Of a stretch of 64,000 bases of DNA, positions 1 through 64,000 are shown piece after piece. Position 1 is the first letter of the stretch, and every line of letters starts with the position of its first letter. The DNA comes from Crassaminicella profunda (GTDB taxonomy: Bacteria; Bacillota; Clostridia; Peptostreptococcales; Thermotaleaceae): contig NZ_CP082326.1 in the NCBI RefSeq assembly GCF_019884785.1, forward strand, positions 3,961,355 to 4,025,354. The letters are read 5' to 3'. The notes below the pieces were generated by a model. The model did not search any database and was not told where the DNA came from. It worked only from the letters and a program-made list of their open reading frames with translations. A program made the position numbers and the translations under genes.

Positions 1-46
1 CGACCTTTTCAAATTCTTCAATCCTTGCACTTCTAGCCTTTATCAT
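1..46 (-). CDS. Start of an unidentified gene, cut by the window edge
   Basis: Only the first 15 codons are visible, beginning MIKARSARIEEFEKV. The ATG at 44-46 has an AGAGGA ribosome site 8 bases upstream; an in-frame ATG at 53-55 touches that site and is less likely. It lies 14 bases after the stop of the DUF4091 gene in the same direction, so it is probably the next gene of the sugar importer operon. Too little is visible to name a product. Confidence 0.5.
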   Translation of the reverse strand, partial: MIKARSARIEEFEKV

Positions 47-60
47 GTTTATCATCCTCT

Positions 61-1797
61 TTAAAGTAAATGTTTTTGGATTAAATCATTTCTCAAATCA
101 TCATATTTTTCAGATTCTAGGGAATACTCCATTTTTACGCTTCTTTCTGGTACAAACACCATTTCTTTTTTCTTTCCTAAGAGCTTTTCCATTTGATTAA
201 AGACTTCTTGCATCTTTCCACTTTCCTCTATTTCCTTAAATAGATTAAAATCTTGGATACCAAATAAGAAGTTTTTAAGTCTTACAGATTGCATAGGTTT
301 TAAATCTTTTCCTGGATATACAAAAAACATATCTCCTGCTTTCCATTTAGAGGACTTATACCTTGCATCCTCAAAAACATTTCCAGGCCATATGCCATAG
401 GCCCACCTTAAAAATCCATCCATTTCAAAGTAGTAAGTAAACCATCCCTTCAGGCGACTTTCTAACAGGGGAGAGTTTAAAAATATATTTAGCTTTTCTG
501 GAAAACAACAAGAATACCAAGTTAGAAAACCATCTCTTTTTTTCACTTCTTCTTTAAGTGTTTTTATATTGCTTATATTGTTCACAAGTTCACAAGTATT
601 TAAAGAAAGAGACTCAATATTTTCTCCATATCTTTCAAAAAACTCTTGATGATGAAGTGCACATTTATATTTTAATCTGTACGCAGGAATGGCTGATTGT
701 AAAAAGTCCCCACACTCTTTGAATATTTCTATATTATTAGGTTCATCACTTATGATTTTAACCTTATCCCATAACCCCTTATGGATGAGATGTCTAAACA
801 ATAAGGATAAATATGTTCTTAATTCTTCTTTGCTTTTTATATAATCAAAACAGCTTTCTCTTTCATCATAATAGATAATTCGTATAGCATCCTTATAACC
901 TTTTACGGGATTACCAAATGCAAAAGCATCCCAATTTCCTATAAGTCCGAACAGATTAATTTCTTCTTTGATGCCATGTTTTAAACATATATCTACATAT
1001 CGATCTAATGAAGAAAAATCACAACAAAGCTTTCCTTCTCTATTTTTAGATACCTTCACAATGTTCATTTCAAATAAATTTGCGTGATTCTTTTGTACTT
1101 CATAACATCTTTGTCCTGCCCAAGAATAATCTGTAACAATCAAATCAATAACTCGTTGTCCTAAATGGGATAAATCTTTTATATAATTTTCTATGATCTC
1201 AAAATGTTCATCAGAAAAATATGCTACATCATAAGCTCTTGCCCAATTGCATAAATGCTGCCATAAATCTAAGAAAAAAGGTCCCTCTTTTATGGGTTTT
1301 AGTACATAATCTATCACTTTTATTGTCAATTCTTTTTCTATCAGAAGTTGTTCTCTTTCATATCCTTTTGTATAAAAAGCCTTCACCTTTACTTGAATAC
1401 TTTCTTGATCATAATTTTTAGGAATTTTCCCCTCTATCCAAAGCATTTGATGATCTTTTTCTATATACAAGGATTTTTTGTTGAGAATAGGATCTCCCAC
1501 TAAATTTTCTTCATCATCCTTTACATATCCTAAGAAATTTATTTTAAAATGCTCTCTCAAATTTTCATCTAACTCTATTTCTATACGAATAGACTCTCCT
1601 AATCCTTTCCAATGAATATCATTTCTTTTTCCTAGCTTACAAAAAAAGGGATGAGCTCCATTGATAATCAATTGAAATCCAAATTCTTCTTCTTTTAAAA
1701 CCGTTATCGTTTTATTCATTTCTATTAAATTTTCTTCTTTCCCTTTTACATGCTTTACAGACCCATGAACTAATTTCATATAAAAATCCAAATCCAT
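61..1797 (-). CDS. DUF4091 / GH123-like glycoside hydrolase
   Basis: A protein of about 578 residues with no signal peptide, so probably cytoplasmic. An N-terminal beta-rich part (about 1-165) precedes a TIM-barrel-like part containing FFLDLWQHLCNWARAYDV, the SDEPNN segment (D351-E352) and a C-terminal RWAYGIWP / FVYPG segment. This layout fits the DUF4091 domain related to GH123 beta-N-acetylgalactosaminidases, which use an Asp-Glu pair in substrate-assisted catalysis. I assign D351-E352 by analogy only. The start is the ATG at 1795-1797 behind AAAGGATGTG; the GTG one codon earlier sits in the ribosome site. The gene is 9 bases after the ABC permease, so the likely job is intracellular cleavage of the imported glycoside. 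The exact sugar is unknown. Confidence 0.75.
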   Translation of the reverse strand: MDLDFYMKLVHGSVKHVKGKEENLIEMNKTITVLKEEEFGFQLIINGAHPFFCKLGKRNDIHWKGLGESIRIEIELDENLREHFKINFLGYVKDDEENLVGDPILNKKSLYIEKDHQMLWIEGKIPKNYDQESIQVKVKAFYTKGYEREQLLIEKELTIKVIDYVLKPIKEGPFFLDLWQHLCNWARAYDVAYFSDEHFEIIENYIKDLSHLGQRVIDLIVTDYSWAGQRCYEVQKNHANLFEMNIVKVSKNREGKLCCDFSSLDRYVDICLKHGIKEEINLFGLIGNWDAFAFGNPVKGYKDAIRIIYYDERESCFDYIKSKEELRTYLSLLFRHLIHKGLWDKVKIISDEPNNIEIFKECGDFLQSAIPAYRLKYKCALHHQEFFERYGENIESLSLNTCELVNNISNIKTLKEEVKKRDGFLTWYSCCFPEKLNIFLNSPLLESRLKGWFTYYFEMDGFLRWAYGIWPGNVFEDARYKSSKWKAGDMFFVYPGKDLKPMQSVRLKNFLFGIQDFNLFKEIEESGKMQEVFNQMEKLLGKKKEMVFVPERSVKMEYSLESEKYDDLRNDLIQKHLL

Positions 1798-1806
1798 CAC
1801 ATCCTT

Positions 1807-2742
1807 TTATCTTTTCACTGCATTATCAATCCCAACAGCCGTAAGTAATACAATCCCTTTTACAACAATTTGATAATACTCTCCAATATTTAATAAGATC
1901 ATGCCATTAGATAAAATCCCCATAATCAAACTCCCAATAATTACTCCTGCCAATTTCCCTTCTCCACCGTTTACACTAATTCCACCTAAAACTACAGCTG
2001 TAACCACATCTAGCTCAAATCCAGTGCCTGCATTAGGAAGGGCGCTATTAATTCTTGATAACATGACTATACTAGCAAGGGCCGTTAAAAAACCAGCCAT
2101 CACATAAACCATATATTTTACTTTTTTTACATGAATTCCTGAAAGAATAGATGCTTTCTCATTTCCTCCTATGCCATAAATATATCTTCCTAGCTTAGTA
2201 AAATATAAGATAAAAAAGCCTGCTATATATACAAGAATAAGTATAATCACAGGAATAGGAACCATCCCTAAATAACCTTGTCCAATAAAGGAAAAGCTTT
2301 TAGGAAATCCAAATACAGGAAGCCCCTTAGTAATAATATAAGTAATCCCTCTATAGATCGTCATGGTTCCTAAAGTAGATATTAAAGGAGAAATTTTTAT
2401 TTTATTGATTAAAAATCCATTGAATAATCCTAAAATCATCCCCACGAGTAAAGTAATCATGATTGCTAAGAATATATTTACCCCTGCTACCATTAGCTTT
2501 GCAAGAATTACAGAACAAAGTGCCATCATTGCCCCTACAGAAAGATCAATACCCGCCGTTAAAATAATCATTGTCATCCCTACAGTACAAATCCCTACAA
2601 TGGAGATTTGTCTTAATACTATAGTAATGTTATCTATTGTTAAAAAATATGGACTAGCTATTGAAAATACAATACATAAAAATATCAAAAATACGAGTAT
2701 GCCATATTTAAAAAATATAGATTTAATTTTCTTTTCCATCAT
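1807..2742 (-). CDS. Sugar ABC transporter permease (RbsC/MglC family)
   Basis: A 311-residue, very hydrophobic protein with about eight to ten membrane segments. The GIDLSVGAMMAL segment (about 66-77) and the later VVLGGISVNGGEGKLAGVIIG segment (about 247-267, quoted in part: GGISVNGGEGK) are the conserved loops of the RbsC/BPD_transp_2 permeases. The length is normal for the family. It would form the homodimeric membrane channel for the lipoprotein and double ATPase encoded just upstream. The start overlaps the ATPase gene by 20 bases, which suggests translational coupling; AAAGGAGCGGG precedes ATGATG. Substrate specificity cannot be read from the sequence. Confidence 0.9.
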   Translation of the reverse strand: MMEKKIKSIFFKYGILVFLIFLCIVFSIASPYFLTIDNITIVLRQISIVGICTVGMTMIILTAGIDLSVGAMMALCSVILAKLMVAGVNIFLAIMITLLVGMILGLFNGFLINKIKISPLISTLGTMTIYRGITYIITKGLPVFGFPKSFSFIGQGYLGMVPIPVIILILVYIAGFFILYFTKLGRYIYGIGGNEKASILSGIHVKKVKYMVYVMAGFLTALASIVMLSRINSALPNAGTGFELDVVTAVVLGGISVNGGEGKLAGVIIGSLIMGILSNGMILLNIGEYYQIVVKGIVLLTAVGIDNAVKR

Positions 2743-4243
2743 CCCGCTCCTTTAATAAACTAGAAGAATCTAAAAAGATCTTCTCAGGTGTTCCTTCTCC
2801 CTTTTTATATTCTGAAACAATTCTTCCATTGCTCATAACCAACAATCTATCAGACATATTCAAAACTTCATTCATTTCAGAAGAAATCATGATAATGGAT
2901 TTGCCTGATTGGATCAATTTTTTCATAATTTTATAAACTTCTTCCTTAGCGCCCACATCTATCCCTCTTGTAGGTTCATCAAATATAATCATCTGACTAT
3001 CTGTTAATAGCCATTTTCCAATGACTACTTTTTGCTGATTTCCTCCACTTAAATTTTTCACCTTTTCCTTTAAAGTAGCATATTTCACCTGTAAGCCTGC
3101 TAAAATATTCTTTACTTCTTTTTCTTCCTTTTTTTTATTCAATATTCCTAAGTTACTCCATTTGTTTAAAGAAGCATAGCTCGTATTTTCTTTGATGGAC
3201 ATATCTAATATAAGTCCTAAGCTTTTCCGATCTTCCGTTATAAAAGCCATCCCCTTATCAATAGCATCTTTGGGGCTTTTTAATTTTTCTTTTTTTCCGC
3301 AAATCCATATTTCACCTTGTTTGATCTTATCTATCCCAAATATTGCCCTTGCCAACTCAGTTCTTCCAGATGATACTAACCCAGCGATGCCTAATATTTC
3401 TCCCTTTTTCAAATAAAAAGAAATATCTTTTACAAATTCAGTAGATAAATTTTTCACCTCTAGTACCTTTGTATCAAAACCCCTATAATCTTCTATATCC
3501 AATGGATATTGTTTGCTTACTTTTCTCCCAACCATATATTCAATCAATTGATTTTCTGTTAGTTCCTCTGGTTTTTTAGTAGTGACTAAACACCCATCTC
3601 TTAGTACAGAAATTTGATCTGCTATTTTAAAAACTTCTTCTAGTCGATGAGAAATATATATAATACAAACACCTTTTTCCTTTAAATTCTTTATTATTTT
3701 AAAAAGATGATTGATTTCTTTTTGTGTGAGGGATGCGGTAGGCTCATCTAATATCAATACTTCCACCTTTTTTACAAGAGATTTTCCTATTTCTATAAGC
3801 TGTTGATTGCCAATGCCAATATCTCTAATAAGAGTTTTTGGAGAAATATTTACCCCTAGCTCTTTTAATATTTCTTTTGATGCATCATCCATGGCCTTTT
3901 GATCTAGTAAGATTCCTTTTGTGTGTTCATAACCATAAAAAATATTTTCTCTAATAGTAAGGGAATGAATAAGATTAAATTCTTGATAAACTGCATTGAT
4001 TCCCATTGCTAGACTTAACTTGGGTGAGTTATTTTTTACCTTCTTTCCTTTATAAAAAAGTTCTCCAGAAGTTTGATGGACAGCACCTGTTATGATTTTT
4101 ATAAAGGTTGATTTTCCTGCACCATTTTCTCCTACAATAGCATGTACCTTTCCTTCTTCAAAATCTAAGCTCACATTTTTTAATGCTACTACTCCTGGAT
4201 ATTTTTTTGTGATATTTTGAAGCTTCATGATTCTATCTTTCAA
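2723..4243 (-). CDS. Sugar ABC transporter double ATPase (RbsA/MglA family)
   Basis: About 506 residues with two nucleotide-binding domains. Domain 1 has Walker A GENGAGKST, signature LIEIGKSLVKK and Walker B LILDEPTASL. Domain 2 has the degenerate Walker A region GLVSSGRTEL typical of the second RbsA domain, followed by LSGGNQQKVVIGKWL and IIFDEPTRGIDVGAKEE. It energises import of a mono- or oligosaccharide through the adjacent permease. The longest open frame starts at ATG 4291, but that codon lies inside an intergenic hairpin. I prefer the TTG at 4241-4243, which has GGAGGA 7 bases upstream; ATG 4228 is an alternative. Its end overlaps the permease start. Confidence 0.92.
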   Translation of the reverse strand: MKDRIMKLQNITKKYPGVVALKNVSLDFEEGKVHAIVGENGAGKSTFIKIITGAVHQTSGELFYKGKKVKNNSPKLSLAMGINAVYQEFNLIHSLTIRENIFYGYEHTKGILLDQKAMDDASKEILKELGVNISPKTLIRDIGIGNQQLIEIGKSLVKKVEVLILDEPTASLTQKEINHLFKIIKNLKEKGVCIIYISHRLEEVFKIADQISVLRDGCLVTTKKPEELTENQLIEYMVGRKVSKQYPLDIEDYRGFDTKVLEVKNLSTEFVKDISFYLKKGEILGIAGLVSSGRTELARAIFGIDKIKQGEIWICGKKEKLKSPKDAIDKGMAFITEDRKSLGLILDMSIKENTSYASLNKWSNLGILNKKKEEKEVKNILAGLQVKYATLKEKVKNLSGGNQQKVVIGKWLLTDSQMIIFDEPTRGIDVGAKEEVYKIMKKLIQSGKSIIMISSEMNEVLNMSDRLLVMSNGRIVSEYKKGEGTPEKIFLDSSSLLKERDDGKEN

Positions 4244-4271
4244 AACTTTTTCCTCCAAACCTAGATATACA

Positions 4272-4302
4272 AAGTATCCTCCATTATTCATGGAGGATAC
4301 TT
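4272..4302 (-). terminator. Intercistronic hairpin between binding protein and ATPase genes
   Basis: A perfect 12-bp inverted repeat (4272-4283 with 4291-4302) with a 7-base loop lies 4 bases after the binding-protein stop. It lacks a T-run, so it is unlikely to be a full terminator. Hairpins here commonly protect the upstream mRNA so that the binding protein is made in excess over the membrane parts; that role is inferred. Confidence 0.6.
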
Positions 4303-4306
4303 AATA

Positions 4307-5242
4307 TTATTTAAATTGATCTACATTTTCTGGAGTTACTTTTGTCATAGGGAATTTGATCATTTCATCTATTGGTCCTTCTTCTATTACTTTTTTAGTG
4401 GTATCTATGATAATTTTACCACTTTCAAAAGGTGCTATATCTACAGTTCCTCTATAAATACCACCTTCATCTACTTTCTTAATAGCTTCTTCTACTGCAT
4501 CTAGACCCACTAAAACTACATCGTCCCCATTTCTTCCTGCTGCCATCATAGCTTCATAAGCACCTAATACTGCATCATCATTGATCCCTACTACTACATT
4601 TAAATTAGGATTTGCTTGTAATGCAGTTTCTATAGCATTCATACCAAGCTCTCTTGTATAAGCTTCTGTTTCTGCTACGATTTTAGCCTTTGGTGCTAAA
4701 GATTGTATCCCTTCCTTTAACCCCTTTACCCTATCTAATACTGCTGGTACTTGAGTAAAAGTAAGTACAGCTACTTCTGCTTCCCCATTTAATTTTTCTT
4801 TTATATATTTTCCAGCTAATTCTCCACCCATGAATCCATAATCATATTCAACTAAACTCACATGAGCATCTGCATTTTTCATTTCTACATTAGCAGTGAT
4901 TACTTTTATTCCAGCTTCTTTCGCTTTATCAATCATAGGCTGCAAAGCTGCTGGATCGTTAGCACTCAACACAATAGCATCTACTTTTTGTGTAATCAAT
5001 GTTTCCATAGCATCAATTTGCGGCTGTGCTTGATATTTTCCATCATGTATACTAAGCTCTAGATCTAACTCTTTCGCTTTTTCCTTCATACCTTCTATCA
5101 TTTTTATAAAGTAAGGACTCGTTATATCCATCGTAACGTATCCAACTCTTAATTTTTTATTTTCATCTGCTGGTTTTGAACTACATCCAACAACACCAAA
5201 TACTAATGCTACACATAATAATAAAGTAAATATTTTTTTCAT
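4307..5242 (-). CDS. Sugar-binding lipoprotein of the ABC importer (RbsB-like)
   Basis: A 311-residue periplasmic-binding-protein type 1 protein with a lipoprotein signal peptide (lipobox VVGC, Cys20). After the lipid anchor the two-lobed fold is visible: LRVGYVTMDITSPYF, then DAIVLSANDPAALQPMI and VVGINDDAVLGAYEAM, all typical of the RbsB/D-ribose-galactose group. It would hold the sugar outside the membrane and pass it to the permease. It is first in the operon, with GAGGAGG 6 bases before ATG and a clear sigma-A promoter upstream. The sugar is not identifiable; the downstream GH123-like enzyme suggests a small glycoside or amino-sugar compound. Confidence 0.9.
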   Translation of the reverse strand: MKKIFTLLLCVALVFGVVGCSSKPADENKKLRVGYVTMDITSPYFIKMIEGMKEKAKELDLELSIHDGKYQAQPQIDAMETLITQKVDAIVLSANDPAALQPMIDKAKEAGIKVITANVEMKNADAHVSLVEYDYGFMGGELAGKYIKEKLNGEAEVAVLTFTQVPAVLDRVKGLKEGIQSLAPKAKIVAETEAYTRELGMNAIETALQANPNLNVVVGINDDAVLGAYEAMMAAGRNGDDVVLVGLDAVEEAIKKVDEGGIYRGTVDIAPFESGKIIIDTTKKVIEEGPIDEMIKFPMTKVTPENVDQFK

Positions 5243-5289
5243 AGATAGCCTCCTCGTTTTCTGCTTTTTTCGACATTTTTCTCTTCTAA

Positions 5290-5318
5290 ATTGTATCAGT
5301 CCTTTTTGTAATATTCAA
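5290..5318 (-). promoter_or_regulatory. Sigma-A promoter of the sugar ABC operon
   Basis: On the minus strand TTGAAT (5313-5318) and TACAAT (5290-5295) are separated by exactly 17 bases. A TG one base before the -10 makes it an extended -10 promoter. It lies about 48 bases upstream of the binding-protein ATG. Confidence 0.7.
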
Positions 5319-5620
5319 TATTTTTCTTATTGTATTAAATATTTCTATAATAAAGAATTAACTATAATTTTTTTTTATCCTATTGACTTTAAAATAATTA
5401 TTTTAAATTCATCATCACTTATGGTCATAATTATATTCTTTACATTTAATAGTTTTCCATTCTTTACTAAAATCATAACTAAAAACAAATCCTGCAACAA
5501 TAGCTGTAATCTTTTTTTATTTCTTCCATAGATGCACAAACATCCATAGCATAAAAATAACCTCTCCCTAAGAAACTTAGTAAGTATTCCTAACAAAAAA
5601 TTTCAGTATACCGCGCAACA
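5319..5620. other. Intergenic region with a possible decayed coding remnant
   Basis: No intact gene is supported here. On the minus strand two short frames read as protein-like pieces, one containing RGYFYAMDVCASMEEIKK and, after a one-base shift at an A-run, one containing AIVAGFVFSYDFSKEWK. This could be a small gene broken by a frameshift. I do not recognise the family, and chance similarity to coding sequence is possible. Confidence 0.25.
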
Positions 5621-5629
5621 TGGTATAAT
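5621..5629 (+). promoter_or_regulatory. Extended -10 promoter of the HutD-like gene
   Basis: TGGTATAAT is a perfect extended -10 element (TGnTATAAT). The -35 region is poor, which is usual when the TG is present. It lies 76 bases before the ATG at 5705. Confidence 0.6.
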
Positions 5630-5704
5630 AAATTTATGATTGGAATATTATTCCTTATTTTTCTGTAAAGTAAGAAGCTTATACGCTACAAGAGGAGGTT
5701 TATC

Positions 5705-6331
5705 ATGTCCTATTCTATTGAAATTATTAGAAAAAGTGAACAAAAAACAAGTTCCTGGTCTGGTGGTACAACTACCCAACTTGCTATTTATCCAAAGGAT
5801 GCTTCTTATAATAATCGTAATTTTAAATGGAGAATTAGTTCTGCGAAGGTTGAAACCACTGAATCTATATTCACACCCCTCCCAAGTTTTTGGAGATTGA
5901 TTATGATCATTGATGGACAAATGCATCTTGAACATAAAGATCATCATTCTATTTCTTTAAATCCTTTTGAACAAGATAGCTTTAGTGGAGAATGGACCAC
6001 TCATAGTTATGGGAAGGTAACAGATTTTAACCTTATGATGGCTAAAGGCTGTAAAGGAAATCTTGAAGCTATTGAGATTTTAGAAGAAGAAAATATAGAA
6101 ATAGTAGATATACATGATCTATATACTAATGAATTTACTATATCTACAGAAGGTTTTTACTGCATAAATCATCATGTAAGTATTGTAATTGATCAGAAAG
6201 AGGAAATTCTTTTACAAAAGGGAAATTTATTACTGATACATATGAAAAGTCCTTCTCAAAAACTACCTCTTAAGATTCTTAATGAGATACAAAAGACTAT
6301 ACATATCATAAGGGTAAGTGTTGTTTACTGA
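5705..6331 (+). CDS. HutD/Ves family cupin-like protein
   Basis: A 208-residue soluble protein. The opening KTSSWSGGTTTQLAIYP, the FKWRISSAKVE segment and LPSFWRLIMIIDGQ are the conserved blocks of the HutD/Ves family (double-stranded beta-helix, cupin superfamily). HutD proteins are linked to histidine utilisation in some bacteria, but their biochemical role is unsettled and no hut genes are seen here. AGAGGAGG lies 6 bases before the ATG. It has its own promoter and terminator, so it is a single-gene plus-strand unit between two minus-strand operons. Confidence 0.8.
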   Translation: MSYSIEIIRKSEQKTSSWSGGTTTQLAIYPKDASYNNRNFKWRISSAKVETTESIFTPLPSFWRLIMIIDGQMHLEHKDHHSISLNPFEQDSFSGEWTTHSYGKVTDFNLMMAKGCKGNLEAIEILEEENIEIVDIHDLYTNEFTISTEGFYCINHHVSIVIDQKEEILLQKGNLLLIHMKSPSQKLPLKILNEIQKTIHIIRVSVVY

Positions 6332-6338
6332 TTAACTT

Positions 6339-6380
6339 AAAAGCCTTCAATTTTAATAGATATTAAAATTGAAGGCTTTT
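6339..6380. terminator. Bidirectional terminator between HutD-like and MFS genes
   Basis: Twenty-base inverted repeat arms (6339-6358 and 6361-6380) with A-run and T-run on the two sides. It can end both the plus-strand HutD-like transcript and the convergent minus-strand MFS transcript. Confidence 0.85.
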
Positions 6381-6390
6381 CTTTTTACCA

Positions 6391-7569
6391 CTAAGAGTGT
6401 CTTTTCAACTTTTTACTCAATAAAATGATCAAAAAAGATCCAATAAATATAATAGCTGCTATAAGAAAAGATCCTCGAGGATATATATCTAATAAAGTTC
6501 CAGCCAATAAAGATCCCCCCACCATTCCTACAGAGTTAGCAGAGTTTTGAAGCCCCATAATCTTCCCATGCTCATCTTTACTTAAATTAGACACCATTGT
6601 CTGTAGCAAGGGCTTAAACATGGAAATAAAAAATATAAATACTAAAAATACAATGATTGAAATAGGAGCTAATAAATTATCCATCATTGCAAGAATCATA
6701 AGGGTAATCCCTGTAACGAACAATACATATTTTAGTGATTTCTTATCCCCATATTTTCTTGATACTTTTGGGGTTAAATAAATATTTGCAATCATACCCA
6801 CAATCCCTGTAAAAGCCATATAATAGCCTATTTGTAATGGATTTAAACTTAGATATTTCTTTAAGTAATAATTGATTCCTGTTGTATAAGCAACAAAAGA
6901 AAGGGATGTTAATAATACTACTAAAAGTAACGTACCTAAAGCTGTAGGCATGTATTTTTTAAAATCATCTTTTATTTGAAAAATAAAATGTGTAGATGAT
7001 TCTTTTATACCTTCAATTTTCACATTGCTTTCTGGTAAAAGAAAATATACCATTATAGCATGTATAATCAGTCCCACAGATTGAAAAATAAAAGCATAAT
7101 GGTAATCACTTGCACCAATATACCCTCCAACTAAATATCCTAAGGACACGCCAAATCCAGTTACAGCTGTATAATAGGCAATTGCTTTACTTCTATTTGT
7201 ATAATCTGTTTCATCAACAATATAAGCAATGGCATTGGTAAATATGGATGCAGCAAACCCACCACCAAAAACTCTAAATACAAGAATCATTATAGGAGAT
7301 GTAGAAAAACCAAAGCCTATTTGTGCCAATCCATAACCTATAGAAGGAAGGTATATGAATCGTTTTCTACTTCTATATTTATCTGACAAACTCCCCCAAA
7401 TAGGTGACATAGTAAAACTAGCTATAGACATAGTAGCAAACATAATTCCATACATGAGTGATGACATATTTAAGCTAACAACCAATTCTGGTGTAACGGG
7501 ATGTGCCGTATTGGCTAAAATACTCATAAAAAACATAAAAGTAATTAAATAGGTTATTTTCTTATTCAA
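6391..7569 (-). CDS. MFS transporter, drug-efflux type
   Basis: About 392 residues with 12 predicted membrane helices. The loop between helices 2 and 3 reads SPIWGSLSDKYRSRKRF, a clear form of the major facilitator motif A (GxLaDrxGrkr), and helix 5 holds VTGFGVSLGYLVGGYIG, the motif C of drug/H+ antiporters. It probably exports a small molecule by proton exchange. The longest frame begins at GTG 7578, but that codon forms part of GAGGTG, the ribosome site; the TTG at 7567-7569 is 6 bases further and is my choice. A strong sigma-A promoter precedes it. Substrate unknown. Confidence 0.85.
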   Translation of the reverse strand: MNKKITYLITFMFFMSILANTAHPVTPELVVSLNMSSLMYGIMFATMSIASFTMSPIWGSLSDKYRSRKRFIYLPSIGYGLAQIGFGFSTSPIMILVFRVFGGGFAASIFTNAIAYIVDETDYTNRSKAIAYYTAVTGFGVSLGYLVGGYIGASDYHYAFIFQSVGLIIHAIMVYFLLPESNVKIEGIKESSTHFIFQIKDDFKKYMPTALGTLLLVVLLTSLSFVAYTTGINYYLKKYLSLNPLQIGYYMAFTGIVGMIANIYLTPKVSRKYGDKKSLKYVLFVTGITLMILAMMDNLLAPISIIVFLVFIFFISMFKPLLQTMVSNLSKDEHGKIMGLQNSANSVGMVGGSLLAGTLLDIYPRGSFLIAAIIFIGSFLIILLSKKLKRHS

Positions 7570-7604
7570 ATTATGCACCTCAATTATTCAAATTTTATTA
7601 TCAC

Positions 7605-7633
7605 ATTGTACCATGTCCCTGTAGCTTAATCAA
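7605..7633 (-). promoter_or_regulatory. Sigma-A promoter of the MFS gene
   Basis: On the minus strand TTGATT (7628-7633), a 17-base spacer and TACAAT (7605-7610), with TG one base before the -10. Confidence 0.7.
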
Positions 7634-7682
7634 TTGTTTTGAATGGAGATCACAAATATATTATCCCTCTAAATTTTATAAA

Positions 7683-7715
7683 AATAAAGGTGACACATTT
7701 TGCGTCACCTTTATT
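7683..7715 (-). terminator. Terminator of the first two-component operon
   Basis: Perfect 12-bp stem (7683-7694 with 7704-7715), 9-base loop, followed on the minus strand by a T-rich run. It starts 5 bases after the kinase stop codon. Confidence 0.85.
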
Positions 7716-7719
7716 CTAT

Positions 7720-10041
7720 CTATTCCCCTTTAGGAAAGGTAACCATTACTTTAAACAAATCTCCATCTATCGTAACGATCAAATTTCCATTTTGAAGTTC
7801 CATCAAACTTTTAGCAATTGCAAGCCCTAGTCCTGACCCTTCCGTATTTCTAGATTTATCTCCCCTTGTAAAACGTTCTGTAATTTCCTTTGCATCAAAA
7901 TTCATTTCATAAGCTGAAATATTTTTGAATGTAAAGCTTATTTCTTTATCATCTTCTGAAACATCTATATATACTCTTGAATGAGGCATGGCATATTTTA
8001 ATATATTGCTCATAATATTTTCAAAGACTCTATAGGTTCTTCTACCATCTAGTTCACATATCACCTTGTTTTCTGGTAAATTCATTTTCATTTGAAGTGT
8101 ACTTTGATTGATTTTTTCTTCTAATTCTCCTAATGTTTGTCGAAATAAAGCAATCACATCTACCTTTTCTAAATGGAGGTCAATATTTCCACTACTTGCT
8201 TTACTTGCTTCAAATAAATCTTCTATCAACACCTTTAACCGCTTAGATTTTCTATCAAGCACGTCGATATATTCCTTTTGAGTTTCATTTTTAATATCTT
8301 CTTTTTTCAATAAATCAATATAAGTGATGATAGAGGTAAGAGGTGTTTTCAAATCATGAGAAACATTTGATATGAGCTCTGTTTTCATCTGCTGACTTTT
8401 TATTTCTTTATCAATTGCTACTTTAAATCCATCTTTAATATTATTTAAGTTGTCACAGATTGGACTAAAGATTCCCATATCTTCTTCAAAATCTATATCA
8501 AAATCCCCTTCAGCAAGCTTTCGGCTCGCATCATTTAAAGCTTTTACTTTAAGAATAAATTTTAGCAAATATTTGAATAAAAATAGGGTATAGACAACTC
8601 CTAAAACAAGTCCAAAGGGTCCAAATAATGCAATGCTCCATAGAGCAACTAAATTAATCCCCACTACCATAATAAGCTTTCTATGAATATCTTTTGTTAC
8701 ATCTATTTTCATCATTCCTCGAAATATTTCTCTTACTTTTCTAAGAAGATAAAGACATATTCTTCCTGAAATACTATTTTCAATGAATCCTTTTTTAAAC
8801 CCTGTATGATAAATATATTTTATATAAACAATACTTAAATAAATAAGTAGATATAATATAAAGGTTATAGGAATTCCTATTATATAAAAATATTCATCCG
8901 CATAATAAATCATATGCAAAAAATCAAATGCTTGATTGATTCCATAACTAAATTCTTCAATAAGTGCAGTTCCTCCAATTCCAACAACTCCAATAAATCC
9001 GAGCCAAATAAATCCCTTAATCTCTAAAAACATCCTATTAAAAAGATTACAAATAGATATTTCCTTTTGTTTTTCATAAGGTATACAAAAAGCTATAATA
9101 CTTAAAATCAATATACTGACTACCCCTATTCCTAATATAAGCATTATATAAAATTGTATATGAAATTCTTGTATATCTCTTGTAAAAGCATCCTGATAGT
9201 TATGAAAGTTTACTGGAGACTGTAAGTCACTTGGAATCATATACACGATATCTAAGTTAGCATATTCTTCTTTGTTTTGAGTTCTTCTATTTAATGAATC
9301 CTTAAATTCGTATTGATTAAATTTTTCGTCTGTTATCTTCTCTATTTGAATATTACCCTGATCATCTGTTTTTATATGCATATAAAACATACTATTATTC
9401 ATAAGTTTTTCTAATTTACTTTCTGTAGTACCTTTTACATTACTTTTTTCAATTTTACGTTCTCCATTAGATCCTTCTTCTTCATCGCTACCTTGTACTT
9501 TATCTATATCTTTTATATTACTTTTACTAATAGTTTTATCCTTATTCCTTATATAATATTGAATACTATCTATATTCGCATAGCTATATGGATCTTCATC
9601 ATTTCCTTCTATCATGGATCTCTCTAAATACCTTGTTACTCGCGCTAATCTATAACTAAAATCATTACTCTCTATATACGCTTTTGTAAGGTCTTTTTCA
9701 AAAAGTAAGAAATTCTTTGCAGGTAAATAACTTCCTACAGAAACGACTGCAAATATAAAAATCATCAATATCGTTATAAAAGCAGATGCCTTGAATTTAT
9801 TTTGATTCTTTTTGACCTTGCTACTCGTCTTAGGTTCTTTTATATATTGACTCTCATCTTCTTTTTCTTTATCTTGTTCCTTATAGTCTTTTTTCACTAC
9901 TGTCTTTTCATTAAGTTCTTCTGTATTATTATTTATTCCTTCTAAACTTTCTTCATATTTCTGCTCATTATTCTTATCTTTTTCTATATCTTTCTCTTGA
10001 TTATTCTCATCTTTTGCATTATTGTTCGAATTTATATCCAA
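7720..10041 (-). CDS. Multi-pass sensor histidine kinase with charged N-terminal extension
   Basis: A 773-residue kinase. Residues 1-85 are an unusual Asn/Glu/Lys-rich, low-complexity cytoplasmic tail. A membrane helix (about 87-108) leads to an extracytoplasmic part (110-295) that also has a charged Ser/Glu/Lys stretch. Four or five more helices follow (297-320, 343-362, 384-408, 455-495). Then come a HAMP-like segment (ALNDASRKLAEGDFD), HisKA with ELISNVSHDLKTPLT (phospho-acceptor H562) and an ATPase domain with GSGLGLAIAKSLMELQNG. The start is TTG, overlapping the response regulator gene by 23 bases, so the two are translationally coupled. Signal unknown; the VanS-like output domain and many helices suggest an envelope or antibiotic stimulus. 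Confidence 0.92.
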   Translation of the reverse strand: MDINSNNNAKDENNQEKDIEKDKNNEQKYEESLEGINNNTEELNEKTVVKKDYKEQDKEKEDESQYIKEPKTSSKVKKNQNKFKASAFITILMIFIFAVVSVGSYLPAKNFLLFEKDLTKAYIESNDFSYRLARVTRYLERSMIEGNDEDPYSYANIDSIQYYIRNKDKTISKSNIKDIDKVQGSDEEEGSNGERKIEKSNVKGTTESKLEKLMNNSMFYMHIKTDDQGNIQIEKITDEKFNQYEFKDSLNRRTQNKEEYANLDIVYMIPSDLQSPVNFHNYQDAFTRDIQEFHIQFYIMLILGIGVVSILILSIIAFCIPYEKQKEISICNLFNRMFLEIKGFIWLGFIGVVGIGGTALIEEFSYGINQAFDFLHMIYYADEYFYIIGIPITFILYLLIYLSIVYIKYIYHTGFKKGFIENSISGRICLYLLRKVREIFRGMMKIDVTKDIHRKLIMVVGINLVALWSIALFGPFGLVLGVVYTLFLFKYLLKFILKVKALNDASRKLAEGDFDIDFEEDMGIFSPICDNLNNIKDGFKVAIDKEIKSQQMKTELISNVSHDLKTPLTSIITYIDLLKKEDIKNETQKEYIDVLDRKSKRLKVLIEDLFEASKASSGNIDLHLEKVDVIALFRQTLGELEEKINQSTLQMKMNLPENKVICELDGRRTYRVFENIMSNILKYAMPHSRVYIDVSEDDKEISFTFKNISAYEMNFDAKEITERFTRGDKSRNTEGSGLGLAIAKSLMELQNGNLIVTIDGDLFKVMVTFPKGE

Positions 10042-10711
10042 TTCCCCACACCACCTTTAAATATTTTGGTTCCTTCGGATTGATTTCAATTTTTTCTCGA
10101 ATCCTTCTTATATGAACCGTCACTGTATCTGGATTATAGGCTGGTTCTTTCCATACCTTTTCATATATTTCTTCTATAGAAAATACTCGATTAGGGTGGT
10201 TCATGAGTAAATAAAGAATCTTATATTCAAGGGGAGTAACCTTCACGCCTTCCCCATCTACTAATACCTCTTTGCTTTCATCATTCAACTCAATCCCACC
10301 TATTTTTATCACATTTTCTTTGTCTTCTTTAACATTTGAATAGCTTGTATATCTTCTAAGATTAGAATTAATCCTTGCCAGTAGCTCCATTGGATTAAAG
10401 GGCTTTGTAATATAATCATCCGCACCAATGTTTAACCCCCATATTTTATCCATATCCTCTGACTTTGCAGAAAGCATGATAATAGGTACTGTACTTTGCT
10501 CTCTTATTTTAATGGTCGCACTTGTACCATCTAGTTTTGGCATCATAATATCCATCAAAATCAAATGAATTTCTTCTTTTTCAAAAATTTCTAATGCTTC
10601 TTGTCCATTATATGCCTTAAAAACATGATAATTTTGGTTTTTTAAATAAACCTCTATAGCATCTGTTATTTCTTTTTCATCATCAACCACCAATATATTA
10701 TACATATGCAT
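10019..10711 (-). CDS. OmpR/PhoB-type response regulator
   Basis: A 230-residue regulator. The receiver domain (5-120) shows the acidic pair DDE, the phospho-acceptor in ILMDIMMPKLDG, the Thr/Ser in IIMLSAKSED and the Lys in DYITKPFNPMELLAR. The winged-helix DNA-binding domain (130-228) ends with HPNRVFSIEEIYEKVW and VTVHIRRIREKIE, typical of Trans_reg_C. It is phosphorylated by the overlapping kinase gene downstream. GGGAGTG precedes the first ATG at suitable distance. Confidence 0.95.
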   Translation of the reverse strand: MHMYNILVVDDEKEITDAIEVYLKNQNYHVFKAYNGQEALEIFEKEEIHLILMDIMMPKLDGTSATIKIREQSTVPIIMLSAKSEDMDKIWGLNIGADDYITKPFNPMELLARINSNLRRYTSYSNVKEDKENVIKIGGIELNDESKEVLVDGEGVKVTPLEYKILYLLMNHPNRVFSIEEIYEKVWKEPAYNPDTVTVHIRRIREKIEINPKEPKYLKVVWGIGYKFEQ

Positions 10712-10786
10712 ATTTCACTCCCATACCTTTTGAGATATCTCATATAGCTATATTAGCACATATTTTCTAAAATTATCCTACTATAA

Positions 10787-10803
10787 TTCTTACAGATTTC
10801 TTA
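10787..10803. promoter_or_regulatory. Possible autoregulatory direct repeat upstream of the response regulator
   Basis: TTCTTA occurs at 10787-10792 and 10798-10803, an 11-base period on one DNA face, about 80-90 bases upstream of the regulator ATG. OmpR-family dimers bind such tandem half-sites. Inferred from spacing only. Confidence 0.3.
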
Positions 10804-10849
10804 AGAAAAAACAAAACAATTATGAACCTCTCTATCTAGAACTAAAAAT

Positions 10850-10891
10850 CCCCTATAGAGTAGACTTTTTTAATTGTCTAATCCATAGGGT
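10850..10891 (-). terminator. Terminator after the RelA/SpoT-domain gene
   Basis: Imperfect stem with arms CCCTAT...TAGAC and GTCTA...ATAGGG (internal 4-base mismatch), followed on the minus strand by GGGGATTTTT. It lies 30-70 bases after the stop at 10923. Confidence 0.6.
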
Positions 10892-10922
10892 TCATTTTAA
10901 ATTCTTGAATCTTTTATATTAT

Positions 10923-12041
10923 CTATTCTATCTTTTTAACATTTTCTAAATTATAAGCAATTTCAGATTTTATTTCAGAGACTAAATGTCTCTCCTTAAT
11001 ACAATCTGCTACTTTTGCCAATGCAGATTTACACTCCATCAAATCTGGTTTTAAGCTATCTGTTATCTTTGAAAGAGACTCTTGTAACCCTGAATGGTTT
11101 TTTACAAAGCTACTAATAGACGATATTTTAGCCATAGATTCTGCTAACGAAGAATTCATATTCCATTCATTTAAAATAACAGGAGATCTTTCTGGCTCTT
11201 TTTCTGTTAATTTTACTAAGCTTAAATGAATTTGTTCTTTTTCGTGTTCATCTAATTGTGAAAGATTAATTTTCTCTTGCAATTCCTTTATAACAGTATC
11301 TCTTTCTTCTATTGCTTGATCCTTATAATCTAGTTCTTGTTTTAGAACTTTTATAAAGCCACCCATTTCATCAGCACTTCCAGCTAATCCATTAAACATC
11401 ACCAAATATCCTGCAAGGATTGGATTATCAATATCATATGGATATCTGATTTGGTGATCAATCTCACTCCAGGCTTCTTCAAAAAGAGTTCTTACTTGAA
11501 TTTCAACAATTTTTGACTCATTTTTTGTAAATGGATGCTTAATCAAATAATGAACAGAACGATAACCATACTTATGCTCTTTGATCTCACAATTATTTTC
11601 TTTAAAAACCGTTTCCCTATCCCCTTTTCGAATATTCGCCTGGGGTTTTTCATTAAGATTCCATGTCTTCATTATTTTTTGATGAATAGGTACCCAATCT
11701 TCTTTAAACAAATGAAGGATTCTTATCCCAATTAAATCTGTTATGATTTTAGAATAATTATTCACATTAATTTTAAGTCTAGGTTTTTTAATACTCTTTC
11801 TTATAATCTTTTCAATCAAATGCTCTGGATCCTTCACTCTTTTTCTTATAGAATGTACTTTATCTACTTCCATTAATAAATTAGTAATATTTGTAGCGAT
11901 CACTTCTAAATCTTTTATCTTTCCTACATAATCCTCATAAATTTCTTCTATCATTTCCCAACTTAGTGGAATTCCATCAAACTTTTGTTCATCTATACTA
12001 TCATATTTTCTAAAAAATTCTTCTTTTGCCATGAAACTCAT
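10923..12041 (-). CDS. Stand-alone RelA/SpoT synthetase-domain protein with helical C-terminus
   Basis: A 372-residue protein. The Rel/Spo nucleotidyltransferase core lies at about 45-225: RKRVKDPEHLIEKI, TDLIGIRILHLFKEDW, HKYGYRSVHYLI and IVEIQVRTLFEEAWSEIDHQI are its standard motifs, including the EIQxRT and W--xxH blocks. There is no HD hydrolase domain and no TGS/ACT regulatory part. It is therefore like a small alarmone synthetase but longer. The C-terminal 150 residues are predicted helical (KQELDYKDQAIEERDTVIKEL). If active it would move pyrophosphate from ATP to GTP/GDP, or modify another target as some family members do. Alone between two terminators; function inferred from family. 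Confidence 0.85.
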   Translation of the reverse strand: MSFMAKEEFFRKYDSIDEQKFDGIPLSWEMIEEIYEDYVGKIKDLEVIATNITNLLMEVDKVHSIRKRVKDPEHLIEKIIRKSIKKPRLKINVNNYSKIITDLIGIRILHLFKEDWVPIHQKIMKTWNLNEKPQANIRKGDRETVFKENNCEIKEHKYGYRSVHYLIKHPFTKNESKIVEIQVRTLFEEAWSEIDHQIRYPYDIDNPILAGYLVMFNGLAGSADEMGGFIKVLKQELDYKDQAIEERDTVIKELQEKINLSQLDEHEKEQIHLSLVKLTEKEPERSPVILNEWNMNSSLAESMAKISSISSFVKNHSGLQESLSKITDSLKPDLMECKSALAKVADCIKERHLVSEIKSEIAYNLENVKKIE

Positions 12042-12230
12042 TACTGCTCCCCCTCACAAACTAAACTTATTAAAAACATTTCTTTCTATTTCTTAACGCC
12101 ATATAAAAATATATACATGTTCTAATTTCACAATTACTTATTACTCTTCAATTCTCATTTATAACCATAAAAATAATTATTTTCTAACTACTCATAATTT
12201 TATCACATTCATTCCTTAAAACAAAAATAA

Positions 12231-12282
12231 AAAATCTCCCTCCTGGCTTTTTCTTGCTTCTACTTGCCAGAAAGGAGATTTT
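12231..12282 (-). terminator. Terminator of the enolase-BCCT operon
   Basis: Arms 12231-12247 and 12266-12282 pair over 17 positions with an internal mismatch (AAAATCTCC and CTGGC blocks); the minus strand continues with a T-run. It begins 9 bases after the BCCT stop. Confidence 0.85.
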
Positions 12283-12290
12283 ATTTTCAC

Positions 12291-13853
12291 TTATTGATCT
12301 TCAGGTAATCTAAATTCTTCAATAATTTCAATTGAATTTTTCTTTGAGTAATCTGCACTCATCCATTTTAACCAGCCATAAAGCATGACAATCATTATAA
12401 AAGTAAGTGGCACAGCTGTTGCAACAGCACATGTTTTAATAGTATTTAAGTTTGCTCCAATCATAATCATTGTTAAAGGAACTAATGCAAGCATTACACA
12501 CCAGAATAGACGATGTATTGGATGAGGTTCTTCATTATTCTTAAGTCCAGGAGTAGCAGTTGATGCCATGGTAAAAGCTGCTCCATCTAATGTTGTAGCT
12601 AGGAAAAATACGGTTATAACAGAGAACAAGATTAAAAGTAAATTTCCACCTGGTAGTGATTGTAGCGCCATTACAATTGCTTCTTTATCTAATCCTTTAC
12701 CAAGCATTTCAACTACAGGTACTATTTTTGAAAGTTCTCTTTCCATTGTAAAGCTTCCTAATATTCCAAAGAAGAAGAAACAACCACAGCTTCCACTTGC
12801 AAGGGTGTTAATAATAACTGAACGAATGGTACGACCCTTTGATACCTTCGTGATAAATAATGCAGTGAAAGGTGCATAAGCAGTCCAATATAACCAATAA
12901 AACATGGTCCATGATTCAGGGAATCCACTATTATTTACAGGATCAGTAAATAAACTCATACGAACAAAATTTTGTATCATTAGACCAAAAGAATTTACAA
13001 AGTTTTTCATAATAAATAACGTTGGACCAATTAATAATACTAATATACAGAAAAGGATTGCAAGTTTTGTATTCCAATCAGCAAGTTTACTCATACCCTT
13101 TTGGATTCCAATATATGAACTAAATGAATAGATGATTGAAATAAAAACAATAAGAACAATATTCATTGTAAATGTTGGTTCAATCCCAATAACACTACAA
13201 ACAACTTGTGTAACTAAAGGAACTGACACCCCTAATGTTATACTTAATCCCCCAAAGCAAGTAAAAATAAAGATTACATCAATGATTCTTCCGATCACGC
13301 CATTAGCTTTAATTCCTGTCATAGCGCTTACTACTGAACTAAAGCTAAGTCCACCATTTTTTCTAACATAGAAGTGATATGCTACAGGAATAGCTGCAAG
13401 AGCATACAATGTCCATGCACTTACACCCCAATGAAACATACTATAGGTAACACTCATTTCATAAGCAAATGATGATCCAGGTTCTATTCCAATACCAGGA
13501 GTACCTATATAATAAGCCCATTCCATAAATGCCCAATAAACAGTAGCAGAACCTAATCCACAACAAATCATCATAGCAACCCATTTAAAAGTTGAATACT
13601 CAGGTTTTTCCATACCCAACCTAATACTTCCAAATTTACTAATAGCTATAGACACCAAAAGGACAATTCCTAAGAAAGTAAATAATAATACTCCCGAACC
13701 AAATATATCTGTGAACAAGCCAAAAATTTTACTTGCAACATTTTGTGAAGCTTCTGGTTGGAAGAACAAAAATGCTACAACACTCAGGACTAATGCCATA
13801 CTAATCGTAATCAATAATTTATCATATTTCACTTGTTTTTTTTCTATACTCAT
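12291..13853 (-). CDS. BCCT family transporter, CaiT-like
   Basis: A 520-residue protein with 12 membrane helices. The family signature reads SWTMFYWLYWTAYAPF followed by KVSKGRTIRS. Helix 3-4 has GLGSATVYWAFMEWAYYIGTP and the MSVTYSMFHWG loop, resembling the carnitine/butyrobetaine exchanger branch. BCCT carriers move betaines, carnitine, choline and similar compounds with a trimethylammonium or sulfonium group. It follows the enolase-superfamily gene by 47 bases under a sigma-54 promoter. The likely role is uptake or substrate/product exchange for that pathway rather than osmoprotection; this rests on context. AAAGGAG is 8 bases before ATG. The terminator after it closes the operon. Confidence 0.88.
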   Translation of the reverse strand: MSIEKKQVKYDKLLITISMALVLSVVAFLFFQPEASQNVASKIFGLFTDIFGSGVLLFTFLGIVLLVSIAISKFGSIRLGMEKPEYSTFKWVAMMICCGLGSATVYWAFMEWAYYIGTPGIGIEPGSSFAYEMSVTYSMFHWGVSAWTLYALAAIPVAYHFYVRKNGGLSFSSVVSAMTGIKANGVIGRIIDVIFIFTCFGGLSITLGVSVPLVTQVVCSVIGIEPTFTMNIVLIVFISIIYSFSSYIGIQKGMSKLADWNTKLAILFCILVLLIGPTLFIMKNFVNSFGLMIQNFVRMSLFTDPVNNSGFPESWTMFYWLYWTAYAPFTALFITKVSKGRTIRSVIINTLASGSCGCFFFFGILGSFTMERELSKIVPVVEMLGKGLDKEAIVMALQSLPGGNLLLILFSVITVFFLATTLDGAAFTMASTATPGLKNNEEPHPIHRLFWCVMLALVPLTMIMIGANLNTIKTCAVATAVPLTFIMIVMLYGWLKWMSADYSKKNSIEIIEEFRLPEDQ

Positions 13854-13900
13854 TAAAATGCTCCTTTCTATCCCTTAGTTTTTTTTAATATGAACAGTTT

Positions 13901-15022
13901 TTACTCGAATACTCTATATTTCTCAATAACTTCCTCATTCAATTCGATTCCTAGACCTGGAGCGTTAGGAACTTCTACATAACCATCTTTGAACGCTATT
14001 TGATTCTTAACTAAATCTTTAAAAAGTGGACTTGTACTTTGTGAATACTCAATCAAATCAGTTGTTTCACATGCTGCTAAGAAATGTGTCGTAGCAGCTA
14101 TCAAAATACCTGTACTAAAACCATGAGGTACTAACTTCACACCATATTTTTTAGATAGGTCATATATTTTCATGGCTTCTGTTATACCACCACACCTAGT
14201 TACATCTGGCTGCACCAAATCAGGTTTTCCAAATTCAAGAAATTGTATGAATTCATGGGTAGTTGTTAGTGTTTCTCCTCCTGCAATCATGGGTTTGATT
14301 GAACTTCCTAAATTTTTATATCCCATTAAATCATCAGAACCAATAGGTTCTTCAATCCAATTTAAATTTAAATCCTTTAATCGGTCTGCCATATATAAGG
14401 TGTGTTCTGGTGTTTTCCATTTAGCAGCCAAATCAATTTGAATCTCAAAATCTTCACCAGCTTCTTCACGAACAGCTTTGATGATTTCATAATCCGTATC
14501 AGGATCATCTCCTAAAATACCGCCACCAAATTTTAGACTCGTAAATCCTTTATCTTTTAAGTCTTTTACAATTTTTTTATTTTCCTCAGGTGTATCAGCA
14601 GGTATAAAAGTACCATATGCTCTGATTTTATCTCTGTGTTTACCACCTAAAAGCTCATGCACAGGAACATTATGATATTTACCAGCAATATCCCAAAGGG
14701 CAATATCAATGGCACTCATTGCATGAATTCCTGCCCCTCTTCTCCCCACATAGTTAGATAGCTCATACATTTTATTCCATAATCGTTCAATTTCTAGGGG
14801 ATTTTCACCTATTAAAATCTCTTTTAAACCAAAACAAGCAAGATTTGAATTTGGCGTTTCAATAATACTTTTTACTACTAAAGGAGATGAATCTGTCTCT
14901 CCAACACCTGTGATTCCTTCATCTGTATGGATTTTTACAATTACTGCATCTTCTCCCCATACACATCTTTTATTCACTTCTGGAACTCTTAAACATATAA
15001 CTTCTACATCTGTTATCTTCAT
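13901..15022 (-). CDS. Enolase-superfamily enzyme (mandelate racemase/muconate cycloisomerase type)
   Basis: A 373-residue protein of normal length with a capping domain (1-120) and a barrel. Three metal ligands are visible: D197 (IQIDLAAKW), E224 (NWIEEPIG) and E250 (IAGGETL). A His-Asp dyad is formed by H300 (LVPHGFSTG) and D273 (QPDVTRCGG). The usual KxK motif on the second strand reads K164-F-G, so the second lysine is missing. This places it near the mandelate-racemase subgroup, whose members dehydrate or epimerise hydroxy-acids. The reaction here is unknown. It shares an operon with a BCCT carrier and a regulon with a UxaA-type dehydratase. AGGAGG precedes ATG. Confidence 0.88.
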   Translation of the reverse strand: MKITDVEVICLRVPEVNKRCVWGEDAVIVKIHTDEGITGVGETDSSPLVVKSIIETPNSNLACFGLKEILIGENPLEIERLWNKMYELSNYVGRRGAGIHAMSAIDIALWDIAGKYHNVPVHELLGGKHRDKIRAYGTFIPADTPEENKKIVKDLKDKGFTSLKFGGGILGDDPDTDYEIIKAVREEAGEDFEIQIDLAAKWKTPEHTLYMADRLKDLNLNWIEEPIGSDDLMGYKNLGSSIKPMIAGGETLTTTHEFIQFLEFGKPDLVQPDVTRCGGITEAMKIYDLSKKYGVKLVPHGFSTGILIAATTHFLAACETTDLIEYSQSTSPLFKDLVKNQIAFKDGYVEVPNAPGLGIELNEEVIEKYRVFE

Positions 15023-15078
15023 AAACGATTTCCTCCTGTTTCTTCATATGGGCCCTTTTGTCGACATATAAATACAAT

Positions 15079-15094
15079 CGCAAGTATCATGCCA
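15079..15094 (-). promoter_or_regulatory. Sigma-54 (-24/-12) promoter of the enolase-BCCT operon
   Basis: The minus strand reads TGGCATGATACTTGCG: GG and GC are 10 bases apart, fitting TGGCAC-N5-TTGC. It lies 57 bases upstream of the enolase-family ATG. Two activator genes of the sigma-54 class are nearby. Confidence 0.82.
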
Positions 15095-15144
15095 AAATAA
15101 AAATGGGTAAATTACTTGTATAGATAGAGTTCATTGACAAAATA

Positions 15145-15162
15145 TGAGTTTATTTGCACTCA
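15145..15162. promoter_or_regulatory. Candidate activator-binding dyad near the enolase promoter
   Basis: TGAGTTTATTTGCACTCA is an 18-base partial palindrome about 55 bases upstream of the -24 box. It matches the two copies in the inverted repeat at 15224-15260 and one at 18636-18653 near the other sigma-54 promoter (shared form TGARTT-N6-AYTCA). Likely an upstream activator site; inferred. Confidence 0.5.
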
Positions 15163-15217
15163 AAAACAATTCATTATATTTTGACAGCTTGCTTATTAAA
15201 GGTATATAGTAGCATAT

Positions 15218-15266
15218 AAAAAACGAGTTGATTTGAACTCAGTGAGTTCAAATCAACTCGTTTTTT
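15218..15266. repeat. 24-bp perfect inverted repeat: terminator and possible operator
   Basis: Arms 15218-15241 and 15243-15266 are perfectly complementary with one central base. The outer ends are A-run and T-run, so it works as a terminator for the minus-strand regulator, whose last codons (NELI and stop) lie in the right arm. Each arm also contains the 18-base dyad CGAGTTGATTTGAACTCA that resembles the site at 15145-15162. A double role is plausible. Confidence 0.75.
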
Positions 15267-16621
15267 ATATATTTTCTATATAATTTAGAAGCTTTTGTTT
15301 GACTAACCCCTAATTTTTGTGCAAGCTTTCTTGTAGATTTACATTCTTCATATGCTTTTTTAATAATTTGTTTTTCATACTGCTCCATAATATCAGTTAA
15401 AGTTTTTCCCTCCCGCATAGAACTTTCAATGTCTGAATAACTTGGTTTTGCTATTAATTCATATAAATGCTTTGGTAAATGCCAAGGCTTTATAACCACT
15501 TCTTTTGTTACTACAACCAGTCTTTCTACTACATGAGAAAGTTCTCTTACATTTCCTTTCCAAGAATAGTTTAAGAAAATTTCTTTTACTTCTTCAGAAA
15601 ATCTATGGGTTTTATTATATTTTTGACAATATTTATTCAAATAAAAATCAGACATCAATAAAATATCATCTTTTCTCTCTCGAAGAGGTGGAATATCTAT
15701 TTCAAAAACATTTAATCGATAATATAGATCTTCTCTAAAGGTACCCATTTCAACCATTTTTTTTAGATCTCTATTGGTAGCTACAATGATTCGAACATCA
15801 ACTTCTATAGGCTTTGTACTTCCTATAGAATAAAACTTTTTTTCCTGAATAAACTGAAGTAATTTTGCTTGCATTTTATATGGAATTTCTGAAATTTCAT
15901 CTAAAAACAAAGTTCCACCATGTGCCTCAGCAGCAAGTCCTTTTTTTCCAGTTGTAGTTGCACCCGTAAAACTTCCCTTTTCATAACCATATAATTCAGA
16001 TTCAAATAAGTCCTTGCTAATGGCAGCACAGTTAATATGCACAAAAGAATTTTCTTTTCTAGCGCTATTTTCATGAATATATTTACCTATTAAAGTTTTT
16101 CCTACTCCTGATTCCCCAGTTATCAAACAAGGACATTCAAGATCTACAATCTCATTTGCTAATGCAAAAATATTTTTCATTTTATTGCTATTAAAAATTA
16201 AGTTTTGGTCAAATTTTTTAATGTTTAGAGGAATAACATCCTCTAATAAGTTGAGATTTTGAGTTGTATTATCTGGTATGTCATCTCTTATACTCATTGC
16301 AACATATTGGACTTCATGATTTTCATCAAAAATAGGTATTGCAATGGTTAGTATTTTCGCACCAAGTTTTGTTTCTTGTTTTTGCTGAACGGCCTTCTTG
16401 CTTTTATATACATAGGGAAGTACAGAAGTACTCCAATATTCATCTGCAAAATCATAAAAACTACTGCTGATCATCTCTTCTTGAGACATACCATAATGTC
16501 TTTCACATGCTTTGTTTATATAAATAATTTTATAGTTATTATCATAAATGAGTACTTCATCATATAGTTCATCGATTATTTTTATAAATTCTTCGTAATT
16601 TAAATTATTTTTAAAAACCAT
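15248..16621 (-). CDS. Sigma-54-dependent activator, PAS-AAA+-Fis (first paralogue)
   Basis: A 457-residue enhancer-binding protein. An N-terminal PAS domain (about 10-125, DEVLIYDNNYKIIYINKACERHYG) senses an unknown small molecule or redox state. The AAA+ domain has Walker A GESGVGKT (169-176), a sigma-54 contact loop GSFTGA (216-221, Ser in place of the usual Ala), Walker B LFLDE (238-242) and the arginine region REDLYYRLNVFEIDIPPLRER. A Fis-type helix-turn-helix (RKLAQKLGVSQTKASKLYRKY) ends the protein. AAGGAGG is 5 bases before ATG. It sits between the enolase-BCCT operon and the UxaA operon and probably activates one or both. It is a clear paralogue of the protein at 18853-20226, identical in length. 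Confidence 0.93.
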   Translation of the reverse strand: MVFKNNLNYEEFIKIIDELYDEVLIYDNNYKIIYINKACERHYGMSQEEMISSSFYDFADEYWSTSVLPYVYKSKKAVQQKQETKLGAKILTIAIPIFDENHEVQYVAMSIRDDIPDNTTQNLNLLEDVIPLNIKKFDQNLIFNSNKMKNIFALANEIVDLECPCLITGESGVGKTLIGKYIHENSARKENSFVHINCAAISKDLFESELYGYEKGSFTGATTTGKKGLAAEAHGGTLFLDEISEIPYKMQAKLLQFIQEKKFYSIGSTKPIEVDVRIIVATNRDLKKMVEMGTFREDLYYRLNVFEIDIPPLRERKDDILLMSDFYLNKYCQKYNKTHRFSEEVKEIFLNYSWKGNVRELSHVVERLVVVTKEVVIKPWHLPKHLYELIAKPSYSDIESSMREGKTLTDIMEQYEKQIIKKAYEECKSTRKLAQKLGVSQTKASKLYRKYIKNELI

Positions 16622-16760
16622 AGCAACCTCCTTATCATTCTTCTTGGATATACTATTTTTTTAAGGGCCTTGTTACTTGGAATTTTACACTATTTAGTCT
16701 TATTGATAGTTCACTATATCATTTTTTTATATACGGTGACAACAGAAAGAAAAAAATAGT

Positions 16761-16798
16761 CTCCTTTCTGTTTTTTCTTAATTATTTCCAGAAAGGAG
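16761..16798 (-). terminator. Terminator of the UxaA-type operon
   Basis: CTCCTTTCTG (16761-16770) pairs with CAGAAAGGAG (16789-16798); on the minus strand it is followed by a T-run. The stem resembles that of the terminator at 12231-12282. Confidence 0.8.
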
Positions 16799-16838
16799 AG
16801 TATTTTTCATTTTAGCATAGATTTTTTACGTTATTAAA

Positions 16839-18014
16839 TTATCTTTTACACGGAATATTTAAAAGTTTTTCAACTCGTTGATCTTTTTGATATAGGCTCA
16901 TTGTTGCTTCCCCATATCCTTCTACATTTGTAAGTGATCCATTCGCAACTTGTACTATTTTTTCAATTATTTTATCTCCTACTGAATTAATTCCCTCAAT
17001 ACCTTTCATTACTCCAGTAGCATCAATATCAATATCGTCATTGATTAGATCTTCATTTCCACTAACTCGAATAACAGGTATAAGTGGATTATTAAATCCA
17101 GCTCCTCCCGTTGTCCATACGATTATTTGAGCTCCATAAGATGCATAATTAACTGCTGAGCCCCCACATAGCATAGTTGCTTCTGATAAATAAAATCCTG
17201 GCTCTTTTGGTTTATCAATAAAATCCTTGTTTACTTGTAGTACATCTATGATAGGTTTACTTCCCATTTTATGCAATGCCCCCATAGATTTTTCTTCAAG
17301 GGTTGTTAAACCCCCTATGCTATTTCCGATACTCATGGTTTCAACTTCAGTACCTTCTACACTCCATCTATTTTCTTCATTTTTTATTAAAGATATAATT
17401 TTTTCTGCTACCTCTTTATTTTTCGTACGCTCTATAAGTACTTCTTCACATCCTAAAAGTTCCATTAATTCACCACCAATGGCAGTTCCTCCAAGATCAA
17501 CGAACTTATCCACCATATTTCCAACACTTGGATTAGAAGCAATTCCAGAACTTGTATCTGAACCACCACATTTCACACCTACAATTAATTTTTCAATTGA
17601 AACAGGTTCACGCTCAAATGAATTTGAATATTCAACAAGTTCATTCATCATTTGTTTTCCTAATTCAATTGATTTTTTGGTTCCACCACTCTCGATACAA
17701 TTCATACATAATACTTTTTTTCCTATTTTGGATATAGGATTAGCAATTTGTTCAGGCAAAATACTACCGCAACCCATTGCAATAACAAGACAAGCTGATA
17801 CGTTAGGATTTTTTCCTACTTCAATCATTTGATTAAATGTTTCTTCGTTCCCACCCAACATACATGTATAATAATTGGTTAATAAAACAACATCATCAAA
17901 ATCTTTTGCTATATGGCGAGCTATTCCTTCACAACATTCATCTACAGAAATAATTAATACTTTATTTCTAATTCCCACTGACCCATCTGGTCTTTTATAT
18001 CCCATAAATTCCAT
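16839..18014 (-). CDS. UxaA family dehydratase/lyase, large subunit
   Basis: A 391-residue protein with the family's opening GYKRPDGSVGIRNKVLII, the Cys-rich blocks AMGCGSILPEQIA and NCIESGGTKKSIELGK, and the signature CGGSDTSSGIASNPSVG. The UxaA/GarD/SuyB superfamily eliminates water (altronate, galactarate) or sulfite (sulfolactate) from hydroxy-acids using a metal centre. The Cys residues are consistent with this. It follows the small subunit gene after 2 bases; its ribosome site GGAGG lies across the small subunit's end, giving coupled synthesis. The exact substrate cannot be read. Altronate, galactarate and sulfolactate are the known options; a betaine-related hydroxy-acid fits the neighbouring BCCT carrier. 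Confidence 0.88.
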   Translation of the reverse strand: MEFMGYKRPDGSVGIRNKVLIISVDECCEGIARHIAKDFDDVVLLTNYYTCMLGGNEETFNQMIEVGKNPNVSACLVIAMGCGSILPEQIANPISKIGKKVLCMNCIESGGTKKSIELGKQMMNELVEYSNSFEREPVSIEKLIVGVKCGGSDTSSGIASNPSVGNMVDKFVDLGGTAIGGELMELLGCEEVLIERTKNKEVAEKIISLIKNEENRWSVEGTEVETMSIGNSIGGLTTLEEKSMGALHKMGSKPIIDVLQVNKDFIDKPKEPGFYLSEATMLCGGSAVNYASYGAQIIVWTTGGAGFNNPLIPVIRVSGNEDLINDDIDIDATGVMKGIEGINSVGDKIIEKIVQVANGSLTNVEGYGEATMSLYQKDQRVEKLLNIPCKR

Positions 18015-18016
18015 AT

Positions 18017-18358
18017 TTATACCTCCGTATTTATATTCATTTGCTTAATAATTTCTTCTTTAAAAGCTTTAGGTATATCAACTCTTTGACTTTTAACATT
18101 ATGCACATGTACCAATCTTCCTTTTTCTATATTTTTAATACATTCACCTACAGGAACATTATATTTAATAATTCGCTCCCCTTTTTCAATGTTTCGTAAA
18201 GCTATTTTATTTCCAAAAGGTATATCTTCTTTAGCTTCCATTGTATACAGTTCTTGATTATCGCTAGACATGATAGATACAATATCTGCATTTTCTATAT
18301 CATCTAAAGCAGTGGCAACAATATCCTTATCTCCCATTAGCATCATTTTTTTTCCCAT
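18017..18358 (-). CDS. UxaA family dehydratase/lyase, small (SAF-domain) subunit
   Basis: A 113-residue protein with the SAF fold: PFGNKIALRNIEKGERIIKY, the VPVGECIKNIEKG step and the VHVHNVKSQR end motif. In UxaA and GarD this piece is the N-terminal domain of one chain; here, as in the SuyA/SuyB arrangement and in some clostridial dehydratases, it is a separate subunit. It would complete the active site of the large subunit. First gene of the operon, 44 bases after a sigma-54 promoter; GGAGGAGAG precedes ATG. Confidence 0.87.
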   Translation of the reverse strand: MGKKMMLMGDKDIVATALDDIENADIVSIMSSDNQELYTMEAKEDIPFGNKIALRNIEKGERIIKYNVPVGECIKNIEKGRLVHVHNVKSQRVDIPKAFKEEIIKQMNINTEV

Positions 18359-18401
18359 TTTCTCTCCTCCTTTATGAATTAATTTGCTTCTCCTTTACTT
18401 T

Positions 18402-18419
18402 TATTGCAAATGTTATGCC
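18402..18419 (-). promoter_or_regulatory. Sigma-54 (-24/-12) promoter of the UxaA-type operon
   Basis: Minus strand TGGCATAACATTTGCA: GG and GC 10 bases apart, a near-perfect match to TGGCAC-N5-TTGCA. It lies about 45 bases upstream of the small-subunit ATG. Confidence 0.88.
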
Positions 18420-18629
18420 ATATCTATTTAGTAAACTCCTTTTGCTGAAGCAAAATATCCAAACTTCAGGTAGATACTCTATTCCCTCTTAAACAAAAAA
18501 TTTCAATCTCCCACTTATCAGAATAATGGTCTTCTAAATTGATAAAAAAATATGGATTTTGTGCAATTTAGTCAAATTTGAATAATGAATATGTGACTTT
18601 TTATGGGATTTTGAATCGAAAATACTTCA

Positions 18630-18671
18630 ATGCTATGAATTGATTTCAATTCAAAACGTGATTCATAGCAT
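18630..18671. promoter_or_regulatory. Nested palindromes, candidate activator site upstream of the UxaA operon
   Basis: An outer 11-bp inverted repeat (18630-18640 with 18661-18671) encloses a perfect 18-bp palindrome TGAATTGATTTCAATTCA (18636-18653). It lies about 215 bases upstream of the -24 box and about 180 bases before the divergent regulator gene. Distance and form suit an enhancer site. The remaining 18420-18850 stretch is AT-rich and shows no gene. Confidence 0.6.
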
Positions 18672-18852
18672 CATATAATTTAAACTATATCTACTCTCTT
18701 CATAAATATTTTATAATTTGATATAAAAATAAATATAAGCTATAATATGTAAGGATTACGTTGTCCAAATATTTTATAATAATATTTTTCACAATACACT
18801 TAGAAATTTACATGGTTTGATGTTAGTATTATTTTGTGAGTGAGGTGTTATA

Positions 18853-20226
18853 ATGTCTGATAACATAAACTATGAGCTAGACAGGAAAACGTTTTTTAAT
18901 CTAATCAATCACATGTATGATGAAGTTTTTATCTATGATACAAATTATAGAGTTGTGTATGTTAATGAAGCCTGTAAAAGACATTATGGAAGATCTCCTG
19001 AAGAATTGATTGGTAAATCATTTTTTGATTTGACGGATGCTGAATGGTGGAATCCTTCTATACTTCCTATTGTATTTGAGACGAAAAAAACTCACGCTAT
19101 ACGTCAAAAAACTTTGGTTGATGCTGAATTATTGACAATTGCCACACCTATTTTTGATGACAAAAATAAAATAAAATACGTAATTATGAACGTTCGTGAT
19201 CCCATATATGAACGTGATTTATATAATCCTCAATATATAGATCATGACCATGCTAAAAATAACACGAACTTAATCCCTATATATAAAAGTAAAAAAATGC
19301 AAAAGGTACTAGATTTAATAAAAAAAGTAAGTACTGTTGATATTACTTGTCTCCTTCAAGGAGAATCAGGAACAGGTAAAAGTTTATTAGCCAAATTTAT
19401 GCATTCAATCAGTCCAAGACATAATAAACCTTTCATAAATGTTAATTGCGCAACTATTCCTAGTAATTTGATAGAATCTGAACTTTTTGGATATGAAAAA
19501 GGAGCATTTACAGGAGCTGTAACCCATGGTAAAAAAGGTCTACTCGAAGCAGCTGAAGGTGGAACCATTTTACTAGATGAAATTTCTGAACTACCTTATA
19601 ATGCTCAAGCAAAACTACTACACGTCATTCAGAATAAAGAATTTATTCCTATTGGAACATACAAAGCAAAGAAAGTTAATGTTAAAATAATTTCTGCTAC
19701 CAATAAAGACCTTCGGGCCATGGTTGCTTCAGGACAATTCCGAGAGGATTTGTATTATCGTCTAAACGTAATAGATGTCTATATTCCTCCTCTAAGACAG
19801 AGAAAAGAAGATATTGAACCTTTGATTTATTATTTTTTAAATACTTTTTCAAAAAAATATAATACTAGACATGAAATATCACCTGCTGCAATTAATATCC
19901 TTCTTAATTGCAAGTGGAAAGGTAATGTAAGAGAACTTCAACATATTATTGAACGTTTAGTTGTTACCATTGATGAGATGATTATTGATGTTAAACATTT
20001 ACCAAAGCATATTTTTGAAATTGTTGATTCTGCTTATATTCCAACAACTTCAGAAAATATGTCGTTTGATGAGATTATTGGTAATTATGAAAAGCTTCTT
20101 GTGTGTGATGCATATAATAAAGGAGCTTCCAGTAGAAGAGTCGCTGAACAGCTTGGTATAAGTCAAACAAGAGCATTAAAACTTATTAATAAATATATAA
20201 AAAAATCCCCTAATGGGGACTCTTAA
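18853..20226 (+). CDS. Sigma-54-dependent activator, PAS-AAA+-Fis (second paralogue)
   Basis: A 457-residue paralogue of the activator at 15248-16621. PAS domain at about 15-120 (DEVFIYDTNYRVVYVNEACKRHYG), Walker A GESGTGKS (170-177), canonical GAFTGA loop (217-222), ILLDE Walker B and REDLYYRLNVIDVYIPPLRQR. The C-terminal Fis helix-turn-helix reads SRRVAEQLGISQTRALKLINKY. GAGGTG precedes ATG. It is transcribed away from the UxaA operon, and the divergent region holds a sigma-54 promoter and the nested palindrome, so the UxaA genes are its most likely target. Near-identical PAS openings suggest that both regulators sense related signals. Confidence 0.93.
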   Translation: MSDNINYELDRKTFFNLINHMYDEVFIYDTNYRVVYVNEACKRHYGRSPEELIGKSFFDLTDAEWWNPSILPIVFETKKTHAIRQKTLVDAELLTIATPIFDDKNKIKYVIMNVRDPIYERDLYNPQYIDHDHAKNNTNLIPIYKSKKMQKVLDLIKKVSTVDITCLLQGESGTGKSLLAKFMHSISPRHNKPFINVNCATIPSNLIESELFGYEKGAFTGAVTHGKKGLLEAAEGGTILLDEISELPYNAQAKLLHVIQNKEFIPIGTYKAKKVNVKIISATNKDLRAMVASGQFREDLYYRLNVIDVYIPPLRQRKEDIEPLIYYFLNTFSKKYNTRHEISPAAINILLNCKWKGNVRELQHIIERLVVTIDEMIIDVKHLPKHIFEIVDSAYIPTTSENMSFDEIIGNYEKLLVCDAYNKGASSRRVAEQLGISQTRALKLINKYIKKSPNGDS

Positions 20227-20248
20227 TAGAGTGGCAAGCCACTCTATT
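20225..20248 (+). terminator. Terminator of the second sigma-54 activator
   Basis: AATAGAGTGG and CCACTCTATT flank a CAAG loop, followed by TTCTTTAT; the stem starts at the stop codon. Confidence 0.85.
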
Positions 20249-20339
20249 TCTTTATACTTAGAAATTATTCATTTCTTCAGCTAAAGGACTATACTCATTA
20301 AGTAATCTGTCCTATAATATTAAAATCAATCTTATCCTC

Positions 20340-21227
20340 TTACTCTGCTTGAATACATCTGCCTTTTCTCTTAATGAACATATCTAAATTTGGCATTGCT
20401 ACGCTAATAACAATAAGAATAGCACCAACTACCGCTTGTACTCCAATCCTTTCAGATAGGAATAACCATCCAAATAAGGCTGCAAAAATAGGTTCTAATG
20501 TATAAATAAGTGCCATATTTGTAGCTGGAACATATTTTTGGGTTACATTAACTAATAAATATGCTATTGCCGTACAGACAATACCTAAAAACAACATACT
20601 TTTCCAAGCATCTGTTGATAAATGCATTGTTGGCTTTTCTATTATTAAAGAAGCTATCACACTCAGTATTCCAACAGCGCTAATTTGAATAGTGGCAATA
20701 ACTGTTGCATCATATTTTTTAACATATTCTTCAACCAAAATAACATAATATGCTAAAATAATTGATCCCACTAAGGTCATCCCATCACCAAAATTAATAC
20801 CCCCTTGATGTCCTTCTAAAGTAACTAATGCAAGACCTAATATAGCTAAACAAGTACCTACCCAAATAAGCATAGGTTGCTTTTGTTTTTTTATATACGT
20901 TGCAATAAAAGGCACAAAAATAACACTACTTCCAACAATAAATGCATTTTTAGCAACACTTGTATATTTTAACCCAATAGTATGAAATACAAAAGCTAAG
21001 AATAAAACTGCTCCTGTAATCATTCCTCCTATCAATTGTTCACGTTTAACTTTAAGTTTTCCTAAAAAAAGCAGTATGCCAGATAACACACCTCCACCGA
21101 TTAAGAATCGAAGGGCCATAAAATTAAATACTTCAATATTCTTTAGTATTGGCTTAGTTAAACTAAAGGATAACCCCCACATGGCTACAATTACTATCAT
21201 AATTATTTCTGCATTTCCTCTTTTCAT
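20340..21227 (-). CDS. EamA (DMT) family transporter
   Basis: A 295-residue protein with ten predicted membrane helices in two EamA repeats. Typical pieces are AMWGLSFSLTKPIL, FMALRFLIGGGVL and, in repeat 2, TNMALIYTLEPIFAALFGWLFLSERI. Such proteins export or import metabolites or amino-acid derivatives; substrate unknown. GGAGGG lies 8 bases before ATG. No -24/-12 element is visible upstream, so there is no direct sign that it belongs to the sigma-54 regulon, although it lies next to it. It converges with the second activator gene. Confidence 0.85.
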   Translation of the reverse strand: MKRGNAEIIMIVIVAMWGLSFSLTKPILKNIEVFNFMALRFLIGGGVLSGILLFLGKLKVKREQLIGGMITGAVLFLAFVFHTIGLKYTSVAKNAFIVGSSVIFVPFIATYIKKQKQPMLIWVGTCLAILGLALVTLEGHQGGINFGDGMTLVGSIILAYYVILVEEYVKKYDATVIATIQISAVGILSVIASLIIEKPTMHLSTDAWKSMLFLGIVCTAIAYLLVNVTQKYVPATNMALIYTLEPIFAALFGWLFLSERIGVQAVVGAILIVISVAMPNLDMFIKRKGRCIQAE

Positions 21228-21337
21228 AAATCGTCCCTCCTTTTTGTGTATATTCCTTATACAAAACTAAATTTTGACTCTTTCATCATTATACAGGATT
21301 CCTATAAATACTGGTATTTCATTTCATACAAAAAAAA

Positions 21338-21371
21338 CCTCTTCAATTTGTATAATATACAAATTAAGAGG
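21338..21371 (-). terminator. Terminator of the PucR-type regulator
   Basis: Stem of CCTCTT and AATTTGTAT blocks with their complements (21338-21371), one bulge, and an 8-base T-run on the minus strand. Confidence 0.82.
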
Positions 21372-21382
21372 CTTTCTTACAT

Positions 21383-22540
21383 TTATAACAGCTTTGTATG
21401 AATAAGGTGCAAACGAATGGCTATGGCTAATGTCTCATAAGTCATCCCTTTCATCTGAGTGAGCTGTAGTATTTCATTGATTTTTTTAATACGATAACGT
21501 ATTGTATTGGTATGCTGAAATAACTTTTTAGATGTTTTTTGAATATTTCCTTCACTTTCAATATAAAAAATAGCTGTGTTTAATAGATCCGTTCTTTTCT
21601 CTCGATCATAAGCAACAAGTTTATCAATCATTCTTCTGTAAAATGCATATGCCCATGGATCATTCATAATAGGGATCAGCAATTGATAAATACCCATATT
21701 TAAAAAGGTAGCCTTTTTCATATCATAAAGAGATGCAAAATCATAGGCATATTTACTTTCATCAATAGCTCTGCCTAAAGCACTCAGATCATTTTTAACT
21801 TCACTAATTCCCAATCGATAGGTCCCATCTAATAAACCATATGCATTCAATGCTAATTCAGAAGATTTTTTGATATATTTATGTTCATCATACTCATAGG
21901 TTACAATGATTAAATATCCATTTCTATAGGATATAACCAAACAGCTCTCTCCTAAAAACTTTCTAAGGTCATTTGGATTAAATAGCCTTGTAGAATTTCC
22001 TTCAGGTACTTCCACTTCTCTTGCAAAATAAACAATACAGTTTTTCTTAAAATTCCTATTGATCCCATAGGCTAATTCCCTTATACGAAATTCACTTAAA
22101 TTGTTTCCTGAAATTTGATCAATTATTACTCTGATATGTTGTTCATGATTTTGTATATTAATCGCTTTATCAATCTCTAAAATAATGGTCTCCACATAGG
22201 TTTCATCAAACAAAAACAAGGGTAATCTATATTTGTGGGCTAATTCTATAGCTTCTTTTGGAATTTCCTTAAAATAAATAGTTTTAATAGCAAAACATGC
22301 TGCTTGTGCATCAATTAAATCTTTTACAAAATCAATAATTTTTTCAGGTTGATTTCGAATAGCCAATAAATTGCTAAAAATAAATTCTCCTACTTGAACC
22401 GTATCACGAACTTGCTGCCCAACCTCATGGTCTAAGATTCCTGCTCTAGTTATTTTACGATCCAACCCATTCATTCCTGCAATGAGTCTAAATCTTTTTA
22501 ATGCATCTAGTTTTAATGCTTCATGAACTGTTAATGACAT
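21383..22540 (-). CDS. PucR family transcriptional regulator
   Basis: A 385-residue protein. The N-terminal PucR domain (about 5-125) includes FRLIAGMNGLDRKITRAGIL and VQVGEFIFSNLLAI. A middle GGDEF-like/CdaR-type region follows (about 160-290). The C-terminal PucR helix-turn-helix shows FYIESEGNIQKTSKKLFQH and TNTIRYRIKKINEIL. These regulators usually control purine, amino-acid or diacid catabolism after binding a metabolite. AGGAG is 7 bases before ATG. It is a single-gene unit. The adjacent EamA transporter or the catabolic island may be its target; nothing in the sequence shows which. Confidence 0.87.
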   Translation of the reverse strand: MSLTVHEALKLDALKRFRLIAGMNGLDRKITRAGILDHEVGQQVRDTVQVGEFIFSNLLAIRNQPEKIIDFVKDLIDAQAACFAIKTIYFKEIPKEAIELAHKYRLPLFLFDETYVETIILEIDKAINIQNHEQHIRVIIDQISGNNLSEFRIRELAYGINRNFKKNCIVYFAREVEVPEGNSTRLFNPNDLRKFLGESCLVISYRNGYLIIVTYEYDEHKYIKKSSELALNAYGLLDGTYRLGISEVKNDLSALGRAIDESKYAYDFASLYDMKKATFLNMGIYQLLIPIMNDPWAYAFYRRMIDKLVAYDREKRTDLLNTAIFYIESEGNIQKTSKKLFQHTNTIRYRIKKINEILQLTQMKGMTYETLAIAIRLHLIHTKLL

Positions 22541-22628
22541 TGTTTTGCTCCTTAAGTGCTAAATTATATATCTTTAACAATATTATACATGATTTATCTT
22601 ATCCATTTTGTCCTTCTTTTCAAAATAA

Positions 22629-24593
22629 TTATTTAGATATATTTTGTAACTTGATATTTACCCTATTTTCTATAGTTACATATCCTTGTTTTACTTCATA
22701 TTTAATTCCAAATACATCTAATACATCCTTCATTGATACATACATTATATTGTCAAAAACCATGGTGGAAATATCACTTTTAATAAGGAAAAATTTCTTA
22801 TCGCCCTTTGAAAATACAATCTCTTTGTCCTTTATTGAAGGATCTGCTTCAATATAAAATTCCTTGAGAGTACTTATCGAAATGTATTCACTTCCATTTT
22901 TCATTAAAATCCTATCTTCTTTTTTAAAGGAATCTATAGGTAGTATTTCTTCTTTTTTCAGTTTATCTATATACTGCTGGTCAGTTATACCACTTACTTC
23001 TTTTATACTTTTACTTTTGATTGATGGATTTGCTTGTAGCTTAAATTCCTTTATATTTGCATTCACAATTCTAATCCCTTGCAAAGTTATTTTGAAATTA
23101 CCCGTATCAATAAAGATTCCTTGATCTACATATCTATATTGGTAATGAAATAAATCAAGAACATCCTTCATCATAAAATAAATATTACCATTTATCTTAA
23201 ATAGGGTATTCTCTATTTTTAAAGAATAATCTTTTCTTAACGTCTTATCTCTAAATGTAACTTTTCCTATATTGTAGTCTATACTATATTCTAAATTCAA
23301 TTTACTTAGGATTTCTTCATTGATCAACTCATTCCCATTTACTAGAACAACAGGCTTCAGATTATTGATATCACTTATTTCAGTGTATTTTATTTTTTGA
23401 TTGTTATTTTCTTTCTCTTGTTTGCTAGATTGTGCATTCTTCATAGCAACAACGTCTTTAGGCACAGTAGCATCTGCCTTCCTAATCAATTCCCCTGTAC
23501 CAAAATACTTTAAAGTGATTTCTTTATCCTCTTTTTTTATGTGGATATTTGAACCTACATAATCATATCTATATCCAAATTGGTCAAATATGCTCTTCAT
23601 GCTTACAAAATACATGTTTTCCTTAACGATTAAATCCTGATTTACCTTCAGCATAAATATTTCATTTGTAGCCTGATTTTTAACTAAAATTTCTCCTGTC
23701 TTAAAGTTAATATTTGTTTCAATATTTAAGGTTTTTAATGCATTCATATTAATAAACTCATTTCCTGTGTGAATGACAAATGTAGCATCCTTTTCTACCT
23801 TTGTGTTTGTATCATCATCGTTAGTTTTTTCACTTTTTATGATTTTCATATCATCCTGATTGATTAGTCCAGTATTTACCAGATCTATAACTTTTGAATT
23901 TTTCACTTTTTCAAGAGTAGCTGTATTTTTATTGCTTTTATAGATAGACAGTTTTCCTATAGAAACATCTAGTTTACGTGCATCATTTAGTACTTTTTCA
24001 TCTGCATCTAAATATATATATTTTAAATCCTGTCCTTCTTCTTGTATGGTTGTCTCTATTTGATTTTTTAATTCTTCTACATTTTCTTTTGATTCTTTTT
24101 GTGCAGGTGCAACCGCTACCAATACTGAGTCAGAAGATTCATTTAGATAATGTTTATTTTTTGCATTCCATATAATGTCTTTCATTGCTAAAGTAATATA
24201 TTTTCCTTTAATCAGATCTACGCTTAATAAGTCATTACCCTCATCATTATAAGTTTTCAAATCTACTACTTTAAAATCCTTATTGATTTCTATCTCAACA
24301 CTTGGATTAATATCTATACTTACCACTGCCACTACATCACTACTTAGAAATAAAATATCTTTTGCATCTTGATTGTATATGAAAGCATTGATCAATATAA
24401 GAAGCATGGCTGCAACCAATCCTAAGCTAAAATATTTGGATGTATTTTTATTCTTCATAATATCCTCTTCAAAGAAAAAAATTTCATTTCCTGGTATCAC
24501 ATTATTCTTTTTTATTAGTTTTAAGTATTCCATATCTTTAGATAAAACAAGAATATAATTTTTTTCTATTGAAACAACTTTTCCTTTTAACAT
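22629..24593 (-). CDS. rsgI: Anti-sigma-I factor RsgI with stalk-type ectodomain
   Basis: A 654-residue membrane protein. The RsgI N-terminal domain (1-50, LKGKVVSIEKNYILVLSKDM) holds SigI inside the cell. One helix (54-74) crosses the membrane. Outside lies the conserved juxtamembrane region with VSIDINPSVEIEI (DINPS 94-98), where RsgI proteins are cleaved. The rest (about 260-650) consists of three copper-amine-oxidase-N-like 'stalk' repeats, each with a GNE(F/L/Y)IN opening and an MYFVSMKSIFDQFGYRYDYV-type block. In cellulolytic clostridia the ectodomain is a carbohydrate-binding or enzymatic domain; here it is the same domain as the secreted neighbour. The start overlaps sigI by 7 bases. 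Confidence 0.9.
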   Translation of the reverse strand: MLKGKVVSIEKNYILVLSKDMEYLKLIKKNNVIPGNEIFFFEEDIMKNKNTSKYFSLGLVAAMLLILINAFIYNQDAKDILFLSSDVVAVVSIDINPSVEIEINKDFKVVDLKTYNDEGNDLLSVDLIKGKYITLAMKDIIWNAKNKHYLNESSDSVLVAVAPAQKESKENVEELKNQIETTIQEEGQDLKYIYLDADEKVLNDARKLDVSIGKLSIYKSNKNTATLEKVKNSKVIDLVNTGLINQDDMKIIKSEKTNDDDTNTKVEKDATFVIHTGNEFINMNALKTLNIETNINFKTGEILVKNQATNEIFMLKVNQDLIVKENMYFVSMKSIFDQFGYRYDYVGSNIHIKKEDKEITLKYFGTGELIRKADATVPKDVVAMKNAQSSKQEKENNNQKIKYTEISDINNLKPVVLVNGNELINEEILSKLNLEYSIDYNIGKVTFRDKTLRKDYSLKIENTLFKINGNIYFMMKDVLDLFHYQYRYVDQGIFIDTGNFKITLQGIRIVNANIKEFKLQANPSIKSKSIKEVSGITDQQYIDKLKKEEILPIDSFKKEDRILMKNGSEYISISTLKEFYIEADPSIKDKEIVFSKGDKKFFLIKSDISTMVFDNIMYVSMKDVLDVFGIKYEVKQGYVTIENRVNIKLQNISK

Positions 24594-25318
24594 AAATCTC
24601 CACCACCTATTTCAAGAACATACTCTTTTAGTTCCTCAAGATTGCTATTTAAAATAATAATCGTAGCAATGATGAATACACGATGATTTTTTAAAACTTT
24701 ATCCGATACACCCAGTTCTTTTTTTATCTCACTTCTTGGTAAATTCCCTGTTTTATATAATTTATCTATCATATTATGCCTATTTGCAATTTTTTTTGCA
24801 ATTTTAACTGCATTTATTCTACTGTCCTTATGTTTTGGTGCTTTTAGTATCAATTCTTCTATTTTTATTCCAAATTTTTCAAGATTCTTACTAAAATTTT
24901 GGATCTCTAACCTCAAATGAACCTGATGGGTAAATTCATTGGATGCCATGTGTTTCTTTTGATGAGTTACAAGCGTTTTCTCTTCCATTTCATCTAATGA
25001 AACATTTTTATTATCATAAGTATATTTTTTTCTTGCTCCCTTAACCCGGTTGGTTATGACTATTTTTGCAAAATTTATAAATGAACCTTTACTTTCTTCA
25101 TATTTATCTATGGCTTCATTAAAAGCTTCCATGGCAATACTCAAATGCTCATCATTTTCTGTTTCCACATACTTATCCAATACCTTTGAAACAGTTTTAA
25201 CAATAAAAGGCATATATTCATCAATAAATCTATTTCTTAAGGCTACATCCCCATCTCTAATTTTTGTAAGCCTTTTCTCAAAGGTTCTCTTTTTGTAAAA
25301 ATCAAATATCTTCCCCAA
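24587..25318 (-). CDS. sigI: RNA polymerase sigma factor SigI
   Basis: A 243-residue sigma-70 family protein of the SigI group. The region-2 motifs are RNRFIDEYMPFIVKTVSKV, then EHLSIAMEAFNEAIDKYEESKGSFINFA; region 4 is replaced by the SigI C-terminal domain with LPRSEIKKELGVSDKVLKNHRVFIIA. SigI controls heat-shock or cell-wall/polysaccharide genes in Bacilli and Clostridia. The start is TTG with AAGGAT upstream. The gap to the terminator of the preceding gene is only about 20 bases, so sigI seems to depend on read-through (see findings). Its inhibitor rsgI overlaps it by 7 bases. Confidence 0.9.
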   Translation of the reverse strand: MGKIFDFYKKRTFEKRLTKIRDGDVALRNRFIDEYMPFIVKTVSKVLDKYVETENDEHLSIAMEAFNEAIDKYEESKGSFINFAKIVITNRVKGARKKYTYDNKNVSLDEMEEKTLVTHQKKHMASNEFTHQVHLRLEIQNFSKNLEKFGIKIEELILKAPKHKDSRINAVKIAKKIANRHNMIDKLYKTGNLPRSEIKKELGVSDKVLKNHRVFIIATIIILNSNLEELKEYVLEIGGGDLC

Positions 25319-25338
25319 TCAATACACATCCTTAATAC

Positions 25339-25366
25339 AAAAAAGGCAATAGTTATTGCCTTTTTT
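25339..25366 (-). terminator. Terminator between the stalk-protein gene and sigI
   Basis: Perfect 12-bp stem AAAAAAGGCAAT / ATTGCCTTTTTT with a 4-base loop, 3 bases after the stalk-gene stop. Its T-run ends next to the sigI ribosome site. Confidence 0.9.
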
Positions 25367-25369
25367 GTG

Positions 25370-26233
25370 TTACTTGATATAAATCACATCAAATTTTTCC
25401 TTTATATTATGATTATTAATTTCTATATCTTGATCATCTATAGAGAATGTTACATCTAATGCTTCAAACAATTCTTTAACTGGTAAGTACTTTCCATTAC
25501 CTATAACATCATCTTGCATATTCGAAAGCTCTATCCATTTATTATTTTTCTCATTGATTACCTTTATGATTTGGTCTCCATTTTTTTCAATCTTTAATCC
25601 TATTTTATCAAAAATATTTGTGTTGATGTATTCATTTCCATTCATTATAGGAACCAGTCCACCTAAATCTTTATTTTTAAAATCTTTTTTATCATCATTA
25701 ACGTTTTTAATATGATTCATTGTTACTTCTACTTTTTTGTATGAAGCTGGTTTTCTATATGAAAAATCTTTAATACTAATATTTTTATATGCTAAATCTA
25801 ACTTAGTTTTATCATTTTCTAGCACAATATTGCTGTTCCTATACATATATTTAACGCCAATCTCATCAAAGGTTTCCTTCATAGGAATAAATATTTTTCC
25901 ATCTTTATTAATAGGATGGATTCCTTTTTCAGAAAAATTAATGACATATTCTTTATTCCCTTTTTTAACTGTAATCTTTTCCTTATTTGTATCTAGCTTT
26001 ATCCCTAAAGAAAGGTCTTTTAGTACCTCTATATTTATGTATTCAGCACCATTAATCACTACAATAGGCTTATCATAAACAACCTCTATTTTATTTGTTT
26101 GTATCACTGTATGTTTTTCAGGAGGTTTCACCTTTCCATCTGGACCTAAATCATTATTTCCAGCATAAACAGGTACTGTTAACATAGCTACCATACTTCC
26201 TAATACTAAAAGCTTTGCAATATTCTTCTTCAT
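25370..26233 (-). CDS. Secreted stalk-domain (copper-amine-oxidase-N-like) protein
   Basis: About 287 residues with a Sec signal peptide (MKKNIAKLLVLGSMVAMLTVPVYAG, cleaved near A24; quoted only to show the pattern of Lys then hydrophobic run). Two stalk repeats are visible, opening with VVINGAEYINIEVLKDL and VPIMNGNEYINTNIFDKIG. Both carry a later KIFIPMKETFDEIGVKYMY-like block. These match the three repeats of the RsgI ectodomain encoded downstream. No catalytic residues are seen; such domains are usually wall-associated structural or binding modules. ATG 26231-26233 has AAGGGAG 8 bases upstream, and a longer frame from 26263 is less likely. It may be a SigI target or a partner of RsgI. Confidence 0.8.
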   Translation of the reverse strand: MKKNIAKLLVLGSMVAMLTVPVYAGNNDLGPDGKVKPPEKHTVIQTNKIEVVYDKPIVVINGAEYINIEVLKDLSLGIKLDTNKEKITVKKGNKEYVINFSEKGIHPINKDGKIFIPMKETFDEIGVKYMYRNSNIVLENDKTKLDLAYKNISIKDFSYRKPASYKKVEVTMNHIKNVNDDKKDFKNKDLGGLVPIMNGNEYINTNIFDKIGLKIEKNGDQIIKVINEKNNKWIELSNMQDDVIGNGKYLPVKELFEALDVTFSIDDQDIEINNHNIKEKFDVIYIK

Positions 26234-26427
26234 ACGTAATTCTCCCTTCGTTTTGATAAACATTATTTATTCAAGTAGCTACTATTGTTTTTTTCTTTCT
26301 CACCTAGGTTTATTATAGTATTCATTTATTAGCAAATTTTTAGGGTCCATGTACAATGATTTTTTTGATAATAAACTTTTTCAGACTGTAAACCCACCTA
26401 ATTAAAATCCTTCGTAATATAAAAATT

Positions 26428-26459
26428 CCCTGTTTTCCTATAAATCAAGGGAAACAGGG
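26428..26459 (-). terminator. Terminator of the DUF1835 gene
   Basis: CCCTGTTT (26428-26435) pairs with AAACAGGG (26452-26459), extended by further GG/CC pairs, then a T-run on the minus strand. Confidence 0.8.
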
Positions 26460-26476
26460 TTAGTAAACTTTCTTCT

Positions 26477-27667
26477 TTAGTTTTTGAAATCAATACGAAT
26501 ATACGGCTTTATTTGAATCTCTAAATATTGATCTATCCAATTCTCTAAAAATAGTATAATAGCTTCTGTTTTAATTTCTTCACCATTTTTATCTTCATAT
26601 TTTTCTATTTTATGTTCGGTATTCCCTACTAAACTATGATTAATTCTAATAATATCTCTACCGTCTTTAAACCAAGTTAAAGAAAACATATTATGTTCAT
26701 CATAATCTAATATTAATTTATTAGATAAATCAATTGTATTCCACTTATTGATATTTGTTGTATCCACAACTAAATCATTTTCCTTTTCTTCTAATAAATA
26801 ATGATAAAAACCGTCTTCATCTATTTCACAATTCTTTTTAAATAGCTTTACAAAAAACTCATTTAAACTACCAGCTACTCTTATTTCAAAATCTCTCATG
26901 GTTTCAAGTTTTCCTTGATACTCAATTTTTCCACTTTCAATTAATTTTCTAACTCGATAATCAATAAAGGTATCTCCAACAAGTTGATCTGATTTTCCCA
27001 TCGTAGCACCAATAATTCTTGCAGCTTTTTTAAAGTTAAAAGTACAATTAGACAAGATTTCTTGATCATAGTAGCTTTCATCTACACCAATTATTTCATC
27101 TTTTAATATTCTCAAATTTTCTTTAGATTTTCTAAGGTGTTCCCAATCACTTATAAAATCATTCCATTTTTCTTTTTCTAATTTTTTCATTGTTAAAATA
27201 AGATGATTAATTTCTTCAGGGGAACACTCCCCAAAAGCTCTCATTTTGTATAAATTGTCATTATAATCTTTTATATAAGAATCAGAAATATTCACTTCAT
27301 ATAATTCCTTATTTTTTAATGCTGTAGCTAAATATCTAATACCTACTTGATCAGAAGTATTTTCTCCATGCCATATGATAATTTTTGCATCTTGATCTAT
27401 ATTCTTTATACTTTCATAAGTATCTATAAATTCTTTCTCTATATCTTCAAAATAATCCTCTATACAAACCTGTTTGAACATTTTTTCAAACCATCTAATT
27501 CTTTTTTTAAGTCCTATTTCCGTGTCCATTTCATAAATAGGTCCTATAGAATAATCTTCTCTAAAATTTATAATTTCACCCTTGTATTCAGTTTCATTGT
27601 TTTTAAAAAAGTATCTTAATGTTCCAGCAGCCGAATCCCCAAAAACAATATGTATAAATTTATCCAA
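26477..27667 (-). CDS. DUF1835/DUF3658 domain protein
   Basis: A 396-residue soluble protein. The N-terminal DUF1835 domain (1-125) opens with IHIVFGDSAAGTLRYFF and contains IIIWHGENTSDQVGIRYL. The DUF3658 domain (about 215-280) shows RIIGATMGKSDQLVGDTFID. A C-terminal part of about 110 residues is Asp/Asn-rich and unassigned. Function unknown in all bacteria that carry it. The start is TTG with AAAGGAGA 8 bases before it. It is a single gene between two terminated units. Confidence 0.82.
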   Translation of the reverse strand: MDKFIHIVFGDSAAGTLRYFFKNNETEYKGEIINFREDYSIGPIYEMDTEIGLKKRIRWFEKMFKQVCIEDYFEDIEKEFIDTYESIKNIDQDAKIIIWHGENTSDQVGIRYLATALKNKELYEVNISDSYIKDYNDNLYKMRAFGECSPEEINHLILTMKKLEKEKWNDFISDWEHLRKSKENLRILKDEIIGVDESYYDQEILSNCTFNFKKAARIIGATMGKSDQLVGDTFIDYRVRKLIESGKIEYQGKLETMRDFEIRVAGSLNEFFVKLFKKNCEIDEDGFYHYLLEEKENDLVVDTTNINKWNTIDLSNKLILDYDEHNMFSLTWFKDGRDIIRINHSLVGNTEHKIEKYEDKNGEEIKTEAIILFLENWIDQYLEIQIKPYIRIDFKN

Positions 27668-27760
27668 TGTTGATTTCTCCTTTCAAATCCATCACTTATT
27701 TTTATATCATCTATTTTATATTATTATCTGAAAAGTTTCAAAATTAAAAAGGTACTATTT

Positions 27761-29230
27761 TTACTTCTTAATTTTTTCATTATAAATAGGAAATGATACT
27801 TCAAAACAAGTTCCTTCTTTATCATCTAAAAGCCTAATCTCTCCCTTTTGTCTTTTCAAAAGCTTATTGACAAGAGAAAGTCCCAATCCTGTTCCTGAAA
27901 ACTTTTTTGATCTATTTTTATCCACTGTATAAAAAGGTTCAAATATTTTTCTTCTATGTTCAAGGGGGATACCAATGCCTGTGTCTTCAATTTCAATACA
28001 GTTTTTATTATCTTTAATATAACTTCTTATATATATTTTTCCCCCATTTACATTATATTTTATCCCATTATCTATAAGATTAATAAATATCTGCATAAAG
28101 CTTTCAGCATCTATAAGAACATAAGCTTTTTGAAGATCTTGTACCATCTCTATCCCAAATTTAGAAGCTTTTCCACCCATTCTACGACATATATCCATAA
28201 GAAGTTTTTTCGTATCTACTTTTTCTTTTTGCAATTCAAAATCATATTTTTCAAGCCTAGACAAATAAAGAGTGTTTTCAATCATGCTGTCTACTCTTTT
28301 CAATTCCTTTTCTGCTATTTCTTTTGATTTACAAACCATATCATCATCATCTTTATAAAGACTCATCAAATCTATTTGTGCTTTTATTACTGTTAAAGGA
28401 GTTTTAAATTCATGAGTAATATTTCCTATAAACTCTTTTTGCTGTTTTTCAAGGCTTTGAAGCTTTTCTACAGCAAGCTGGAGTTTTTCTTTTTCTATAT
28501 TGATTTGCTCAATATTTTCTTTTATTTTGTTGGACATAAAATAGATGCCACGACTTAAATCACCAAACTCATCCTTTTCATCTAAAATCTTTACAGATTC
28601 ATAATCTCCTTTTTCAATTTCTTTTACTGATTTTTTAAAAGCTAATATATTGTTCACAACTTTTGAAAAATAAAATCGTGCCAATAGATAAGTAATAACG
28701 ATTGAAGCAATTCCCACTTCAAAAAAGAGCTTTTTGATATCTTCATAAAAATTTCTTTCTTTTTGTGTATAGTATTCAAATCTCAATACACCAATTTGTT
28801 TCTCAAAATCATACACAGGGGCTAAGTATATGATCTTTTGTCCATTTTTTTCATATACAATTTTATTATGAATGGCATCAGTCATAATTTTTAGCTTCTT
28901 CTTATCTCCTACATCATTATGTACACTACCTATCTGTTTTCCTGCCATATCATAAAAGACAATAGATAAATCTAGTATTCTCCCTAAGTCTAAGACAAGA
29001 CTTTCTGCATTTTTAACATAAAATTTTTGAAAATCTTTCTCATCACTCGAAAGAAACCTTTCTCTTATATACAAATTTGCCGTTTTACTATTATCTTTTA
29101 AAAGTGCTTCATAGGACTGTCTTTGATTTTTCTCTATGCCTCTTAACATAAAAAAACTTATGATTGAAAGATTAAAAATGAGTAATAAAATAATAAATAT
29201 AGTCCATTTTACTTTTATACTAGTTTTCAT
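27761..29230 (-). CDS. Sensor histidine kinase (second two-component system)
   Basis: About 489 residues. Helix 1 (9-30), an extracytoplasmic domain (32-165, dCache/PAS-like by length), helix 2 (168-188), HAMP (190-245), a coiled-coil linker, HisKA with NITHEFKTPLTVIKAQIDL (phospho-acceptor H273) and an ATPase domain with INLIDNGIKYNVNGG and GTGLGLSLVNKLLKRQKG. This is the standard layout of an EnvZ/PhoR-type kinase. ATG 29228-29230 with GGAG 7 bases upstream is preferred to the longer frame from 29257. It overlaps the response-regulator gene by 11 bases. Signal unknown. Confidence 0.92.
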   Translation of the reverse strand: MKTSIKVKWTIFIILLLIFNLSIISFFMLRGIEKNQRQSYEALLKDNSKTANLYIRERFLSSDEKDFQKFYVKNAESLVLDLGRILDLSIVFYDMAGKQIGSVHNDVGDKKKLKIMTDAIHNKIVYEKNGQKIIYLAPVYDFEKQIGVLRFEYYTQKERNFYEDIKKLFFEVGIASIVITYLLARFYFSKVVNNILAFKKSVKEIEKGDYESVKILDEKDEFGDLSRGIYFMSNKIKENIEQINIEKEKLQLAVEKLQSLEKQQKEFIGNITHEFKTPLTVIKAQIDLMSLYKDDDDMVCKSKEIAEKELKRVDSMIENTLYLSRLEKYDFELQKEKVDTKKLLMDICRRMGGKASKFGIEMVQDLQKAYVLIDAESFMQIFINLIDNGIKYNVNGGKIYIRSYIKDNKNCIEIEDTGIGIPLEHRRKIFEPFYTVDKNRSKKFSGTGLGLSLVNKLLKRQKGEIRLLDDKEGTCFEVSFPIYNEKIKK

Positions 29231-29924
29231 AGAATTTCTCCACAGCTTTATATCCAATTTTGGGTACTGTCTTTATGATTTTGCTAGTTTTCCCTAGTTT
29301 TTTCCTAATCCTTTGGATATGTATATCAATGGTTCTTGTTCCACCAAAATAATCTTGTTCCCAAATCCTATCCAATATTTCACCTCTCGAAAAAGTTTTT
29401 TCCTTATTTTTAATCAAAAATGCTAAAAGATCAAATTCTTTTGGTTTAAAATCTATGATCTGATCTTTTATATATACAACTCTTTCCTTTAAGCATATTT
29501 TTATTTCATGTAACTGAATCACCTCATCCTCATGATTTTTTTCTATGCTATTTTGTCCTTTTTTTATTCTTCGACTTAAAGATCTAACCCGTGCAAGAAG
29601 CTCTAATAGATCAAATGGTTTGGTTACATAATCATCAGCTCCAAGTTCCAAACCTAATACTTTATCCACTAAATCAGTTTTAGCAGTGAGCATAAGAATG
29701 CCCATATTAGTGTTATCTCCTATTCTTTTACACACATCATAGCCACTAAGCTTTGGCATCATTACATCCAAAATTAATATATCTGGATGAAATTTTTGTA
29801 TTTTATCTATTGCCTGCTCCCCATCATAAGCTGTATATACGGTATATTGTTCGCGCTTTAGGGCATAAGCGATTGCATCTGTAATATTTTCTTCATCATC
29901 TGCCACAAGTATTTTTATTTCCAT
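29220..29924 (-). CDS. OmpR/PhoB-type response regulator (second system)
   Basis: A 234-residue regulator with receiver motifs ADDEENIT, LILDVMMPKLSGYDV (phospho-acceptor Asp), ILMLTAKTDLVDK and DDYVTKPFDLLELLARV. The winged-helix C-terminus ends TRTIDIHIQRIRKKLG and IGYKAVEKF. AAAGGAG is 8 bases before ATG. It forms an operon with the overlapping kinase gene. Confidence 0.95.
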   Translation of the reverse strand: MEIKILVADDEENITDAIAYALKREQYTVYTAYDGEQAIDKIQKFHPDILILDVMMPKLSGYDVCKRIGDNTNMGILMLTAKTDLVDKVLGLELGADDYVTKPFDLLELLARVRSLSRRIKKGQNSIEKNHEDEVIQLHEIKICLKERVVYIKDQIIDFKPKEFDLLAFLIKNKEKTFSRGEILDRIWEQDYFGGTRTIDIHIQRIRKKLGKTSKIIKTVPKIGYKAVEKFYEN

Positions 29925-30012
29925 CCGTTTATCTCCTTTTTAATATTCTATACATTACATATATAGGTGTATTTTAACATAATCTTTTGTATCCCTTGAT
30001 TTTAAAATGCAA

Positions 30013-30034
30013 AAAAGAGCATACTTGCTCTTTT
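30013..30034 (-). terminator. Terminator of the lipoprotein gene
   Basis: AAAAGAGCA (30013-30021) and TGCTCTTTT (30026-30034), 4-base loop, T-run on the minus strand. Confidence 0.8.
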
Positions 30035-30049
30035 AAGTATAAAATAAAA

Positions 30050-31279
30050 TCAATTCAATGTGACTACACTTGTTTTATATCTTCTCTTGCCATCTTCTCT
30101 ACGAGTTGGCGCTCTCATAAGAAACTTTCTTGAAGAGCTATCCCAAACTACACCAGCTATCACTTCCGGGAAAATTTTAACATTTTTTTCCGTTTTAAAA
30201 TCATAAACAAATAAATTTCTTTCTCTTTTTTCACTCTTATTAGAATCATACATACAATATACACACTTTGTATAGTCCGGTGAAACACTAATACCTCCTC
30301 GGAATGCCCCTTTTGCTATAAGTTTTTTATGATTCCCATTTTCATCTAATTCCCAAAGTTCACTAATATATGAATCATTTTCTAATCTAGCTATATTTTG
30401 ATGATTTGGTTTATGAAAATACACTTCGTCAGCCTCTATCTTTGTTAATTCTCTATAATTATTAATTTTTAAATTATATACAAAAGGTCTTTTATTGTAT
30501 GTTTCTACATAAAGACTATCACCTTTTTTCTTCGCAACTTTTATACAATTATTTTCTTTTTCATATTCATACCATTCTTTAATTAATTTAAGATCTTCCT
30601 CATCAAGTGACTCAGTATCATAGTCATATAATATTTCAACATATTTTTCAAAACTTAATTGGCTAAAATCTTTTATTTTTTTAACAAGTTCTTCTGGAAG
30701 CTTAATTTCTTCCTTATTGCCATCAAAATCACACTTATATATTTTCATACCTTTTGCCAAAATGATTTTATTTTTATCTATAAATTTAGATGTATAGCTT
30801 ACTGCGTCTTCTATTTTCTTTTCTTCTTCAGTTTTTAAATTAATCATGTAGATGGATTTATTATCATACCCATCTTTACTTTTCATTACTTTTTCATACA
30901 ATACATATTTTTCATCTTCTGTAATATCTTTTATCTTTAAATATACCTTTGTATTATCATCTATATTTCTACTTAAATTTTGAAATGTTTCATTTTTTAT
31001 ATCATAAATACAAATATTAGCACTTTGTTTATCATCTTCATTCTCCCATATTGATAATCCCTTAATTCCTAAAACATTTCCACTATCAAGAAAATACGAT
31101 CCTCTAAAATTCTCAATGTTATCAATTTTTTTAATAGCTAATACATCTTCAATCTCCTTTTGCTGATTTTCAAGTACCACAACTTCTCTATCATTAACCC
31201 CACAAGCAGTTAAACCACATACGGTTATAGACGCTAATAAAGATATACACACTATTTTTTTTCTTAATTTTGACTTCAT
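30050..31279 (-). CDS. Lipoprotein, possibly beta-propeller-like, function unknown
   Basis: About 409 residues with a lipoprotein signal (TVCGLTACG). The body has repeated beta-rich segments of the type ANICIYDIKNETFQNLS, KSIYMINLKTEEEKKIED and RNLFVYDFKTEKNVKIF, each a short strand-loop-strand ending in a charged turn. SPDYTKCVYCMY resembles the TolB/WD-like blade pattern. I infer a propeller fold anchored outside the membrane, but no family is recognised with certainty. ATG 31277-31279 has GGGGG 7 bases upstream. The 278 bases upstream of it hold no gene. Confidence 0.65.
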   Translation of the reverse strand: MKSKLRKKIVCISLLASITVCGLTACGVNDREVVVLENQQKEIEDVLAIKKIDNIENFRGSYFLDSGNVLGIKGLSIWENEDDKQSANICIYDIKNETFQNLSRNIDDNTKVYLKIKDITEDEKYVLYEKVMKSKDGYDNKSIYMINLKTEEEKKIEDAVSYTSKFIDKNKIILAKGMKIYKCDFDGNKEEIKLPEELVKKIKDFSQLSFEKYVEILYDYDTESLDEEDLKLIKEWYEYEKENNCIKVAKKKGDSLYVETYNKRPFVYNLKINNYRELTKIEADEVYFHKPNHQNIARLENDSYISELWELDENGNHKKLIAKGAFRGGISVSPDYTKCVYCMYDSNKSEKRERNLFVYDFKTEKNVKIFPEVIAGVVWDSSSRKFLMRAPTRREDGKRRYKTSVVTLN

Positions 31280-31575
31280 GTCTTTTCCCCCTACCAATCA
31301 TTTGATAGTTAAATTATACCTGTTTTTCTTTTCTAAAAAATATATGGAATGTTTCCAAAATGTAAACTTTTATATTTTTATACAAAATATATCTTTTCTC
31401 CATAAAAAAATGACCCCTGCTAATACAGAGATCATCTATTGACTCCTTAGTTTCTATTTTTAATTTCCTTATTATAGGGCTCCGTTCACTGTAAACTAAA
31501 TCGTCTCTTTTTATTTTTTATATCTATGCTATTTCGTTCATCATTCTTTTTAAGAAATAAACGCTACATAACATA

Positions 31576-32910
31576 CTATTTCATATTGATTACCCAATTC
31601 CCATTCATTATAAATTCAGGATAGGCTATTTCAACATTTGTGGCATCCATATCTTTATCAAATTCTAAATTAATAATCACTTGATCACCATTAAACTCAC
31701 CAGCTATTTTTTTCACGTCATGACTATAAAAATCAAAGGATCTTATATGAATATTTTCATTTCCATCTGTATTCAATTCAAATTCTACTTGGGCAGATGT
31801 AGGTGATGTTCTTTTAATCTTTTTAAGCACAGCCTTTTGAATGTTGAAGTCTACTTCTTTGTTTAAAGATAATTCCCCTTCCTTAGGAATATTTAGTTCA
31901 AAGGAATCCATAGTTTTTTCATAGGCTGCAATAATTGCAGGTAATTTTAATGTTAAGTTTTTATCTTTAGGTGCATTTGTTTCAAATATTGTTATAGGAC
32001 GACCCTTTGAATCTTTGGGGATTTCAAGTTTATATTTATTATTCATTTCATCAAGTACATAAAGATCCTCTACCCTATTACTTGAACTAGATCCCATGAT
32101 GCCATCTGACCCTCGGTTTTCTGTTGTAAATGCTGCTTTTACTTCCGTTGGTTTACCAAGTCTATTTAATTTCAAATCGTTATCTTCAAATGAGGTAATG
32201 AATTGAACATTTAATTTTTCATTTTTATAGAATCTTTTCGCCCCAATATTTACACCCTTTATATTATTTTCAGCAGTATAGATTTCTTTATTTAACTCTA
32301 AGTTTTTAGCCTTTTCTAATGAAATATCATAATTATTTCCTGCAATGATCAATTGAAAGTCCTTGACAGGTTTAATATTGTAATTGTTTTCTGTTTTATT
32401 CGCAAAGCTAAAGAAATATTCATTTCCTTCTTCAGAATAACCCCCTGGAACATAAACTGTATGATCATCATTTTTAGGAATAATACTAATCTCTCCTAGT
32501 TCATCTTTACTCAGCTTCGAAGTTATTTCCATTTCCAAATTTCCTTCTGAAAACATCAAACTTTTTATTTGAATATCTTTGTTTAAAGGATAATTTTCTT
32601 TTAAGTAGTAGGCATCACCATCCACAATAGTTGAATATACAGGTGTTTTATTCATAAATGATTTAATAGCTTGTGAAATATCATCTGCATATACAATGCT
32701 CATACTTAATAAACATACGCAAGCAGCAACTACATAGGGAAATCTTTTTTTACGCTTAACCTTTTTATTACTTTTATTTAACTTATCACAAGCTTTTTTC
32801 TTTATATGATCCATATCTATTTCAACCCCTTCTAATAATTTATCCACTTCTTTTTCAATCAAATCATCATCTAAATTGCTCAAGAATTCAATCATTTTAT
32901 CTTCATTCAT
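31576..32910 (-). CDS. DUF4179 membrane protein, likely anti-sigma partner
   Basis: A 444-residue protein. The cytoplasmic N-terminus (1-55) is acidic then basic (LDDDLIEKEVDKLLEGVEI). One helix (about 57-75, FPYVVAACVCLLSMSIVYA) is followed by the DUF4179 domain, with ADDISQAIKSFMNKTPVYS just after the membrane and a large beta-rich extracellular part. Proteins of this layout are regularly encoded after ECF sigma factors in Clostridia and are thought to be anti-sigma factors or targets. Its start overlaps the sigma gene by 8 bases, and AAAGGAGG precedes ATG. What it senses is unknown. Confidence 0.8.
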   Translation of the reverse strand: MNEDKMIEFLSNLDDDLIEKEVDKLLEGVEIDMDHIKKKACDKLNKSNKKVKRKKRFPYVVAACVCLLSMSIVYADDISQAIKSFMNKTPVYSTIVDGDAYYLKENYPLNKDIQIKSLMFSEGNLEMEITSKLSKDELGEISIIPKNDDHTVYVPGGYSEEGNEYFFSFANKTENNYNIKPVKDFQLIIAGNNYDISLEKAKNLELNKEIYTAENNIKGVNIGAKRFYKNEKLNVQFITSFEDNDLKLNRLGKPTEVKAAFTTENRGSDGIMGSSSSNRVEDLYVLDEMNNKYKLEIPKDSKGRPITIFETNAPKDKNLTLKLPAIIAAYEKTMDSFELNIPKEGELSLNKEVDFNIQKAVLKKIKRTSPTSAQVEFELNTDGNENIHIRSFDFYSHDVKKIAGEFNGDQVIINLEFDKDMDATNVEIAYPEFIMNGNWVINMK

Positions 32911-33448
32911 AATTTAATGCCTCCTTTATAACTTTTCTCCCCCTTAAGAGCCTATTGTCTATGGCGGATCTGGATAAATGAAAAGTATTTGCCAAATCAC
33001 TTATTTTTTCACCAAAGAAATACCTTCTAAAAAATATTTCTTTGTCTATTTTGTTAAAGGAATTGATAATTTCTATGATTTTTTCTTGATCTTCTCTTAA
33101 AAAAAATTGTTTTTCTAGATTATAGCTATCTTTTATTTCAAACTCATCCATCCCAATTACATTACTGACCTTCCTTTTTCGTTTATATGTAAGGGCCTTA
33201 TATTTTGTCAAAATCAAAAGCCATGTTCTAAAATTTCCTTTTTCTTGATCGAATTCATGAATTTTCATCCAAGCATCTAGAAAGACATCCGATACACATT
33301 CCTCAATATCTTCCTTTTTAAGTGATTGACATAAAATATTATAAGCTAGGCAATAAATTATTTTTGTGTATTGATTGATCATATGCTCATAAGCATATAC
33401 ATCTCTATTTTTTATTCCTTCCACAAGTGCACTTTGTGAATACTCCAA
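32903..33448 (-). CDS. ECF RNA polymerase sigma factor
   Basis: About 181 residues. Region 2 shows NQYTKIIYCLAYNILCQ and DIEECVSDVFLDAWMKIHEFDQ with the RTWLLILTKYKAL helix. Region 4 is IINSFNKIDKEIFFRRYFFGEKISDLA then FHLSRSAIDNRLLRGRKVI. In front, AAAGGAGG is directly followed by ATGAGTAGT and then TTG. I prefer the TTG at 33446-33448, 9 bases after the site, over the ATG that touches it. Paired with the DUF4179 gene by overlap. Confidence 0.88.
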   Translation of the reverse strand: MEYSQSALVEGIKNRDVYAYEHMINQYTKIIYCLAYNILCQSLKKEDIEECVSDVFLDAWMKIHEFDQEKGNFRTWLLILTKYKALTYKRKRKVSNVIGMDEFEIKDSYNLEKQFFLREDQEKIIEIINSFNKIDKEIFFRRYFFGEKISDLANTFHLSRSAIDNRLLRGRKVIKEALNYE

Positions 33449-33569
33449 ACTACTCATCCTCCTTTCATATATTACTACGCCCTAAAGTTTACTTTTCTCT
33501 TAAAATTTTATATTAATTTTTTTAGAAAAATAAAATTTGAAAATGAAAAAACATTTAATAAAACATGAA

Positions 33570-33600
33570 AAAAGTACCTAGCCTTTTACTAGATACTTTT
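33570..33600 (-). terminator. Terminator of the DUF362 gene
   Basis: AAAAGTACCTAG (33570-33581) and CTAGATACTTTT (33589-33600), one mismatch, 7-base loop. A-run and T-run on the two sides make it usable in both directions. Confidence 0.7.
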
Positions 33601-33664
33601 AATCAAGCCAATTACATAGTTCTTCCATTCCATCTCAAATTATTTGCTCGTTTATTGTCTACAT

Positions 33665-34753
33665 TTATTTTTCTAAAATACCTTCAATAATATCAATTGC
33701 TTTTGGAGGACATCCCTTTATACATTTAGAAAAACCCTTTGTACACATTCCAATCCCTATGCCTTTTCCTTCTTTTCCTTTAAATCCTTGACCAATATAT
33801 ATTTTTTCTTTTATTTTATTAAGCTGTCCTTTTTCTTCTATTCGATTTAACGCATGAACTAAGCTTCCATAACAGGCAGAACAAGCACTCTCTGCTTGTA
33901 CATTTTTAGTAAGTCTTTCCACGGTCCCACTATTTGCGGATAAGTCTATACGATTTTTTGCTTGATTTAACTCTTTTATCACGGCATTTTCTACATCACA
34001 AGTTCCAACCCCAATATTTTCTGCTTGTGTGATATAAGGAACATCTTCTACTTTGTATCCCATTAACTCACAAATATAACTATCCATTAAAACAGGATCC
34101 TTTCCTAATAATATTCGATCCATTTTTACAGGAGTCCCCCCTTCTTCAAAGGTTAGATCTCCATTTAATCCATCCACAATAATCAAATCTTGTTTCAGAA
34201 TACGATTTAAATAAGCAATCGGTTTATGTAATCCTCTAGAATGAAATTTTCTTTTTTCTGTATCGGGAATACAACCTTTCATATTTTTAAGAGAACAAGT
34301 CATCTTTGTCTGGCAATGCCCCTTAAATACAGGTAGATTAATCAAATAATCAACTTCCATTGCCTTTTCACAAACATTAATATTCATGCCCTCTACAGAA
34401 TAACTATGATAGCTATCCTTTTGTAAATCATATAATGGAACATTATACTTTTTAGAAATTTCATCATATCCACATACTTTAAAAGCTTTACTAGTACGAT
34501 CTCCTACCCATGAACCTTCTATAATAACAATATTCTTTCTACCATTTTCATGAAGATATTCTATTAAACCCTCTACAATTTCTGGTGTAGTAGTTGCCCC
34601 TGAACTAGCTTTTTTCGCAACAACTAGATTAGGTTTTAGCCCAATAAGTGCATTTCTATTAATCTCCTCAACGATATTTGCATCTTTTAATAAATTCTTT
34701 ACCATTTCTTTAGGATTGTCCCCATAAATAATATGAATATTTTTTCTATCCAT
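33665..34753 (-). CDS. DUF362 domain protein with C-terminal Cys cluster
   Basis: About 362 residues. The DUF362 core includes LIGLKPNLVVAKKASSGATT, NIVIIEGSWVGDR, LINLPVFKGHCQTKMTCSLKNMKG and ILLGKDPVLMDSY. A Cys-rich end follows: SACSACYGSLVHAL, then GMCTKGFSKCIKGCPPKAI, which looks like one Fe-S cluster site. DUF362 proteins are soluble and of unsettled function, some linked to ferredoxin-type redox or lipid metabolism. ATG 34751-34753 has GGAGGTG 5 bases upstream. It is a single-gene unit. Confidence 0.85.
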   Translation of the reverse strand: MDRKNIHIIYGDNPKEMVKNLLKDANIVEEINRNALIGLKPNLVVAKKASSGATTTPEIVEGLIEYLHENGRKNIVIIEGSWVGDRTSKAFKVCGYDEISKKYNVPLYDLQKDSYHSYSVEGMNINVCEKAMEVDYLINLPVFKGHCQTKMTCSLKNMKGCIPDTEKRKFHSRGLHKPIAYLNRILKQDLIIVDGLNGDLTFEEGGTPVKMDRILLGKDPVLMDSYICELMGYKVEDVPYITQAENIGVGTCDVENAVIKELNQAKNRIDLSANSGTVERLTKNVQAESACSACYGSLVHALNRIEEKGQLNKIKEKIYIGQGFKGKEGKGIGIGMCTKGFSKCIKGCPPKAIDIIEGILEK

Positions 34754-34939
34754 AAAAGCACCTCCAATTTCAAACACATTAGGAATTCTACTAATATGAT
34801 AGCATACTCATTGGTTTTTTTTACATGTTTTTACATATAAAAATTTATCTGCTCTACATTTTATAATAAATCTTTTAGCACCTCCTAAAAACTTCCTACA
34901 TATAATAAATTGTATTTAAAATCAAAGGAGGTTTTGACA

Positions 34940-35194
34940 TTGTTTCATAGATATAACATGCCACCAAACAATCTTTATAGACCCTATCAAACCATCTCAC
35001 TCATAGAACCTTATGTGGTTGAAACATTAAAAAGTATTATTGGCAGAAGAGTTATTGTGGATACCATCAGAGGTGTCATACAAGGATATCTTGTAGATGT
35101 AAAACCTGATCATATTGTTATAAAGGATCGTAAAGACGATGAGCCAACCTTTGTAAGAATGCAACAAATTGTTTTTATAATGCCAATCAGATAA
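34940..35194 (+). CDS. DUF2642 (YuzF-like) small protein
   Basis: About 84 residues. The core SIIGRRVIVDTIRGVIQGYL then VDVKPDHIVIKD is the short SH3/LSM-like barrel of the DUF2642 family, found in spore-forming Bacillota and linked in some cases with spore coat or germination proteins. The start is TTG at 34940-34942 with AAAGGAGG 8 bases upstream; a longer frame from 34910 has no ribosome site. It is a lone plus-strand gene facing away from the DUF362 gene and followed by a terminator. Confidence 0.78.
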   Translation: MFHRYNMPPNNLYRPYQTISLIEPYVVETLKSIIGRRVIVDTIRGVIQGYLVDVKPDHIVIKDRKDDEPTFVRMQQIVFIMPIR

Positions 35195-35250
35195 GATCTC
35201 ATCATAAAATTTTTCTTTTTATCTTTTTTCTTCTTTGTTTTTTATCTTTT

Positions 35251-35286
35251 AACAAAGGGCAATTCTTACAGTATTTACCCTTTGTT
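35251..35286 (+). terminator. Terminator of the DUF2642 gene
   Basis: AACAAAGGG (35251-35259) and CCCTTTGTT (35278-35286) with an 18-base loop, followed by TTCAC. Moderate strength. Confidence 0.55.
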
Positions 35287-35363
35287 TTCACTTACCACAA
35301 CATTTTTTCTTGGATATAGACTTATCCCTTCTCTTTTATAGGATAGATCCATCTATTTAATGT

Positions 35364-35705
35364 TTATTTATGTCTATACAATATTAATTCTATAGATTCT
35401 TCATGGATATTAATTTCTGCTTTATCAATCATCATCCCTACTAATGTAAGCTCCGTATCCACATCGCAATCCCCTGCTAGTTCCCAATAATATTCTTCCA
35501 TTTCTTCTTGCTTATCACATTTTAAAGATTTAATCAGTTTTTCTATTTTGGCTTGATCCTTTGCTATATAATTGGTGTTTAAGGTTATTTTGTAATGATC
35601 TTTTTTCTCTTGTATATTCATATTCATATCTGTAGCTCCCATAGAGAAAAAATAAGTAATCAATTCATCTACTATTTTTGAAATTCTTTTTTTATTATGT
35701 TTCAT
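35364..35705 (-). CDS. Small protein coupled to the DUF1576 gene, unknown
   Basis: A 113-residue soluble alpha/beta protein (ISKIVDELITYFFSMGATD; LSKxK-like middle; INIHEESIELILYRHK end). I do not recognise the family. Its ATG shares a base with the stop of the DUF1576 membrane gene, so the two are translationally coupled and probably act together. Confidence 0.7.
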   Translation of the reverse strand: MKHNKKRISKIVDELITYFFSMGATDMNMNIQEKKDHYKITLNTNYIAKDQAKIEKLIKSLKCDKQEEMEEYYWELAGDCDVDTELTLVGMMIDKAEINIHEESIELILYRHK

Positions 35706-36976
35706 TAATTTTCATCCTTTCTGAACGCTTGAATGATTGGTACTAAAATAGCTGCAACAATCCCTGCTGCAAATCCATTATTATATAAGTTTAATCCACC
35801 ATGTAATGATCCCACATTTAGGACAACTGATGAATGTATAAAAGCCGCAATCACTCCATATTGCCATCCAAATTCACCAGCTATAGGTGCTAGCGCAGTT
35901 CCAAATAAAGCAGCTAACAATATGGCTGGATCATGTATATTCCAAATCTTTGTCAACGCCCCTATAGATACCCCTAAAAAAATAGGGATTATATTTTTAA
36001 TATGTTTTCCAAATCCTCCAAATCCAGCTACAGTAAATATTCCTCCAATAGTAGGTCCATTTAAATCTCCACCCACCAATACTATATAGCTTGTTGCAAT
36101 ACATCCATTGATTCCTATATTAATTAAAGTGGGAGCAAAACCTTCTAAAATAACAAAATCTGTAACAAGTCTTCCAGGATACTTCATAATATTTTTCACA
36201 TTTTTCAAAGAACGATCATTTAAATAAAACCCTATAACTATCATTGATAAAAAAGTTCCATAAAGAAAAGTTCCTAAAATCTTATTATTTCCTGTTGTCC
36301 AAATCATTCTTGGAGTTGCTAAAAAGCCATAGGATTTAAAAATAGAAACCATTACTGTTCCAAGCATTCCAGCAGCAAAGCCAATATTGTATAAATTAAA
36401 TCCTTGATGTACTCTCACTAGATAAGAAGATAATGGTGGAAGGATAAAACCAATCCCCACTCCTACTGAAACCCCTAATAATACCCTCATAAAAAGGGGC
36501 AATGTTGTACTAAATATGATTTCTGTAACAAATGGTGCCATGGCAGTTCCAAATAAAGCTATATAAATATATTTTGAAAACTTTTCCTTCTGCTGTTTTG
36601 AGTATAAATAAACACCTATTACAATAAACCACACATTTAAAAGATTCTTACCAAAAAACGCAAATCCTTCTATTAAAAATAAAGCTGCTATGGTTACACC
36701 ATTAAAATTGATTTTTAATCTGTTTATAATATAAATAAAAATCAAAGTCAATATTCCTGAATTTACAAAAGCTGCTCCCATTCCTCCTACACCTATATAA
36801 TCTGTTATTAATGTATCTGGTTCTGTAAGGATGGTATACATTCCTTGAAATATTTCTTTTGGTGTATCCACTAAAAATCCAAATAAAACCAAAGTAAAAG
36901 CATATAAAGTCATTATCCATAACTTAATATTATTTTCTTTTTTCTTTTCTGTAGCAAGATTTTTAGTTATTTTCAT
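35705..36976 (-). CDS. DUF1576 membrane protein
   Basis: A 423-residue protein with about 12 membrane helices. Two internal copies of a glycine-rich block are visible, VRVHQGFNLYNIGFAAGMLGT (about 205-225, quoted in part: HQGFNLYNIGFAAG) and GSLHGGLNLYNNGFAAGIVA near the end. This repeated LNLYNxGFAAG pattern marks the DUF1576 family and suggests a two-fold transporter fold. No substrate is known. It overlaps a 113-residue soluble partner by one base. GGAGG lies 11 bases before ATG. Confidence 0.82.
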   Translation of the reverse strand: MKITKNLATEKKKENNIKLWIMTLYAFTLVLFGFLVDTPKEIFQGMYTILTEPDTLITDYIGVGGMGAAFVNSGILTLIFIYIINRLKINFNGVTIAALFLIEGFAFFGKNLLNVWFIVIGVYLYSKQQKEKFSKYIYIALFGTAMAPFVTEIIFSTTLPLFMRVLLGVSVGVGIGFILPPLSSYLVRVHQGFNLYNIGFAAGMLGTVMVSIFKSYGFLATPRMIWTTGNNKILGTFLYGTFLSMIVIGFYLNDRSLKNVKNIMKYPGRLVTDFVILEGFAPTLINIGINGCIATSYIVLVGGDLNGPTIGGIFTVAGFGGFGKHIKNIIPIFLGVSIGALTKIWNIHDPAILLAALFGTALAPIAGEFGWQYGVIAAFIHSSVVLNVGSLHGGLNLYNNGFAAGIVAAILVPIIQAFRKDEN

Positions 36977-37076
36977 TAACTATTTTTCCTCCTATTTAAG
37001 ATTTCCTCTTGCTAATTATACCCATTCTATAAACTCCCAATCACTTTTAAATATCTTTCATTTTAATCATAAAAAA

Positions 37077-37096
37077 GAGACATGTTTCCATGTCTC
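37077..37096 (-). terminator. Terminator of the YfcC-type carrier gene
   Basis: GAGACATG and CATGTCTC with a 4-base loop, then a T-run on the minus strand. Confidence 0.88.
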
Positions 37097-37109
37097 TCCA
37101 AAATGAATC

Positions 37110-38783
37110 TTAATTATATCCTATTAACACAGCAGTAACAATAAATGCTATAGATCCTATAAAAAGCATTAATTGCATTTTAATTTGAAACTTCAACCAT
37201 TTTACCCATTCAAGTCTTGCAATAGCAAGTACTCCCATAAGGGTTGCAGCTGTAGGTACTACACAGTTTGTAAAACCATCTCCTAATTGGAATGCAAGTA
37301 CTGCAACCTGCTTTGTAACCCCTATTAATTGAGCAAGAGGTGCCATCAGTGGCATAGTAAGTGCCGCTTGTCCAGAACCTGATACTACAAAGAAATTCAC
37401 AATAGATTGGAATATATACATTACACAAGCAGCAATGGTAGGAGATATGCCATTTAGAGCATTCGCCATTCCACTTAAAATTGTATTAAGTACTGTCTCA
37501 TTCCCTGCACCCGTACCTCCTAAGACAAGGATAATTCCTTTAGCCATACCAACAACCATAGCCGCACCAACTAAATCTTCAGCACCTTTTCTAAAGGAAG
37601 ATGCGATATCATTCGTTCTCATATTATTTAATTTGAAAATAATTCCTATAATCCCAGAAACCAATCCGATAGTAAAGAAAACCGTTGCAATTTCAGGAAG
37701 ATAATATTCATGTACATTAACACCCCAAATAATCCACGCCATTCCAAGAGCTAATGTAATAACAACTAACGCATGCCCTATTCCAAAATGAGCTTGCTGA
37801 TCTTTATCTTTTTCTAAGTCTTTTCTAAAAAATTCATCTGTTTCATAAGCAAGGGAACTTTGAGGATTTTTCTTAATCTTTGTTGCATATACCATTGTAT
37901 ACACTATGCCCAATAGAGTGAACACTATCCACATAATAATTCTAAACATATTTCCTGAACCAACTTGAATACCTGCAACCCCTTGAGCAATAGCAACACT
38001 AAATGGATTCATCCATGATGTAGCAAATCCGATTTGGGTTGCTATATAGCTGACCATTACAGCAACAATTGAGTCATAACCTAATGCCACCATAACAGGT
38101 GCTAAGATCATTACAAATGGTATGGTTTCTTCTCCCATACCAAAAACAGCTCCTCCTAGAGAAAATAAGAAAAACAGTATAGGAATAATAGCTATTTCAT
38201 ATCCTTTTGTCTTAGATATAATATGCATAATTCCATTTTCAATGGCACCCGTCCTTAACACAATACCAAAGGCACCTCCAACTACAAGAATAAATGCCAT
38301 TACACCTACAGCTGATCCCCATTTATCTCCTGAACAAAATCCTTCATAGACATAATTTAAGAATCCTAATCCGCCACCTTTTTCAAATAGTTTGATCCTT
38401 GTTTTATTTCCTTCTGTAATATAACTTCCATAAATCTGTACTACCTTAAACTTATATGCTTCTCCCTCTGAATACTCAAAGGATTTTGCCTTTGATTTCT
38501 TAATAGCACCTATTTCTTCATCACCTTTAAAAACATAGGTCTTATCCCCGGTAGCATCGATGGTATAATCGTCACCATCTATTTGTACCGTTTCTTTTGC
38601 ATTATCTGCTACCCTAACAATTGCTTCACCATCTTGTCCTATCACATCATAAAATATTTCAAATCTTCCTGTAGGAACAATATACGTTAGTAATGCTGCA
38701 AGCACAACAATAAAAAAGATAATTACATACGTATCTGGCATCTGCCATTTGTTCCTCATTTTTGCTTTTGCTTCTGAAGTCAT
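37110..38783 (-). CDS. YfcC family carrier (C4-dicarboxylate/basic amino-acid type)
   Basis: A 557-residue protein of about 12 helices. Family blocks are IVPTGRFE after helix 1, PILFFLFSLGGAVFGMGEET, IPFVMILAPVMVALGYDS and SGSGQAALTMPLMAPLAQLIG. YfcC-type proteins exchange amino acids or peptides in anaerobes; the exact substrate is unknown. The chain is about 50-60 residues longer than usual, because the outside loop after helix 1 is enlarged (about 40-140, charged, with VQIDGDDYTIDATGDKTYVF). GGGGGG precedes ATG. Single gene with its own terminator. Confidence 0.85.
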   Translation of the reverse strand: MTSEAKAKMRNKWQMPDTYVIIFFIVVLAALLTYIVPTGRFEIFYDVIGQDGEAIVRVADNAKETVQIDGDDYTIDATGDKTYVFKGDEEIGAIKKSKAKSFEYSEGEAYKFKVVQIYGSYITEGNKTRIKLFEKGGGLGFLNYVYEGFCSGDKWGSAVGVMAFILVVGGAFGIVLRTGAIENGIMHIISKTKGYEIAIIPILFFLFSLGGAVFGMGEETIPFVMILAPVMVALGYDSIVAVMVSYIATQIGFATSWMNPFSVAIAQGVAGIQVGSGNMFRIIMWIVFTLLGIVYTMVYATKIKKNPQSSLAYETDEFFRKDLEKDKDQQAHFGIGHALVVITLALGMAWIIWGVNVHEYYLPEIATVFFTIGLVSGIIGIIFKLNNMRTNDIASSFRKGAEDLVGAAMVVGMAKGIILVLGGTGAGNETVLNTILSGMANALNGISPTIAACVMYIFQSIVNFFVVSGSGQAALTMPLMAPLAQLIGVTKQVAVLAFQLGDGFTNCVVPTAATLMGVLAIARLEWVKWLKFQIKMQLMLFIGSIAFIVTAVLIGYN

Positions 38784-38885
38784 AAGATCCCCCCTTGAAT
38801 ATTTTTTATGTCACTATATACAATTATGCCAAAATTTATAATTTTTGTAAATAAATATCTATACATTAATCTTTATTTTAGTTTT

Positions 38886-41465
38886 TTAACCGTTATCGGA
38901 TGAAAATTTTAATGGTTCTATTTTAAAGTTTGCATTGGACAAGATTTCTGGCCAAATCTTAACCATTTGGTGTACCTTGTGTTTCTTATTATCAGGCAAT
39001 AAATCCCAAGGAACAAGGGCAGGATCTGTTTTTTTCTTCATATCTTTTATATCTCCACAAGTCCAACCATTTTCTTTTCTATGAAGACACCACCGAGTAT
39101 GTTCGTAGTTAGCTAAAATATCTAGTTCACTTTCTGTAAATAGACTAAATTTAGGCGTTTCTTTAACAGATACCACATCATAATTAATTTTAAGTAACGC
39201 TCCAGGAATATGTTTTGCATAATCGAGATTGGAGCTTTTAAGATCTTCACTAAGCTCGTCCCAAGGAGCTATAAAATCCGTATCAATGTTTTTATTATCT
39301 TTATTTAATCGAATATATTTTTCATGAATAGCCTTTGCAAGACTTTCAATCTTCTCACTAAAAAATGCATCGTGCATTAAATGGCGTAAAAATTGATCTT
39401 CATCTACATGGAGTTTTAGCTGCTCTCTAGAAGGTAAATGGGATTGTTCCCACTTCTTTGCTTGGGTTAACATACTCATCTCAAGGATTGCTTCCATAGA
39501 TCTTGATTCATGCTTATATCTTGGAATTTTAAGTAGTGCTCTTAATACACCATTATCAATTTGAGCTTCTCCCTTTTCATTGATCAGATGAGGCTCTTTA
39601 CGCTCTAATAATGAACGCAATAGCATGGCTCTTCGTATAATAAATAATTGGTCTAATTTCCCATTTACTTGATTAGGTCCTAAGATGTTTACATAGCCTC
39701 TAAGGCGGCTAATAAAATCAGGTCCCTTAGCACTTTTGAATGATTTTCTAAATTGTTTTTGTTCTTCTTCATCTGTAATATCTTCTCCACAGAATTCTTT
39801 AAAAGTACTACTTGTTCCCCCTGCAAATACAAAAATAGCTTTTCCAATAGGATGAATAGCATCCCCTTCTCTAAAAGCTCCATCTTGCATAGGTGCTAAA
39901 AAATATTTTAACCATCCAAGATTTCCTTCAAAAGTAGAATCAAACTCATCAAAAAATACTAAAGGTATTTTTCCTTCCAAAGAAAGATCTCTTACTTTAT
40001 GAAAAGCATTGCTTAATTCTGATAAGGTATGAAACTGAGATAAATTGAAATTTAAAGCTTTAATAAGATTTGGTGCAATACTCGCTGCGATCTCCATAAT
40101 ACCAAAAGATTTCCCTGATCCAGGTGTTCCAAATACAGAAATAGATAGAGGCCGAACTGTATTGCTTGTGGAAATATATTCCCACATCAAATTTTTAATA
40201 CTTCTATAACTTTCGATTTCTGTTCGGTCTACCGTTTTTAATTTTCCAAACCGTGCGCTCGGAATAAATTTTAATACTTTTCTTTCTCCATTTTTAACAA
40301 TATCATAAGCAATTTCTGCTAAATTTGCTGTGCTTTTCTCTTCAAGGATATACCAACGAGAATAACCGTTTATATCAGATGAATTAGGGATTTTTACATC
40401 CTGTATATACTCTTTGTATATAAAGTCATTTTCCCCTTCAACAAATATAGAATCTTTAGGAAAAGGCACTTCTTCCATGTTTTTGCCAAAACCCTCGATA
40501 AAATATTTTTGTGCCGCAACAATCCCTTCTCGAATTCCTTTACCTAACCAATGGGAAAGCTTCTTGTTTTTATGCTTTTTTGAAGCAACAATACTACGTG
40601 AAAGTCCTGCAACAAAGCAGGAGGTCAATCCATACATTTTTCCCTGCGTATCTTTCACAAAACCTCCTTCAAATTCATAAGGAAGAAAATATAAACGAGA
40701 TTCAGGTTCTACCCCATCATTCCTATAATAAATAGCTCCTTCAAGTCCAAAAGGTACTATAAGATGATGACATTTTGCAAGAAAAGCAAGATTTGGATTA
40801 TTGTTGATTTGCCAAACAAAATCCTGAGAAGTTCTTTCCCAAGAAAGACCTTTACTAATATTCACTCCCTTAGAACGTAAATCATTAGCATTTATAACAA
40901 TGATTGTGTTCTCCATATGAAATTCTTCTAAATGTTTCCAAAGTTTGCTAGAAGAAATAGGATTATTCATTTTATACAAAATAATAGGTTCTTTTTCACA
41001 TGATTTTATTGCCAATGGCCAAAACTCTTCATTGGAATTAAAACCATTATTGTCATCATCTATAACAACAATATCTGCATTTTCATTATCTTTCTGAATG
41101 GGAAGTAACTTTGGTTTGCCAGATGATGGTCCTGTGAATCCCATAAATTCTTTAATTCTATATACTTTATTTTTATCTTTTTCATTTGCAGAGACAGGGA
41201 ACAAGTCTAATGTCACATTAGAACGAAGAAATTCCCTTGGTAAATCTGATTCTATATAACTTATTTTAGGAGAGCATACAGGCATATCCGTTGCTAAATT
41301 TATAATTTTTGCTAATAATAAAGCCTCTCCAGGTTTTAATAAATTGTGCATATTCATATGGGTTTGCCAATTCAAGCCTTCATTATTTTGAGGGTGTGTG
41401 ATCCATTGAAGGGAATTTATACATATATCTCCAGATACAACAATTGTTACGTCTTTATGATTCAT
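38886..41465 (-). CDS. Large AAA+ ATPase with C-terminal RyR domain
   Basis: An 859-residue cytoplasmic protein. The N-terminal half (1-320) is alpha/beta and looks like a PfkB/ribokinase-type fold: VTIVVSGDICINSLQ at the start, DIVVIDDDNNGF, NTIIVINANDLRSKGVNIS and HHLIVPFGLEGAIYYR. The AAA+ domain has Walker A GTPGSGKS (446-453), Walker B PLVFFDEFD (501-509) and an arginine region DFISRLRGYVNI (583-594). Residues 730-845 form a ryanodine-receptor (RyR) repeat: APWDELSEDLKSSNLDYAKHI, then NYEHTRWCLHRKENGW and DPALVPWDLLPDNKK. RyR domains in bacteria occur in nucleotide-linked conflict and signalling systems. AGGAGG is 9 bases before ATG. Single gene. Kinase activity of the N-terminal part is unproven. 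Confidence 0.8.
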   Translation of the reverse strand: MNHKDVTIVVSGDICINSLQWITHPQNNEGLNWQTHMNMHNLLKPGEALLLAKIINLATDMPVCSPKISYIESDLPREFLRSNVTLDLFPVSANEKDKNKVYRIKEFMGFTGPSSGKPKLLPIQKDNENADIVVIDDDNNGFNSNEEFWPLAIKSCEKEPIILYKMNNPISSSKLWKHLEEFHMENTIIVINANDLRSKGVNISKGLSWERTSQDFVWQINNNPNLAFLAKCHHLIVPFGLEGAIYYRNDGVEPESRLYFLPYEFEGGFVKDTQGKMYGLTSCFVAGLSRSIVASKKHKNKKLSHWLGKGIREGIVAAQKYFIEGFGKNMEEVPFPKDSIFVEGENDFIYKEYIQDVKIPNSSDINGYSRWYILEEKSTANLAEIAYDIVKNGERKVLKFIPSARFGKLKTVDRTEIESYRSIKNLMWEYISTSNTVRPLSISVFGTPGSGKSFGIMEIAASIAPNLIKALNFNLSQFHTLSELSNAFHKVRDLSLEGKIPLVFFDEFDSTFEGNLGWLKYFLAPMQDGAFREGDAIHPIGKAIFVFAGGTSSTFKEFCGEDITDEEEQKQFRKSFKSAKGPDFISRLRGYVNILGPNQVNGKLDQLFIIRRAMLLRSLLERKEPHLINEKGEAQIDNGVLRALLKIPRYKHESRSMEAILEMSMLTQAKKWEQSHLPSREQLKLHVDEDQFLRHLMHDAFFSEKIESLAKAIHEKYIRLNKDNKNIDTDFIAPWDELSEDLKSSNLDYAKHIPGALLKINYDVVSVKETPKFSLFTESELDILANYEHTRWCLHRKENGWTCGDIKDMKKKTDPALVPWDLLPDNKKHKVHQMVKIWPEILSNANFKIEPLKFSSDNG

Positions 41466-41604
41466 ATCTTACAACCTCCTATTCATTTGTTTTTCATACA
41501 CAAGTACAAATACGATTCCTACGTTATTCCCAATATCAGTTTATCATCAAATCTTTTATAAGGCTACAAGGAGTAAACTAACATAACATCATGCAAACAA
41601 AAAC

Positions 41605-41633
41605 AGTCCCTACCTCCTATGGAAATAGAGACT
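41605..41633 (-). terminator. Terminator of the CGGC-domain gene
   Basis: Thirteen paired positions (41605-41617 with 41621-41633, including G-T pairs), short loop, T-rich tail on the minus strand. Confidence 0.6.
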
Positions 41634-41644
41634 ACTATGGTTTT

Positions 41645-42055
41645 TTAATACGAAGTATATACGCCTTGTCCTCTTTTCTTTTCTGCATTTTTACTTAAAT
41701 AAGATCCTTCGATGATCTTTGTGTATCCTTTTTTTAGAATAATACTTTTAATATAATCCACATGAGGACATCTATCATAGTGATGATTATCCGTTACCAT
41801 ACAAGAAGATAAATGAATCACAACCTCATCTTTATTTATATTAGTATCTTTTCTACATCGCTTAGCAAAATGCTCTAATTTTGCTGCTACACCTTTCCCA
41901 CAACATCCTCCACAGGTAAAAGAAATATACCTTGTATTCTCCTCATAGTTTTCAAACATTCCTTCTTTATTATAAAACGTGTTGGTACAGGCAAATCCAC
42001 TACATCTTCTATGCGCAATATCACACTGAATAATAACAACATATTTTGTACTCAT
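41645..42055 (-). CDS. CGGC domain protein
   Basis: A 136-residue protein rich in Cys and His. CDIAHRRCSGFACTNTF, FTCGGCCGKGVAAKLEHFAKRC and HLSSCMVTDNHHYDRCPHVDYI are the conserved blocks of the CGGC family, which is believed to bind metal. GGGAGG precedes ATG. It stands alone between two unrelated minus-strand units. Role unknown; metal or sulfur handling is a reasonable guess from the residues. Confidence 0.87.
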   Translation of the reverse strand: MSTKYVVIIQCDIAHRRCSGFACTNTFYNKEGMFENYEENTRYISFTCGGCCGKGVAAKLEHFAKRCRKDTNINKDEVVIHLSSCMVTDNHHYDRCPHVDYIKSIILKKGYTKIIEGSYLSKNAEKKRGQGVYTSY

Positions 42056-42428
42056 GCTGATTCCTCCCTTTAATTAGTACACTATAGCCAATATCAAATA
42101 CTTCTCCTCTAAAAAACCATACCATATAACATTATAAATGTGCACAAATTTTTATAATTTGACTATTTTTCTACTCAAAATAAGAAAGTGGTTTTTTTTT
42201 TGAAAAACCCTATTATGGCACTCCTTTTCATCATCTTACTATGCACTGTACTTTTTGGAAAAAAAACAAAAGATTATTTAAAATCAGAACAAGAGTGTGT
42301 AGTTACAAAATATAACCCTAATCCTGCTGGCAATTTCACTGTCACGAATAATGCAATCACAATTGGCATAACAAACGTAGAAATCGTCAGTTTTGGAAGA
42401 GAAATTAATATTCACTTTTCATCTATAT

Positions 42429-43904
42429 CTATTTATTCTTCTTTGATAGCTCTCTACTTCTTTCTCTTTGTAAGTTTCCAAGCCAGTTTGGCTCTAATTT
42501 TAATGCCCTTGCAATAATCCCCCCTTCAGCATCTCTTGAAATTTGAATAGCCATTTGATCTTGCATACTTACCGTTTTATATACTCCTATTTCCCCTTCT
42601 TTAAAATAGTCGTCTATAGGAATCTCAAAACTATAGCCTTCATATTCATAACGTGCTAATCCATTTACATCACAAGTAACTTCTTTTATGGATTTAGGTA
42701 TTTCAATACCATCTGCTACTGCTTTTTTCCAATCAACAAAACTTAAAAATATGGGGCTAACATGCTTTTTCTCCAATTTTACTGCCCTACCAGTAATCAC
42801 CCCATCAGTATCTCTTAAAAATTGAATAGCCGTTTGATCATATATATTGCGTGTTTTATATACTCCAATCTCTCCTTCTTTAAAAAAATTGTCTGGGCGA
42901 AAACCAATTTTTCTCTTTCCATTTGCATGTTCATATTCATAATCTACCAAGCCATCTTGAGCGTGAGTAACTTTTTTTACTGATTCGGGTATTACAACAC
43001 CTTTTTCTATTTCTTTTTCCCAATCAATATCAATAAGCCTTTCTTTACTGTCAGTAAAACTTTCTTTAATATCTGTAGAATCCTCTTTTGGTTCTTTAAG
43101 TAGTTCTGCTAGATATTTTTCAGCTTTCTCATGATCAGCTTTTTTTATATCAAGAGGTAATTTAAAAAGTGCGTTTGCTCCTTTATAATCAACATTAGGG
43201 CTAATTTCGCCAGTTTGTTCATTATAATTAAAAGCATTTATGCTATAGGAATCCGTATTACTAATACAAAGATAAAGTCCTCTGTCGGCAAACATTTCAA
43301 CCCCATCACATTCAATCAACCTGTACATAACCCCCTCAATTACACAATCATTATATCCGCCATTCATAGATGCTATATTTACTTGCCATGGCTTTTGTCC
43401 CTTTATTAGCGGAGAGATAAAAAATGGATTTTTGCCATACTCTTCATCGTCTATATCCGGCATTTTACTACCATCTTGCTTTACTATTGAAACTACAGCA
43501 TATGTTCTATCCGAATGTATATCCTCTATAGAAGCTCTAAAATCACTTAAATTTTCCCCGGATACGATTCCAAGCAAATTAAAATTATATCCCCCTGAAA
43601 TAATTGATTCATTTATTTTAATTGCATTTTTTTGTTCAAATGCTTGAGCAAGTGTTTCATTTTTAAGATGCTCTGCAACTTGTTTTGGACTAAGAAAATA
43701 CCAAGCTGCCAATACAGTTATTGACATTGCGATAGTAATTATAGCAACAATCAGTGCAACGGATATGCTTTTCTTATAAACTGGTTTCAAAATATCCTTC
43801 TCCTTTAGTTGATTTATAATTTTTTCGTTTAACTCTTCACTAGGCTCAACTGTAGAAGATAGTGCTTGCTTTAACAATCGATTCAATTGGTCAGAATTAT
43901 TCAT
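42429..43904 (-). CDS. Membrane partner of the second ECF sigma factor, with C-terminal tandem repeat
   Basis: A 491-residue protein. The cytoplasmic N-terminus (1-42, DQLNRLLKQALSSTVEPSEEL) precedes one helix (about 46-68). Outside, a DUF4179-like region (70-260) is followed by a Glu/Lys linker and two repeats of about 80 residues (about 292-385 and 392-475). Each has a W(E/K)K, IP(E/K)S(V/I)K(K/E)VT, YEYE, DxFFKEGEIGVYKT and an RDxxGxIxxRAxKLE step. It is encoded 2 bases after the sigma gene, so it is probably an anti-sigma factor or sensor. What the repeats bind is unknown. GGAGGAG precedes ATG. Confidence 0.72.
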   Translation of the reverse strand: MNNSDQLNRLLKQALSSTVEPSEELNEKIINQLKEKDILKPVYKKSISVALIVAIITIAMSITVLAAWYFLSPKQVAEHLKNETLAQAFEQKNAIKINESIISGGYNFNLLGIVSGENLSDFRASIEDIHSDRTYAVVSIVKQDGSKMPDIDDEEYGKNPFFISPLIKGQKPWQVNIASMNGGYNDCVIEGVMYRLIECDGVEMFADRGLYLCISNTDSYSINAFNYNEQTGEISPNVDYKGANALFKLPLDIKKADHEKAEKYLAELLKEPKEDSTDIKESFTDSKERLIDIDWEKEIEKGVVIPESVKKVTHAQDGLVDYEYEHANGKRKIGFRPDNFFKEGEIGVYKTRNIYDQTAIQFLRDTDGVITGRAVKLEKKHVSPIFLSFVDWKKAVADGIEIPKSIKEVTCDVNGLARYEYEGYSFEIPIDDYFKEGEIGVYKTVSMQDQMAIQISRDAEGGIIARALKLEPNWLGNLQRERSRELSKKNK

Positions 43905-43906
43905 AT

Positions 43907-44428
43907 TTACTCCTCCAATTTCAAAATATTTTTCAAAGCTTTTCGAGCCTTATAAAGCCTGCTTTTCACAGTTCCCTGTGGAATCTTCAGTGCTGATGCT
44001 ATGTCTTGGATAGACATTTCTGCAGTGTAGTACATATACAAAGGTATTCTTAATTTATCGTTCAACGTATCTACTGCAGTCTGTATCCTAACACGGAGTT
44101 CATTAGATATAACAATATTCTCTAAAGTTAATTCATCCTTAAATATATAGTCATCGTTGACATCTTCGTTAAGCTCCTGTGTTGGTGCTATTCTTTGACG
44201 CCAGGCATATTTCCGACGCTTGTTTTTCCATATTCCTATTGCAATAGAAATAAGAAATGCTTTCGGATTATTATCTTTATCAATCTTACGACACAACTCT
44301 ATTGCTTTAAGAAATGTTTCTTGATATAGTTCATCTGTATCCGTCTTATCTTTTGTAAGCTTATAGCAAAATCCATAAATGGATTTACCATGCAACTTGA
44401 TAAGTTCACTTAAATCTGCAATGTCCAA
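43907..44428 (-). CDS. ECF RNA polymerase sigma factor (second)
   Basis: About 173 residues. Region 2 reads HGKSIYGFCYKLTKDKTDTDELYQETFLKAI; quoted here by its key part DTDELYQETFLKA. The PKAFLISIAIGIWKNKRR helix and region 4 VDTLNDKLRIPLYMYYTAEM, IQDIASALKIPQGTVKSRLYKARK complete the ECF layout. AAAGGAG is followed by ATGAGTTGT and then TTG. As in the other ECF gene, I prefer the TTG (44426-44428) 9 bases from the site over the ATG that touches it. It is the first gene of a two-gene unit. Confidence 0.88.
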   Translation of the reverse strand: MDIADLSELIKLHGKSIYGFCYKLTKDKTDTDELYQETFLKAIELCRKIDKDNNPKAFLISIAIGIWKNKRRKYAWRQRIAPTQELNEDVNDDYIFKDELTLENIVISNELRVRIQTAVDTLNDKLRIPLYMYYTAEMSIQDIASALKIPQGTVKSRLYKARKALKNILKLEE

Positions 44429-44675
44429 ACAACTCATCTCCTTTCATCATAACTAAAACCTCCTTTTTAAATAACTCTTCACCTATATATTGTCATAGGA
44501 TAATAAAAGGTTCATTTTGGGAATCAAAATAAAAAAAAAACTAAGAAAGTAATATTTTTTCTCATCACTCTCTTAGGCTAAAAATTTAACCATTCAATAT
44601 TATAAATGGATAGCTACTATTAAAAAAACACCCTTATTTAGGATACGGTTCCCCCCACTTCATTAAGTGAAGGTT

Positions 44676-45788
44676 TTAATTTTTCTTAATCGAAATGAAC
44701 TCAAAAAATTCAGGATTACCTGTCTCCTCTTCCACTAGCTTAGTCTGCTCTATATCTTTCATAGGCTGTGCCACAATATAATCCTCCCAGCCATTTTCTC
44801 TTTGTCCAAACCAACAAATACTATAACGCCTCTCCACCGTATCCATTACAACAGACTTAATACTTCCAAACCATTGTTTATAATAGTAACTACTCATACC
44901 CTCTGGATATTTTTTAAGTAGCATTTCCTTAATCTGTGTTTCTTTTAAGTAGGTGTTTGTTTCCAAAAACTGTATTAACATCTCATAGCGTACAATAGAG
45001 TTTCTCATAGCCATAGGCTCATAATGTTGAATCTCTGGAAGTACAATATGATTCGTGCCACATACATATTTTTTAGAAGAATCCTCAGAAATTTGCTGAT
45101 ATGCCTTATGACCATCTATCGTTTCTAGCAAAACAGCATTTCCCCTGTCATCTGCTAGATATAAATTAATATTATAGGCAATCGGCATTTCTAGTGCTAA
45201 CTTCAAAGCTTCCTCTACATTCTTACAATTGTCTAGTATACTTCGTATAACTGCCCAAAATTGAAGCCCCTTAATTTTAGGCACTTTCATACCTTCTATA
45301 TTACTTACAGGCAATCCACAAGAAGACATAGATACTGCAAGACCACACTCATTAATGCCTTCCGTTCTTCCAAATCCTACTGCAGTACCTCCAATATGTG
45401 TATACTTGCCTTTAGCTTTCGTTTGACATACTGTAAGATCTTCATCATCAATACTAAACTCATAATTTCTAGCTAGTCTCGTATGACCATCTTTCATTTT
45501 ACTTCCAAGTATAGCAAGCCCCGAACATCTAGGTACTAGATAGGTCATCCATGTAGATGCAATATCCTTAATTTCTAGCTTTGCTTCCTCTGCAAAACCT
45601 TCTAATTCTTCTCTTAACCCTGGGCAATACTTATCATAAACCTCCATTGCCTCTGCTACTTCTTTTTCTGTAAAAAAAGCGGGTGCAGGCATATAAAATT
45701 TCTTAGCATCTAGTTTTCTAGCAAGTTGTTTTCCTATTTCTTTGTGTGTCCCACTTACTTCATAATACTTTACTTTTTGTTTCATCAT
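44676..45788 (-). CDS. C45 family (acyl-CoA:6-APA acyltransferase-like) hydrolase
   Basis: About 370 residues. The family nucleophile is C88 in LVPRCSGLAILG, followed by HTRLARNYEFSIDDED, GRTEGINECGLAVSMSSCGL and the YNINLYLADDRGNAVLLE segment. In penicillin acyltransferase relatives the Cys is exposed by self-cleavage in front of it; here that would cut at R87-C88. Substrates are amides or peptides; no specific one can be named. AAGGA stands 4-7 bases before a double ATG (45786-45788 and 45783-45785), and a longer frame from 45824 lacks a site. It lies 90 bases after the AraC-type regulator, which may control it. Confidence 0.82.
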   Translation of the reverse strand: MMKQKVKYYEVSGTHKEIGKQLARKLDAKKFYMPAPAFFTEKEVAEAMEVYDKYCPGLREELEGFAEEAKLEIKDIASTWMTYLVPRCSGLAILGSKMKDGHTRLARNYEFSIDDEDLTVCQTKAKGKYTHIGGTAVGFGRTEGINECGLAVSMSSCGLPVSNIEGMKVPKIKGLQFWAVIRSILDNCKNVEEALKLALEMPIAYNINLYLADDRGNAVLLETIDGHKAYQQISEDSSKKYVCGTNHIVLPEIQHYEPMAMRNSIVRYEMLIQFLETNTYLKETQIKEMLLKKYPEGMSSYYYKQWFGSIKSVVMDTVERRYSICWFGQRENGWEDYIVAQPMKDIEQTKLVEEETGNPEFFEFISIKKN

Positions 45789-45878
45789 AGAATCCTTCAG
45801 CCCTTTCCTTTTGGTTGAATTCATTCTACACTTTCCCTTATCATTAATCCTGTCATTTTCTGCACAGATTTGGCAGAT

Positions 45879-46745
45879 TTATTTTTTCTTTACTGGAATC
45901 CATATTTCACTTACATAATCTCTATCATGAATATCCCCTTTAGGATACATTTCTATATTATATCCTGCTCCTATTTTATAATCAGAATTACCTGGTAACC
46001 ATTCATTAAAAATCCTAGTATTCAAAGCCTGTAGAGCTTGTGGCATAGGTCCTATACATCTAAATTTGGCCCAAGTTAAAGCAGGAATAGTTGTAACTTT
46101 TAACTCTTCAAGAATAATATCTTCATTTTCTTTATAAATACCTGCTATTAAATAACTAAACATTTTCCCCTTCATCTCTTGATCTATAGATATCCCATAC
46201 ACATCTAAAGAAGACTGTGTTAATATACTGCAATATTTCTTTGCATATTGGCTATTATACGCTTCCCAAAACTTCGGTATATCAACAAAAGCTCTATCAT
46301 ACTGAAAAGTTCTCTCCAAACCAATTACTTTAAAAGCCTCCTCTTCTTCAATTCTATAATCTATCTTATTGCCACCTCTAATAGATATACTTATTTGCAA
46401 GGGGTGAAAAACATTTATCTTATCCGGCTTCTCTTTCATTTTCATAGGAGAAATGCCATGAAACCGTGTAAAAGCCTTTGTAAAACTCTCCGGTGTATCA
46501 TAACCATACTTATACGCTACATCTATAACACGCTCATTTCCCTTATTCACTTCAAGGGCAGCAAGATATAAACGTCTATTCCTTACATATTCTCCTATTG
46601 TATAGCCCGTTATCAATTTAAATCCCTTTTGAAAATAGAAAGTTGAAAGATATACCTCCTTAGCAACATTTTCTACTACTGCCCCCTCTAACAAATGTTG
46701 TTCTAAAAAATCTATAGATTTCCTCAAAATCTCTATCCATTCCAT
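45879..46745 (-). CDS. AraC family regulator with GyrI-like ligand domain
   Basis: A 288-residue protein. Two helix-turn-helices (1-105): VENVAKEVYLSTFYFQKGFK and VIDVAYKYGYDTPESFTKAFTRFHGISP, the AraC/MarA signature. The rest (120-287) is a GyrI-like effector domain (YRIEEEEAFKVIGLERTF ... VTTIPALTWAKFRCIG ... YNIEMYP). Such proteins bind drug-like hydrophobic compounds and turn on transporters or hydrolases. GGGAGGA precedes ATG. Confidence 0.92.
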   Translation of the reverse strand: MEWIEILRKSIDFLEQHLLEGAVVENVAKEVYLSTFYFQKGFKLITGYTIGEYVRNRRLYLAALEVNKGNERVIDVAYKYGYDTPESFTKAFTRFHGISPMKMKEKPDKINVFHPLQISISIRGGNKIDYRIEEEEAFKVIGLERTFQYDRAFVDIPKFWEAYNSQYAKKYCSILTQSSLDVYGISIDQEMKGKMFSYLIAGIYKENEDIILEELKVTTIPALTWAKFRCIGPMPQALQALNTRIFNEWLPGNSDYKIGAGYNIEMYPKGDIHDRDYVSEIWIPVKKK

Positions 46746-47157
46746 ATGTATCCTCCCAAATGCTTTATTATTATGTTAAAACCTCTCAAAGTTTAACATA
46801 TCGTCTTACTCCGAGAGGTTATCTGTCAGTATCTTGTTTTTCTATTTGTTGATTCTTTAATCGTTCAATTTCACCTTTTGTCAGTTCTGTCTAATCAAAG
46901 CATGGTCATTTTGTAGCCTTATTATATCATAATCTCAAAATAACATCATAAAAGTAGAGAGCTTCTTTAGCTTTCTATCATCATTTACTTTACCCCGCCG
47001 TATCATAACCAATTTATCTACAATCTAATATTTCCATGATTCTGTGAGTTATTTGTGGTATGGTTCAGCTCTGATTAGCCTGAATCTCTTTTTTGTCACT
47101 AAATTTTTTCACTTTAATTCACTTTTATTGGAATCCCTCACACTTATCAACTCATTC
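46746..47157. other. Gene-free region left of the tRNA-Arg element array
   Basis: No intact gene is seen. A short minus-strand reading TELTKGEIERLKNQQIEKQ ending in a stop near 46845 looks like the tail of a lost gene. A hairpin CCTCTC...GAGAGG lies near 46782-46820. The right part probably belongs to the remnant of an earlier integrated element, since its end (from 47158) matches the tRNA-proximal element end at 53.7 kb. Confidence 0.35.
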
Positions 47158-47334
47158 ACGACGTCCTTTTGACATCGTAACGACGGCAACTACCCTTTTT
47201 TTAGAAACAACTAGCAACCAACTAAAAATCCCCCACAAAACAAAAAACCTCACCTTCCTTAAAACCTAAGGAAAGCAAGGCAATACTTTGGTGCACCCGA
47301 GAGGATTCGAACCTCCGACGCACGGTTTAGGAAA
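47158..47334 (-). repeat. Att-type repeat copy 1: element end, terminator and tRNA-Arg 3' half
   Basis: Matches 53677-53855 over its whole length with scattered differences: the ACGACGTCCTTTTGAC motif, the ACAACTAGCAAC segment, the 13-bp terminator and 43 bases of the tRNA-Arg(CCT) 3' half (47292-47334, up to the anticodon loop). The tRNA part is exact to GGAAA and then diverges. This is an attachment-site scar. Confidence 0.88.
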
Positions 47335-47437
47335 TTCTCTATCGGTGATTTTTTTCGTCGTCGATGCAGTATTTCTGCCTAGGACGTCCTTCTCCTCCTG
47401 CTCTTGCCCATGACGTCGAGTGACTACTTGTACCCAT

Positions 47438-47458
47438 TTTGACGACGGTTTGACGACG
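47438..47458. repeat. Two TTTGACGACG repeats, candidate integrase arm sites
   Basis: TTTGACGACG at 47438-47447 and 47449-47458, 146 bases from the att copy 1. The same pair is found at 48910-48930 next to copy 2. Variants of GAC(G/A)TCG/ACGACG occur on the other ends. Spacing and place suit arm-type sites of a tyrosine integrase. Confidence 0.6.
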
Positions 47459-47548
47459 TAGTAGGAGAAACTACCGAGAATAACTTAGAACAAATTAAAC
47501 CCTATGGAAACTCTATTACTAATCTATATTAAATTAAGTAACACGCTC

Positions 47549-47788
47549 CTATATAAGCATTCCTTTTCTTATGTTTTCTATCTCTGTTTTACTAAGTCCT
47601 GTAATTTCAATAATATCTTCTGTAGCAAGTCCTTTTATTATTGACTTTTGAACCACTTTTTCCAAGCTTTTCTTCATACCTTCTTCTTTTCCTTCTTCTC
47701 TAAGTCTTTCAGCTAAAGTCATCACTACTTCACTCCCTTCTGGATAGGTCTTTTCAATTGAAAAAACTATTCTCTCATAAGATAACAA
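47549..47788 (-). pseudogene. C-terminal fragment of an Rpn/PD-(D/E)XK nuclease family gene
   Basis: Seventy-nine residues with EVVMTLAERLREEGKEEGMKK, a helical run and GLATEDIIEITGLSKTEIENI. This is the usual tail of the Rpn recombination-promoting nuclease/putative transposase family. The nuclease domain is missing. It may still be a peptide from an internal start, as some Rpn tails are, but truncation is more likely. Confidence 0.75.
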
Positions 47789-47828
47789 TACACTTTTTTA
47801 TATTAATTTTCCATAATAACAATCTTTT

Positions 47829-48044
47829 TTACATAATAAAAAATAACTTTGCTGCTACTTCTTTCTTACTTCTGTAATTATTATCTCTAACATCGTGGAA
47901 GCTTAACTTCTTTAAATTATGTCTTGCAAAAAAGCTTTGAAATTTTTGAATAAATGAATGAGGCTTTATAGGCTCTTCATTATCCTCGTAGAATCTTGCT
48001 TTGCAATATGCTATAATGTTTAAGTACAATTCAATATGGTTTTA
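47829..48044 (-). pseudogene. Tyrosine integrase C-terminal remnant
   Basis: A fragment reading EDNEEPIKPHSFIQKFQSF then HNLKKLSFHDVRDN. This corresponds to the box-II region of tyrosine recombinases (usual form: P-SF--RF--F---HNL--I-FHDLRHT). Only the H-x-x-R step remains; the residues after it have drifted and the catalytic Tyr region and N-terminus are absent. It is the only integrase trace in the tRNA-Arg array. Confidence 0.75.
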
Positions 48045-48090
48045 TGTGGGCTACTGGTATCACCCATCCCTTTTTGAAGGGAGGTGATAC
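48012..48090 (+). promoter_or_regulatory. Promoter and ribosome-site-trapping hairpin of the toxin gene
   Basis: TGCTATAAT (48009-48017) is an extended -10. In the leader, GTATCACC (48057-48064) pairs with GGTGATAC (48083-48090), and TCCCTT (48067-48072) pairs with AAGGGA (48077-48082). The stem thus buries the GGGAGGTGAT ribosome site 2 bases before ATG. Structures of this type keep type I toxin mRNAs silent. Confidence 0.7.
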
Positions 48091-48092
48091 AT

Positions 48093-48194
48093 ATGAGTAA
48101 CGACGTTTTAATATTACTATTTCAAGCTGGTTTGTTCTTAGTAGCATTATTAACATTGATAGTGTTGCTTATAGAAAAAATCTCAAAAAAATAG
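48093..48194 (+). CDS. Small holin-like type I toxin
   Basis: A 33-residue peptide: short polar start (MSNDVLILLFQAG), one membrane helix (about 5-27) and a Lys-rich end (IEKISKK). This is the pattern of the 'putative holin-like toxin' family (Hol_Tox), membrane-damaging peptides of type I toxin-antitoxin systems. The ribosome site GGGAGGTGAT is strong but hidden in a hairpin. It lies in the decayed inner element and is intact. The antitoxin RNA is not certain; a candidate region follows. Confidence 0.72.
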   Translation: MSNDVLILLFQAGLFLVALLTLIVLLIEKISKK

Positions 48195-48226
48195 TAGCCC
48201 CAACCGCAAATGGATAGCTACTATTT
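48189..48226. terminator. Terminator at the end of the toxin gene, possibly bidirectional
   Basis: AAATAGTAGC (48189-48198) and GCTACTATTT (48217-48226) form a 10-bp stem followed by TTAAATA; A-run and T-run exist on both sides. Confidence 0.7.
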
Positions 48227-48245
48227 TTAAATACTTAAAATTTTA

Positions 48246-48305
48246 GTGATACCAGTTGCCTAAACAACTAGAATTGTATACTATAGGGTGTTGGTAGCAC
48301 CCTAT
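48246..48305. ncRNA. Candidate antitoxin RNA region
   Basis: GTGATACCAGT (48246-48256) is the exact complement of ACTGGTATCAC (48053-48063) in the toxin leader, and GCC/GGC extend the match after one mismatch. A second hairpin ATAGGGTG/CACCCTAT (48283-48305) followed by a T-run ends the region. Either a small RNA or a 5'-3' interaction of the toxin mRNA could result. The strand and promoter of an antitoxin RNA are not resolved. Confidence 0.4.
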
Positions 48306-48327
48306 TTTTATTTTATGTGATTACTAA

Positions 48328-48600
48328 TTATATTATATCAAAGTTTTTTATAAAATAAACCTTTAATCTGAAATTTTCATCATAATTCTCTGTACTTATT
48401 AAACCTCTTATTCCTTTTTCCTTTGAGGTTTCTTCCATCCACATTTCTATGATTTCATCCTTATCAAACAGCTTGTCTATTTCATCTCTATCCTCTAACA
48501 TTTCATCTAATGCATCCTCTGTAAATCTTTCAAGACTTACTCCTTGTCTGTAGATCAGAATATCTTTAATCCTTACATAGCCTGTAGCTTCAAATTCTTT
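48328..48600 (-). pseudogene. C-terminal fragment of an unidentified gene
   Basis: Ninety codons in open frame directly after a TAG and without a proper start: contains ATGYVRIKDILIYRQG, SLERFTEDALDEMLEDRDEI and ISTENYDENFRLKVYFIKNF. It reads as protein-like, acidic and helical. The family is not recognised. Probably a leftover of an element gene. Confidence 0.5.
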
Positions 48601-48710
48601 CTAGTAAGGATTTATCTCTTGAATTTACATTTTTATCACACAATAATTCCCTATTATCAAAAATAAGTAAATAAGTTAAAGAAATAAGTTAATGCCTGGC
48701 ACCTATGGTT

Positions 48711-48809
48711 CAAAACAAAAAACCTCCCCTTCCTTAAAACCTAAGGAAAGCAAGGCTATATTCTGGTGCACCCGAGAGGATTCTAACCTCCGACGCACGG
48801 TTTACGAAA
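48711..48809 (-). repeat. Att-type repeat copy 2: terminator and tRNA-Arg 3' fragment
   Basis: Repeats the terminator and the tRNA-Arg(CCT) 3' half (48777-48809), with two changes from the real tRNA: TTCTAA for TTCGAA in the T-loop and TTTAC for TTTAG. It lacks the outer ACGACGTCC segment of copies 1 and 3. It divides the array into an inner (about 1.4 kb) and an outer (about 5 kb) element. Confidence 0.87.
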
Positions 48810-48909
48810 GCTCATATCATGTAGTTTTTTGTCGGTTGCACTTTTGTTTTTAGCATGGTCTTCCATCAGCTCCTCCTGCACCTGACAACTACATGTTAGT
48901 GCTACCCCT

Positions 48910-48930
48910 TTTGACGACGGTTTGACGACG
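48910..48930. repeat. Two TTTGACGACG repeats of the outer element
   Basis: Copies at 48910-48919 and 48921-48930, 133 bases from att copy 2, matching those at 47438-47458. The following 60 bases (to about 49000) also resemble 47464-47530, so the two elements share their left ends. Confidence 0.6.
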
Positions 48931-48990
48931 TAATAGAAGAAACAACCGAAAATGGCTTTGAACAAATTAAGATATCTTGAAAATCTATTA

Positions 48991-49695
48991 CTAATCTATA
49001 TACGCTATTAATTCTTGTACCAACTTATATACATTATTTCCTGGATTCATTTTTGATTCCGTATTCAGTCCTTCTTCTAAATATATTTTTTCTAATTTTA
49101 CACTTCTTTCTATTGCCTTTTGCATATCTCCATATTTACATAAAATATCAAAAATATTTTCTAAATTCTTTTCATACCTCCCTTTATTTAGTCCAAATTT
49201 CTTAAAATAATGATTTAGCTTATCTATATATTGATAACGATGTATTGCAGTATTTAAAAATTCAAAATGTAAAACAAACCACAATTCAATTGCTTCATTA
49301 GACCATCCTACATGAAATCCTTTTGCTTGTGCTTGGTATATTGCATTGTTAAATTGTTCATCTAAAAAGTCATCCTTATCAAAAACTACCCACACATTAC
49401 CATAGGGTAATTCTCCTTGATTTTTCAACCTCTCTAATTCACCTATCGTAAATTTAACTAAATCTTGTGTATTTCTACCCGTTCCAATAACCTTTATATC
49501 ATCTATTTTTTCTTTTACTTTTATAGCATCCGTATATTTTTCATTTATTTTATTTTTTATGCCTTCAAAATACTTTGGTTCTGTCTTTTTTCCTTCACAT
49601 ACAATTAAATATCTATATGGAGCAAGTTTTTTGCTATTTTCTTTTCTCTTCTTTCTATTCCCTTTTCTTTTTTTAAATAGATCATCACTTCCCAT
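48991..49695 (-). CDS. RloB-like protein (AbiL-type defence partner)
   Basis: A 234-residue protein. A very basic start (FKKRKGNRKKRKENSKK) leads into the RloB core: YRYLIVCEGKKTEPKYFEGI, then WVVFDKDDF and GFHVGWSNEAIELWFVLHF. This is the RloB/Toprim-like domain; the E in CEGKKTE and the DKD pair are the likely metal-binding residues. RloB is normally the partner of the RloA ATPase; the pair corresponds to the AbiL abortive-infection type, with RloB as the presumed nuclease effector. It overlaps the ATPase gene by 11 bases. It is the last gene of the outer element. Confidence 0.85.
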   Translation of the reverse strand: MGSDDLFKKRKGNRKKRKENSKKLAPYRYLIVCEGKKTEPKYFEGIKNKINEKYTDAIKVKEKIDDIKVIGTGRNTQDLVKFTIGELERLKNQGELPYGNVWVVFDKDDFLDEQFNNAIYQAQAKGFHVGWSNEAIELWFVLHFEFLNTAIHRYQYIDKLNHYFKKFGLNKGRYEKNLENIFDILCKYGDMQKAIERSVKLEKIYLEEGLNTESKMNPGNNVYKLVQELIAYID

Positions 49696-50935
49696 TTGAT
49701 CCCTCCATCAACTCAAACTCTTTTAATAGTGGGACTGCTCCATATCGACCTAATAAATAATCTTTATTGTAAGTAGCATCATTTCTAACCTTTTTATCAT
49801 CATCTAGTCGATATTCAACTAAGGAAAATAAATTAGAAACACCATTATCATCTTTTTCAGCAAACCATATTTGATCTCTTCTAAACGTTTCTTTTGTCAA
49901 AGTGTATATATCATGTGTAGTATATATTAATTGTGCATTCTTTTTATTGATGGAAGAATTATGAAACATATTAATAATATATCTTAATAATAATGGATGT
50001 ATTTTAGCATCTAGTTCATCTATAAATAAGGTATTCCCTTCTTCTAATGTTTCTATTAAAAAATCATATAGGCAAAACATTTTTTGTGTTCCACTCGATT
50101 CTTCAGTAAAAGGAATTTCCATAAATTCTTCACTATCTAACTGCTTGTGCCTTGAATATACTTTATAAGAAATTTCTCCTTCCTCATCTCTTACATTTTT
50201 AATTTCTTCAATCCTTATACCATCTATCCCCGTATCTATAGCTTTTAAAAACTTTTCACAATTCCTTCTATAAGTTTCATCTTTAAATTTTTCAACAGGT
50301 AATAATCTAGAAATAAAACTTTCAAGTAATGCGTTTCCAAAGTCAATAACTTGTGTATCTAAAAACCATTTAAATACATTTTTCGCTTGCTGAATTTTGG
50401 CACTAGAAATAAACGATAAAAATAAAGTAGATTCTTCTACTAGGTCTTTAAATTTTTCAGCATCTTTCATTTTATTTCCACAATGAATCTGACTTTCATT
50501 TCTTTCAAACAGAGTATCATATTGATTACCTTTTTTGCTAGACTTACTATATAGCCACTCTTGATAAACTTTTGTATGATCCACTACAAATCCATATTGG
50601 TACTCTATATCCCCCAATATGAAAAACACTTCAAATTCAGCTGTCCCTTTTTTACTTGTTTTATCAAATAAAAATCTCTTTACTGGTATTCCTTTTCCTT
50701 CTCCTACTCGTTTAAAAGATTCTAAAACAAAAAATCTCATAAAGTTGAATGCTTCAATCAATCCAGACTTTCCACTAGCATTGGCACCATATATAGCTGC
50801 TACTTTTAAATACTGATCTTTATTATTTATTTCTATTAAATTGTATGGATGTTCTTTAATAGAAGTTGCTGTCATATCTAAACTCGTTTCTTCTTTATAT
50901 GATTTATGATTCCTAAAATTAAATTGAATTATCAT
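49685..50935 (-). CDS. RloA-like AAA ATPase (AbiL-type defence partner)
   Basis: About 416 residues of the SMC/OLD-like AAA_15 group. MIIQFNFRNHKSYKEETSLDM is typical at the start (quoted in part: FNFRNHKSYKEE). Walker A is GANASGKS (50-57), the signature region reads ESSGTQKMF, Walker B is LFIDELDAKIHPLL and the switch His lies in LIYTTHDIYTL. Together with RloB it forms a two-gene unit known from phage-defence islands; the ATPase probably senses the phage and controls the RloB effector. The GTG at 50944 lies in the ribosome site AGAGGTG; ATG 50933-50935, 6 bases further, is the real start. Confidence 0.88.
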   Translation of the reverse strand: MIIQFNFRNHKSYKEETSLDMTATSIKEHPYNLIEINNKDQYLKVAAIYGANASGKSGLIEAFNFMRFFVLESFKRVGEGKGIPVKRFLFDKTSKKGTAEFEVFFILGDIEYQYGFVVDHTKVYQEWLYSKSSKKGNQYDTLFERNESQIHCGNKMKDAEKFKDLVEESTLFLSFISSAKIQQAKNVFKWFLDTQVIDFGNALLESFISRLLPVEKFKDETYRRNCEKFLKAIDTGIDGIRIEEIKNVRDEEGEISYKVYSRHKQLDSEEFMEIPFTEESSGTQKMFCLYDFLIETLEEGNTLFIDELDAKIHPLLLRYIINMFHNSSINKKNAQLIYTTHDIYTLTKETFRRDQIWFAEKDDNGVSNLFSLVEYRLDDDKKVRNDATYNKDYLLGRYGAVPLLKEFELMEGSNGK

Positions 50936-51103
50936 TTTTCTCACCTCTTTATATTATTTTACTATATTTTATTGTATTTTTATATGTTTTTGAGATATTT
51001 TCTCATGTTTTATATTATAATTAATTGTATTGTTTTTATACTATAAATGTATGTGTATTAGAGAAAATAACTAATTCAATTTTAATTTTCTAATTTATTA
51101 TAA

Positions 51104-51139
51104 AACCCCTTAAGAAAATTTGTTTTTTCTTAAGGGGTT
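51104..51139 (-). terminator. Terminator of the 71-residue gene
   Basis: Perfect 15-bp stem (51104-51118 with 51125-51139), 6-base loop. Lies between the 71-aa gene and rloA, which therefore needs its own promoter in the AT-rich 50.95-51.10 kb stretch. Confidence 0.85.
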
Positions 51140-51208
51140 CTCTCAGCACTTTTATAAAGTTGGATGTAAAAACATCACAAATATTCTATATTTCCATATA
51201 AATATTTC

Positions 51209-51424
51209 TTATAAATAAAAATCCTCTAACTCTTCATGCATACTCTTCTTTTCATGATTTATTTTATCTAACAAATCGATAAAATTATCTTTTAAATTTC
51301 TTGCATACGTCTTAGCACTAGCAACTCCTGGCTTTCTTTTAGATTCGTAAAAGTTTCCATTCTCTAAATCATTTAGTTTTTGAAATATAAAATCAATTTC
51401 CATTTCATATTTTTTTAGTTCCAT
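51209..51424 (-). CDS. Small helical protein of the outer element, unknown
   Basis: A 71-residue charged protein (EIDFIFQKLNDLENGNFYE, then DNFIDLLDKINHEKKSMHEEL), mostly helical, no membrane segment. Not recognised. TAGGGTG precedes ATG. It may regulate or join the RloAB system, or belong to the upstream membrane-protein gene. Confidence 0.55.
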   Translation of the reverse strand: MELKKYEMEIDFIFQKLNDLENGNFYESKRKPGVASAKTYARNLKDNFIDLLDKINHEKKSMHEELEDFYL

Positions 51425-51614
51425 TTATATCACCCTACTATAGGGTATGTAAATATTAGGTAGTTATTCCTACTATCATTATACGTAAAATAAATATTAT
51501 AACCCCTGTAAAAGGAATGACGTATTACAAACAACAAATACTTAGCTTTATCTTAAATAAATTGAAAAGAACTGAATAATGCACCTATCCCATTTTCCAT
51601 GTCTATATTCTTAT

Positions 51615-53417
51615 TTATATCATAGGTTTATAATATTCAGCTTTAATTTTCTCTTCTTCTTTAAGATTTTTATATTCTTCTGCACTGCTCATTCTATTAT
51701 TTCTTTTTTCATTTATTTCCAAATCATTATAAATTTTCTGCAAAAGTGTATGTACATTATATTCACTTGTTCTATTTAAGTATTCTATCTTTGAAGCCTT
51801 TTTTATATTTTCTTCAGCTTTCAATACGCAGTTAATACACTCTGAATTATTTAGCAATTTACTAATTTCATAATAACAATTGCTTATATAAAAATAATCC
51901 TCATATTTGATTTCACTTTCTTTAATATATACTTCATAAGCAGCTATAGCATTTTTATATGCTTCTTTTTTAATATCTTGATCCGTTTGCAATTGAGCAA
52001 TATTATAATACTTTATCGCCATCTCTTTAACTATTTCTTTCGGATTATATTCTCCCTCAATTTCAATTGCTGCTTTCAAATATTCGATCGCTTCACTATA
52101 ACAAGTAAGTACTTCTAAATCATTATTCCTAACAAATTTCTTTTCTTCATTTTTATCTTGCCCTTCTTTTAAAATCCCTAATTTGTCATATGAATTAGCT
52201 AATAACTTATATACTTCTTGTGTTTCAAAAATTTCCAATGCATCCTTACGTATTTTTATAATATCTAATATAGTATTTATTTCTTCATCATTATTAGATA
52301 TATTTTCTAATTTATCTTCTTTTGTGTTTGCTAATTGCGTTAATCTATCAAATTCTTTTCTCTCATTAGATTCTAAGCATTGTTTATTAGGAACTTTTTT
52401 CTTATTGTGAAGTATTTTATATAAAAAATCCATTTTCTTATTCACTTCATTTATTCCTGTATATTGCACACTATCTTCATTATTTGAAATAAGTGTAGAT
52501 TTTTTATCGTTATTATCTTTATCTTTTTCATTCTTTTTGTCTAAATTCACACTATCTTTTGGATTAATCATTTGTTGATTATCTTCTACAGTTGTTTTAA
52601 CATTGTCATCAGCTATTACAATTTTCGAAAAAACATTAAAGTTCATCAGAACAGCATTTGCCATTGTTATAACAAGAATTATGGTAGCACAAATTATTAA
52701 AGTTGCACCAAATCTTTTTATTATATTTGATATTTTTACTACTATTGCAGACCACAGAATTTCTAACACACAAAAATATGGATAATATTCCTCCCAGTTT
52801 TGGTAGTTAATTGGCTGAATAATTTCTCCGTTTCTTTCCTCCTTTGTAGTTGATTTGTTTATATTATCAATAAAATCTTTTTTTCTATGTAACATTTGTG
52901 CATAATTAAATTCAATATCATAAAAAGCAAATACATCGTTCAAGCCTAAAGGAATTGATATCCATTTATTATGTGCTCCTACATCAAATTGAATTTTCTT
53001 AATCTTTGATGTAATTATTAATGAATTCTTATTATGTAATTTTATTTTTGCCCATTTAGGAATGAATTCGATTGTTTCAGCAAATCTATTACATTTTTCA
53101 ATTTTTGTATTTAGCAATTTTATATTTTTAATCATTTTTTCATATTTATTCTTTTCAAGTATATCGCCTAAAGCTAATAATGCTGCACCAAAAGTTGCAA
53201 CAATTGAACCTTGTGAAAATAGGTGATTAACCTCACTCTCTCTTATATTTCCAAAATCACAAACTCCTATAGCTAGTATAGTTGCAAATATCACTGTAAC
53301 TACTTTGGCTCCATTCCAAAAAAATTTATAGACTTTAAATTTTTTAGTATTTATATCTTCTTCTTTAATTTCAATTTTTATAATCTCTTTGTATATCTTT
53401 TTTTCTTCTGCTGACAT
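51615..53417 (-). CDS. Membrane protein with helical-repeat domain, outer-element cargo
   Basis: About 600 residues. Cytoplasmic lead (1-34), two close helices (about 35-55 and 68-88), a soluble part (90-235), one more helix (about 238-262), then a long cytoplasmic or external region. The region 300-340 is Asp/Asn/Lys-rich linker. The C-terminal 250 residues show TPR-like helix pairs with MAIKYYNIAQLQTDQD, NAIAAYEVYIKESEIKYEDYF and YISNCYYEISKLLN. I do not recognise the family. It is the largest gene of the element that also carries RloAB, so an immunity role is plausible but unshown. ATG 53415-53417 is preferred over GTG 53435. Confidence 0.6.
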   Translation of the reverse strand: MSAEEKKIYKEIIKIEIKEEDINTKKFKVYKFFWNGAKVVTVIFATILAIGVCDFGNIRESEVNHLFSQGSIVATFGAALLALGDILEKNKYEKMIKNIKLLNTKIEKCNRFAETIEFIPKWAKIKLHNKNSLIITSKIKKIQFDVGAHNKWISIPLGLNDVFAFYDIEFNYAQMLHRKKDFIDNINKSTTKEERNGEIIQPINYQNWEEYYPYFCVLEILWSAIVVKISNIIKRFGATLIICATIILVITMANAVLMNFNVFSKIVIADDNVKTTVEDNQQMINPKDSVNLDKKNEKDKDNNDKKSTLISNNEDSVQYTGINEVNKKMDFLYKILHNKKKVPNKQCLESNERKEFDRLTQLANTKEDKLENISNNDEEINTILDIIKIRKDALEIFETQEVYKLLANSYDKLGILKEGQDKNEEKKFVRNNDLEVLTCYSEAIEYLKAAIEIEGEYNPKEIVKEMAIKYYNIAQLQTDQDIKKEAYKNAIAAYEVYIKESEIKYEDYFYISNCYYEISKLLNNSECINCVLKAEENIKKASKIEYLNRTSEYNVHTLLQKIYNDLEINEKRNNRMSSAEEYKNLKEEEKIKAEYYKPMI

Positions 53418-53676
53418 ACCTTTATCCCCACTCACACTGTATTATCTACCCTTATAGTTTTTTGTGATAAGCTTCTACACTCAATCTATTATATGAATAT
53501 TTTACCATATCAAGCAATATCTCTCTACAAGAACTTTAAATATATATCACATTCATACTTTAATCTATCCTTTATTACTTTTTCTTACCTATAACTATAT
53601 TAACTCCTATTTCATCACCAACACATTAATCTATAAACCCCTTTCCTTGCAATCCCTAACACACACACAATCCTCT

Positions 53677-53855
53677 ACGACGTCCTTTTGACGTCGAAAC
53701 GACGACGACAACTAGTATTTTTTAGAAACAACTAGCAACTAACTAAAAATCCCCCACAAAACAAAAAACCTCACCTTCCTTGAAATCTAAGGAAAGTAAG
53801 GCTATTTTCTGGTGCACCCGAGAGGATTCGAACCTCCGACGCACGGTTTAGGAAA
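53677..53855 (-). repeat. Att-type repeat copy 3: element end, terminator and 3' half of the intact tRNA-Arg
   Basis: The tRNA-side junction of the array. It matches 47158-47334 and, in part, 48711-48809. Its left part has GACGTCG and ACGACGACG motifs, candidate arm sites. The 3' half of the working tRNA lies in it. Confidence 0.88.
53769..53801 (-). terminator. tRNA-Arg terminator
   Basis: Thirteen-bp stem (53769-53781 with 53789-53801, two G-T pairs), 7-base loop, and a T-run on the minus strand. The same hairpin with compensating changes is kept in copies 1 and 2. Confidence 0.85.
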
Positions 53856-53885
53856 CCGACGCTCTATCCCCTGAGCTACGGGTGC
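53813..53885 (-). tRNA. tRNA-Arg (anticodon CCT)
   Basis: A 73-base cloverleaf: acceptor GCACCCG/CGGGTGC with A73, D arm GCTC/GAGC, anticodon loop TTCCTAA (CCT), T arm GGAGG/CCTCT with loop TTCGAAT. No encoded CCA. It reads AGG codons. Its 3' half is the target of the integrated elements, and the gene is intact because the last element restored it. Confidence 0.96.
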
Positions 53886-53930
53886 AAATTATCATTAATA
53901 TGATAATCCTATTTCTTACATTTGTCAAGG

Positions 53931-54215
53931 CTATAATACACTGATTCCTTGTATTTCTATTTGTTTAATCAATAAATAATTTCTAAGGACGAATCTTAAG
54001 GTGTCTTCTACGCGAGCACCCTTATAGACATATACATGAAAACCATCTACTTCAAATGAATCATACTCTTCTAAATTCGTTGGTTTCTTAGCCCTAACAT
54101 AGGGCATAGGTGTACGAGATCAACATATTGAACTTACTTGAAGTTTTACAGCTAAAGTATCTTGATTCTTTTTCATTAAGTACTCTTTTAATTTTTCTTC
54201 TATAATTATCTTCAA
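53931..54215 (-). CDS. CC/Se-motif family selenoprotein with in-frame TGA (Sec32)
   Basis: Ninety-four residues if TGA at 54120-54122 is read as selenocysteine. Before it: KIIIEEKLKEYLMKKNQDTL and AVKLQVSSIC; after it: SRTPMPYVRAKKPTNLEEYD, then FEVDGFHVYVYKG and LRNYLLIKQIEIQGI. The C-U pair after a V-S-S-I strand, the R-x-x-K-P step and the VDGxxVYV block fit the CC/Se-motif small redox family, where the second position is Cys or Sec. The frame is open on both sides of the TGA, and a SECIS hairpin follows it. Start TTG 54213-54215 with AGGATGAGG upstream is preferred; ATG at 54224 is possible. It starts 24 bases after the D,D-carboxypeptidase stop. Function unknown, probably thiol/selenol redox. 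Confidence 0.82.
54091..54122 (-). promoter_or_regulatory. Bacterial SECIS element after the Sec TGA
   Basis: The stem GCCCTA/TAGGGC (54100-54105 with 54091-54096) has a 3-base loop TGT (54097-54099) with a G in its first two positions. The loop starts 20 bases after the TGA. This matches the known bacterial SECIS rules (16-37 bases, short upper stem, G near loop start). Confidence 0.8.
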
Positions 54216-54239
54216 GTACCTCATCCTTTCCATATGATC

Positions 54240-55418
54240 TTACATAATATTAGCAATAAGACTTGAAAAAATGGACCAGAACTTTTTTATAAATACTTTA
54301 AAAGGAATCTTTTTCACATCTCGATCACTAATTAAATCCATTGTTATGACTTTATCATTATAGAGTGTAACCTTCACTTCTCCAAGCTTTTGTCCTTTTA
54401 CAACAGGAAAGGGCATTGTATCTAATAGAGAAATTTCTCTACTCTTTTCTATTGCATTCTTTTGTCCAAAGGCCCAAGCATTTTCCTTAGCCAAAAGCTC
54501 AATTGGAAGCTCTTTTGCTCCCCATAATTTTATTTCTTGAATAGGCTCTTCTACGTTTATAATTCTTTTTTTCATAAAATTAGCGACTCCATAATTTAAA
54601 AGCCTCTCACTTTCATGAACTCTATTCCAATCACTTTTCGTTCCAAGTACAACAGAAATCAATCTAAAATCTTGTTCATTTTCATCCTTTTTCTTTACAT
54701 TCATGGTAGAAGTTAAACAAAATCCTGCTTCACTGGTATATCCTGTTTTTAATCCATCTACCTCAGGTATGATCTTTAACAATCCATTGGTACTTTTCTT
54801 ATAAAAATTTCTCTCTGGGTTTTGATAAAATTCTTGATCTGTAAGAGGTAGGAGTTCTTCTTTATGATGCTGAATGATGTATTTTGCCAATATGCCTATA
54901 TCCTTGGCCGTCATCATATTACCTTCCCCTTTTTCTGGCATACCATTAGGATTTACAAAGTTTGTATTTACCATTCCTAACTCTTTGGCTTTTGCATTCA
55001 TCATCTTTACGAAGCTTTCCATGCTGCTACCTACATGCTCTGCAATGGCAAAGGCTGCATCATTTGCAGATACAATCATCATGGCCTCCATAAGCTCACT
55101 CAGTTTTATAGTTTCTCCAGCTTTTAATCTATAACTTGCTCCTTTTTCATTTGCTGCTCTATCACTTATAGTTACTAGATCATTCATAGAAACCTTTCCC
55201 TTTTCTACAGCTTCTATAGCAACAAGATAAGTCATTAATTTTGTAATACTAGCTGGTGCAAATCTTTCTTCTACATTTTTAGAAAATAATATTTCTCCTG
55301 ACGTCTCTTCCATAAGTAATGCTGCTCTTGCATTCACTTTAACTTTAGCATCTGCAAAACTAGATGGACTAGCAAGTAGTAAAATACATGTGATTATAAT
55401 TGCTATATATCTTCTCAA
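54240..55418 (-). CDS. D-alanyl-D-alanine carboxypeptidase (DacF-type)
   Basis: A 392-residue secreted serine peptidase (S11). Signal peptide (1-23). Active-site motifs: S57-I-T-K60 in RFAPASITKLMTYL, S117-A-N in MIVSANDAAF, and K224-T-G in EVDGLKTGYTSEAG. It trims the last D-Ala from peptidoglycan stems and is membrane-held by its C-terminal helix (about 372-392, FIKKFWSIFSSLIANIM). The length is normal. The start is TTG with GGGGGAAG upstream. It is followed after 24 bases by the selenoprotein gene. Confidence 0.94.
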   Translation of the reverse strand: MRRYIAIIITCILLLASPSSFADAKVKVNARAALLMEETSGEILFSKNVEERFAPASITKLMTYLVAIEAVEKGKVSMNDLVTISDRAANEKGASYRLKAGETIKLSELMEAMMIVSANDAAFAIAEHVGSSMESFVKMMNAKAKELGMVNTNFVNPNGMPEKGEGNMMTAKDIGILAKYIIQHHKEELLPLTDQEFYQNPERNFYKKSTNGLLKIIPEVDGLKTGYTSEAGFCLTSTMNVKKKDENEQDFRLISVVLGTKSDWNRVHESERLLNYGVANFMKKRIINVEEPIQEIKLWGAKELPIELLAKENAWAFGQKNAIEKSREISLLDTMPFPVVKGQKLGEVKVTLYNDKVITMDLISDRDVKKIPFKVFIKKFWSIFSSLIANIM

Positions 55419-55462
55419 ATCGCTTCCCCCTTATTTATATATTAAAGGAAAAGCATGAAGAA

Positions 55463-55488
55463 AACCACAGGTATTTTTTCCTGTGGTT
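55463..55488 (-). terminator. Terminator of the M1 peptidase gene
   Basis: AACCACAGG (55463-55471) and CCTGTGGTT (55480-55488), 8-base loop, TTC tail on the minus strand. Confidence 0.8.
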
Positions 55489-55496
55489 GTTGATCA

Positions 55497-56990
55497 TTAT
55501 TGCGCTAATAACCATTTATTAAAGAGTGAATCTAACTTTTTACCTACAACTTCTTCACAAACCTTTTTAAAATCCTCAGTGGTAGCATTTTTAAATCGAT
55601 AGGTTTCGTAATATTTTTTCATAATATCATAAAATTTGTCTTCCCCATATTTTTCATAGATTGTATTTAAAAACATGGCTCCTTTATTATAAACCAAAAT
55701 CCCATAGTCATTCCAACCTTCAAATTCATTTAAAGGTCTTAAAATCGTTTCATTTTTTATAGAAGCTACCCCATTTTTATATTGTTCCTCATTTGTATAT
55801 TTATGATATTCTTTTCCTTTTCTCTCTCCAAAATTTTCTCTCGCATAAACGACCTCTGAATAAGAAGTCAAGCTTTCATCTAACCATGCTTCATCGATTT
55901 CATCATTCCCAACAACACCATACCACCACTGATGCCCAGTCTCATGAACAATAACAATTTCTAAATAATTCCCATAATCATTTGAATAATACTCTTCTCC
56001 AATAAAAACAATTCCTGGATATTCCATTCCACTTGGAAAATTAGTCTGTACAACAGAATACTGGCCATAAGGATATTTTCCATATGTCTTATTAAAGGTT
56101 TTTAAAGCATTCTCTGCTGCTTCCGTAGCCTTATCTGCTATTTTTCTCTTAACATTCTTCATAAAATACATCTTCAAAGTAGTTCCTTCTACATCCTTGT
56201 CTACCACTTCAAAATCTTTGCTCATTACAAAAGCAAAATCTCTCATTAATTTTGCTTCTATCTCCCACTCTCTTTTATCCTCTACAACTTCATCTTCTAA
56301 AATATTCCCTGATGCTGCAACAATAAAATCTTTTGGTGTTTCCATATGAACATGATAATTACTTACATCACTATAAAATGGATCTCCTAGAGGATAATAT
56401 GGATCTAAATTCCATCCACTTTTATCATAAACAGCTGCAATAGGATACCAATTACCAAGATTGAAAGTATCTCCCCCATAACCAAATCGTTCCTGTGCCG
56501 GAGGTATTTTTATGGTATATGCCATCTCTATTGAAATTCTCTCATTAGATTCTAACTCATTAGGTAATAATACTTTCATGATGGTTTGCCCTTCCCCTTT
56601 AAATTCATAATCTACAGGCACACCCTCAATAGATACTTTTTCTATATTGATATATCCAGGTTTAAATCCATTAGGATAAGCACGTTCAAAATCATCCATT
56701 AAAAATGGAACCGTCTCTTTTTTTCTAAAACTATTTGGATATAGATGAAAATAAACTTCTCCTAAAGAAGTATTCTCTTTATTGATGTAATCTACCTTTT
56801 GTGTTCCTTTAATAGTGGCATCCTCTGGTGAAAAGACTACATCAATATTGTATTGATTCATATCTTCAGGGTTAATCCCGTTATAATCCTCTACAATCAA
56901 TGTAGGCTGTACAATCTTCTCTACTTCTTTCTCCTTACACCCTGTAAATAAAAGCAATAGCCCTAATAATATAATCCCTATTTTTTTCAT
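55497..56990 (-). CDS. M1 family zinc metallopeptidase, lipoprotein
   Basis: About 497 residues with a lipoprotein signal (LFTGC, Cys18). The zinc site is HETGH (349-353) in EIVIVHETGHQWWYGVVG, with the third ligand Glu (about 372) in DEAWLDESLTSYSE. The exopeptidase loop reads SGMEYPGIVF (the GMEN equivalent). A beta-rich N-terminal domain (25-230) is of the M1 type. It would trim peptides outside the cell. ATG 56988-56990 has GGAGG 6 bases upstream; a longer frame from 57041 is unlikely. Confidence 0.92.
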   Translation of the reverse strand: MKKIGIILLGLLLLFTGCKEKEVEKIVQPTLIVEDYNGINPEDMNQYNIDVVFSPEDATIKGTQKVDYINKENTSLGEVYFHLYPNSFRKKETVPFLMDDFERAYPNGFKPGYINIEKVSIEGVPVDYEFKGEGQTIMKVLLPNELESNERISIEMAYTIKIPPAQERFGYGGDTFNLGNWYPIAAVYDKSGWNLDPYYPLGDPFYSDVSNYHVHMETPKDFIVAASGNILEDEVVEDKREWEIEAKLMRDFAFVMSKDFEVVDKDVEGTTLKMYFMKNVKRKIADKATEAAENALKTFNKTYGKYPYGQYSVVQTNFPSGMEYPGIVFIGEEYYSNDYGNYLEIVIVHETGHQWWYGVVGNDEIDEAWLDESLTSYSEVVYARENFGERKGKEYHKYTNEEQYKNGVASIKNETILRPLNEFEGWNDYGILVYNKGAMFLNTIYEKYGEDKFYDIMKKYYETYRFKNATTEDFKKVCEEVVGKKLDSLFNKWLLAQ

Positions 56991-57131
56991 ACTATTCCTC
57001 CGCATTCCATATATTTTCAAGCTCAGTTCCTCATCCCTCAATCAACACCCCTGTACAGCCCTTTATATTATTTTCTTTAAATCTGCTCCTTACAGTATAT
57101 CATAACCAAATATTTCTTTTCATAAAAATAA

Positions 57132-57148
57132 ACCACCTAAAGGGTGGT
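57132..57148 (-). terminator. Terminator of serA
   Basis: ACCACC/GGTGGT with a 5-base loop and TTTATTTTT tail on the minus strand, 6 bases after the serA stop. Confidence 0.85.
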
Positions 57149-57153
57149 CTATT

Positions 57154-58746
57154 TTAAAGTCTCACATATTTTGCACACAACACATTTTCTTTTTGCATCA
57201 ATTTTTCTAAACTTTCATTAGACACTTCATCATCTATTGTTAAAACCATCAATGCTTTTTTTCCTACAGCATTTCTACCTACCTGCATAGTTCCAACATT
57301 AATTTTTTCTTCTCCGAGTCCCATACCAATGTGACCAATTACACCTGGAACGTCCATATTTTGTACAAATAGCATATGCTTTGTTGGGTTTACATCTACT
57401 TCATATCCTTCAATCTTTACAATTCTTCCTTCTCTTTTTGAAGATAAATTTCCTGCAATCACAAATGTATCTTCTTTTGTCTTAATCTTCACTTCAATAT
57501 AATCTGTATATCCATTATAATTTTCTTTTATTTTTCTTTGTTCTATTCCAATGCCTCTTTGTTCTGCTAAAAGTTTTGCATTAATATAATTTACTTTATC
57601 TTCTACTACCGGCTGTAAAAGACCCTTTACAAATGCAATGGTACTCATTTCTGTATCTTGCTTTGCAACACTTCCCCAATACTCAATACTCACATGCTCA
57701 ATTGGATCATGGCGAAGCTGGTAATAGATTTTTCCTAGTTTTTCCATCATTTCAATATATGGTTTCATCACGGCCAATTCATCCCTATGCATTGTAGGAA
57801 GGTTTACTGCATTAGGTACAATTTCTCCATTTAATGCATTAATCACCTGCTCTGCTACTGTAACCCCTACATTGATTTGAGCTTCAATCGTACTTGCTCC
57901 AATATGTGGTGTTACAATAACATTATCGCATTCAAACAATGGATTGTTAAAGCTAGGTTCTTCTTCATGTACATCTAACCCTGCACTTGCAATTTTGCCA
58001 CTTTGAATTCCTTTTAGTAATGCTTTTTCGTTAATAATTCCACCTCTAGCATCATTTACAAGTCTTACCCCTGGCTTCATCCACTCAATTTCTTGCTCTC
58101 CAATCATCCCATAGGTTTCTTTTGTCTTTGGTGTATGCACTGTAATAAAATCAGATTCCTCTATCAATTCTTTTAAAGTATTTTTCTTCTCTACATTAAA
58201 TCTTTTAAATCTTTCATCAGAAATATATGGATCATATGCAATTACCTTCATACCAAAAGCATTCATTCTTGTAGCTACCAAAGAACCAATTCTACCAAGT
58301 CCAATAATCCCTAATGTTTTAGTATAAAGCTCTACTCCTTTGAATCTATTTCTCTCCCATTTTCCTGATTTAATATAATTATTTGCTCCTACAATATTTC
58401 TTGACTGTGCCATCAAAAGTCCTATAGCCAGTTCAGCTGCTGACATAGTATTACTAGCTGGTGTATTGGCTACAATAATTCCTCTTTTGGTTGCTTCTGG
58501 TAAATCTATATTATCTGTACCATTTCCTGCTCTTCCTACAACTTTTAAATTTGGTGCCTTTTCCATCAATTCTTCATTGATTTTTGTTGCACTCCTAACA
58601 ATAATCGCATCATATTGGTGCATTCTTTCTAATAATTCTTCTCTTGTTATATCCAGGCAAACATCTACGTCTAAATGTTTCTCTAGCAATTTGATTGCTT
58701 CGTCATCTACTTTTTCAGTGATAATAACTTTTCTTTTATTTTCCAT
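57154..58746 (-). CDS. serA: D-3-phosphoglycerate dehydrogenase
   Basis: About 530 residues of the long SerA type. The substrate/NAD domain has VVGRAGNGTDNIDLPEA, LGIIGLGRIGSLVATRM (NAD site GxGxxG) and DARGGIINEKALL, plus the catalytic His in VTPHIGASTIEAQ. The C-terminal part holds the ASB domain and an ACT domain (FVQNMDVPGVIGHIGMGLGE). It oxidises 3-phosphoglycerate in the first step of serine synthesis, and the ACT domain suggests feedback by serine. The ATG 58744-58746 is 8 bases from AGGAG; the ATG at 58752 is too near. A serine T-box controls it. Confidence 0.96.
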   Translation of the reverse strand: MENKRKVIITEKVDDEAIKLLEKHLDVDVCLDITREELLERMHQYDAIIVRSATKINEELMEKAPNLKVVGRAGNGTDNIDLPEATKRGIIVANTPASNTMSAAELAIGLLMAQSRNIVGANNYIKSGKWERNRFKGVELYTKTLGIIGLGRIGSLVATRMNAFGMKVIAYDPYISDERFKRFNVEKKNTLKELIEESDFITVHTPKTKETYGMIGEQEIEWMKPGVRLVNDARGGIINEKALLKGIQSGKIASAGLDVHEEEPSFNNPLFECDNVIVTPHIGASTIEAQINVGVTVAEQVINALNGEIVPNAVNLPTMHRDELAVMKPYIEMMEKLGKIYYQLRHDPIEHVSIEYWGSVAKQDTEMSTIAFVKGLLQPVVEDKVNYINAKLLAEQRGIGIEQRKIKENYNGYTDYIEVKIKTKEDTFVIAGNLSSKREGRIVKIEGYEVDVNPTKHMLFVQNMDVPGVIGHIGMGLGEEKINVGTMQVGRNAVGKKALMVLTIDDEVSNESLEKLMQKENVLCAKYVRL

Positions 58747-58874
58747 TTCCATCTCTCCTATTCCATATTTAAGCTCTAAAACATTTCAAAATATTCTGTA
58801 TATTTTTCGTGCACAGTTTGCTTCTATATCTCCATATCCCTGTAAATATGTTTTTATTCCCATCAGGGTAAATA

Positions 58875-59100
58875 AAAAACCCGTCCTTGAATAAATCAAG
58901 GACGGGGATATTTCTCCACGTGGTACCACCTTTTTTTCACTGCATATGCAGCCTCTTTCTCGATAACGGGTTTTCCCGGTATAGGTTTTTACCCCCATAC
59001 AGCTTCCGGTCGGATTCAATAATCTTCGCTGTCGATTCACACCACCCATCGACTCTCTGAAAGCAAATTATTATTTACTACTACCGTTCACAGCTTTTTC
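58875..59100 (-). promoter_or_regulatory. Serine T-box riboswitch of serA
   Basis: The T-box core AGGTGGTACCACG (58919-58931) is followed by a terminator hairpin (58880-58906, GTCCTTGA/TCAAGGAC, T-run). Upstream, stem I contains GAATCCGACC, in which the specifier codon is TCC (59012-59014), a serine codon. Uncharged tRNA-Ser would open the terminator and turn serA on. Confidence 0.92.
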
Positions 59101-59145
59101 ATATAAAACTTTTAACAGAGTAAAGTCTTTTTTGTAATTACGCTT

Positions 59146-59174
59146 ATTATATTATTTATAATCTATAAAATCAA
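59146..59174 (-). promoter_or_regulatory. Sigma-A promoter of the serA leader
   Basis: Minus strand TTGATT (59169-59174), 17 bases, TATAAT (59146-59151). The leader is about 390 bases long. The rest of 59175-59490 holds no gene on either strand; a weak TGGTACTAT -10 for the plus-strand peptidase lies at 59361-59369. Confidence 0.75.
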
Positions 59175-59493
59175 TAGTAAATTTGCATTTTTATATAAAA
59201 ATTTTATTTTTATATAAAAAATAGATCCTCAACACCTGTTATTCATACGCTTTAACCATCTTCATAAGCTATTTTTAAAATTTATAAAAATTTCATTTCA
59301 ATGTATCTTTATACTACTATACACCTATCAACAATTCATCTTCTACAAAACAGATAAATATGGTACTATATATTTAGGAAGTTTTTCCAAATATTGTGAA
59401 TTTTTCATTTTGTCCATCCACCATTTACTTGTTTTTTCTTATGCTTCAAAAGGACTTACACTAAAAAATCATTTTCAAAAGGGGGATTTCCAC

Positions 59494-60582
59494 ATGCATG
59501 AAAAAAGATTACAAAAAATCATCACCAACATGAAAAAGCATCATATGGATCAAATGGTTATCACCTCTCCTGATTCCATTTTCTATTTATTAGATGAATG
59601 GATTCATCCAGGAGAGAGAATGTTAGCATTATTCGTAAATACTAATGGTGATACAACACTATTTATCAATGAACTATTTCCGTTACAGAAAGATTTAGGA
59701 GTAAAACTTTGCATTTATAATGATACAGAAGATCCTATTGATTATTTAGAAAAATCAGTAAATCTTAATAAAACTATGGGAATCGATAAAGAATGGCCCT
59801 CTCATTTTCTGATCAGATTATTAAAGAAAAAACCAGGACTTCAAGTAGAAAATGGTTCTATTGTAGTAGATGAAATTAGAATGGTAAAAGATGAAGATGA
59901 AATTAAATTAATGAAAAAAGCATCCGCTATCAACGATCAAGCAATGGGTAAAATTATGGAAGTAATCAAGACAGGTACATATACAGAGCTTGAAATAGGA
60001 AAAAAACTCGGAGAGATTTATGCCCAATATGATACAAATGGTTTCTCTTTTGATCCACTAATTTGTTATGGTTCTAATGCTGCCCAGCCGCACCATTCCT
60101 CTGACCAAACTCCCCTTAAGATAAATAATAGTATCATCATAGATATAGGATGTATTTCAAATAATTATGCCTCTGATATGACAAGAAGCATGTTCTTTGG
60201 AGAACCTGATGAAGAATATAAAAAAATCTATGATTTAGTATTAAAGGCTAATCGTTCTGCCATTAGTACTATAAAACCTGGTGTTAAATTTAGTACCATT
60301 GATCAAGCAGCAAGAAGTGTCATAGAGCATGGAGGATATGGAAAGTATTTTACTCATCGCACAGGGCATAATATCGGTCTTTGTGTACATGAATATCCTG
60401 ATGTAAGCGCAGTTAATGATATGATCGTGAAGGAAGGTATGATTTTTTCAATAGAACCAGGGATCTATCTACAAGGAAAGTATGGCGTAAGAATAGAAGA
60501 TCTTGTATTAGTGACAAAAGATAGCTGTGAAGTTTTAAATCAATTCCCTAAAAATCTAATTGTATTTGATTCATTAAAATAA
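59494..60582 (+). CDS. M24 family aminopeptidase (Xaa-Pro type)
   Basis: About 362 residues. The creatinase N-domain (1-130) precedes the pita-bread domain. The five metal ligands are D217 (IIIDIGC), D228 (YASDMTRSMF), H292 (HRTGHNIGLCVHEYP), E321 (SIEPGIYL) and E335 (GVRIEDLVLV). This is the full set for a dinuclear metal aminopeptidase of the PepP/PepQ type that acts before or after proline. ATG 59494 has GGGGG 8 bases upstream; an earlier in-frame start at 59410 lacks one. Single plus-strand gene. Confidence 0.93.
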   Translation: MHEKRLQKIITNMKKHHMDQMVITSPDSIFYLLDEWIHPGERMLALFVNTNGDTTLFINELFPLQKDLGVKLCIYNDTEDPIDYLEKSVNLNKTMGIDKEWPSHFLIRLLKKKPGLQVENGSIVVDEIRMVKDEDEIKLMKKASAINDQAMGKIMEVIKTGTYTELEIGKKLGEIYAQYDTNGFSFDPLICYGSNAAQPHHSSDQTPLKINNSIIIDIGCISNNYASDMTRSMFFGEPDEEYKKIYDLVLKANRSAISTIKPGVKFSTIDQAARSVIEHGGYGKYFTHRTGHNIGLCVHEYPDVSAVNDMIVKEGMIFSIEPGIYLQGKYGVRIEDLVLVTKDSCEVLNQFPKNLIVFDSLK

Positions 60583-60599
60583 AAAACTTTAGTAAAGAA

Positions 60600-60644
60600 C
60601 CCCTTCATCTATTGTTCTTTGAAAAAGCTTCATAGATCAAGGGG
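60600..60644 (+). terminator. Terminator of the M24 peptidase gene
   Basis: CCCCTT and ATCTAT blocks pair with ATAGAT and AAGGGG (one mismatch between), followed by CTTTATTTTTT. Confidence 0.8.
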
Positions 60645-60664
60645 CTTTATTTTTTATATAGCTC

Positions 60665-63600
60665 TTATTTTAAATATTCATCAAGAGTCTTATATGTTAT
60701 TTCTTCTTTATTTTTCTCTATATCAATAGCTACTTTAAAAATTCTTGCTGTATCAATGCTCGTAAATATAGGAAGTCTATGTTCACTCATTTTTCTTCTG
60801 ATTCTAAATCCTAAGCTATATTTATTATTTCCTCTTGTAGGGGTATTGATCATCATGTTGATGGTTCCATCTGCAATGCGTTTGTCTACCTCAAACAATG
60901 GAATTGTTTCACAAGAAACATCATGTTTCTTTAAGAAATTGGCTGTTCCTACAGAACCATATAGCTTAAATCCTAGTTTTTCATAATCTTTTATAACTTT
61001 CAATCCTTCTTCTTTATCTACAGCCTTCAGACTCACATAAATAGCTCCTTTTGTAGGAATTTTAATTCCAGAAGCTTTGAATCCTTTGTAGATGGCTTTA
61101 TTTAAATCCATATCTATTCCTAATACTTCCCCAGTAGATTTCATCTCAGGTCCTAAGGACATGTCTACATCAGCAAGCTTTTCTCCTGAGAAAACTGGAA
61201 CCTTTACAGCATGCAACTTTTTATTTTCCATGAGTCCTGTTCCATAAGCTGTATCTTTTAGTTTATTTCCAAGCATAGCGTCTACTGCTAATTTTACCAT
61301 TGGAACTCCTGTCACTTTACTTAGTATTGGAACAGTTCTTGATGCTCTTGGATTTACCTCTATTACATATACCTCTTTTCCATCAAATACATATTGAATA
61401 TTTACAAGTCCAACTACATTTAATCCTTTTGCAATTTTTCTTGTATAATCTACTAACTTTTGTACTGTCTCTTTATTTAAGGTCATATATGGATATACAG
61501 TGATACTGTCTCCAGAGTGTACTCCAGTTCTTTCAACATGTTCCATGATTCCTGGGATTAAGATATCTTCTCCATCCCCTATAGCATCTACTTCTATCTC
61601 TGTTCCTTTTACATATTTATCAATGAGTACAGGGTACTTCTTAGATAAATTTACTGCCTCTTGTAAATAATTTTCAAGTCCTGCTTGATCATATACCACC
61701 TGCATGGCACGGCCACCTATTACATAAGACGGTCTAACAACTACTGGATATCCTAATTTTCCTACAGTTTCTAATGCCTCTTCTATACTTGTAACAGCTC
61801 TTCCCGTAGGACTTGGGATATTTAGTTCTTCTAAGAAACTTCTAAACTTATCTCGATCTTCTGCCATATCCATTGATTGGTAAGAAGTCCCTAGTATGTT
61901 TACGCCTCTTTCATAAAGCTTTTCTGCAAGATTTACAGAAGTCTGTCCTCCTAGTTGAAGAATAACTCCTTCTGGTTTTTCGTTATTAATAACATTCATC
62001 ACATCATCTATATATAAGGATTCAAAGTATAGTTTGTCTGCCGTATCAAAGTCTGTACTTACTGTTTCTGGATTGTTATTAATGATGATGGATTCATATC
62101 CTGCTTCTTTAATGGCCCATACTCCATGAACACAACTGTAATCAAATTCTATTCCCTGTCCGATTCGAATAGGTCCTGATCCAAGTACCATTATTTTCTT
62201 CTTATCACTAATAATGTTTTCATCTTCCTCTTCATAGCAAGAATAATAGTAAGGAGTTTGTGCATCAAATTCACCACTGCAGGTATCTACCATCTTAAAA
62301 ATTGGTTTTATATCCTGCTCTTTTCTCATTTCTTCTAAATCATTAGCCTGTATTCCTTTTAAATCACTGATTTCTTTGTCTGTAAAACCCATTGCTTTTG
62401 CTTCATATAGTAATTTTTCATCCATATTTTCTTCTTTGATTCTTGTTTCCATCTTAATAATATTTACTAAGCCATTTAAAAACCATGGATCAATCTTTGT
62501 TCTATCATGAAGCATGTCTACTGTTATTCCTCTTCTTAAAGCTTCTGCAAGGGCGAAGATTCTTTCATCATCACATAAATCAATTTTTCTAAACAATTCC
62601 TCTTGTGTCATTTCCATCATGGAAAACATTCTAAGTCCTGTAAACTTTCCTTCTAAGGAAGTTAAAGATTTAAGGAGTGCACTTTCAAAGCTTCTGCTGA
62701 TTGCCATTACTTCTCCTGTTGCTTTCATTTGAGTTCCAAGGGTTCTAGATGCCTTGCTAAATTTATCAAAAGGCCATTTGGGGAATTTTACTACGATATA
62801 GTCAAGGGCTGGCTCAAAGCATGCACTTGAATTTTTTGTTACATAATTTTTCAATTCATCTAAGCTAAATCCTATACCGATTTTAGCACCAATCTTTGCG
62901 ATAGGGTATCCTGCTGCCTTTGAAGCTAAAGCACTCGAACGACTCACCCTTGGATTTACTTCTATAACAATATAGTTATTACTTTTTGGGTCTAATGCAA
63001 ACTGAATATTACATCCACCTTCAATTTTTAAACTTCTAATAATCTTAATAGATGCTTGTCTTAACATCTGATATTCCTTATCTCTTAAGGTTTGTGAAGG
63101 GGCAACAACGATACTATCTCCTGTGTGAACCCCTACTGGATCCATATTTTCCATATTACAGATAATAATACAGTTATCCTTTTTATCCCTTATCACTTCA
63201 TATTCGATTTCCTTCCATCCTGCAACACTTTGCTCTAGAAGAATTTGTCCGATAGGGCTATTCTCTATTCCTCTTTGGCATATTTCAATCAACTCATCAT
63301 AGTTGCTTGCAATTCCTCCACCTGTTCCACCTAATGTATATGCTGGTCTAATGATTACTGGATACCCATACTTTTCAACAAAATCTTCACATTCTTTTAT
63401 TTTTGTTGCAATAATACTCATAGGGATGGGTTCATCGATTTCTAGCATAAGTTCTTTGAAAGCTTCTCTATCCTCTGCTTTTTTGATGGTTTCACTATCC
63501 GTACCTAATAATCTTACCCCGTATTTATCTAATATTCCCTCTTCTTTTAGCTGCATAGATAAATTAAGTCCTGTTTGTCCTCCAAAGCCTGCTAAAATGC

Positions 63601-63853
63601 CATCTGGTTTTTCTTGACTGATAATTTTTTCTAAACTTTCTACATTCAATGGTTCTATATATACTCTATCTGCTACATTTGTATCTGTCATGATTGTAGC
63701 AGGGTTACTATTTACAAGGATTGTTTCAATTCCTTCTTCTTTTATTGCTTTACAAGCCTGTGTTCCTGAATAATCGAACTCTGCTGCCTGACCAATGATG
63801 ATAGGGCCTGAACCAATAATCATCACCTTTTTTAAGCTTTTATCTATTGGCAT
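60665..63853 (-). CDS. carB: Carbamoyl-phosphate synthase large chain
   Basis: A 1062-residue protein of normal length. Two ATP-grasp halves are visible: [22 protein letters not shown] near the start and its repeat [23 protein letters not shown] from about 550 (parts: [20 protein letters not shown]). Conserved motifs include [28 protein letters not shown] and [15 protein letters not shown]. The C-terminal MGS-like domain contains [10 protein letters not shown] and [16 protein letters not shown]. It makes carbamoyl phosphate for pyrimidine and arginine synthesis from ammonia delivered by CarA. Its start overlaps carA by 10 bases; AAAGGAGG in carA is its ribosome site. Confidence 0.98.
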
Positions 63854-64000
63854 TTTGCATCCTCCTTTAACTGATCGATAAATTTATCAAATAGGTAAGT
63901 AGAATCTGTCGGTCCTGGTGCTCCTTCTGGGTGGAATTGTACAGAGAATACAGGAAGCTCCTTGTGCTTCATTCCTTCTACCGTATCATCATTTAGATTA
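63844..64000 (-). CDS. carA: Carbamoyl-phosphate synthase small chain, C-terminal part
   Basis: Only the last 51 codons are in the window: [20 protein letters not shown] and the ending [12 protein letters not shown] with a TAG stop. QFHPE holds the catalytic His and Glu of the glutamine amidotransferase. It splits glutamine and passes ammonia to CarB. Confidence 0.93.

Follow-up and report, generated by a model that had tools for sequence, protein, structure and literature searches.

A predicted selenoprotein of the CC/Se motif family with an in-frame UGA between dac and tRNA-Arg in Crassaminicella profunda

Our analysis of a 64,000-nucleotide stretch of Crassaminicella profunda DNA (the window) centers on a small minus-strand gene that very probably encodes a 94-residue selenoprotein of the CC/Se motif family (NCBIfam NF041239). 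Judging from the gene, its relatives, and the genome around it, the UGA at codon 32 would be decoded as selenocysteine (Sec) by the genome's own SelA, SelB, SelD, and tRNA-Sec, guided by a hairpin with its loop 20 nt past the UGA. The gene extends a known but uncharacterised selenoprotein family by one new member, and to the family we add a fold assignment, a locus history, and a group of relatives with tandem UGA codons; the fold, the arsenic neighbors, and the UGA-UGA members may already be in print. The features of the locus are as follows.

54240..55418, minus strand: dac, D-Ala-D-Ala carboxypeptidase-like, directly upstream (best match 164 bits, under the narrow equivalog cut-offs)
54219..54227, minus strand: Shine-Dalgarno-like AGGATGAGG, assigned by eye from this sequence and the regions upstream of the orthologues
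53931..54215, minus strand: predicted CC/Se motif family selenoprotein gene, 94 residues, TTG start, TAG stop, Sec at residue 32
54123..54125, minus strand: TGT, Cys31, vicinal partner of Sec32
54120..54122, minus strand: in-frame TGA, predicted Sec codon (U32)
54091..54105, minus strand: SECIS-like hairpin GCCCTA-TGT-TAGGGC
53810..53885, minus strand: tRNA-Arg (CCT), downstream

The translation (LKIIIEEKL...SSICUSRTPMPY...GISVL, with TGA as U) contains a single TGA, directly after Cys31, and runs on to the TAG stop, which bears out the preliminary description of a small gene split by one TGA between dac and tRNA-Arg. That description had also placed the gene 24 bases after dac, which is exactly the gap to the dac ORF, and a further 45 bases separate the end of the gene from the tRNA. 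The TTG start at 54215 aligns with the ATG of the Cys orthologues, and in-frame ATGs at 54224 and 54233 may serve as alternative starts. The preliminary description named no strand; a plus-strand reading of 53931-54215 was rejected on account of several stops and the lack of a frame. Under the standard code, no ORF of at least 60 aa is listed at 53931-54215, so that an ordinary gene caller would likely miss the gene, in line with the earlier expectation that such programs report nothing or fragments.

Assignment to the family rests on a near full-length profile match. With U entered as C, the translation scores 54.3 bits against NF041239 ("CC/Se motif family (seleno)protein", also Moor_selen_rel), for which the curated cut-off is 40 bits, and covers model positions 2-90 of 91; this is the family-model search that had been proposed for the CC/Se claim, and its outcome supports it. 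The family trait, a CC motif in which Sec can replace Cys, is seen in the window protein as C31-U32. No other NCBIfam family was reported for the protein at E-values up to 10, and a Pfam search returned no match. In the accessible part of a 2026 review, the CC/Se family is entered as a hypothetical protein predicted in Moorella thermoacetica, with no stated function or fold (PMC13188914), and our literature search found no study of its function. Of the label "unannotated selenoprotein" given to the gene at first, the second word is supported; since the family is already in NCBIfam and in that part of the review, the first fits at most the window record.

We then turn to the question of whether the TGA is read through. 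A single scan yielded seven orthologues, two from Marinisporobacter, one from Thermotalea, two from Geosporobacter, and two from Anaerosolibacter. At the site of codon 32, the Marinisporobacter and Thermotalea genes (loci L090, L091, and L096) carry TGA like the window gene, and the four Geosporobacter and Anaerosolibacter genes (L092-L095) carry TGT; the comparison of homologues asked for at the outset thus gives TGA (three) or Cys (four) and no random stops. The window protein is 76% and 74% identical to its two Marinisporobacter relatives over the full length. Among the three pairs formed by the window and Marinisporobacter genes, dN/dS downstream of the TGA (62 codons) is 0.15, 0.19, and 0.16; before the TGA it is 0.45-0.66, a range based on only 30 codons with 1-4 synonymous changes. 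The codons downstream of the TGA are under purifying selection, and readthrough is strongly supported. We accordingly regard it as very improbable that the TGA is a true stop, with the gene either a pseudogene or coding for just a 31-residue peptide with untranslated DNA behind it. Such a stop would fit the lack of a standard-code ORF of at least 60 aa and the dispensability of the gene, which is missing from the same locus in five related genomes, but it is at odds with the low dN/dS past the TGA, with the retention of the TGA in the window gene, both Marinisporobacter genes, and Thermotalea, with the Cys orthologues, and with a hairpin at the right distance and a full Sec machinery in the genome, both described below.

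The bacterial SECIS rules, as given in the accessible part of the review, specify a loop of 3-9 nt, a stem of 4-16 bp, a G in the first two loop bases, a UGA-to-loop distance of 16-37 nt, and an MFE of at most -7.5 (PMC13188914). The window hairpin agrees with them: it has a loop of 3 nt (UGU), a stem of 6 bp, a distance of 20 nt, and an energy of -7.5 kcal/mol, which is just at the limit. The preliminary description was thus right about the 6-bp stem, the TGT loop, and the agreement with the rules, while its "20 bases after the TGA" holds for the start of the loop and not for that of the stem, which begins 14 nt after the TGA. The window contains 2414 TGAs, counted on both strands and in any frame with the codon-32 TGA included, and 0.62% of them are followed by a hairpin that is as good by the same rules. 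The 76-nt stretch around the TGA folds no better than its shuffles (z -0.57, with 49 of 200 as good). Among the orthologues, the same stem, extended by a seventh pair, is present in L090 and L091. In L096, which also carries Sec, the hairpin is a different one and its loop lies at 37 nt. Of the four Cys orthologues, two have no hairpin after the position that matches the TGA and two have weak 4-pair ones (-2.6 and -1.4 kcal/mol), and the Geosporobacter gene of genome G010 would have a hairpin of -5.9 if counted from the preceding Cys codon. Across the family, 22 of the 54 members with Sec have a hairpin of -5 kcal/mol or lower after the TGA, where same-locus TGAs lead to an expectation of 2.35. 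In 52 of the 54, the 50 nt that follow the TGA have a more stable fold than the average same-locus control. With the strict form of the rule, 22 of the 54 have no hairpin or one weaker than -3 kcal/mol.

The genome holds all the genes needed to decode such a codon. Matches to selA (639 bits), selB (404 bits), and selD (401 bits, with an in-frame TGA of its own) lie within about 6 kb, and about 7 kb from selB lies selC, whose tRNA-Sec scores 74.5 bits against a gathering score of 47 and is called tRNA-SeC(tca) by ARAGORN. The working Sec system that the gene had been taken to imply, and for which a search had been suggested, is hence represented by selA, selB, selC, and selD. In a wider set of 118 genomes, consisting of the window genome and its relatives, NF041239 has 114 matches (72 above the cut-off) in 64 genomes. 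At least one TGA-bearing match is present in 56 of these 64, and selA in 53 of the 56; the three TGA-bearing genomes lacking selA are 63-79% complete. For this tally, TGAs were counted inside each match, and TGA position was examined for the aligned matches only. G099, which has sub-threshold selA matches only and no listed CC/Se match, was counted among the 97 selA-positive genomes, and G116, found in neither the selA-positive nor the selA-negative list, was counted as selA-negative. These data bear on a further explanation, by which the TGA is read as another amino acid through a near-cognate tRNA or general suppression. We give it very little weight: tRNA-Sec and SelB are present, the site is Cys in other orthologues, plain readthrough needs no hairpin at SECIS distance, and in G023, a genome with no selA match at an estimated completeness of 100%, the only family match lacks a TGA and falls under the family cut-off. 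The selenoprotein reading, by comparison, draws support from the family match, the hairpin, the Sec machinery, the Cys and Sec orthologues, and the selection past the TGA.

The window genome holds a second CC/Se gene with a TGA, of the GGUGCGN type (L050:5001-5300), near which lie a gene that matches 4-hydroxyphenylacetate 3-monooxygenase below the cut-off and one for an unnamed protein of 455 residues. It also encodes a HesB-like selenoprotein with an in-frame TGA (L144).

The position of the gene is well conserved. tRNA-Arg (CCT) lies downstream in all eight loci (the window and the seven orthologous ones), and dac is the next gene upstream in seven of the eight, the ORF list of Thermotalea having no dac there. 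The preliminary description had considered dac an unexpected neighbor; within this bacterial family the arrangement is not odd. In the more distant G020 and G042, the gene immediately upstream is a homologue of the aminopeptidase-like one found two genes upstream in the window. In five further genomes of the bacterial family, dac is followed by tRNA-Arg with no recognisable CC/Se gene between them; the search for dac in eight genomes met many paralogues, and the five loci with at least 50% identity were inspected (L172-L176), none of them from G004, G006, or G009. No convincing gene remnants were found after dac in the five genomes, the best tblastn match (E 0.003) being on the opposite strand and beyond the tRNA. 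The position is thus old, the gene is dispensable, and dac can do without it; no functional tie to the cell wall follows. One could imagine a thiol/selenol oxidoreductase acting together with dac, for instance in shielding cell-wall enzymes, as the recurrent dac neighbor would allow and the 24-base gap, suggestive of one transcript, would favor. We consider this improbable in view of the five genomes with dac and tRNA-Arg alone, the different neighbors in other subfamilies, and a translation that by eye has no signal-like N-terminus. The link to dac is more likely to reflect a stable genome position than a shared pathway.

Two observations concern the DNA beyond the tRNA. The stretch at about 53640-53809, after tRNA-Arg, contains a GACGTC-type repeat and is by eye strikingly similar in other genera of the bacterial family (L173, L176). 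Further on, at 48991-50944 on the minus strand, two adjacent ORFs resemble by eye the RloA/RloB ATPase pair, possibly within an inserted or defence region.

What might the protein look like? We predicted its structure with AlphaFold2 from an 8-row alignment, with Cys replacing Sec. The five models have pLDDT values of 85.6, 73.5, 71.0, 59.5, and 59.1, of which only the best is good, with 70-75 around the motif. The top ten PDB chains found by Foldseek are IscA (four), SufA (two), a putative Fe-S biosynthesis protein, DsrR, AQ_1857, and hi1723, the last two being structural-genomics entries that we take to be HesB-type; the E-values run from 5.1e-4 to 0.53 at the tenth chain, and only one of 131 matches is below 0.001. 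VIA-align places the model against IscA with Z 8.2 over 89 residues, a value near the level of common arrangements, and IscA and SufA fill its first four rows. At the profile level, hhalign against 22 HesB-like proteins of relatives (21 with a TGA) gives a score of 58.9 and a probability of 97.2%, compared with at most 16.6 in 60 column-shuffled comparisons; its E-values are for single comparisons and not database E-values. Against IscA alone the match is weak (45%), so that the link to IscA is argued through the HesB-like proteins, and a PDB sequence search with the 8-row profile matched no chain. When tested against the HesB-like selenoprotein model TIGR01911, one of five members with two consecutive Sec codons (UU) matches, weakly (E 0.0027); the window protein gives no match at E-values up to 10 and has no UxGP motif. 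In the profile alignment, Cys31, the residue ahead of the window Sec, stands opposite the HesB Sec; it is also aligned with Cys35 of E. coli IscA. Taken together, the predictions make the CC/Se family a distant relative of HesB/IscA: the protein would take the HesB/IscA (A-type carrier) fold, with Cys31-Sec32 at the place of IscA Cys35. Cys35 is one of the cluster or metal ligands of IscA, together with the C-terminal CxC. The window protein has zero Cys after residue 32, and hence the IscA C-terminal CxC is missing from it; among the A-type carrier traits, the fold is found on the predicted model and the set of Cys35 plus CxC is not. Five CC/Se members (L069, L076, L082, L168, and L169) retain CLCGG or CLCSGG at the C-terminus, where it resembles the CxC of IscA.

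Seventy-one of the 114 family matches (67 above the cut-off, four below) could be compared in an alignment of the motif. A TGA falls within the CC motif in 54 of the 71, and 17 have Cys only; by eye, the Sec codons of the 71 members fall in two neighboring motif columns. The 54 Sec forms comprise 21 CU, 16 UC, 15 with Sec and no adjacent Cys, and two UU, and the 17 Cys forms comprise 14 CC and three with a single Cys. On the family tree, which rests on few columns and has many unresolved forks, at least nine Sec/Cys changes are needed. The window gene is placed with the Marinisporobacter genes (100/100), and this group is joined next by the Cys forms of Geosporobacter (95/85).

A tandem UGA-UGA motif was seen at eight loci (L202-L209, in G014, G010, G005, G012, G092, G157, G052, and G096), in 8 of 297 genomes covered by the search; Geosporobacter ferrireducens has one such gene. 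A hairpin with a GGT loop can be made out by eye at every one of the eight, 21 nt beyond the second TGA, and between L207 and L209 a C-G pair of this hairpin is changed to T-A. If both UGAs are read as Sec, a vicinal diselenol would be served by one hairpin. Our literature search, at the level of listings, found no bacterial UGA-UGA case elsewhere.

The neighbors of other subfamilies offer a hint to function. Neighbor clusters were built with our own ORF caller and BLAST clustering, and one member was scanned per named cluster: the ACR3 member reaches 384.6 bits, over the cut-off; the arsenate-reductase member is arsenate-reductase-like, under the equivalog cut-offs; and the ArsR member, which comes from a UU locus, is an ArsR-type metalloregulator. 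In four genomes (G017, G077, G097, and G106), a UC-type gene follows an ArsR-cluster gene and has an ACR3-cluster gene next or second downstream, with an arsenate-reductase-cluster gene in between in G017 and G106; in G056, an arsenate-reductase-cluster gene lies downstream of the UC-type gene. The loci of these UC-type genes beside arsenic-resistance-like genes in five genomes are L100, L051, L106, L109, and L052. Within the UC-type clade, 5 of 13 loci adjoin ACR3- or arsenate-reductase-cluster genes and 8 have neither; the six of family f7 have other neighbors. Six KRCU/KNCU-type genes follow genes for FAD-dependent proteins, and no ACR3 or arsenate-reductase gene lies beside the window gene.

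It is tempting to speculate that the window protein would not carry Fe-S clusters as IscA does, and that its vicinal Cys31-Sec32 pair would instead serve either to capture soft metal(loid)s, As(III) and Hg(II) among them, or as a redox switch that cycles through a selenylsulphide. We put this forward as a tentative reading, somewhat short of even odds. A vicinal Cys-Sec pair on a HesB fold without the C-terminal ligands appears better suited to metal(loid)s or a selenylsulphide than to an Fe-S cluster, and the metal(loid) idea stems from the 5 of 13 UC-type clade loci beside arsenic genes, a clade that is another subfamily than that of the window gene. The alternative, that the protein carries iron-sulphur clusters as an IscA-like A-type carrier and Sec provides one of the ligands, seems unlikely to us. 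The predicted fold and the profile match to IscA/HesB speak for it, as do the five members that keep a C-terminal end like the CGCG of IscA and a NifU/NfuA-like gene, scored under the curated cut-offs, at L065, where a relative of the second CC/Se gene of the window genome lies; the absence of any Cys past residue 32, and with it of a C-terminal CxC, speaks against it for the window protein.

Extending the metal(loid) reading to the whole family yields a picture that we hold a little more loosely still. CC/Se proteins may form a clan of HesB/IscA fold in which Sec has moved between two adjacent positions (CU, UC, UU) and which captures soft metal(loid)s rather than building Fe-S clusters. The UGA-UGA branch, with its one hairpin, would then make a vicinal diselenol, and the window gene would represent the CU form.

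Ordinary annotation would easily lose or cut this gene. With it the family gains a well-supported member whose Sec and Cys orthologues share a single locus in a single bacterial family, and these paired orthologues (Sec in Marinisporobacter, Cys in Geosporobacter) lend themselves to the question of what Sec contributes. The predicted fold, together with the neighbors of the relatives, provides a first testable idea for the function of the CC/Se family.

In comparison with known systems, the window protein is closest to NF041239, with which it shares the near full-length profile match, the CC/Se motif, and Sec inside the motif. The motif listed for the CC/Se family in a table within the accessible part of the review is CxxU (PMC13188914), whereas the window protein has a vicinal CU. 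The A-type carriers IscA and SufA have the same predicted fold, and Cys31 is matched to IscA Cys35, but they differ in the C-terminal CxC that the window protein does not have, and its profile is without a sequence match to solved chains. With the HesB-like selenoprotein of TIGR01911, finally, it shares its size, the predicted fold, and a Sec in the corresponding loop, one residue off; TIGR01911 is distinguished by a UGGP motif and a C-terminal Cys, the window protein by the motif CUSR.
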